Source: a virus. Taken from it: 24,251 nt of DNA. The notes under the pieces are model-generated. The model was not told the origin of the DNA and made no database searches. It worked only from the letters and a program-made list of their open reading frames with translations. The number at the start of each line of letters is the position of its first letter. Within the stretch, counting starts at the first letter, position 1. The stretch is from the IMG/VR virus record IMGVR_UViG_3300046450_000504, positions 1 through 24,251 of that record. One strand, 5' to 3'. Positions 1-24,251 of the stretch are shown here, piece by piece. The translations under genes were made by a program, and so were the position numbers.

Positions 1-123
1 TTGGATAAAAAACTGGACAGCATGAGGTTGAGACATTGATCCTAACTCTTGCGGGTATTGGTGCCTGTCAGAGCCTGCTGATAAGGTTTTTGGTGATGTT
101 AATTTATTGGCTTGTCCCGCCAT
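1..123 (-). CDS. Baseplate/tail-tube-cap-like protein, N-terminal part (runs off left edge)
   Basis: The minus strand is open from an ATG at 121-123 to the window edge, giving about 41 residues beginning MAGQANKLTS and continuing through YPQELGSMSQPHAVQFFI. A short segment of the type Y-P-x-x-L-G-x-x-x-x-P-H-x-x-x-F near the N terminus resembles, from memory, the starts of gp48/gp54-type baseplate-tail tube proteins in marine T4-like phages. An AGGA ribosome-binding site lies 8 bases upstream of the ATG, and a late promoter box lies at 164-171. The plus strand also has open stretches here, but they lack sensible starts. The gene call is fairly secure; the gp48-like label is tentative because most of the protein is outside the window. 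Confidence 0.6.
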   Translation of the reverse strand, partial: MAGQANKLTSPKTLSAGSDRHQYPQELGSMSQPHAVQFFIQ

Positions 124-134
124 GTTGTTTGTCC

Positions 135-142
135 TATAAATA
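135..142 (+). promoter_or_regulatory. T4-type late promoter box, rightward
   Basis: Exact TATAAATA, the T4 late promoter consensus recognised by gp55-bearing RNA polymerase with gp33 and gp45. The expected start is near 148, about 23 bases before the gp4 ATG at 171. The gp33 gene in this same window supports late transcription of this type. Confidence 0.6.
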
Positions 143-163
143 GTTATTTAACAGTTATAGTCT

Positions 164-171
164 TATTTATA
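164..171 (-). promoter_or_regulatory. T4-type late promoter box, leftward
   Basis: TATAAATA on the minus strand (tatttata on plus). The predicted start near 158 gives a leader of about 35 bases with an AGGA site before the ATG at 123. The box overlaps the first base of the gp4 start codon and faces the rightward box at 135-142, so the two predicted transcripts overlap by about 10 bases at their 5' ends. Confidence 0.6.
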
Positions 172-617
172 TGGTTTATGCCAAGGAAATTTACAAAGGA
201 AGATTTATTCCTAAAAACCGCCAGAAGTACTTAGGCGATTTTAACAAGATCATCTATCGTTCTAGTTATGAATTAAAGTTTATGAACTGGTGTGATCGTA
301 ACGAATCAATTATTGGTTGGGCATCGGAGGAGTTAGCTATACCCTATAGAAGTCCTATGGACAATAGAGTACATAGATACTTCCCTGATTTTTATATAGA
401 AGTTAAACAGTCTGACGGCATACAGAAGTTTTTGATTGAGGTTAAGCCTGATAGATTCACTCGTCCACCCAAGGCTGGTAAGAGAAAGACTAGAAGATAC
501 TTACAAGAGATAGCAAATTACGCAGTTAATGAGGCAAAGTGGCTAGCAGCTAAAGACTTTAGTAGCAAACAAAATATGGTATTTAAACTAGTAACTGAAA
601 AAGAACTCGGCATCTAG
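171..617 (+). CDS. 4: Head completion protein, T4 gp4-like
   Basis: A 148-aa protein with the hallmark layout of T4 gp4, which completes the capsid after DNA packaging, before tail joining. The N terminus has YKGRFIPKNRQKYLGD, then YRSSYELKFMNWCD, WASEELAIPYRSP and VHRYFPDFYIEV, then FLIEVKP. The order E34, P72-D73 and E90-x-K92 fits a PD-(D/E)xK nuclease-like core, a fold previously suggested for this family; whether it cuts DNA here is unknown. There is no clear Shine-Dalgarno before the ATG at 171, but the N terminus matches the family, so this start is preferred. It is the first gene of a rightward late block of virion genes. Confidence 0.85.
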   Translation: MVYAKEIYKGRFIPKNRQKYLGDFNKIIYRSSYELKFMNWCDRNESIIGWASEELAIPYRSPMDNRVHRYFPDFYIEVKQSDGIQKFLIEVKPDRFTRPPKAGKRKTRRYLQEIANYAVNEAKWLAAKDFSSKQNMVFKLVTEKELGI

Positions 618-625
618 TATAAATA
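618..625 (+). promoter_or_regulatory. T4-type late promoter box, rightward
   Basis: Exact TATAAATA straddling the stop of the gp4 gene. With the usual spacing, transcription would begin at about 631, which is the A of the next gene's ATG, predicting a leaderless message. No Shine-Dalgarno is visible before that ATG. Confidence 0.55.
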
Positions 626-630
626 CTGGT

Positions 631-1197
631 ATGGACAAGAAACCTTTTAGTAATATACAACACGAGGCTGGTGGCACAGAGCAAACAGCTAGGTGGTATC
701 AGAAAACAGTACGAGCATTTGCTAGTGCTATAAACTCACCTAACGAAGTATTTGGCTCAGACCTAGGAGAGTTTGCTACTCAACTAGATGTAGGCTCCAT
801 GTACATGTATACTTACAATCCAAAGACAAAACAAACATTACCTTATTGGGATACCTTCCCTTTAGTAATGATAACAGAACCACTACCCAACGGGTTTAGT
901 GGACTGAACTTACATTATTTAAGCCCACTTCTAAGAGCTACTCTTTTAGATAAGGTTATACCAACAGGTGAGATAACAAGTAAGAGTAAGCTAGGAACAC
1001 AATGGCATCAATTAAGTAATTTTAGTAAGTTCCCAGAAGCACGAAGAAGTACAAAACGTTATCTATCAAATCAAATAACAAGTAGAATGTTTAAAGTAGA
1101 TCCGAAGCATTGGAAGTCTGCAATATTTTTACCAGTACAGCGATTTCAAGGAGCTAGTGATGCTCTTGTTTATCGTGAAACAATGGAGAACAACTAA
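631..1197 (+). CDS. Conserved T4-like virion-associated protein (possible gp2-like)
   Basis: A 188-aa protein with a conserved block around residues 50-115: YTYNPKTKQTLPYWDTFPLV, then GFSGLNLHYLSPLLRATLLD. I recognise this 'LPYWD-FPLV / GLNLHYL' signature from small conserved proteins of many T4-like marine phages, but its role is uncertain. It does not resemble T4 gp53, which follows gp4 in T4. Position beside gp4 would allow a gp2 (DNA end protector) counterpart, since T4 has 2-4 in that order, but I cannot confirm it. The gene lies 13 bases after gp4 and its stop overlaps the next ATG (TAATGG). A late promoter box ends 5 bases before its ATG. Confidence 0.6.
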   Translation: MDKKPFSNIQHEAGGTEQTARWYQKTVRAFASAINSPNEVFGSDLGEFATQLDVGSMYMYTYNPKTKQTLPYWDTFPLVMITEPLPNGFSGLNLHYLSPLLRATLLDKVIPTGEITSKSKLGTQWHQLSNFSKFPEARRSTKRYLSNQITSRMFKVDPKHWKSAIFLPVQRFQGASDALVYRETMENN

Positions 1198-1796
1198 TGG
1201 CATTAAGAAACTTAGACCAGTTTAGATCAAAGATTAGAAAAACACAATTAGCTCGTACTGAAAGGTTTGAAGTTACTTTTAACTTCAACCAAGTTAGGGG
1301 CCTATCTATTCCTGGAGTTGACAATGATGCCTTAAATGAAGAAGTTATTCTGATGTGTGAAGAAGTACAGATACCAGGTATGGTAGTAGCTAACAAGGAA
1401 GTAAACTTAGGCAACTGGACACATTACAGAAACGCTAATGTCGGGTTCTTAGGTAATGAAATTAACTTTACATTCATTACAGGAACAGATTGGAATTTAA
1501 GAAGAGCATTTGAGGAATGGATAAACAAATGTGTAGATACAACATCAAAACAAATTGGGTTTCCAGACGATGTCCATATGGACATTACAGTAAAGTCATT
1601 AGACATACAAGATGGTGAGTCTGCATATTGGACATTAAAAGAATGCACACCAAAGGTTTTAAACTTGATACCGTTAAGCCAAGGCACGGTTTCAATAGTA
1701 AGAAATACATTAATTATATCAGCAGCCTATTGGGAATCTGATACTATTAAAGTTGGACTTGGAAGACAAACACCAGTAGAAACAATACTGGTATAA
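1197..1796 (+). CDS. Tail-tube-fold protein (gp19/gp54-like)
   Basis: A 199-aa protein with features of the T4 gp19 tube fold: an N-terminal strand RFEVTFNF, the segment CEEVQIPGMVVANKEVNLG, then FTFITGTDWNLRRAFEEWI, and a C-terminal strand pair GTVSIVRNTLIISAAYWES. In this family, strands of this kind build hexameric rings of the tail tube or its baseplate initiator. It is clustered with baseplate-hub assembly genes (gp26 next), so a baseplate-proximal tube initiator is as likely as the main tube subunit. Its ATG overlaps the stop of the preceding gene, indicating translational coupling. Confidence 0.7.
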   Translation: MALRNLDQFRSKIRKTQLARTERFEVTFNFNQVRGLSIPGVDNDALNEEVILMCEEVQIPGMVVANKEVNLGNWTHYRNANVGFLGNEINFTFITGTDWNLRRAFEEWINKCVDTTSKQIGFPDDVHMDITVKSLDIQDGESAYWTLKECTPKVLNLIPLSQGTVSIVRNTLIISAAYWESDTIKVGLGRQTPVETILV

Positions 1797-1815
1797 TTAT
1801 TATAGGAGAAAAATT

Positions 1816-2508
1816 ATGTTACCAAAAATTGATATACCAACATTTAAAGGGAAGGTTCCCTCTACAGGAGAGTCTTACACGTTTAGACCTTTTCTTGTTA
1901 AGGAAGAAAAAATCTTAATGTTGGTTACAGAAAGTGAAGACTACAAAGAGATGGTAGAAGCATGCCAAAAGGTTGTTGAGAATTGTACCTTTGGCAAAGT
2001 TAAAGGAGATGACATTACAATGTTTGATCTACAAGATGTGTTCATTAGAATACGAGAAAAATCTGTAGGTGAGACACAAGAGTTTATTCTTACATGTGGA
2101 AACTGTAAAGGCAGATCTCCATGGGAGTTAGCACTAAGTGAATTGACTGTACAAGATTTAGACACTGCTAAAAGTACAACCGTAATACAGATTGATGAGA
2201 ATATAGCTATTAAACTTAAATGGCCTTCTAGTAGTGTAATTAAAGATGCAGGCGATACAAGCGATACTGAGATATTAGCTAAATGTATTGACGGCGTTGT
2301 TGAAGGTGAAGAAACAATTAATATGAGCGATGAGACTCCAGAAGACATTGAAGTGTTTTTAGACAGTCTCCCTTTAGATGTAATGGCAGATATGAGAGCT
2401 TTCTTTGATAGCATGCCTTATGTATCGCATACTATTAATTATACATGTAAGCATTGTGATACAAAACAAAAAGTAGAGATTACAGGTGACGATCATTTTT
2501 TCGCATAG
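1816..2508 (+). CDS. 26: Baseplate hub assembly protein gp26 (T4_baseplate family)
   Basis: A 230-aa protein starting MLPKIDIPTFKGKVPSTGE and continuing YTFRPFLVKEEKILM, the typical N terminus of the T4 gp26/gp51 baseplate family. Two CxxC pairs, C94/C97 and C211/C214, look like a zinc site. The product is expected to assist assembly of the central baseplate hub and tail. A good Shine-Dalgarno (TAGGAG) precedes the ATG. The gene ends within a slippery run: codons 228-229 are TTT TTC, followed by GCA and TAG. The -1 frame stays open through this stop into a gp51-like segment (see next entries), so this is probably also the short form of a frameshifted pair, as with lambda G and G-T. Confidence 0.85.
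   Translation: MLPKIDIPTFKGKVPSTGESYTFRPFLVKEEKILMLVTESEDYKEMVEACQKVVENCTFGKVKGDDITMFDLQDVFIRIREKSVGETQEFILTCGNCKGRSPWELALSELTVQDLDTAKSTTVIQIDENIAIKLKWPSSSVIKDAGDTSDTEILAKCIDGVVEGEETINMSDETPEDIEVFLDSLPLDVMADMRAFFDSMPYVSHTINYTCKHCDTKQKVEITGDDHFFA
2496..2502 (+). promoter_or_regulatory. Candidate -1 programmed frameshift slippery heptamer
   Basis: T TTT TTC read in the gp26 frame is a canonical X-XXY-YYZ heptamer, two codons before the gp26 stop. A slip back by one base continues as CGC ATA GCT and remains open to 2696. No Shine-Dalgarno precedes the only ATG of the downstream segment. Confidence 0.65.
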
Positions 2509-2696
2509 CTCTTTCCCAGGAACGTCTTGAAAACTTTTACAAGACGAATTTTCTGTTAATGCAAGAACATCATTATAGTTTAACGGAACTTGATAATATG
2601 ATGCCATGGGAAAGAGAGGTTTACGTTAGTATGTTGGTGTCTCACCTTCAAAAGAAGGCAGACAAAGAAAAAGAACGGCAAAAAATTAGGGGATAA
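2502..2696 (+). CDS. gp51-like tail-assembly segment, probably made as a gp26 frameshift fusion
   Basis: In the -1 frame relative to gp26 there are 64 codons from 2502 to a TAA at 2694-2696. They read ALSQERLENFYKTNF, then MQEHHYSLTELDNMMPWERE and a charged C-terminal helix. The 'HHYS..EL..M.PWERE' pattern is typical of small tail/baseplate assembly chaperones encoded just after gp26-type genes. The only internal ATG is at 2559 and has no ribosome-binding site, while 19 protein-like codons precede it, so independent initiation looks poor. A slip at 2496-2502 would give a 293-aa gp26-gp51 fusion. It ends 3 bases before the next ATG. The alternative is a separate 45-aa protein from 2559. Confidence 0.65.
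   Translation, partial: RIALSQERLENFYKTNFLLMQEHHYSLTELDNMMPWEREVYVSMLVSHLQKKADKEKERQKIRG
2523..2546 (+). repeat. Stem-loop downstream of the slippery site
   Basis: CGTCTTG (2523-2529) and CAAGACG (2540-2546) form a perfect 7-bp stem with a 10-base loop. It starts about 20 bases after the heptamer, further than the usual 5-9 base spacer, so its role in frameshifting is uncertain. Confidence 0.4.
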
Positions 2697-2699
2697 TTA

Positions 2700-5609
2700 A
2701 TGGCCAAGGAAAAAGGAACAGAAGATCTAAGAAGACTACTTAGCGAGGAGCTTGGTAAGTCAAGTCCGAGTGAAGAACGAATTGGTGATCTTAGACAAGA
2801 GTTTAAACAAAGCCAAGAAGAAATGGAGACTCACTTCGATTTCCTTAAAGAGCATGCCGGCAAAAACAAACTATTAAACATCGCCCAGGGTATTGATGCA
2901 CTTCAACAAAGAAAAATTAATAAAGCTAACCTGAACTTTGGGAAGGTAGTAAGTGAGGGGAATACAGCATCAACAGAAAGAGATAAAAAGAGACAACAAA
3001 GTAATAAACGTATAGAAACAGCGATAGCAGATATTGGCGCTAAAGTAACTGACATGCACAACAACATGGGTGGCGTGGTTAGCGGTGGCGGACAAAAAAT
3101 ATCGACAGGCAATGAAAACGATGTAGAAGTTAAAAGAACTGGCGCTAAGCCAAGCGCAGGAAAACGAAAACAGAACACGCCTAGCAAACTTGCCATGTTG
3201 GCAGTAAACATGCAGGCAGAGAAAGAAGGTAAAGTATTTAATGGTGCCTCAAATAGATGGCATGAGAATTATGAAGAGGGAGAGAAGGCCGGTAAGTTTG
3301 TTAAAGCTCCAGTTGGAGTTATCGGAGATGTTATTAGAGATAAGGGTGGGTTCAAAGACAACCAATATAGACAGGGTAGTGGCGCAAGTATGGCCATGCA
3401 AACTATTGGTGATGGTTTAGGTAAACAGGGATCCATGGAAGCTCTTAGCAAAGCTTTTGAATCAGGTTCAGAGGGTGAAGATCTAAGTAAATCTTTCAAG
3501 GCCATTGTAGAAGGATTACAAAAACAAACAAATTCTAAATCTAGAGATCCTAAAGAGGCAAAAGCGTTAACTGAACAGATAGCCAAATACCAAGTAGATG
3601 CAAAAGCTATGGGTGTAGGTGATGCTATAGATCTTGATGCGGTAATGAAACAGCAGTCAGGTGGTAGTAAATTTAAAGAACTTATGGGCATGGATCAACA
3701 GGGAGGACTTGCCTCAGCATTTTCCCCGGATCACTTGTTTGGTAACAAGGATAGTGGCGGCCTAATTAATAATGTTAGAGGCATGTTTGGTGGTAAAGCA
3801 AAAGCAGCAGTAGAGTCTGCCAAAGAACACGCAGACAGAGAGTCTCAAGGAAAAATACTACTAACAGCAAGAGATGATATTCGTCCAGCTACCGTAAAGT
3901 CTACAGACTTTATGGATGGTGAAGGCTTTGGAGAAGGTGACTATCCTATTGTTGAAGGTAAAATGCACGATCGTACTAAAGCGATACATGATAGGCAGGT
4001 TAGCGAAGATCCTAGAACAGCAAGGCGGGCCGGTAGAGGATCTATAGATTTAAATCCTCAGGGTAGTCCATTAACTATGGGGCTTAATGAGAACCTAGTT
4101 AATGAGAAAATAGCAACAGCAGAACCTGTTGCAGCAGGTACAATAGCAGCTCAACCAGCAATGGTAAGTCGCCCAGGTAAAGTAGACAAAAGAACAGGTA
4201 TTGATAAAGAACCTCTCGCTGAAAAACAACTAAATGTCTTAGAAGAGATCAGAGACATATTAAGAGACGGTGGTGGTGCAGGTGGCGGTAGTGAAAGCGG
4301 TGGTGGTATGTTTGATGGCCTTAATCCGTTTAAGAAAAAAGGATCCAAAGGGCCTAAAAAGGCTGGTAGATTCGGTAAATTTTTGAAAAGTCCCAAAGCT
4401 AAATTGGCAGGTAAAGCTCTAGGAGCTGTTGCAGCGGTTGGTATGGGTGTTTATACAGCAGTAAGCGGTGTTAACAATGCTGAAGATATGGCAGACGCAG
4501 GTGAGTTAAATGCAGAAGAAGAACAAAAAGCTAAATCAGAGGCAATAGGAGAAGGTACAGGTGGAGCAACCGGAGCATTAGCCGGAGCAGCTGCCGGAGC
4601 AGCCATTGGTTCTGTTGTTCCTTTTGTAGGAACAGCTATAGGCGGTATAATTGGCGGAGCTCTTGGATGGTGGGGAGGTAGTAAAGCAGGTAAGGCAGCT
4701 GGCGGAGCGATAGCAGATGCTATTCCTGTATCAGCTGAAGATCTCGCAGAGTCTAATGCCCAAACAGAAAATGTATTAAGCCAAATAGAAGAAAGAGATT
4801 CAGGGTTAGCCGGACAAATAAGACAAGAGGCAGCGGGTATAGAATCTACATTGTTGGCAGAAGCTGGTGATTCAGTATCCGACAAAGACAAAGCATCTAT
4901 TAAAAACGCAGCCATGGTACAGGCATTACTAAATAATCCTGATGCTACAGCAGGCATTGATAGAAACGTATCTGCCATTGATACAACTCTTGAGTCAATA
5001 GCTGGTGGAGATACAGCAACTGAAACAGGTACTGCAACACCGGTATGGCAGGGACACTTTGATGCAGGATCCCCATTTTTCCCTGATAGTGGCCTCAATA
5101 ACAAACAGTATGCACCAGCCTTTGAAACGGCTCAGGCTTATTATGACAGAACTGGCGAAGATGAACTACCGGAAGGCTGGACTCGGGATAAAGGTGGGAT
5201 GCCTGTATCTCCACCTAAAGAAATTACTGGAACAGCTAATGCAGCCGGTGCTGAAATTGCGGTTAAAGGGTCTTATAAGATGGGCAAGATGACGATGGAA
5301 GAAATTCAAGCAGGGATTCAAGATGGAAGTATTGATCCTGATAATGGCAAAGCAGCAATAGATCAACTAGGAAAACTGTCCAATATTGAAAATCTAGGTG
5401 CGCCAACAGCAGCTGCTATTGATAATACAACTAATGCTTTTCAAGATGCTATGATGGCAAATGCAGATATGCCACCAGTAATAGTAGCCCCTACTACTAA
5501 TGTAGCAAGTGGTGGTGATAGTGGGCCAACAGTAGCAGTGGCAGCTGCTTCGGGTGCACGTATAAACCGTAGCTCGTTATCTAGATGGCAAGATTCAGCG
5601 TACGCTTAA
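2700..5609 (+). CDS. Large glycine/alanine-rich tail protein, tape-measure candidate
   Basis: A 969-aa protein, the largest here, immediately downstream of the gp26/gp51 unit. The N-terminal 100 residues are charged and probably coiled coil. The middle is low-complexity, with GGG-rich linkers near residues 520-545. Near residues 565-590 and 620-665 there are hydrophobic Gly/Ala-zipper segments, including GATGALAGAAAGAAIGS and TAIGGIIGGALGWWGG, that could insert in a membrane. In tailed phages, the long gene directly after the chaperone pair is typically the tape measure, which sets tail length and enters the host membrane at infection; in T4 the corresponding protein is gp29. That is positional inference; I see no direct similarity to gp29. 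Its TAA shares the bases TTAA with the stop of the opposing lysozyme gene. Confidence 0.55.
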   Translation: MAKEKGTEDLRRLLSEELGKSSPSEERIGDLRQEFKQSQEEMETHFDFLKEHAGKNKLLNIAQGIDALQQRKINKANLNFGKVVSEGNTASTERDKKRQQSNKRIETAIADIGAKVTDMHNNMGGVVSGGGQKISTGNENDVEVKRTGAKPSAGKRKQNTPSKLAMLAVNMQAEKEGKVFNGASNRWHENYEEGEKAGKFVKAPVGVIGDVIRDKGGFKDNQYRQGSGASMAMQTIGDGLGKQGSMEALSKAFESGSEGEDLSKSFKAIVEGLQKQTNSKSRDPKEAKALTEQIAKYQVDAKAMGVGDAIDLDAVMKQQSGGSKFKELMGMDQQGGLASAFSPDHLFGNKDSGGLINNVRGMFGGKAKAAVESAKEHADRESQGKILLTARDDIRPATVKSTDFMDGEGFGEGDYPIVEGKMHDRTKAIHDRQVSEDPRTARRAGRGSIDLNPQGSPLTMGLNENLVNEKIATAEPVAAGTIAAQPAMVSRPGKVDKRTGIDKEPLAEKQLNVLEEIRDILRDGGGAGGGSESGGGMFDGLNPFKKKGSKGPKKAGRFGKFLKSPKAKLAGKALGAVAAVGMGVYTAVSGVNNAEDMADAGELNAEEEQKAKSEAIGEGTGGATGALAGAAAGAAIGSVVPFVGTAIGGIIGGALGWWGGSKAGKAAGGAIADAIPVSAEDLAESNAQTENVLSQIEERDSGLAGQIRQEAAGIESTLLAEAGDSVSDKDKASIKNAAMVQALLNNPDATAGIDRNVSAIDTTLESIAGGDTATETGTATPVWQGHFDAGSPFFPDSGLNNKQYAPAFETAQAYYDRTGEDELPEGWTRDKGGMPVSPPKEITGTANAAGAEIAVKGSYKMGKMTMEEIQAGIQDGSIDPDNGKAAIDQLGKLSNIENLGAPTAAAIDNTTNAFQDAMMANADMPPVIVAPTTNVASGGDSGPTVAVAAASGARINRSSLSRWQDSAYA

Positions 5610-6064
5610 CCGTTAGGAATTCCCAAACTATAAATTCTAGCTTGTAGTCGTTCCGCTCTAGGTCCGACTTGTTTAAACCAACGACTATCTTCCATTTCTT
5701 CTGAAGCTGTTATAAAATCTTCTGATTCAATAGCTGCTTGAAACTTCTTAAACTTGGAAAGCCTAGGACGTCCCATATTAAACATCATATTAACTAGAAC
5801 TTCTTGTACAGTACCTTGGAACTTATCCCAATCATCTCCGTACAGTGCAACACATTCTGAAATTGAAGTGTCTAAATCCTTTTCAAAACAAGCTTTAACT
5901 CTTTCTTCTGATACTAATGTACCTACTTCCTTTTCAAACTCTTCGTCTGATTCTAGTATTAAATGTCCAACTCCAAAAGTAGGATATCCTAGGTGATCTT
6001 TGTATACTTCATATACAACACCCTCGTCTACTTTTAACTGTTCAAATATATTATCTCTATTCAT
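5606..6064 (-). CDS. T4-type lysozyme (GH24 endolysin)
   Basis: A 152-aa protein close in length to T4 lysozyme (164 aa). It hydrolyses the beta-1,4 bond between N-acetylmuramic acid and N-acetylglucosamine in peptidoglycan. The catalytic triad of T4 lysozyme (E11, D20, T26) is matched by E14, D23 and T29 in NIFEQLKVDEG and YKDHLGYPTFGVGHL. Downstream blocks LVNMMFNMG and SRWFKQVGPRAERL also match the family. No signal peptide is visible, so a holin would be needed for release at lysis, or it could act in the virion. It is the last gene of the late desaturase-oxygenase-lysozyme operon, 3 bases after the oxygenase. Confidence 0.93.
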   Translation of the reverse strand: MNRDNIFEQLKVDEGVVYEVYKDHLGYPTFGVGHLILESDEEFEKEVGTLVSEERVKACFEKDLDTSISECVALYGDDWDKFQGTVQEVLVNMMFNMGRPRLSKFKKFQAAIESEDFITASEEMEDSRWFKQVGPRAERLQARIYSLGIPNG

Positions 6065-6067
6065 CTT

Positions 6068-6799
6068 TTATTCCTCTTTATTCTTTTGCATATCATACAA
6101 AAATTGTGTATGTGGTTTAACGAAACAGTTTGTTATACTGATTCTATTATCTTTATATTTATTAACTTCTTTAATACTACTATGGTTTAAAATAATAGTA
6201 TCTGTGGATGGGATCTGATGTTCCAGCCATGCAGGCCATATTATTAAGTCGCCCGTCTTTGGTTGTATTACGGTTTCTAAATTTGTATTCTTTGTACCCA
6301 TTGACCAACTAGTGTACATGTCTGATAATGGAGATTTAAATTGTAATGGTGCATGTTCTTCATCAGCTCTAACATAATATGTAGCTACTAGATAATATTG
6401 TCCATGTGAATGCCAAGGGTAAGAGTCAGTCTCATCAAAGTATGTATACCAAGCATAGTTGTGCCAAAAAGAATTAAGCTCGTTTCGTAATTGAGTGCCC
6501 AGTTCTGATTGCAACTCATAATCTATAGGTTGGGTCTCATCTAAGTAGGACATTACATGAGTCTTTATACTCCTTCGTAAGTCTTGCCAACCGTCAACTC
6601 CTTTCATTGGATCTTGCTTTAGATTAAATTTGTGTTCACCAGACTCTGTATAAATGCTAAGCTTACTCTTGTGTTTATTATCCCAATTAGATTTTAGTAA
6701 TTGCATGACTTCAATCGATGCTTGTAAGTCAGGGATTAAATCTGTTCTTACATTGTGAGCATGATATATAGGTAGGCCTAGTATCTGTTTGTTATTCAT
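6068..6799 (-). CDS. 2-oxoglutarate/Fe(II)-dependent oxygenase (TIGR02466/2OG-FeII_Oxy_5-like)
   Basis: A 243-aa protein whose C-terminal half carries the double-stranded beta-helix signature. It has H130 and H132 in YPWHSHGQYYLVATYYV, then GDLIIWPAWLEHQIP with H194 as second metal His, and R219 in NRISIT for the 2-oxoglutarate carboxylate. Such enzymes hydroxylate a substrate using O2 and 2-oxoglutarate; members are frequent in marine T4-like phages, where substrates are unknown. It overlaps the desaturase by 4 bases and precedes the lysozyme by 3, so it is a late gene. A host metabolic target or modification of a virion protein are both possible. Confidence 0.8.
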   Translation of the reverse strand: MNNKQILGLPIYHAHNVRTDLIPDLQASIEVMQLLKSNWDNKHKSKLSIYTESGEHKFNLKQDPMKGVDGWQDLRRSIKTHVMSYLDETQPIDYELQSELGTQLRNELNSFWHNYAWYTYFDETDSYPWHSHGQYYLVATYYVRADEEHAPLQFKSPLSDMYTSWSMGTKNTNLETVIQPKTGDLIIWPAWLEHQIPSTDTIILNHSSIKEVNKYKDNRISITNCFVKPHTQFLYDMQKNKEE

Positions 6800-7521
6800 T
6801 TAGAGAGTAACCAAGGTACTATAAATTTACCTGTCGTATCCCATCTACCCATTACAAGTTGGCCAGGTTTGTCGTGATGATTTGCATGATAATCTTCTCC
6901 GCCCATAAAGATATTACAAAACCAATTCAAGTTTGTAGGTGTTGCCTTAGTGCCACCGTGCCCGCCCCAGTTTATAACAAGAAACCAAATCCAACTCCAA
7001 GCAAACATAAATGCTAACCATACTACAAGCCATTTGCTTATAAGACCTAATACAATCATATTGCCGAGGTACAACCTCCAGTAATGTTTTGTAACAAACT
7101 GTGCGTCTTTTTGTTTAGAGTAGTATCTAAGAAATCCTACCTTAGGTTTTACTTCATCGTATTGTCCGAAGAATAATCTTTTAAAACCTATTTGTAATGG
7201 ACCATGAGGATCTCCCTCTTTATCTGTGTTGGCGTGATGTTGTAAATGAGATACAACATAATGTCCAGGTGGTGCTTCAGCTGTCATCACCATGAACCAC
7301 AACATTATCTTTCTACCTATCCAAGTGGGTTGGAATTGCGCGTGTGTTAACCAACGATGATACCCAGCGTTTGCTATTCGTGAAACTAGCGCTGCCACTA
7401 CAAACCACAATACAACTTGTCCTAGTGTAGGCTGTGCGTATACAAACCACAAAGGAACCCCTATTAATGCTACTGCATATAATATTACTATTTTTGCTGA
7501 TACTTTTTCTGTATATGTCAT
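6796..7521 (-). CDS. Membrane fatty-acid (acyl) desaturase
   Basis: A 241-aa integral membrane desaturase with the three histidine boxes of the di-iron family: HRWLTH (residues 55-60), HLQHH (92-96) and HANHH (212-216), separated by hydrophobic stretches (roughly residues 10-30, 35-47 and 155-185). It would insert a double bond, delta-9-like, into fatty acyl chains. The reading frame extends upstream to 7566, but those codons lie in the gp32 terminator hairpin, so the start is taken at the ATG 7519-7521 (MTYTEK). A late promoter box sits 5 bases upstream, so the transcript is probably leaderless. It overlaps the 2OG oxygenase by 4 bases. Confidence 0.9.
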   Translation of the reverse strand: MTYTEKVSAKIVILYAVALIGVPLWFVYAQPTLGQVVLWFVVAALVSRIANAGYHRWLTHAQFQPTWIGRKIMLWFMVMTAEAPPGHYVVSHLQHHANTDKEGDPHGPLQIGFKRLFFGQYDEVKPKVGFLRYYSKQKDAQFVTKHYWRLYLGNMIVLGLISKWLVVWLAFMFAWSWIWFLVINWGGHGGTKATPTNLNWFCNIFMGGEDYHANHHDKPGQLVMGRWDTTGKFIVPWLLSK

Positions 7522-7526
7522 ACTAT

Positions 7527-7534
7527 TATTTATA
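7527..7534 (-). promoter_or_regulatory. T4-type late promoter box before desaturase
   Basis: TATAAATA on the minus strand, 5 bases before the desaturase ATG and directly after the gp32 terminator. The predicted transcription start falls on or next to the ATG. Confidence 0.55.
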
Positions 7535-7537
7535 GTC

Positions 7538-7564
7538 AAAAAGAAGGCCCCGTTAGGAGCCTTC
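7538..7564 (-). terminator. Rho-independent terminator of the gp32 operon
   Basis: On the minus strand GAAGGC-T-CC, loop TAAC, GG-G-GCCTTC forms a 9-bp stem with one G-T pair, followed by five T. It lies 18 bases after the gp32 stop, separating replication genes from the late desaturase unit. Confidence 0.85.
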
Positions 7565-7581
7565 AAAAAAACTAATAGTTT

Positions 7582-8508
7582 TTAGTTATCTTCTGCAAGG
7601 GATTTGAAGTAAGATAATGTATCGTCCTCATCATCAGCCGAAACTGTTGGTGTGGATTCTACTGCTGGTGCTGCTTGGACAGATTTAACTTTTTCCATAA
7701 AGTTATCGTCTTCTGCGTCATCAGTCTGAGATGAAATCGACTCTGCCGATCTAGCTGTCTTTCCGCCTAGGACCATGTCCAATTTGGATTTAAGCTCTTC
7801 GTAGGTCTTGAATTGTTCTGGAGCGACTACGCCAGCTAAGCTGTGTTGTCTAGCCCAAACCTTTTCAATTTCATCATCATTATCAGATATAGAAGAAGGA
7901 CTTTCAAATTCACTTTTATCATAATTACGATATCCTTCTACTTGTCTGATTTTTAGTTTAAAGTTAGCGCCTTCCCAAAAGTCAAAAGGATTGACTGGGG
8001 TCTCGTCTTCAAACTGAGGTTGCATAACATCTTTAACTTTGTCAAAGATCTTTTTACCAAACTTATAAAGGTATACTTGTCCTTCATTAGCTGGGTTTGC
8101 TTTATCCTCTACTACCATTATATTAGCATAATAACTAAGACGTCTCTTTTGCTTACGAGCAATTTCCTTCTGCGACTCAATACCCGAGTTCCATAATTCA
8201 GAGTTTAATTCTGAAACTGGATCTTGTTTATTAAGTGTAGTAAGAGAGTTCTCAATATACCACTTACCGCCAGGTCCTTGAAATCCATGATTCCAGATCC
8301 TAACCCATGGCATATCCTCGCCTTGAGGTGCAGGTAAAAACCTGATAACGGCATAACCGTTTCCTGCTTTATCTACTGTTGGTTTCCATTCCCTGTCATC
8401 ACCCTTTGAAAAGTTAGATGTTGGGTTTGATATTTTTTCGACTTCCTTCATTAGGTTGTCAAATTTGCCTCGTGAATTCCGAAGCTCCGAAAGTGTACTA
8501 AACGACAT
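7582..8508 (-). CDS. 32: Single-stranded DNA binding protein gp32
   Basis: A 308-aa protein collinear with T4 gp32. It has an N-terminal cooperativity region (residues 1-25), an OB-fold core with NGYAVIRFLPAP, WNHGFQGPGGKWYIEN, RRLSYYANIMVV, VYLYKFGKKIFDKV and FWEGANFKLKI, and an acidic C-terminal tail from about residue 255 for partner binding. It coats single-stranded DNA in replication and recombination. The zinc-binding Cys/His cluster of T4 gp32 is gone; the protein has no cysteine at all, which as I recall also occurs in cyanophage homologues. Start: ATG at 8508 with AGGAG upstream. It follows gp33 and gp59 as in T4, and probably has a regulatory leader. Confidence 0.95.
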   Translation of the reverse strand: MSFSTLSELRNSRGKFDNLMKEVEKISNPTSNFSKGDDREWKPTVDKAGNGYAVIRFLPAPQGEDMPWVRIWNHGFQGPGGKWYIENSLTTLNKQDPVSELNSELWNSGIESQKEIARKQKRRLSYYANIMVVEDKANPANEGQVYLYKFGKKIFDKVKDVMQPQFEDETPVNPFDFWEGANFKLKIRQVEGYRNYDKSEFESPSSISDNDDEIEKVWARQHSLAGVVAPEQFKTYEELKSKLDMVLGGKTARSAESISSQTDDAEDDNFMEKVKSVQAAPAVESTPTVSADDEDDTLSYFKSLAEDN

Positions 8509-8568
8509 ATGTATTCTCCTGTATTTGCGTTGTATTTACGTTGTATAAGAACTATTTCTAGTTCTTGC
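8509..8568 (-). promoter_or_regulatory. gp32 mRNA leader, candidate autoregulatory operator
   Basis: A transcript from the late box at 8574-8581 would start near 8568. It would open with a hairpin of 8-bp stem AAGAACTA/TAGTTCTT and loop GAAA (8547-8566), followed by unstructured A-rich sequence containing two copies of AACG(T/C)AAATAC and then the AGGAG site. T4 gp32 represses its own translation by binding a structured leader followed by unstructured RNA. The layout is similar; regulation here is inferred. Confidence 0.45.
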
Positions 8569-9144
8569 AATTATATTTATAAGGCCTAGATGCTTTAAAT
8601 GAAGGTTATTGGTATTCTTTCCCATAAAGGGAGTATACTTGTTCACCATAAGAACTGTATCTTTTAGTATAAGATCGTCCTTATATTCATTAACAAACTG
8701 TAATCCTTTATTCAGTATAACTACGGTTTCTATTGCTATTTGTTTACCAAGTAGCAGTTTAAATATAAGAGGGTGTCCACTTGCCACAGTGGAGTCTTCT
8801 ATATTATCTTGTTCCATTCTTAATTGAATGGTGTTCAGATCCTGTTCAAATGTATATGCTAACTTCTGTTTGTTAGCTTTCCAAATGTTGTATGTTTCCA
8901 TTGCCTCGGAATCAAACATTCCGTGCCAACGTTTGCCACTAACAAAGTTAGCGACTAATATGTCTATTATGTCCTTCCTGTCGTAATCCCTAGCCATCTT
9001 ACGAAGTACCAATAAGTCTTTACGCTTAAGAAAAGTTTCTCGCTTTCCTCTTGTAGCAAACTTGTGTTTGGTAATATCATAAGACTCTGTAGTAAAGTGC
9101 AACTTCACAGCGAGGTAGATTTTATATACGTCAAAAGGATCCAT
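8536..9144 (-). CDS. 59: Loader of DNA helicase, gp59
   Basis: A 202-aa protein matching T4 gp59 (217 aa), which binds forked DNA and gp32 and loads the replicative helicase gp41. Recognisable segments are FDVYKIYLAVKLHF at the N terminus, ILVANFVSGKRWHG mid-protein, FEQDLNTI, and PLIFKLLLGKQIAIETVVIL, which corresponds to the T4 'YIFKLLQSNIISFETFILL' block. The order gp33-gp59-gp32 matches T4. It starts 1 base after the gp33 stop. Its last codons double as the hairpin of the gp32 leader. Confidence 0.88.
   Translation of the reverse strand: MDPFDVYKIYLAVKLHFTTESYDITKHKFATRGKRETFLKRKDLLVLRKMARDYDRKDIIDILVANFVSGKRWHGMFDSEAMETYNIWKANKQKLAYTFEQDLNTIQLRMEQDNIEDSTVASGHPLIFKLLLGKQIAIETVVILNKGLQFVNEYKDDLILKDTVLMVNKYTPFMGKNTNNLHLKHLGLINIIARTRNSSYTT
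8574..8581 (-). promoter_or_regulatory. Late promoter box upstream of gp32
   Basis: TATAAATA on the minus strand inside the 3' end of the gp59 gene, about 66 bases before the gp32 ATG. Confidence 0.45.
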
Positions 9145-9145
9145 T

Positions 9146-9448
9146 TTATAAAGGTAGCTTAGCGCGTTTCTTTTCTTTTAGAAGATTTAATTCTAATGCT
9201 TCTTCTTTAATTTTGTTTTTTAAGTTGGATGTGAGGAACTTTCCTATACTCTCAATTTCAATTTCTTTTTTAATACAGTAATCACATACAGCATCCATAT
9301 TAGATATTTTACTATTAAAAGCCATTCGCTCCATGTATTGTGAAAATTCTGTAGGAGTATGAAACTCCTTTGTAACTAAAAATATATCTGATATTTTTTC
9401 TTTTGTCATTTCTATCGTGTTATCCACGATTATTCTGGGTGGCATCAT
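9146..9448 (-). CDS. 33: Late transcription co-activator gp33
   Basis: A small helical protein (100 aa) whose C-terminal two-thirds resembles T4 gp33 in plan: MERMAF, then DAVCDYCIKKEIEIESIGKF, and KNKIKEEALELNLL, comparable to T4 'LEENSIPETQFAKF...IEKIQSEAIDENLL'. gp33 bridges RNA polymerase and the sliding clamp gp45 to activate late promoters, which agrees with the TATAAATA boxes here. Position before gp59 is as in T4. The first ATG (9448) has an AGGA site 9 bases upstream but overlaps the epimerase gene by 29 bases. An alternative start at 9409 (MTKEKI) has no strong ribosome-binding site. Confidence 0.8.
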   Translation of the reverse strand: MMPPRIIVDNTIEMTKEKISDIFLVTKEFHTPTEFSQYMERMAFNSKISNMDAVCDYCIKKEIEIESIGKFLTSNLKNKIKEEALELNLLKEKKRAKLPL

Positions 9449-10304
9449 AAGTTTTATTCCTGTCTATCCATTCATTAATATAATTGTGTACATTATGTGT
9501 TGCACCAATGTAAGGGTGTTCGCAAAACGTTCTCTGAGCTTCACCTTGCCTATCGAAAGAATGTACCATAGGGTGATCGAAGCATTTTGCTATTGATAAG
9601 ATTGTTTGAGGATCTCCAGAGCCAAAGTGTGCCGTATTAGGAACGCCTGGATCTGCTAATAACTCTAACATACCTTGTACAACATCGTCTACATGAGTGA
9701 AGTCTCTTTCCTTCTTACCTGTTCCGTATATTGTTAAAGGTTGTCCTTTCAAATAATCTTGTTTAAATTTTCTAACAACTGTGCTATACTCACCGTAGTC
9801 TGCTTCACCAGGCCCATACACGTTGTAGAAAAACATTAAAACATAATCTAATGAATAGAGTCTCTTATATAAGTCTAATGTAGATTCACACACCACCTTA
9901 CTAAATGTATATGGATTTGATTGTGACTCTACATACTGTGTACTAGAAGATGTAGCAAAATATAATTTACAATTAAATACTCTTGCCCAATCTGCTACTG
10001 CACATGTTGTGCTAACATTATTTGTTATTGTTTCTGTAGGATACTCTAAAGCTCTACGAACTCTAGGGCTATTTGCTAAATGAAAAATACAGACGGGTGG
10101 CTCTATAAAACTTTGATGAGGATTAAAATCCTTCACATCACAGTTATGGTATTCGACGTTGTTATGAGTAACGAATACTTTTCCTGTTCTGTTATCATCA
10201 ACTACGGTTACAAAGAACCCTTGTTCTGATAGTCTACGAACTAGGTGGGAACCAATAAATCCACACCCGCCTGTTACAATTACATTTGGTTTATCTGTTA
10301 ACAT
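9420..10304 (-). CDS. NAD-dependent NDP-sugar epimerase/dehydratase (extended SDR)
   Basis: A 294-aa extended short-chain dehydrogenase with the nucleotide-binding motif TGGCGFIGSHL (G12, G15, G18), D36-D37 for NAD ribose, and the catalytic pair Y132-K136 in PYTFSK preceded by ATSSSTQY. FYNVYGPGE and the late segment YGTGKKERDFTHVDDV are typical of NDP-sugar epimerases, decarboxylases and dehydratases such as GalE, RmlB and UDP-glucuronate decarboxylase. I cannot tell which reaction applies. It probably acts on nucleotide sugars for surface glycans or virion glycosylation. A sigma70-type promoter directly precedes it, with predicted transcription start at the ATG itself. Confidence 0.88.
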   Translation of the reverse strand: MLTDKPNVIVTGGCGFIGSHLVRRLSEQGFFVTVVDDNRTGKVFVTHNNVEYHNCDVKDFNPHQSFIEPPVCIFHLANSPRVRRALEYPTETITNNVSTTCAVADWARVFNCKLYFATSSSTQYVESQSNPYTFSKVVCESTLDLYKRLYSLDYVLMFFYNVYGPGEADYGEYSTVVRKFKQDYLKGQPLTIYGTGKKERDFTHVDDVVQGMLELLADPGVPNTAHFGSGDPQTILSIAKCFDHPMVHSFDRQGEAQRTFCEHPYIGATHNVHNYINEWIDRNKTYDATQNNRG

Positions 10305-10310
10305 GTGCTT

Positions 10311-10339
10311 ATTATACGACCTTTAACTGCTTTAGTCAA
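10311..10339 (-). promoter_or_regulatory. Sigma70-type promoter before the epimerase
   Basis: On the minus strand TTGACT (10339-10334), a 17-base spacer and TATAAT (10316-10311). The start codon ATG begins 7 bases after the -10 box, so the transcript is predicted to be leaderless. Near-consensus in both boxes and spacing. Confidence 0.7.
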
Positions 10340-10841
10340 CATCTTTATAGAAGATATGGTTATCTATCTTTACTGTTTTATTATAAACCATAGACCATTT
10401 GGGTTTAACCGCAGGACTATGATACCATAGTGCTCCTTGTGTGACGTCTACTGACTCGTATTCATACATTACTTCTGCTATTAAATGTATGTCTTCCCAC
10501 ACCTTGTAGTCTCTTACTTTGTCAGATTTTCCATCACAATACCAACTGAATTGGCACGAATGTAAATCTATCTTCCCGCTAGGGTAATACTTGGTTTGTT
10601 TAACTACTCCACAAACTGTGTCTGGAAATCTATTATCCTTTACTCTGTTTAATGTAACAAGAGCGACAGCCATTCTGCCTGGTGTTGATTCTCCTCTAGC
10701 TTCAAAATATATATTTTCAGCTAAACAATTTACCTCTTCTTGTGTTGTAGTTACAATCTTTTCTTTATTCTTCATTGTAGCATTTACTTCTTCTGCGATC
10801 ATCATAAACAATATCATCGGTACTGTTATCCATAACTTCAT
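10332..10841 (-). CDS. Secreted cell-wall hydrolase, SleB-like (Hydrolase_2)
   Basis: A 169-aa protein with a hydrophobic N terminus (ITVPMILFMMIA) ending in a plausible signal-peptidase site near VNA-TM at residue 21. The SleB/CwlJ-type domain follows: CLAENIYFEARGE (probable catalytic glutamate E47), GRMAVALVTLNRV, FPDTVCGVVKQ and CQFSWYCDGK, then GALWYHSP. These enzymes cut peptidoglycan. With its own export signal it could reach the periplasm without a holin, unlike the lysozyme at 5606-6064. A strong AAAGGAGG site precedes the ATG. It sits right after the tmRNA gene and may share its promoter. Confidence 0.85.
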   Translation of the reverse strand: MKLWITVPMILFMMIAEEVNATMKNKEKIVTTTQEEVNCLAENIYFEARGESTPGRMAVALVTLNRVKDNRFPDTVCGVVKQTKYYPSGKIDLHSCQFSWYCDGKSDKVRDYKVWEDIHLIAEVMYEYESVDVTQGALWYHSPAVKPKWSMVYNKTVKIDNHIFYKDVD

Positions 10842-10902
10842 ATGGTTCCTCCTTTAATAGTGGGCCCTATTGTAACAGGGTGGTGCCCATACCCCGACTA
10901 GC

Positions 10903-10956
10903 TTATGCCGCTAGTGCGTAACCATTTGCTTCTGCATTTAGTTTGTTTGCTTCTGC
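10903..10956 (-). other. tmRNA tag reading frame
   Basis: From GCA at 10956 the frame reads AEANKLNAEANGYALAA then TAA at 10905-10903. The terminal ALAA is the usual ssrA degron recognised by ClpXP. The resume codon is either GCA at 10956 or the GCA two codons later, giving a tag of 17 or 15 residues. Confidence 0.8.
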
Positions 10957-10959
10957 GTT
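10918..10959 (-). repeat. Tandem 21-base duplication inside the tmRNA tag
   Basis: Two consecutive 21-base units each begin AA(C/T)GCAGAAGCAAA(C/T), translated NAEAN-KL and NAEAN-GY. The first 15 bases differ only at two pyrimidines. Confidence 0.7.
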
Positions 10960-11120
10960 GGAAAATACCAACAAGTCTTCCGCCTTGACTTATTCTCCAC
11001 TTACCTTATTATTCCCTGTCGATCCTAATTCTCCCCCTCATTTTTTATTGGTGGAGGAGCCGGGAATTGCACCCGGGTCCAGAAAACTTTATTCGTAAGT
11101 ATCAACGAACAATAGTATTT

Positions 11121-11149
11121 ATTATACTTTAAAAGCATGTATTTGTAAA
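11121..11149 (-). promoter_or_regulatory. Sigma70-type promoter of the tmRNA
   Basis: On the minus strand TTTACA (11149-11144), a 17-base spacer and a perfect TATAAT (11126-11121). The predicted start near 11114 lies just upstream of the acceptor half of the tmRNA, after the terminator at 11176-11201. Confidence 0.75.
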
Positions 11150-11175
11150 GAGTGAAGAACACCATAAAAGCTAGA

Positions 11176-11201
11176 TAAAGAAAAGGTGCCTTACGACACC
11201 T
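11176..11201 (-). terminator. Rho-independent terminator
   Basis: On the minus strand AGGTGTC, loop GTAA, GGCACCT, then TTTTCTTT. The 7-bp stem contains one G-T pair that works only in the minus-strand RNA, fixing the direction. It ends the unit containing the 57-aa gene and insulates the tmRNA promoter. Confidence 0.8.
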
Positions 11202-11221
11202 ATTCAGTCTACGTTCTGAAT

Positions 11222-11395
11222 TTAAATACCCGTACTTGTAGCGTATATGATACCTATGGGCAATAGTAACGGAGCCGCCATAATCGCTACTAATTGAACC
11301 GCATCACAGATAAGACAAACCTTGTCATTCTCCCTAAGCCTTTCAACGTTGGTTTTCATGTGCTTCGCTACATTGCTGAATGTGGCAGTAGTCAT
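11222..11395 (-). CDS. Small single-span membrane protein, 57 aa
   Basis: An ORF of 57 codons starting MTTATFSNVAKHMKTNVERL and ending YATSTGI. The N-terminal half is charged and contains CLIC. The C-terminal half (about residues 33-52, VQLVAIMAAPLLLPIGIIYA) is a probable membrane span. The start is supported by AGGAGAGG, 5 bases before the ATG. A late promoter box lies 75 bases upstream and a terminator follows the stop by about 20 bases, so it can be a late monocistronic unit. A lysis or membrane role is possible, but I do not recognise the family. Confidence 0.7.
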   Translation of the reverse strand: MTTATFSNVAKHMKTNVERLRENDKVCLICDAVQLVAIMAAPLLLPIGIIYATSTGI

Positions 11396-11469
11396 GAAAC
11401 CTCTCCTATTGTTTTAGATGTTTATATTAATTTGTTATAATGTAGTATAGAACCACGTTATAACACTCT

Positions 11470-11477
11470 TATTTATA
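11470..11477 (-). promoter_or_regulatory. T4-type late promoter box before the 57-aa gene
   Basis: TATAAATA on the minus strand, with predicted start near 11464, in the gap between the 59-aa and 57-aa genes. Confidence 0.55.
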
Positions 11478-11539
11478 CAAAGTGACTCTATTTACGATAA
11501 TGTATTTGTAACTTTTATGTATTTATGGTGTAAATAGTA

Positions 11540-11719
11540 TTATTCATCGTCACCTTTACGCAAGTCTTCCTTTCGTTGTCTTCTAAATCTTTTATTGTAT
11601 TGCTGTTTAATCTTTTTTGCAACACCTGATCGGGTTAGATAAACATAATATTTACGAGCATTTGTAAGTGCATCGTATTCGTCGCCACCCTTTAATGGTA
11701 TCCTGTCTTTCTTAGGCAT
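11540..11719 (-). CDS. Small basic conserved phage protein, 59 aa
   Basis: An ORF of 59 codons beginning MPKKDRIPLKGGDEYDALTN and continuing ARKYYVYLTRSGVAKKIKQQ, with a strongly basic stretch YNKRFRRQRKEDLRK. The 'KGGDEYDAL...AR+YY' start is, from memory, a recurring small protein of marine T4-like phages, often near tRNA genes; its function is unknown. The basic, probably helical C-terminal half suggests nucleic-acid binding, which is inference. AAAGGA lies 7 bases before the ATG. It starts 20 bases after the 3' end of tRNA-Arg and is probably cotranscribed with it. Confidence 0.75.
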   Translation of the reverse strand: MPKKDRIPLKGGDEYDALTNARKYYVYLTRSGVAKKIKQQYNKRFRRQRKEDLRKGDDE

Positions 11720-11739
11720 TATAATCCTTTGTTGTATAT

Positions 11740-11816
11740 TGGTACGCCCTAGTGGATTCGAACCACTGACCCACAGCTTAGAAGGCTGTTGCTCTATCCA
11801 GCTGAGCTAAGAGCGT
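11740..11816 (-). tRNA. tRNA-Arg (anticodon UCU)
   Basis: A full cloverleaf on the minus strand. Acceptor ACGCTCT pairs with AGGGCGT (one G-T); the D arm is GCTC/GAGC; the anticodon stem ACAGC/GCTGT encloses CTTCTAA with anticodon TCT; the T arm is AGTGG-TTCGAAT-CCACT. CCA is encoded. It reads AGA codons, which are common in this AT-rich genome. It lies 8 bases after the nuclease gene, within the same transcription unit. Confidence 0.95.
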
Positions 11817-11824
11817 CTTGACTT

Positions 11825-12535
11825 TTATGAAGCAGAGTTAGCTAAGTGTGCCATCATATCGTTATTGATCTCTACCACTTCTTTGTTTTCATTTTCGTAC
11901 GCATCTCTAGTCTCAATTAACTGTGGTACAAAATCATCTCTCTTTTCAACCCATATTGCTGGGCCATCATCTTCCTGAGCCATTAGTATTACTGTTTGAC
12001 TTACAGGGATTCCTGTTCTTTCTTCAAACATAATGGCATAAGCAGCACACTGCATAAAATAACTATAGCATTGTGAACGGGTTTTCTTCTTCTTAGATGT
12101 TTTAAAATCTATTACAGAAAGCTTACCCTTGTACTCAGCGATGCAATCTACTTGCCCACCTAGTCTTAGGTGATCTGAATATAAGGTGCCTTCTAAACAA
12201 TGTATATTATCTATATCATTTAATAGTGGGCGGAACTCCCTGTACATCTCTTGATCGAGAATACTAAGTTTAGATACATCCTCATCTTTATTGTTGAGTG
12301 CATCCTCACATAGGGTATGTATTTTTGTTCCTCTTGTAGAAGCAACATTACTTATACGATTAGCTTCTGCCTCACCTACACGCTGACGCCAAGCTTGTAT
12401 AAATGGCTTGGATTTGTGTGATAGTATTGTGGTTACAGAAGGATATAATACACCAGAAGGTGTTTCATACCGCCTTCCGTTTTCTGTATTCTTTCGTTTA
12501 AGTTGTGCTACTTCAACGGGTATATGATTAAACAA
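11825..12535 (-). CDS. RecB-like PD-(D/E)xK exonuclease
   Basis: A 236-aa nuclease of the RecB/Cas4/MGME1 type. It has LYPSVTTILS, H73 in GTKIHTL, E115 (CLEGTLYS), LGGQVDCIAEY with D130, SVIDFKTSKK with D143-x-K145, and the trailing Q162-x3-Y166 motif (MQCAAYA). It likely degrades single-stranded or linear DNA, as in recombination, replication or host DNA turnover; marine T4-like phages carry homologues. The start codon is TTG at 12535, overlapping the stop of the preceding small gene by 8 bases, with GAGG about 9 bases upstream. tRNA-Arg follows directly. Confidence 0.82.
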   Translation of the reverse strand: MFNHIPVEVAQLKRKNTENGRRYETPSGVLYPSVTTILSHKSKPFIQAWRQRVGEAEANRISNVASTRGTKIHTLCEDALNNKDEDVSKLSILDQEMYREFRPLLNDIDNIHCLEGTLYSDHLRLGGQVDCIAEYKGKLSVIDFKTSKKKKTRSQCYSYFMQCAAYAIMFEERTGIPVSQTVILMAQEDDGPAIWVEKRDDFVPQLIETRDAYENENKEVVEINNDMMAHLANSAS

Positions 12536-12695
12536 TATCTTCTTCCTCTTCTTTATTCAACGAAGAAGCAGCCCAGCCCATTAACAACAAGCCTAGGGTA
12601 CTCCATAATAACATTTGGGATATGTCCATGGTGTCTTTTTCCAGCCCACCGGCAGCGCCCATGATAATCACAAATCCTAACATAAATCTAATCAT
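12528..12695 (-). CDS. Small membrane protein, 55 aa
   Basis: An ORF of 55 codons starting MIRFMLGFVIIMGAAGGLEK, then ISQMLLWSTLGLLLMGWAAS, and ending in an acidic tail EEEEDIV. Two hydrophobic segments (residues 3-17 and 27-43) with a short charged loop suggest a hairpin inner-membrane protein. From memory, a 'MIRF-LGF' small protein of this shape is common in marine T4-like phages; its function is unknown. AGGA lies 8 bases before the ATG, and the stop overlaps the start of the nuclease gene. It begins 1 base after the stop of the upstream gene. Confidence 0.75.
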   Translation of the reverse strand: MIRFMLGFVIIMGAAGGLEKDTMDISQMLLWSTLGLLLMGWAASSLNKEEEEDIV

Positions 12696-12696
12696 T

Positions 12697-12897
12697 CTAA
12701 TATCCTTTCGTCATATGTGAGTAACAGTCTGGGCCTGAATTGTCTAGTGGCAAGCCACATAAACAATCGGTATCACCTTCATCTTGAAGGCCAGGGAAGT
12801 TTGTAACCTTCCCTGCCTGTTCTAAGAATTTCCACTCTCTGTCAAAAGCTTCGTCCAACTTCTGTTGGGGGGATTTGTTAGTATCAAATATATTCAT
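12697..12897 (-). CDS. Small acidic protein with C-terminal cysteines, unrecognised
   Basis: A 66-aa protein taken from the ATG at 12897 (MNIFDTNKSPQQKLDEAFD). The frame is open further upstream to 12957, but that would overlap the preceding gene by 59 bases. The first two-thirds is charged and helical (LDEAFDREWKFLEQAG). The C terminus has CLCGLPLDNSGPDCYSH, a possible small metal site (C-x-C and a later C and H). It sits within a run of tightly packed genes behind the sigma70-type promoter at 13342-13370. I do not recognise a family. Confidence 0.6.
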   Translation of the reverse strand: MNIFDTNKSPQQKLDEAFDREWKFLEQAGKVTNFPGLQDEGDTDCLCGLPLDNSGPDCYSHMTKGY

Positions 12898-12898
12898 A

Positions 12899-13297
12899 TT
12901 AATTACTCTCTCTAAATGTGTAGCTTGGACCGTATTGGTTCGAGCCATCAATTGCATAATTACCTAGGATGTTACCTCTAGGTGTATTCAATGCTGGAGT
13001 ATTCCAACCTGCTGCTAATAAAACATCACCTTCTTTAAAAGTAACTTTCTTAATACCATTTGCCATTTTACGTTCTTTGACAAATTCGTTAATATTAACA
13101 AATCCCCAAACACTCTGGCTTTCACAACCACCAGCTGATACGTTAAACGTGTCTGCTGATATAATTTTAATGTATTTTTTACCTACACTAAAAGTATATG
13201 ATTTATACTTCGCCAAATTTGGGTGACGTAAATCCCCTTCCATCTTCAGATCTGCACATAACTGCTCAACCTTGTTTACTAGTTCTTCTTTTAACAT
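12899..13297 (-). CDS. Conserved phage protein of unknown function, 132 aa
   Basis: Taken from the ATG at 13297 (MLKEELVNKVEQLCADLK), which has GAGGA 5-6 bases upstream. The frame is open to 13363, but that ATG lies between the -35 and -10 boxes of the promoter, so it cannot be used from it; a middle ATG at 13330 would have a 5-base leader. The protein has an N-terminal helix, then strands around KYIKIISADTF, SQSVWGFVN and VTFKEGDVLLAAGWNTPAL, followed by PRGNILGNYAIDG. The 'F-GDVL-AAGWN-PA-N-PRGNI' pattern looks familiar from other phages, without a known role. It is the first gene of this early-type unit. Confidence 0.6.
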   Translation of the reverse strand: MLKEELVNKVEQLCADLKMEGDLRHPNLAKYKSYTFSVGKKYIKIISADTFNVSAGGCESQSVWGFVNINEFVKERKMANGIKKVTFKEGDVLLAAGWNTPALNTPRGNILGNYAIDGSNQYGPSYTFRESN

Positions 13298-13341
13298 ATT
13301 AGTCCTCACTATTTTAGTTTGTTTCTTCATTATATACCGTA

Positions 13342-13370
13342 AGTATACAGGGTTTTGGACCATATGTCAA
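13342..13370 (-). promoter_or_regulatory. Sigma70-type promoter, near-consensus
   Basis: On the minus strand a perfect TTGACA (13370-13365), a 17-base spacer and TATACT (13347-13342). The predicted start near 13335 leads the unit 13297 to 11540, including tRNA-Arg. Confidence 0.8.
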
Positions 13371-13380
13371 GCATTATTTT

Positions 13381-13401
13381 AAAAAGATTTCAACTCTTTT
13401 T
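13381..13401 (-). terminator. Weak AT-rich hairpin after phoH
   Basis: On the minus strand AAAAAGA, loop GTTGAAA, TCTTTTT. It lies about 20 bases after the phoH stop. The stem is all A-T except one pair, so it may be a weak terminator at best. Confidence 0.3.
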
Positions 13402-13419
13402 GCTAGTAAAATCAATAGG

Positions 13420-14169
13420 TTAGGTGTTTTCGTGTAAATCTTCCCATGCTACCCGTGCCAAAATGTACTCTTTTACCAGTTCTGAGCGTACAATATCCTC
13501 AGGGCCGAACTCTACTGTGTCAAATGATGGCATACTCTCAGCTATTTGTATGAATTTCTTAAGTCCGGACTTGTCGTTGCTCTTGTATAAGTCAGTCTGT
13601 CTGAAATCCCCACAAAATATGATCTTAGAATTGTGGCCAATCCTTGTCATAATACTGTTAATCTCCATGTCGCTCATATTCTGACATTCGTCAACTACCA
13701 CAATAGAGTTATCTAATGTAATACCTCTAACAAATGATGTACACATAAAGTAGATCTTCTTTTGTTCCATTAGCCGATCGTATGGCTTCTCTTTGTCTGC
13801 GAACAACTCGTCCATCATATTCTGATATGGTATAGAGTACACGTCTATCTTTTCACCGTAATCGCCTGGCAAGTGGCCTATCTCTCTTGAAGGAACAGCA
13901 GATCTAACAATTATTAGTTTACTGTATGGGCCGCCTCTGTGCATAACATCTTCCATCGCCTTGTATAACGCAATAAAAGTTTTACCGGTTCCTGCTGAAC
14001 CGTGTAATAGTAATGCTTGTTTTCTTTTGTATTTTTGCCAGAACTGGTTTTGTGTATCTGTAATTGGATCGAACCGTTTAAGGTCGTGTTCTGTAACTTT
14101 GAGTGGAGTTGATCTCCGTGAATTTTGCTTTTGTTGGTCTTGAACTAGTTGAAGGTTTCTTCTAGCCAT
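13420..14169 (-). CDS. phoH: PhoH-like ATPase
   Basis: A 249-aa P-loop ATPase with Walker A GSAGTGKT (residues 57-64), RSAVPSREIGHLPGD (90-103), Walker B VVVDECQN (157-164) and FCGDFRQTDL, all characteristic of the PhoH family. PhoH genes are very common in marine phages; the exact role is unresolved, with RNA or nucleotide metabolism and phosphate stress proposed. An AGGAG site precedes the ATG by 8 bases. Upstream is a perfect palindrome at 14202-14218, and downstream only a weak hairpin. Confidence 0.93.
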   Translation of the reverse strand: MARRNLQLVQDQQKQNSRRSTPLKVTEHDLKRFDPITDTQNQFWQKYKRKQALLLHGSAGTGKTFIALYKAMEDVMHRGGPYSKLIIVRSAVPSREIGHLPGDYGEKIDVYSIPYQNMMDELFADKEKPYDRLMEQKKIYFMCTSFVRGITLDNSIVVVDECQNMSDMEINSIMTRIGHNSKIIFCGDFRQTDLYKSNDKSGLKKFIQIAESMPSFDTVEFGPEDIVRSELVKEYILARVAWEDLHENT

Positions 14170-14201
14170 TTGGGTTATCTCCTGTTAGTTTAAAATCTAT
14201 T

Positions 14202-14218
14202 CAGTCCACTGTGGACTG
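14202..14218. repeat. Perfect palindrome upstream of phoH
   Basis: CAGTCCAC-T-GTGGACTG, 8-base arms around one base, in the 67-base gap between the 113-aa gene and phoH. It could be an operator or an RNA hairpin; no T-run follows, so it is not a convincing terminator. Confidence 0.5.
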
Positions 14219-14236
14219 CTCCTAACATAATATATT

Positions 14237-14578
14237 TTATACCGGTGGTGCCTCCTTTGTTGTCACTCCGTAAAGATCTCCTACTTTCTTTTTGACACCC
14301 TTTACCGTTTCTCTTAGCTTAACGTTTGTTGGGTCCTTTTTGCCGTAATCATCTGCCATATTAGAATATGGGTTAGCGTCTGCTACTCTTGATAACACGT
14401 CTTGAAATCCTGCAGGGGGTTTAGTTCTATCACCGCCGCGTGAGCTTGCGATAGCTGGAGCTTTAGTTATGATTGAAATTATATCTGGGTTTGCTTCGAG
14501 GTATATTAGCTTGTCGGCATACGACATCATGTCGTCCCAAACTACACCTTGTTTATCTTGAAAACTATATATTGGCAT
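14237..14578 (-). CDS. Conserved phage protein, 113 aa, FmdB-like N terminus without cysteines
   Basis: Starts MPIYSFQDKQGVVWDDMMSY, then KLIYLEANPDIISI. This beginning resembles the FmdB-type zinc-ribbon pattern ('MP-Y-F-C--C') but has no cysteine, so metal binding is not expected. The middle has GGDRTKPPAGFQDVLSRVAD and the C terminus is Lys-rich (VKGVKKKVGDLYG). Similar small proteins occur in marine T4-like phages without known function. AGGA precedes the ATG by 7 bases. A late promoter box at 14643-14650 lies 65 bases upstream inside the previous gene. Confidence 0.65.
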   Translation of the reverse strand: MPIYSFQDKQGVVWDDMMSYADKLIYLEANPDIISIITKAPAIASSRGGDRTKPPAGFQDVLSRVADANPYSNMADDYGKKDPTNVKLRETVKGVKKKVGDLYGVTTKEAPPV

Positions 14579-14592
14579 TATCTATCCTGTAA

Positions 14593-14889
14593 TCACATTT
14601 TTCTGGATGGTACTTCAATAGCTTCCATCCCGTCTATAATCTTATTTATAAGCTTCTTACCTGGTAATGCTATGAGATCGGAGTTATAGCCCCGTATCAA
14701 ACATTCTTTTATGTACAATGGGTCTATAGAAGATAAGTCTCTTCTTGTGTAACCTTTCTGTTGAAAGCCCCATGTATTTACACATAGGAGGGCTAAATCT
14801 ATTTCGGTTTCAGAATAGAATGACATCCGGTACCCTTGTATTACTACGGGTAAAAGTGTCTTTTCTGGGAACTGTAGTATGTTAGCCAT
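14593..14889 (-). CDS. Unrecognised phage protein, 98 aa
   Basis: Starts MANILQFPEKTLLPVVIQGY and ends AIEVPSRKM. It appears globular: an N-terminal strand region, a helical segment SETEIDLALLCVNTWGFQQK and a C-terminal helix GKKLINKIIDGMEAIE. I do not recognise a family and see no catalytic motif. A late promoter box at 14898-14905 ends 8 bases before the ATG, so the predicted message has a leader of only about 3 bases. It is followed after 14 bases by the 113-aa gene, probably in one late transcript. Confidence 0.65.
   Translation of the reverse strand: MANILQFPEKTLLPVVIQGYRMSFYSETEIDLALLCVNTWGFQQKGYTRRDLSSIDPLYIKECLIRGYNSDLIALPGKKLINKIIDGMEAIEVPSRKM
14643..14650 (-). promoter_or_regulatory. 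Possible internal late promoter box
   Basis: TATAAATA on the minus strand inside the 98-aa gene. The predicted start near 14637 gives a 59-base leader to the 113-aa gene. It lies in coding sequence, so chance occurrence is possible. Confidence 0.35.
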
Positions 14890-14897
14890 CTTATTTT

Positions 14898-14905
14898 TAT
14901 TTATA
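14898..14905 (-). promoter_or_regulatory. T4-type late promoter box before the 98-aa gene
   Basis: TATAAATA on the minus strand in the 18-base gap between the SGNH gene and the 98-aa gene, with start predicted about 3 bases before the ATG. Confidence 0.6.
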
Positions 14906-14907
14906 CT

Positions 14908-15867
14908 TTATATCGAATCTAGACGGAGTTTTCTTAACTCTTTTTTGTACGTTAATAAGAATGCAGATACACAATCATCAGTCATATGATTTGGGCTCTT
15001 GGTAGCATCAAATAGATTAAAATCTATAACATTTTTCTGAGCAAACGTCCATAAAGGATACAGATCTTCTATGCTACTTGGTATGTCTATACGGTGATGT
15101 CGGTGTGTGAGTCGCTTATTTAAACTGTTTTCAAAGCAAGAAAATCTTGAAACAAAGGGAGTTACTAAGTTAGGTATAATTACGGACTCTATTGATGTTA
15201 CAATAGCGTGCCATCTAAGAGAGTCTCCGTGTTTCCACTTTACGTTGTTTACATATGAGGTATAGTCTTTCAGGACTTTGGCACGCAAATCTTTATCCTC
15301 GTATGAGGCGGAGGTTTTTGTTTCCCACCCCTCTTGCCACATGTAGTTATTGTCCTCAGATTTGCTAATTGTACAGATACCGTCTGTAATTGAACCTGCG
15401 GCCGCTGTTTCGTTATCAATTATCCTCTGAGGAATGGGATCGAGGGTATATCTTCCTCTATGTCCACTAGCTAGTACATCTCGACAGGGGTGACTATAAC
15501 AAATTACAACTCTATCTTCTGGTTCCATGTATTCTTTACACACCATTAAAGAGTGATACAATTTTACTATACCCCCACCGCCTACGCCTGTGTGAACACA
15601 ATTAAGTCTCTTAGTTATATGACTCCAAATATTTTCACTAGGGAATTGTACAAAGCTATCTCCGAAAAACCATACTCTTGGTACCTTGTTTGATATAGGC
15701 AACACCCTATTTACTTGAGAAGGCTGTACGCCTGGATCGCCGTCTTTACGTTTGTTGGGGTAAATATCAGGATCTGATTGCCACATGCGATGTTGGAATT
15801 GATAAGCTACATCGTTTTCTCTCCAATACTCGATGGGAATATTTGGAAATTTAAAAAACTTTGACAT
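14908..15867 (-). CDS. SGNH/GDSL-hydrolase-like protein
   Basis: A 319-aa protein taken from the ATG at 15867 (MSKFFKFP), preceded by GAGGAG at 8 bases; an upstream ATG at 15882 is less likely. VWFFGDSFVQFP carries the block I GDS motif with the would-be nucleophile serine (about residue 71). Then come TGVGGGGI (block II glycine region), VICYSHP, and NHMTDD near the C terminus, where the family has its catalytic Asp-x-x-His. Such proteins are esterases or O-acetyl transfer/removal enzymes acting on sugars. It closes the radical SAM/carbamoyltransferase operon, overlapping the upstream gene by 17 bases. Substrate unknown; a glycan is a reasonable inference. Confidence 0.65.
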   Translation of the reverse strand: MSKFFKFPNIPIEYWRENDVAYQFQHRMWQSDPDIYPNKRKDGDPGVQPSQVNRVLPISNKVPRVWFFGDSFVQFPSENIWSHITKRLNCVHTGVGGGGIVKLYHSLMVCKEYMEPEDRVVICYSHPCRDVLASGHRGRYTLDPIPQRIIDNETAAAGSITDGICTISKSEDNNYMWQEGWETKTSASYEDKDLRAKVLKDYTSYVNNVKWKHGDSLRWHAIVTSIESVIIPNLVTPFVSRFSCFENSLNKRLTHRHHRIDIPSSIEDLYPLWTFAQKNVIDFNLFDATKSPNHMTDDCVSAFLLTYKKELRKLRLDSI

Positions 15868-17260
15868 TATACAGCTCCTCAAATCTATTACCGTCTTCTA
15901 TCGTATTTACCATAGGGTGACCTTTGATGTTTAAACTTGTATTAAGTAACATAGGACACCCTGTTTTTATATAGAACGTTTTTAGGAGCTTATATAACCC
16001 TGGATGTTGTTCTTTGTTAACAGTTTGAACCCTAGACGTGCCGTCAGCGTGCAATATTGCTGGGTACAGTTCTTTCTTTGTACATTGTATAACGTACTGC
16101 ATATAAGGCGAGTCGCTTACTGGCATATTAAAACATGTTCCAGCATACTCCTCCATTATAACAGGTGCAAACGGCCTAAACTCTTGTCGTCTTTTTATTG
16201 CGTTAACCTTGTCCTTAATGTCTTCGCCTCTAGGGTCTGCAAACAAACTTCTATTACCCAATGCTCGTGGCCCAAACTCTGCTCGTCCATTTGCTACTCC
16301 AACCATGTTGCCTTGTAACAACTCACCTAAAGCTTTTTGCACAGGATATTCACCTTCAATATTGTGGCCGAGATAAGGGCCTCTCCAATTAACGTGTTCT
16401 TGTGTGGATGCTAGTACTGCTCCTAACGAAGAACCAGAGTCTCCAGGAGCTGGCATTATCCAAATGTTATCGTAATGCTTTAATGCTAAATTATTAGCCA
16501 CACAATTTAATGCACACCCTCCCATAATTACTAAGTTTTCATTGTGGGGTAACATTAATTTTGCTTTGACAACTAACTTCTCAAATTCTTCTTCATATAT
16601 TTTCTGCGCTGAGGCTGCAAAGTCATAATAGTCTTTAACATGAGGTAGAAAATTGCGACAACCTTTATGTAGGTTAGTGTCTAATAAATCTCTCATCGGT
16701 TTATAATATCTGTTAGGGTCGCCGTACGCAGCCATACCCATTAAAATATATTCTTCTTCATTTGGCTTTAGGTAGCATCTATGTGTAATAGCAGAGTAAA
16801 ACAATCCCAACGATGTCGGGTATCGTTGACTCCATATTTTATGTAAGCCGTGATGAGGAACTCCGTCCCATATGCTTGTAGTAGTAAACTCTCCAATAGC
16901 ATCTATAACGAGAACTGTTGCGTTTTGATATGGACTAGTATAAAATCCTGCCGCTGCGTGTGTAGTATGGTGTGTATGAAAGTTTATTTTGCGTTTCTTT
17001 AAATATGGGTGTAGAGGGAGGCGCTTAAGTTTTTGTCCTGCGTATAATCGCCTAAGGTTTTTTAGTTTATTATTCTCATACCAATTAATATCTTCTGGTT
17101 CGCCGAATTTTAATGCTGCTTGTATTAACTCATCAGGTAAGTTTGCATCGTTCTTTATTCCACTATATCGTTCAGACTCAGATGCGAACAGTATCTCGTC
17201 TCCATCAACAACGGAAAGGGCTGCGTTATGGTTGTATGCTGATATGCCCCACCTAATCAT
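15851..17260 (-). CDS. NodU/CmcH-type O-carbamoyltransferase
   Basis: A 469-aa protein with the family's features: AYNHNAALSVV at the N terminus, H97-H98-T-T-H101 in THHTTHAAAGF for metal and carbamoyl-adenylate chemistry, IDAIGEFTTTSIW, MGGCALNCVAN (246-256), PGDSGSSLGA (272-281), GRAEFGPRALGNRS (325-338) and NTSLNIKGHPMV (440-451). Members transfer the carbamoyl group of carbamoyl phosphate to a hydroxyl of sugars or antibiotics. The C terminus stops about 20 residues after NTSLNIKG, where relatives usually continue, so it may be slightly trimmed. It overlaps its neighbours by 8 and 17 bases. Homologues occur in some marine T4-like phages, with role unknown. Confidence 0.88.
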   Translation of the reverse strand: MIRWGISAYNHNAALSVVDGDEILFASESERYSGIKNDANLPDELIQAALKFGEPEDINWYENNKLKNLRRLYAGQKLKRLPLHPYLKKRKINFHTHHTTHAAAGFYTSPYQNATVLVIDAIGEFTTTSIWDGVPHHGLHKIWSQRYPTSLGLFYSAITHRCYLKPNEEEYILMGMAAYGDPNRYYKPMRDLLDTNLHKGCRNFLPHVKDYYDFAASAQKIYEEEFEKLVVKAKLMLPHNENLVIMGGCALNCVANNLALKHYDNIWIMPAPGDSGSSLGAVLASTQEHVNWRGPYLGHNIEGEYPVQKALGELLQGNMVGVANGRAEFGPRALGNRSLFADPRGEDIKDKVNAIKRRQEFRPFAPVIMEEYAGTCFNMPVSDSPYMQYVIQCTKKELYPAILHADGTSRVQTVNKEQHPGLYKLLKTFYIKTGCPMLLNTSLNIKGHPMVNTIEDGNRFEELYNVKVF

Positions 17261-17948
17261 ATATAAAAGGATCGCTGTGTGGTAAGTCTTTTGGTTTCCC
17301 TGTTCTCTTTTTAGGATTATGTTTCACGTTTACCCATTGAAGTTGTTCATTCATTTCTGGGGGTTTCCCAAGTCGAGTTTTATACATGTCTCGACCCTGT
17401 ACATCTTTCAACATGTAGTCTGCTAACTTCATAACTTCTTGTTTAACTTCACCTGCGGTCCATTGAGAAGGCTCTGCTGGATCTACTGTAAAGAATACAC
17501 CTTCATGTAACCAGGAGTTAAATTCACAAAGATAAATCCTACTATGTTTATTATTAAAGTATGGTGAAAATTCGGGTTGGTTCATATGAGATCCAACACC
17601 AGCTGTTATCATCCAACCTACTTTTAAATTTTTATGACAGCCAACCTTTTCAAGTACTTCTTGTGTCCACAACACATCAACATAATAACTCTCTGCGTTG
17701 ATTCGTTGTGGTTTTGAATTATGATTAAAAAATACTAAGTCATATTTCTGCCTTTCAAGTAAATGTATTTGTCTCTCTAGAGATGTCTTACTTCCCCAGT
17801 CTATGTAAATGGCATTAACATTATCTGGTTTGTCTTCCCAATCCTTGTTAGAACTTATAACGTCTATTTCATCATATCTATATGATAATTGGCGTAGCAA
17901 TACCTTACCGTATTTAGAACCACACCCTGTTAATAAGACCTTACTCAT
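17253..17948 (-). CDS. SDR-like Rossmann-fold oxidoreductase
   Basis: A 231-aa protein beginning MSKVLLTGCGSKYGKVLL, with the G8-x-G10-x3-G14 nucleotide-binding loop of short-chain dehydrogenases. It continues YDLVFFNHNS at the strand-4 position, GWMITAGVGSH, and Y130-x3-K134 in PYFNNKH, the likely catalytic pair. It is shorter than extended NDP-sugar enzymes and diverged in the C terminus, so the substrate cannot be named. It sits between the 368-aa unknown and the carbamoyltransferase, overlapping each by 8 bases, suggesting one pathway. Confidence 0.7.
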   Translation of the reverse strand: MSKVLLTGCGSKYGKVLLRQLSYRYDEIDVISSNKDWEDKPDNVNAIYIDWGSKTSLERQIHLLERQKYDLVFFNHNSKPQRINAESYYVDVLWTQEVLEKVGCHKNLKVGWMITAGVGSHMNQPEFSPYFNNKHSRIYLCEFNSWLHEGVFFTVDPAEPSQWTAGEVKQEVMKLADYMLKDVQGRDMYKTRLGKPPEMNEQLQWVNVKHNPKKRTGKPKDLPHSDPFIYD

Positions 17949-19047
17949 GTATCTTTATCTCCATTATTTTGTTTCCGCCGTTGTGTCCGTCCCAAAAGTC
18001 TGCAATATGCTCTTTCCCGTTTATTATACGCCCTAGTGGCCATCCAAAAGGTATTTTATTATCATCAAAGTCTTTACTTTTAGATATTATCCGTCTATCC
18101 TCTCTATCAGAAAATTCAAATCCAAAGTTTACTTGGTGTCCATTATTTATATCAAATTGTTTTGCGTCGTCTTCGTCTATGTATGCTAAACTTGGGCCCT
18201 TACCTAATATACAATCTTGTGGTGCCCACACATCATAATCATCTGATGATTGATACTCGTATAAATGAGGAGGAATGTCTATATATTCCATTGATTTCCA
18301 TTCAATCAGAAATTTCTTTTCTGTCCAGATACCAGGTACCTTGCAGTTCGTTTGTTTCCAGTAATCGGTAGGCATAGGTTGAATTTGTATTGTCTGAATT
18401 TTTGGAAGTTTTGTAACTCTTTTAGACTTTGAATATAATATAGGTTCTACATCATGCACAATATTATTTAAAGCAAGGACAGCATCTCTAAAAGGCACTC
18501 TCATGTTGTCAGCAATTACAAAGTCTCCTTCAAGTTTAACCGTGGTATCGCCATTTGTCCTTTGTATCTTTTCTCTGTCTATGCAATCAACTTCCCAATT
18601 ATATATAAATGATAAATCAAATCTTCTGTGATCCCAACGTTGCCTTCTAGTATTCCATGGGCCTGTTGGATACGCTACTCTCACAAAATATCTATGTACA
18701 GTATTTAATAACTCTCGTGTTTTCTTCTTAGACCTTTTAAAAGATACCTGTTTGGGTGATACGGGAAAATAATTTTCAGGATCTAAAAATGTGTTTATGT
18801 TATCTATTGCATCCTTGAGTTTTTTTTCTTGTAGTCCAAGAAACTTAGATATATTTTCTGAACCATGAATGTCAGTATCGGGGGCAAGCAAACTAAGTCT
18901 TTTTGAAATAAATGGTTCTGCGAACAGTAACTTGTCAACATACCAAGAAACCCACCATTGTACGAAGTCATTATTCAGATCGGGCTCCCAAACAATAGAA
19001 GCTTTCTTTCCAAACGTTTTAGGATTTAATACTACTTCTATTTTCAT
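17941..19047 (-). CDS. Unrecognised protein, 368 aa, in the radical SAM operon
   Basis: Starts MKIEVVLNPKTFGKKASIVW and ends GGNKIMEIKIHE. It is rich in Trp, Asp and Lys and has no signal peptide or membrane segment. Notable segments are FVQWWVSWYVDKLLFAEPF near the N terminus, VRVAYPTGPWNTRRQRWDHR mid-protein and HIADFWDGHNGG at the C terminus. I see no nucleotide-binding or metal motif that names a function. It overlaps the 2OG oxygenase by 4 bases and the reductase by 8. It could be a substrate-binding, scaffold or novel enzyme component of this pathway. Confidence 0.6.
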   Translation of the reverse strand: MKIEVVLNPKTFGKKASIVWEPDLNNDFVQWWVSWYVDKLLFAEPFISKRLSLLAPDTDIHGSENISKFLGLQEKKLKDAIDNINTFLDPENYFPVSPKQVSFKRSKKKTRELLNTVHRYFVRVAYPTGPWNTRRQRWDHRRFDLSFIYNWEVDCIDREKIQRTNGDTTVKLEGDFVIADNMRVPFRDAVLALNNIVHDVEPILYSKSKRVTKLPKIQTIQIQPMPTDYWKQTNCKVPGIWTEKKFLIEWKSMEYIDIPPHLYEYQSSDDYDVWAPQDCILGKGPSLAYIDEDDAKQFDINNGHQVNFGFEFSDREDRRIISKSKDFDDNKIPFGWPLGRIINGKEHIADFWDGHNGGNKIMEIKIHE

Positions 19048-19604
19048 ATATTATCAATATGTAATATTTGATAACCAATAAGTCGAGAGCCAGGACCTGG
19101 GTTGGTTATTGCATGTGTTGTATTCCAGTTGTTTAACATAAACACTCCGGTCCCTTTTAATACAGGGCCCTCGTATCCTAGCTCTAAAAATCTAGTACCG
19201 GAGCCTTGTGGATTGTCTTGTAGGTTTATAATTAATACACCAAAGACATGTCTGTTGTCTATGTGTGGGGACATATCAAAACCTTCGCCGTCTTGTATAA
19301 CTACTCCAATGTCTTTAAACTTTGGCATTCTAAATTTAGATAAAGACTTCATCCACATCTGCCTTACCTCTTCTATATTACTTATATCACCTTGTATATA
19401 CTTTTCTAATATTGTTGTATGTGCGTCCCACGCATCACAAAAGTCTAATTTGTCTATTCCTGGTTTACTTTGTTTTCTTAAATGTACAGTATCTGACTCA
19501 TACCCTTGATCATATGTATCGTCTCCTGTAAACAAATATTGGGGAACATGAAACCCCGTTACTTCCCAAACAGGAAAGTCATTGTCTATTAAATCTAATC
19601 TCAT
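19044..19604 (-). CDS. 2-oxoglutarate/Fe(II) oxygenase-like protein (HxD...H...R)
   Basis: A 186-aa protein with the metal site H114-x-D116 in MSPHIDNRHVFGVLIINL, H164 in NWNTTHAITNPG and R174 in GSRLIGYQ, spaced as in the small 2OG oxygenase fold. IINLQDNPQGSGTRFLEL and GTGVFMLNN give the flanking strands. It should hydroxylate or otherwise oxidise a substrate with O2 and 2-oxoglutarate. It overlaps the radical SAM gene upstream and the 368-aa gene downstream by 4 bases each, so it is almost certainly coupled to them. It differs clearly from the other 2OG enzyme at 6068-6799, which uses an HxH motif. Confidence 0.78.
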   Translation of the reverse strand: MRLDLIDNDFPVWEVTGFHVPQYLFTGDDTYDQGYESDTVHLRKQSKPGIDKLDFCDAWDAHTTILEKYIQGDISNIEEVRQMWMKSLSKFRMPKFKDIGVVIQDGEGFDMSPHIDNRHVFGVLIINLQDNPQGSGTRFLELGYEGPVLKGTGVFMLNNWNTTHAITNPGPGSRLIGYQILHIDNI

Positions 19605-20854
19605 GCTAAATGTTCTCTGTGGTCTGTAGATTTCCGTATCTTTTTGTATGGGTTGTCTTCGTGAGACATTGTGTCGTCTAATACATTCGCCTTACCACAT
19701 GTCTCAGTACATAATGCTAGTTTTCCATTAGCAGTGGTTTTATCCCAATCATCTGAATACACTTTGTTTAACAGGCCGGTGTCTAGTAATTCTTTTAACG
19801 ATATGTTGTGTAGATTAAAATTGTCTAATCCTAACTTTAACATTTTTTCTTTTAATTGGTGGGTTTTAAATGTTATAGATGTTTTTTCTGATTTATCAAT
19901 AAAGGGGATAATAATTCCTATCCAACAACAGGGGGTAACAAAACCACTGGCGGATACATATACCTCTCTGTAGCACCTTGGACGAATTGGTGTGTTGTCC
20001 CACTCTTCTAGATGATGCTGTTTAACACGAGTCAAACCGACTGTGCCTTCTATGTATCTATGCCTGTGTGTATTGTCTGGCATTGTAACTTTGTCAAACT
20101 CTTTATTCTTTGTTGTAATAATATCTGTGTTAGTTGTTTTAATATAGTTTACTTTGTCTTTTTGCTCTGTAGGAGGATATATTTGATATTCAGTTTTACC
20201 TTCTTTGTTTAGAGCTGGCATGGTTGCGTGATTATTTCCATCGTCTAATCCATGAGCTTTTTTAGGTGAAAACTGTTTGATGCCTAACTGTATTGACATC
20301 TCTTTAGCAGCTTTGACTTGTAGTTCGTTGTGTTTAAAAATTAAAAACTCCCAGTCACTATTACCTTCATGTTTAGTATATGCTTTAACATTAGCCATCA
20401 ACTTATCCCAATTTACATTCCTTCTGTATATGTGGTTTGTGTCTTCTAGGCCGTCTATTGAGAATATCATTTTCCATGATTCAGGTCTTTTTGCAAACAG
20501 CATTCCGATCTTATCCCAAATTTTGGGTTGCTTCATGCCTCCGTTTGTGTGCATCTGTACGCCACAATAGTACTTTGTATTATCAAAAACATACTCTAGT
20601 ATAGGGACTAAGTCTTTACATGAACCCGGATCGCCGTGATTGCCACAGAATAAAATCTGTTTCATCTTCATTAAAGTCTCTCTTGGAAACCACTCTTTAA
20701 ACTTTTCTATAGTTATTGACTGTGGGTAAAGTTCAGGAATAACATTGGGGCTATTTTGAAAGTACCGTGGACAGTTAGGACAAATAGAGTTACATACACT
20801 AGATAACTCAATGTGCATCTTGTTTATATTGTCGTATGAAAAATAGCCGCTCAT
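19601..20854 (-). CDS. Radical SAM protein with C-terminal SPASM-like cysteines
   Basis: A 417-aa protein with C21-x3-C25-x2-C28 in SSVCNSICPNCPRYF for the SAM-binding 4Fe-4S cluster. QILFCGNHGDPGSCKDL stands in the place of the usual GGEP, then MHTNGG and FSIDGLEDTNHIYRR. The C-terminal region has C294, C309-C310 (FVTPCCWIG) and C382-x3-C386, resembling a SPASM/twitch auxiliary cluster domain as in enzymes that modify peptides or small molecules. It generates a 5'-deoxyadenosyl radical; the substrate is unknown. It overlaps both neighbours by 4 bases. Unlike the two radical SAM proteins upstream, its auxiliary cysteines are C-terminal. Confidence 0.87.
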   Translation of the reverse strand: MSGYFSYDNINKMHIELSSVCNSICPNCPRYFQNSPNVIPELYPQSITIEKFKEWFPRETLMKMKQILFCGNHGDPGSCKDLVPILEYVFDNTKYYCGVQMHTNGGMKQPKIWDKIGMLFAKRPESWKMIFSIDGLEDTNHIYRRNVNWDKLMANVKAYTKHEGNSDWEFLIFKHNELQVKAAKEMSIQLGIKQFSPKKAHGLDDGNNHATMPALNKEGKTEYQIYPPTEQKDKVNYIKTTNTDIITTKNKEFDKVTMPDNTHRHRYIEGTVGLTRVKQHHLEEWDNTPIRPRCYREVYVSASGFVTPCCWIGIIIPFIDKSEKTSITFKTHQLKEKMLKLGLDNFNLHNISLKELLDTGLLNKVYSDDWDKTTANGKLALCTETCGKANVLDDTMSHEDNPYKKIRKSTDHREHLA

Positions 20855-22245
20855 AATTGTCTCACGGGAATATTTTTTTCTTTTAACGCATCTTGAACTT
20901 CGTTTTGGTGATATCCATAATAGTCAACCATATCATATGGCAAATCCATAAACCATTTATGTGCGTCTGGGTTTGTTAGCTTGTACAAGTCAGGGAGTTT
21001 AATTGTTTTTTGGTATTCGTCCCTGTGTAGCGTCTTACTTTTAATTGCACTTAAATACTCTGGACTATCTAATACATCTACATTCTCCTCTTTAGAACGT
21101 AAATAATATTTTAAAATATCAATTGTTTTTTCTTTGTTTACAAAAGAAGAGTTTTCAAAAGCTTGTATTGCGTGTTCCATTGCTGGTTTAAATATATGTG
21201 TAGGATAAACACATATATCTAAAATACATTGTTGCGCTTTATCTCTTTGGTTGATCATATATAGATGATTTGCCACTCTCATACCTGGCCACTGCTCGAA
21301 GAATTTTATATATCTATCAATGTCAAATATAACAGGAGCTGTTAACACACTTGCTACTTCCATTGTAATACCTGCTTCGTGGAACTCTCTCCAATTCTCC
21401 TCAATAATATCCCACTTGGCACCGTCCCTTGTATACTCCAAGGTTTCATGTGTTCCATCTAAACTTGCCTCAATGCGCAAGTGTTTAAACTTATTTAATA
21501 TCTGGGCGACAGGTTTACCTTTCCACATTCTTCGTGTAAGGTTTGTATTATAATGTACTCTAATGTTATCAATATAATCTGTATATTCCGGATCGTCTCT
21601 CAGTTCTAACATCTTTTCCATTACAGTCCAATGTACAGGTGACATAAATGGCTCACCGCCTGCCCAATAGAAACCTGTTATTCTTTTTTCTACTAAACCT
21701 CTAACCATTTCATCGGCAGTAGCCTTCTCATGTTTCTTATCAACTTTGAAAGGGTTGTTGTATGTACCACCGTTTCCAGGAGAGGCGTTTAACGCTTGCT
21801 CACTAAACATATCTTTAAATAGTTCTATATGCTGAGAACTGTACACTATTCCACACGATACACATTGTAGATTACAATGTATTGTTCTAGAGTCGTAATA
21901 AGATGGCTCACTTACTAAAGCACCACTCTCATTTGTTTCTTCTAATATACTTTTATATACATCTTTTATTTGTCCATCATTTTCAAATGTAGACTCTTGT
22001 CGTAACGATAGTATTCCGTTTTCTTCGTTCTGATAACATGCGTGGCATTCTTTTCGCTTAACACCGTTTAACATATCTAAACGTGTACGTCTCATATACC
22101 CCGAGTTCCAAAACTCTTTTTCTGTTGTTTTTTGTTGTCCCTTTAGGTCGTCAGATATACAGCAATATTTTCTTTCGTAACGACTACCTTGATAGTTTTC
22201 TATCCACGGGAAAATACATAGCGATTTATTAGAATTTGAATTCAT
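20851..22245 (-). CDS. Radical SAM protein with N-terminal twitch-like cysteines
   Basis: A 464-aa protein. Auxiliary cysteines come first: C10 (SLCIFPW), C28-C29 (KYCCIS) and C67-x2-C70 (KECHACYQNE), the 'N-terminal twitch' arrangement. The radical SAM core follows, with C124-x3-C128-x2-C131 (HCNLQCVSC), FYWAGGEPFM (GGEP 196-199), HYNTNL and EASLDGTHETLEYTR. The order is the reverse of classic SPASM enzymes and is seen in a family found in marine phages. Reaction unknown. It overlaps the upstream radical SAM gene by 17 bases and the downstream one by 4. Confidence 0.87.
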   Translation of the reverse strand: MNSNSNKSLCIFPWIENYQGSRYERKYCCISDDLKGQQKTTEKEFWNSGYMRRTRLDMLNGVKRKECHACYQNEENGILSLRQESTFENDGQIKDVYKSILEETNESGALVSEPSYYDSRTIHCNLQCVSCGIVYSSQHIELFKDMFSEQALNASPGNGGTYNNPFKVDKKHEKATADEMVRGLVEKRITGFYWAGGEPFMSPVHWTVMEKMLELRDDPEYTDYIDNIRVHYNTNLTRRMWKGKPVAQILNKFKHLRIEASLDGTHETLEYTRDGAKWDIIEENWREFHEAGITMEVASVLTAPVIFDIDRYIKFFEQWPGMRVANHLYMINQRDKAQQCILDICVYPTHIFKPAMEHAIQAFENSSFVNKEKTIDILKYYLRSKEENVDVLDSPEYLSAIKSKTLHRDEYQKTIKLPDLYKLTNPDAHKWFMDLPYDMVDYYGYHQNEVQDALKEKNIPVRQL

Positions 22246-23485
22246 AATTAAATATATCCTTCCATGGGCCCATTTTACGAGTTTTCTCTACCTCATCAAG
22301 AAAAGTCATTCCTTGATCCCATAGGAATTTCGACTCTTCTTTTGCGTCCAAATAACTTGTTAGGGTAGGGGTTAGTATTTGATGTTTGTATTCTGATTGT
22401 TCTAAATGTGTTTTTACTTTTTGTTTCCACTCTATAGATGCACAATTTAAAGATAGATAATGAGGAAACACTAACATGTTCTGATTAATTGTTGCTATTC
22501 CTAAATCAGGATTTGCATTTCGTTTATCCACAATAGGCTGTGCCCACTTGTAGTAATCATCCAAGTATGGTGCATTAAGAAACTGTACTGTGTTAGTTAT
22601 GTTGACTGCGTATAAAGACGGAGTTTCAAAAAAGAACTTATGTATGTTCTCATCTATTTGTTCCCAGGTGTTACCTTTAACAGGTTTTCTTATCCACTCG
22701 TTAACTTTATCTACACCATCAACAGACATACCTAGAGATACATGTTTAAAGTGTTTCCATATATCCTCATACCAAGTCTCGTATTGAGAACAGTTTGTAT
22801 TGTAACTTATATGAATGTTCTTAGCAACACCCTCTTCAATTAGTCGCTCTAAAAACTTCCAATGGAATGGCATCATAAACGGTTCGCCACCATTGATGTA
22901 CATATACTTTAACGTGTCTTTGTGTTCTAATATTTCTTCAATTTTATCGTTGTTGAACCACTGATATTCTTTATATGTCTTGGGATCTGCAACAACAAAA
23001 TCTAATGCATCGTCCCACTGCTTGTATTCAGATGCAAGCGATGAACTAGAGTCTGGGTTACACATCATACATTTTGAGTTACATAAATTAGACATTCTTA
23101 GATCTAGAAACTCTAGTCTAGGTTTTGTTATGTTTTGTCCCCATCGTTCTCTTTCAACTAAACGTCTGGACTTCCCACCTCTCTTTTCTATCTTGTAACA
23201 GTTGTGGCAAGCAGGTGGCTCGACTCCGGATAACATCTGTTCTCTTGCCCTTATTACATTACTCTTATCCCATAATGTATTTACTGAATCTGTTGCAAGG
23301 TTTAACATTTTGTTTGTTTCCATATCTCTATAGAAACCATCTGAATTGGGGTTCATCATTTCTGATACACAGCACAATCCTACATTTCCGTTAGGGTGTA
23401 GGTTCATGTGGTTAAAGGGTAGAGGACAATACACGTCTGACATGTTTTTATCTGATATGTTTTTAACTTGTATTTTATTAGACAT
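22229..23485 (-). CDS. Radical SAM protein with N-terminal twitch-like cysteines
   Basis: A 418-aa protein related in plan to its downstream neighbour. It has C20 (YCPLPFNHM), C38-C39 (VGLCCVSEM) and C93-x2-C96 (PACHNCYKIE). The radical SAM motif is C135-x3-C139-x2-C142 (NLCNSKCMMCNP), followed by MYINGGEPFMMPFHW (GGEP 179-182), SYNTNC and GMSVDGVDKVNEWIR. The two proteins differ clearly outside motifs, so they are old paralogues rather than a recent copy. It overlaps the upstream partial radical SAM gene by 8 bases. Substrate unknown. Confidence 0.87.
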   Translation of the reverse strand: MSNKIQVKNISDKNMSDVYCPLPFNHMNLHPNGNVGLCCVSEMMNPNSDGFYRDMETNKMLNLATDSVNTLWDKSNVIRAREQMLSGVEPPACHNCYKIEKRGGKSRRLVERERWGQNITKPRLEFLDLRMSNLCNSKCMMCNPDSSSSLASEYKQWDDALDFVVADPKTYKEYQWFNNDKIEEILEHKDTLKYMYINGGEPFMMPFHWKFLERLIEEGVAKNIHISYNTNCSQYETWYEDIWKHFKHVSLGMSVDGVDKVNEWIRKPVKGNTWEQIDENIHKFFFETPSLYAVNITNTVQFLNAPYLDDYYKWAQPIVDKRNANPDLGIATINQNMLVFPHYLSLNCASIEWKQKVKTHLEQSEYKHQILTPTLTSYLDAKEESKFLWDQGMTFLDEVEKTRKMGPWKDIFNYEFKF

Positions 23486-24251
23486 TTACTGCTCCAATCC
23501 TTTCTGGTATTTCTGTGTCTATACTGTTATACCAATCTAAAAAATATTGTGGAAATACATCTATAGTTCTATCTCGACGCATATCGTATTGTGTATAGAA
23601 TCGTTTAAAGTCTCTAATGTTTGCCTTCATATCTGGATCTGCAAAATCATGTCCACGTTCAACTGTTCTAATATAATTAATTAATCTTTCTATATCGCCT
23701 TTTTCCATCGCGTTAAGAAACCTGTCATCTTTATTTATTAGATACCAATCTTCAATTTCTTGGGCTAGTCTGTGTCGTATGTCCATCGGCAATACCATCA
23801 TTGATTGACAAGCAGGGAAACGTAAAAAGTTAATACTAATACCTATGCTCTTGTTTGGATACTGGTGTTTCCATGTAATAACTTGTGTTAGAAACTTTGT
23901 TATATTAAATAAACATAAAGCATTAATAGTCATCATTACTACTGTTCGTTTAATATTAGATTCGGTGAAAACTCGTTCCATGTTTTCTTTCCAGTAATCA
24001 TATTTAAGTCCCCATCTAATATACTCTGCTTCTTTACCTACTGTCTCATTACTAGAGAATAAAGTAAGGTTAGGCATTCCGTGTGACTCTTCAATTAGTC
24101 TATTAATTAATGCTGGCTTAGCACCTAGGTTGGAGTTTAGTCCTACTTCAAATGTGTGGCCTTCTTCTTTAACTTTAGCAAACAACTTCCAAACATCATT
24201 AGACATCAATGGTTCGCCACCTGTAATCCTTAGTGTTCGTAATCCTTTACT
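23478..24251 (-). CDS. Radical SAM protein, C-terminal part (runs off right edge)
   Basis: The frame is open to the window edge, giving at least 257 residues. The first visible residues are SKGLRTLRITGGEPLMSNDV, containing the GGEP motif of radical SAM enzymes, followed by FEVGLNSNLGAK, the 'T/S-N' strand seen in the family. An internal TTG/ATG near 24209 should not be taken as the start, because the frame and the motif continue upstream. The CxxxCxxC cluster motif and any N-terminal twitch domain would lie outside the window. Few cysteines remain in the visible part, so there is no C-terminal SPASM domain. Confidence 0.8.
   Translation of the reverse strand, partial: SKGLRTLRITGGEPLMSNDVWKLFAKVKEEGHTFEVGLNSNLGAKPALINRLIEESHGMPNLTLFSSNETVGKEAEYIRWGLKYDYWKENMERVFTESNIKRTVVMMTINALCLFNITKFLTQVITWKHQYPNKSIGISINFLRFPACQSMMVLPMDIRHRLAQEIEDWYLINKDDRFLNAMEKGDIERLINYIRTVERGHDFADPDMKANIRDFKRFYTQYDMRRDRTIDVFPQYFLDWYNSIDTEIPERIGAVNV

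Follow-up and report, generated by a model that had tools for sequence, protein, structure and literature searches.

A conserved slippery heptamer at the end of gp26 points to a two-product tail assembly chaperone gene in T4-like phages

Introduction

The locus described here raises the question of how a gp51-like sequence is translated when it follows a gp26-like gene in the -1 frame, and whether the two are separate genes or parts of one. It lies in the window, the 24,251-nucleotide stretch of viral DNA analysed in this work (positions 1 to 24,251 of the IMG/VR record IMGVR_UViG_3300046450_000504). In T4, gp26 and gp51 are listed as hub assembly chaperones, with gp51 absent from the particle (PMC3004832). 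The cyanophage and vibriophage gp51 proteins have been described as missing the first ~200 residues, those of the cyanophages being ~20% of the length of the T4 protein, and Aeh1 as having no gp51 (Sullivan et al. 2010, PMC3037559).

Results

The gp26-gp51 junction

The genes around the junction and the candidate slip site are as follows.

1197..1796, + strand: tail tube protein gene, 5′ of gp26 (PHROG 45 tail tube, E 1e-22)
1816..2508, + strand: gp26-like short tail assembly chaperone (TAC-N), 230 aa (PF12322 T4_baseplate, E 3e-53; PHROG 150 baseplate hub)
2490..2696, + strand: -1 frame ORF; from 2499 onwards it encodes the 65 gp51-like residues that extend the long form at its C-terminus
2496..2502, + strand: slippery heptamer T TTT TTC, candidate -1 programmed ribosomal frameshift site, conserved in relatives
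2700..5609, + strand: large tail gene, tape-measure-like (PHROG 794 tail length tape measure, E 1e-10, with the match confined to a central segment)

The gene order is thus tail tube, gp26, gp51 and a tape-measure-like gene, with PHROG 45 upstream and, weakly, PHROG 794 downstream. The gp26 protein matches the PF12322 profile with 181 bits at a gathering cut-off of 24.5, and its ORF ends in CAT TTT TTC GCA TAG, with a single sense codon between the heptamer and the stop; the placement of T TTT TTC just before the gp26 stop is as the initial annotation described it. Read in the -1 frame from 2499, the sequence encodes FRIALSQERLENFYKTNFLLMQEHHYSLTELDNMMPWEREVYVSMLVSHLQKKADKEKERQKIRG, a tail that matches PHROG 634, the baseplate hub assembly catalyst (gp51), with an E-value of 1e-25. 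The initial annotation had also described the -1 frame as open on both sides of the heptamer, which holds downstream, as far as 2696, but upstream for three codons only, as a TGA 9 nt 5′ of the YYY codon closes the frame; no start fits there, and the case for a frameshift becomes the stronger for it. The ATG at 2559, previously taken for the only one in this frame, is the first of four (2559, 2598, 2601, 2631), and it does lack a ribosome-binding site, as had been claimed, its anti-SD duplex amounting to -0.4 kcal/mol, with gp26 at -7.3 and the gene that follows at -6.4. The motif TTTTTTY is not rare in the AT-rich window (15 seen versus 27 expected), therefore the heptamer means little by itself and the evidence lies in its conservation.

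In HTVC008M, an extra ORF separates the gp51 tail from the tape measure gene, and one of ~90-110 aa is found there in Pelagibacter and Methylophilales phages (L277 3208-3540; L285 3222-3551; L160 4192-4464); it is absent in the window.

Conservation of the slip site

Viral contigs were searched for loci mainly by gp26, with one search by the tail, hence the heptamer was no selection criterion. The conservation set comprised 268 relatives with a complete gp26 end, forming 74 clusters at 70% identity and 35 at 50%. T TTT TT[C/T] was kept in 261 of the 261 relatives without an in-frame fusion, so that relatives lacking it, which the initial annotation had named as counter-evidence, numbered zero among the non-fused members of the set. 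It lies zero or one codon ahead of the gp26 stop in 260 of the 268, while in Mosig T TTT TTC is found a few codons earlier than in other relatives. The seven without the heptamer (T4, avDM3, CHI14, PSD2001, Moon, Olmo and Vibrio phage TDDLMA) carry the long form as a single reading frame. Counted by clusters, the heptamer is present in 74/74 and 35/35 at the two identity levels, as TTTTTTC in 67 and TTTTTTT in 7 of the former, and the gp51 frame relative to gp26 is always -1 in the non-fused relatives. The heptamer is shared by KVP40, Acidovorax ACP17, Ochrobactrum OC, S-CRM01, Aeh1, Cronobacter S13, ZPAH1, VmeM-32, Stenotrophomonas Marzo, Pseudomonas Astolliot, HTVC008M and Melnitz, and by four loci from bacterial assemblies.

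The codon ahead of the heptamer's TTT varies (CAT 25, AAT 18, TCT 11, GAT 10, AGT 8, GCT 1, ACT 1), and it always ends in T. Judged by codon use elsewhere in the same genes and with the clusters taken as independent, a T at this position in all 74 would have a chance of ~10^-23, which, the clusters being related, is a guide and not an exact value.

With the gp26 of KVP40 as the query, only two viral contigs were found. In a megablast of the whole window, the named phages among the ten best matches listed gave only tRNA-sized matches, and no close named relative appeared there. In Vibrio phage Kuja (Ackermannviridae; L283 2900-3100), a gp26 homologue is followed by a -1 frame tail with CTTTTTC in place of T TTT TTC, by its sequence a variant slip site in another family.

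Putative stimulatory elements

Two further elements flank the heptamer in the window.

2484..2489, + strand: AGGTGA, putative stimulatory Shine-Dalgarno-like element, 6 nt upstream of the heptamer and complementary to the 3′ end of the 16S rRNA
2517..2555, + strand: hairpin, possible stimulator, with a 7-bp core (2523-2529/2540-2546)

The AGGTGA duplex has a predicted energy of -8.2 kcal/mol and ranks 16 among 684 gp26 positions. In the relatives, pairing with the 16S rRNA 3′ end likewise peaks 6-8 nt 5′ of the heptamer, where the signal is stronger than in synonymous resampling of the same amino acids (z -7.2, 0/200), and the GAG:GAA ratio at the SD-like position is 16:8 versus 494:1267 overall.

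The 7-bp stem noted in the initial annotation is indeed present, 2523-2529 pairing with 2540-2546, and in the most stable fold the stem is longer and reaches -11.9 kcal/mol, with a z of -2.6 versus dinucleotide shuffles. Across 45 relatives, the window-type core is formed in 86% of the cells (pairs by sequences), with compensatory changes at 3 of the 7 pairs and 27 double changes versus 12 in shuffles. More generally, the RNA directly downstream of the site is better folded than its synonymous resamplings, by a mean z of -1.6 to -1.9 in windows that begin 4-16 nt past the codon boundary, and the excess fades to z -0.1 by 90 nt. No consensus structure emerged when 74 aligned junctions were folded with RNAalifold; the hairpin register differs between lineages, and the hairpins were therefore examined per lineage. 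They are lineage-specific, with some lineages folding weakly and covariation weak in the S-PM2 lineage (12 sequences). The presence of the downstream stem noted earlier thus stands, but it differs among relatives and starts 14-20 nt past the heptamer in the window lineage, above the usual spacing; at this distance a role for the stem is less sure than one for the SD-like element.

Alternative routes to the gp51-like tail

RNA polymerase slippage on the T run could add a base, so that a fraction of the mRNAs would encode the fusion. The site is a T run and one extra T yields the same product, yet the run has only 6-7 T, which is short for transcriptional slippage, and the polymerase would need neither the phase of the run nor a stimulatory SD-like element. 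This route is accordingly considered very unlikely.

A separate small gp51 gene starting at the internal ATG (2559 in the window) is the choice of the annotators of HTVC008M, Mosig and Melnitz, and most clusters do have an in-frame ATG ~20 codons past the heptamer. The sequence ahead of that ATG, however, behaves as coding. In 81 aligned, ungapped junctions, the -1 frame is free of stops over the stretch from the gp26 stop to the first ATG (0/81; a stop between the heptamer and the ATG had been named beforehand as counter-evidence), whereas in each other frame ~93% of the sequences contain stops; the -1 frame has a pN/pS of 0.18, the other two 1.43 and 1.73. The stretch is under purifying selection in the gp51 frame only, with 17-20 codons ahead of the ATG conserved as protein, which agrees with the chaperone-like coding that the initial annotation had read there. 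The homology to T4 gp51 also runs continuously across the junction, and an SD-like 4-mer, the good ribosome-binding site that a separate gene would call for, accompanies the first downstream ATG in only 5/74 clusters. Upstream, no ATG in the gp51 frame was found in any of the 74 clusters, and with GTG and TTG included a start is present in only 3/74 and absent in 71/74; the gp51 frame is closed within 15 nt upstream in 30/74. As read from these sequences, the tail is translated, and not from a start of its own, and a separate gene is regarded as highly improbable.

Termination-reinitiation, in which ribosomes that have ended gp26 would begin anew in the -1 frame close to its stop, draws on an ATG located 2-4 codons past the heptamer in 12/74 clusters, such as the TAATG of KVP40. 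Most relatives, however, have no start codon there, and the invariant T ahead of TTT TTC would be left unexplained, which makes this route scarcely credible.

That the heptamer is conserved merely for coding Phe in both frames, FF ending gp26 and F standing in the -1 frame, can practically be dismissed as it is already contradicted by codon statistics, FF being codable in four ways with TTTTTC/TTTTTT in only 27/59 other FF pairs of these genes, and the third base of the variable preceding codon being T in 74/74.

Discussion

Proposed mechanism

The sequence evidence makes it very probable that gp26 and the following -1 ORF constitute one tail assembly chaperone gene with two products, made through -1 slippage at T TTT TTC. 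The majority of ribosomes would stop after gp26 and yield the short chaperone. A minority, with TTT TTC in the P and A sites, would slip back by one base, re-pair on TTT TTT and read 64 more codons to produce a gp26-gp51 long chaperone, and the SD-like element ~6 nt upstream, together with the downstream hairpin in many lineages, probably raises the slip rate. On the model of lambda G/GT, the short form would serve as a coat for the tape measure, with a few long forms bringing in the tail tube subunit.

Comparison with other tail assembly chaperones

The tail assembly chaperones G and G-T of lambda are reportedly the subject of Levin 1993 and of Xu, Hendrix and Duda 2004. Common to lambda and the window are a short protein and a -1 frameshifted long form, the latter predicted in the window, encoded between the tail tube and tape measure genes. 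The two differ in the slip site, which is G GGA AAG in lambda and T TTT TTC here; in the short protein, gp26 greatly exceeding gpG in size and carrying an extra C-terminal part; and in the tail, which in the window phage is contractile and of the T4 type. A sequence-profile search of the PDB with gp26 found nothing. AlphaFold2 with 46 relatives gave a gp26 model of pLDDT 93.7, and when its N-domain was compared with 550 realigned PDB chains, the HK97 tail assembly chaperone 2ob9 ranked first (83 residues, Z 7.1), followed at Z 6.5 by 3klu, the YqbN protein of B. subtilis and presumably an XkdN-type phage chaperone (83-84 residues for the top two), the next reaching 4.8. Foldseek alone was not significant, hence the fold match is supporting evidence and not proof. 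Gene order and predicted fold both fit the likeness to the lambda G/G-T frameshift drawn in the initial annotation, and with the sequence evidence taken together the reading of the arrangement as the lambda device is strongly supported.

The device is known from other phages and has probably been noticed already in T4-like ones. Vladimirov, Gautam and Davidson 2022, as cited in PMC10885494, describe T4-like TAC genes as a short gene plus a longer fusion gene, and a 2025 paper (PMC12846349) credits the same work with poly-T slip signals in T4-like TAC-N genes. That paper also describes for the Vandenendeviridae/Andersonviridae a poly-T slip at the TAC-N end and a long -1 extension often annotated separately, both of which are shared by the window, though those are other phage families with another slip motif, GTTTTT (PMC12846349). 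What is added here is evidence on the breadth of the device, its stimulators, the missed annotations and the relation to T4.

Relation to T4 gp26 and gp51

PF12322, the family of the window gp26, includes T4 gp26 (208 aa) as well as T4 gp51 (249 aa) over its residues 1-201, and a further match of T4 gp51 is to PHROG 634, the tail family. When the proteins are aligned, T4 gp26 stops no more than three residues from the slip position, whereas T4 gp51 runs on in frame into the same tail. T4 gp26 thus corresponds to the short form and T4 gp51 to the long form, but T4 encodes them as two separate genes with no frameshift. The window tail lies in the -1 frame, unlike the single in-frame gp51 of T4, and by alignment only the joined product is equivalent to the T4 protein.

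A broader scenario is somewhat favoured, in which the -1 frameshift is the ancestral device for the T4-like chaperone pair, kept in all marine (Kyanoviridae) and many Straboviridae lineages with a three-part signal made up of the SD-like element, T TTT TTY and a lineage-specific hairpin, and in which a duplication in the T4 lineage put two genes in its place, gp26 and a gp51 fused in frame; the gp51 genes of cyanophages, vibriophages and Aeh1 described as "truncated" or "missing" would then all be artefacts of overlooking it. The frameshift would supply the missing ~200 residues and thereby explain the puzzle of the "truncated" cyanophage gp51, as well as the reported lack of gp51 in Aeh1. G-T frameshifting has been stated to be conserved "except T4" (PMC5009743), a statement that would be narrowed in that, among T4-like phages, only the T4 side is without the frameshift. 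The locus would also allow one to test whether duplication can convert a gene with a frameshift into a pair of genes.

In Vibrio phage VB_VaC_TDDLMA (L171 1964-2653), a single in-frame long chaperone stands directly before the next large gene and no short paralogue was identified, thus a short form, if any, would be made in another way. The record of Citrobacter phage Moon (L172 2653-4291) gives gp27/gp28 joined as a "GT-like fusion protein", possibly a second frameshift in the T4 hub operon.

Missed annotations

Phage records matching the tail at E<=0.01 number 573. A joined gp26-gp51 gene was annotated in none of the non-fused records opened, which give separate genes or nothing, and the reading of an essential assembly gene would be corrected in hundreds of marine phage genomes. 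In Aeromonas phage Aeh1 (L279 3250-3429), a gp51-like tail follows gp26 in the -1 frame and is unannotated, as are those of three further loci (L280, L282 and L284), all four sitting in a gap of ~160-210 nt in the public annotation.

A tmRNA gene in the window

The window also carries, at 10859-11160 on the minus strand, a permuted tmRNA gene of the alphaproteobacterial type (Rfam RF04321, 114.5 bits; RF01849, 73.7 bits) with the tag AEANGYALAA. Its presence in a T4-like phage contig suggests that the host is an alphaproteobacterium (SAR11-like), and the phage may use the gene to control ribosome rescue.

Follow-up and report, generated by a model that had tools for sequence, protein, structure and literature searches.

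On a 24,251-base IMG/VR virus record (hereafter the window, meaning the whole stretch of DNA that was analysed), a marine T4-like myovirus very likely carries a two-piece tmRNA gene that is intact and functional, with an empty intervening segment (IVS) between the two pieces. Covariance models, ARAGORN, and direct sequence reading agree on a complete, circularly permuted gene on the minus strand from 11113 to ~10859, and phage-supplied trans-translation, probably throughout infection, is its most likely function. The usual view takes phage tmRNAs for stray genes captured from hosts; comparison with relatives suggests that the gene has long been a phage one, with promoter logic and an address of its own, and in relatives the spacer between the RNA halves houses real protein genes. 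The permuted tmRNAs of marine T4-like phages are likely to constitute a phage-owned kind, with a composite promoter at a fixed place, an address before gp33, and an IVS cargo slot that stands empty in the window. It can now be tested at what point and for what reason phages provide ribosome rescue, and in what way RNA processing could also serve to release small mRNAs.

Permuted phage tmRNAs as a kind are already known, and the doubt voiced in an earlier, sequence-only reading of the window as to whether they had been described can be laid to rest. The OM43 phage Melnitz encodes a two-piece tmRNA, and 53 two-piece candidates, 50 of them marine or aquatic, were reported among 18,146 phage genomes (PMC9004378; Buchholz et al., 2022), while the tmRNA database lists 79 sequences from bacteriophages, all tmRNA forms counted together (PMC11915505).

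Anatomy and intervening segment of the window tmRNA

The Rfam model for permuted tmRNAs (RF04321, tmRNA_permuted) matches the window over its full length at 11111-10903 (-) with 114.5 bits (E 5.1e-22; gathering threshold 47), the alphaproteobacterial model (RF01849, alpha_tmRNA) matches 11160-10859 (-) with 73.7 bits against a gathering threshold of 50, and ARAGORN, which classes the gene as a permuted tmRNA (tmRNA*), reads the tag AEANGYALAA. Checks of this kind had been proposed in the sequence-only reading, and the permuted two-piece layout, the coordinates, and the 11-base intervening segment that it described are all borne out, on the minus strand: the acceptor piece comes first, followed by the IVS and then the coding piece (Table 1). 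The 5' end of the acceptor piece presumably lies at or near the transcription start.

Table 1. Features of the tmRNA locus in the window.
Feature	Position	Strand	Basis
PhoH, conserved upstream neighbour	13420..14169	(-)	
PD-(D/E)XK (PDDEXK) nuclease, conserved upstream neighbour	11825..12535	(-)	
tRNA-Arg(TCT), between PDDEXK nuclease and tmRNA	11740..11816	(-)	
Intrinsic-terminator-like hairpin AGGTGTCGTAAGGCACCT + TTTCTTT, upstream of tmRNA promoter	11184..11201	(-)	
Sigma70-type promoter TTTACA-N17-TATAAT, 11/12	11121..11149	(-)	sequence
TATAATAAATA, sigma70 -10 overlapping T4/cyanophage-type late box AATAAATA (11123-11116)	11116..11126	(-)	
Acceptor piece: P2 strand, T-arm, acceptor 3' strand, A73, CCA	11049..11113	(-)	covariance models, sequence reading, folding
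T-arm CCGGG-TGCAATT-CCCGG	11076-11060	(-)	sequence reading
Acceptor 3' strand CTCCTCC	11059-11053	(-)	sequence reading
Discriminator A (A73), then encoded CCA	CCA 11051-11049	(-)	sequence reading
IVS ATAAAAAATGA, 11 nt, without ORF (empty form)	11048-11038	(-)	sequence reading
Coding piece: GGGGGAG, P2, tag frame, 3' pseudoknot	10859..11037	(-)	ARAGORN, covariance models, sequence reading
Acceptor 5' strand GGGGGAG	11037-11031	(-)	sequence reading
Tag frame, resume codon GCA, A-EANGYALAA-stop	10903..10935	(-)	ARAGORN, sequence reading
3' H-type pseudoknot: S1 CGGGGT/ACCCTG 6/6, S2 TGGGC/GCCCA 5/5	10861..10896	(-)	
SleB Shine-Dalgarno (SD) AAAGGAGG	10855-10848	(-)	
SleB-type cell wall hydrolase (Hydrolase_2, PHROG endolysin), next gene	10332..10841	(-)	
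NAD-dependent epimerase, SleB operon	9420..10304	(-)	
gp33-type late-transcription coactivator (Trans_coact, E 4e-18)	9146..9448	(-)	
gp59 helicase loader (T4_Gp59_N, 1e-11)	8536..9144	(-)	
gp32 ssDNA-binding protein (1e-44)	7582..8508	(-)	

The tRNA-like domain comprises a 7-bp acceptor stem paired at all seven positions, G3-U70 included, together with the T-arm, the CCA, and a D-loop region (GGNTCGAC); G3-U70 is the alanine identity pair. The tag combines an alanine resume codon with a hydrophobic, proteolysis-inducing end. Both stems of the 3' pseudoknot keep their pairing in relatives despite two-sided letter changes (C-G, T-A, and A-T at the same pair), and a single-strand fold of the window RNA recovers the acceptor stem, the T-arm, and the P2 region. 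The pseudoknot has its counterpart at the 3' end of the alphaproteobacterial model, and the match to both Rfam models is full-length, whereas the T-loop (TGCAATT, not GGCRGTA), a shortened region past the tag, and the lack of an alpha-type precursor 5' hairpin set the window apart from them. Likewise, alphaproteobacterial ssrA genes (SAR11, SAR116, Rhodobacterales) share the layout, the encoded CCA, and a short IVS with the window but have a host-type T-loop, a longer 5' leader hairpin, and no late box (0/108). Judged from its sequence, the window tmRNA is genuine and intact, and belongs to a known kind of phage gene. Separately, GCAGAAGCAAA is present twice, at 10956-10945 and 10935-10924 (-), the second copy beginning at the resume codon, which suggests that a short stretch around the tag start was duplicated.

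The IVS had been considered puzzlingly short; 11 nt is in fact ordinary. Lengths run from 3 to 186 nt in 97 non-redundant viral permuted tmRNAs and from 4 to 40 nt in 110 alphaproteobacterial ones, figures that are ranges seen rather than full distributions because a 0-30 nt gap was the criterion for the main viral sample as well as for the bacterial one. An IVS of 11 nt occurs in both samples, and shorter ones are common (3-9 nt in phages, 4-9 nt in Alphaproteobacteria), which rules out shortness as a special feature of the window. The accepted view is that RNase P, probably together with tRNase Z, processes two-piece tmRNAs (PMC3985003; PMC11915505), and by analogy the window RNA would be cut in the same way.

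A composite promoter and a fixed address

The near-consensus host-type promoter and the upstream terminator noted earlier are both found, the latter as a terminator-like site; the promoter is probably not host-type alone, as its -10 element overlaps a putative T4-type late box. The window box, AATAAATA, differs by one base from TATAAATA, which is exact in most box-bearing relatives, and resembles TATAAAT, the T4 late sequence used in PMC9004378 and PMC3037559. Of 96 viral permuted tmRNAs for which the upstream sequence is long enough, 46 have TATAAATA or TATAATAAATA within 100 nt before the T-arm (37 of these at 45-50 nt), against about 2 in shuffled controls (maximum 6), and no such box was found before any of 108 bacterial tmRNA genes. 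A perfect TTGACA lies 16-18 nt upstream in half of the boxed phage tmRNAs (23/46), with a 5/6 match in another 7, whereas 64 other TATAAATA boxes on the same contigs yielded no perfect and four five-of-six matches; several of the remaining boxed tmRNAs have TATAAT just upstream of TATAAATA by sequence reading. In a second sample of 165 viral tmRNAs, picked by long IVS, the box stands 36-56 nt before the T-arm in 108, and a perfect -35 accompanies 61 of these 108 as compared with 1 of 116 controls. The Melnitz tmRNA promoter likewise reads TTGACA-17-TATAAATA.

Phage permuted tmRNAs thus appear to share a composite promoter, with a T4-type late box at a fixed place and usually a TTGACA –35, which both the host and the phage late transcription machinery look able to read, although TATAAA could serve sigma70 alone in relatives. 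Because the window promoter also contains the T4-type late box, expression of its tmRNA is probably not host-type or early only. The shared composite promoter is new, and no earlier report of it was found.

The window virus is a T4-like myovirus by its gp32, gp33, and gp59 homologues, with a sub-threshold match to the gp19 tail tube (22.0 bits; curated cut-off 28.2), and the earlier reading of the tmRNA as phage-encoded was right. The tmRNA is an operon leader, not a free-standing gene: the SleB Shine-Dalgarno begins about 4 nt past the tmRNA 3' end, and the gp33 gene belongs to the same operon. The order phoH-PDDEXK-tmRNA-SleB-epimerase-gp33-gp59-gp32 is common to the window, L131, L134, L141, L152, L157, and other tmRNA-bearing relatives, while relatives L122-L127 have the same genes, as far as their fragments reach, without a tmRNA; the promoter 20-mer of L122 (AAAGTATAATAAATACTATT) and the SleB start of L123 (TAAAGGAGGAACCATATG) are letter-identical to those of the window. 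Since close relatives keep the promoter, the SleB start, and the neighbours in the absence of the tmRNA, the latter is a cassette with a fixed slot, which it may occupy or leave empty. In L122, L123, and L127, a small basic ORF (MRKKKLKIRNPVAR... or similar) replaces the tmRNA between a like promoter and the SleB Shine-Dalgarno.

Across loci that were not picked by their neighbours, gp33 lies downstream within 5 kb in 26 of 48 phage tmRNA loci and never upstream, and a PDDEXK nuclease precedes the tmRNA in 28 of 60. SleB comes within 1.5 kb of the tmRNA at 4 of 72 unselected phage loci, which rules out adjacency as a general rule; it holds for one sub-lineage. The placement of the tmRNA in a conserved T4-like order, phoH–PDDEXK–[tmRNA]–(SleB–epimerase)–gp33–gp59–gp32, is new; tblastn of gp33 in cultured phages gave no match at the cut-offs used. 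The closest known system is that of Melnitz (Methylophilales phage EXVC044M), a T4-like marine myophage whose ssrA is also a permuted two-piece tmRNA, with a neighbourhood of PhoH, PDDEXK, tmRNA, gp33, gp59, and gp32 and the composite promoter. Melnitz differs from the window in its tag (ANDNYVPVDYALAA), in a SleB located elsewhere upstream, in an IVS of 142 nt holding an ORF preceded by a Shine-Dalgarno (as opposed to 11 nt, empty), and in possessing a glutamine riboswitch, none being found above gathering in the window.

Further features of the window were noted in passing. A 57-aa ORF at 11222-11395 (-), with a hydrophobic C-terminal half (MTTATFSNVAKHMKTNVERLRENDKVCLICDAVQLVAIMAAPLLLPIGIIYATSTGI), lies directly before the terminator and the tmRNA promoter, and L124 and L127 contain a similar reading on the strand opposite to SleB. 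The stretch 15851-24209 (-) holds a long run of metabolic-looking ORFs, e.g., a carbamoyltransferase-like protein, and three proteins with CxxxCxxC motifs that resemble radical-SAM enzymes.

Ancestry, alternative readings, and proposed working

There is only a very small chance that the window tmRNA is a recently captured host ssrA gene. On a tree of 205 tmRNAs (96 phage, 109 bacterial), the phage and bacterium labels need 3 changes as against 68 when shuffled, and the rows nearest to the window tmRNA are phage; on an 80-row tree, a branch with support 99 separates the 35 bacterial tmRNAs from the rest. Capture is accommodated by the AU test on the 80-row set, which had few columns and a long window branch and in which a tree placing the window among bacteria, with alphaproteobacterial tmRNAs, is not rejected (p 0.68). 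It also gains from the viral contig L060, whose tmRNA sits inside the Rhodobacterales set and which is a possible real host capture or prophage. Against capture stand the phage locus, the phage promoter, the T-loop TGCAATT in place of the host GGCRGTA, and the lack of a host-type 5' hairpin; locus, promoter, T-loop, and pseudoknot together favour a place among the phage tmRNAs. The comparison with host genes that the sequence-only reading had called for does not support recent capture of phage tmRNAs in general. As a strict phage marker, the T-loop TGCRATW was ruled out, being present in 4 of 385 alphaproteobacterial genomes. By direct DNA similarity, the window tmRNA matched phage records over the conserved core only, in two records, and the Melnitz tmRNA, used as query, matched Melnitz strains only.

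The remaining alternatives concern what the RNA does and when. An early-only tmRNA that tags and recycles host proteins, as proposed for Melnitz (Buchholz et al., 2022), would suit the strong sigma70 elements of the window and the position of the Melnitz tmRNA just downstream of an early promoter (PMC9004378), but is unlikely, given that a T4-type late box lies on or beside the -10 in Melnitz and in roughly one half to two thirds of the sampled phage permuted tmRNAs, and in none of 108 bacterial tmRNA promoters. It is improbable that the window RNA serves mainly as a 5' leader, structured and processed, through which expression of the lysis and late-regulator genes that follow (SleB, gp33) is controlled: its 3' pseudoknot abuts the SleB Shine-Dalgarno, no terminator-like site was found when one was looked for between them, and close relatives retain the promoter and Shine-Dalgarno without the tmRNA, yet conservation of the tRNA-like domain and the tag exceeds the needs of a leader, and SleB is not the next gene at most phage tmRNA loci. 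Highly improbable, too, is a decoy or modulator that competes for SmpB or ribosomes and so blunts host trans-translation or changes its tag. Phage DS6A encodes a tmRNA-like RNA without a tag frame whose expression in E. coli reportedly inhibits the endogenous tmRNA (PMC11915505); in the window, by contrast, the tag frame is intact and ends in ALAA, and the acceptor stem keeps G3-U70, as expected of an active molecule.

Phage-supplied trans-translation is the preferred reading, and the ribosome-rescue role suggested earlier is plausible. The anatomy, the promoter and late-box sequences, the gene order, and the conservation in relatives are observed directly; from transcription timing to processing enzymes, charging, and tagging, we infer the following course. 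RNA polymerase would start at ~11113 from the composite promoter, whose TTTACA-17-TATAAT is host sigma70-readable and is joined by the late box, and the transcript would run through the tmRNA and then SleB, the epimerase, gp33, gp59, and gp32. In the precursor, the tRNA-like domain would form and leave the 11-nt IVS as a loop; RNase P would cut at 11038/11037, tRNase Z or exonucleases would finish the CCA end at 11049, and a cut just before the SleB Shine-Dalgarno would free the 3' end. The two pieces would remain paired and be charged with alanine by the host AlaRS through G3-U70. With host SmpB and EF-Tu as partners, the tmRNA would free ribosomes that have stalled on broken mRNA, and the EANGYALAA that it adds would direct the tagged product to ClpXP-type proteases.

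Small genes in the intervening segments of relatives

ORFs of at least 35 codons that are preceded by a Shine-Dalgarno and lie wholly inside the IVS number 39 among 190 distinct phage IVS of 100-165 nt, as against 0.4 expected from shuffles (maximum 2). Similarity clustering separates them into several distinct families, and pN/pS is 0.10-0.35 in the six families tested. The largest family, with a pN/pS of 0.22, encodes a peptide of about 38 aa that is hydrophobic in its C-terminal half (MKNPLVREVSKWMFKAYILWSICADITLLAGIIYLVFF); at 120 of its 134 loci the tmRNA sequence directly follows the stop, the CCA end being visible as well at 113, and the other 14 loci lie elsewhere, some just upstream of a tmRNA. 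The Melnitz IVS holds an ORF different from this family (MFKWLSKTRLVVITRDYF...PKYLSG) that is missing from the features listed in its record, and two permuted tmRNAs (L653, L683) carry inside the IVS a tRNA-Arg(TCT), which in the window lies just upstream of the tmRNA instead. On the cargo-slot reading, such small genes (unrelated proteins of 27-50 aa under purifying selection, and even a tRNA) would be released upon processing of the precursor, and the 11-nt IVS of the window is the empty form of the slot.

The tmRNA database paper names a tRNA and a repetitive element as IVS contents, and no protein genes (PMC11915505). No earlier report of protein genes in a tmRNA IVS was found in a literature search of incomplete coverage, and the protein-gene cargo slot in relatives is apparently unreported. 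Four IVS peptides had no match in PHROGs, and tblastn of the IVS peptide in cultured phages found none at the cut-offs used.

Additional details of these segments were observed. Sequence reading indicates that IVS ends are often inverted repeats. The ~38-aa peptide occurs in L131, L180, L345-L424, and L448-L497 (e.g., L345 7613-7799), its stop falling one base before G1 of the coding piece, and the Melnitz ORF (L121; MZ577097.1, record 45984-46436) is conserved in L324-L341. At least five further families (MDFHWISW..., MYYVMNLK..., MWIYKC..., MDEVILW..., and MSDIVTYL...), with pN/pS well under 1, sit in L498, L502, L529, L584, L598, L593, and relatives, and some of their ORFs read through into the coding piece (...MGAK).
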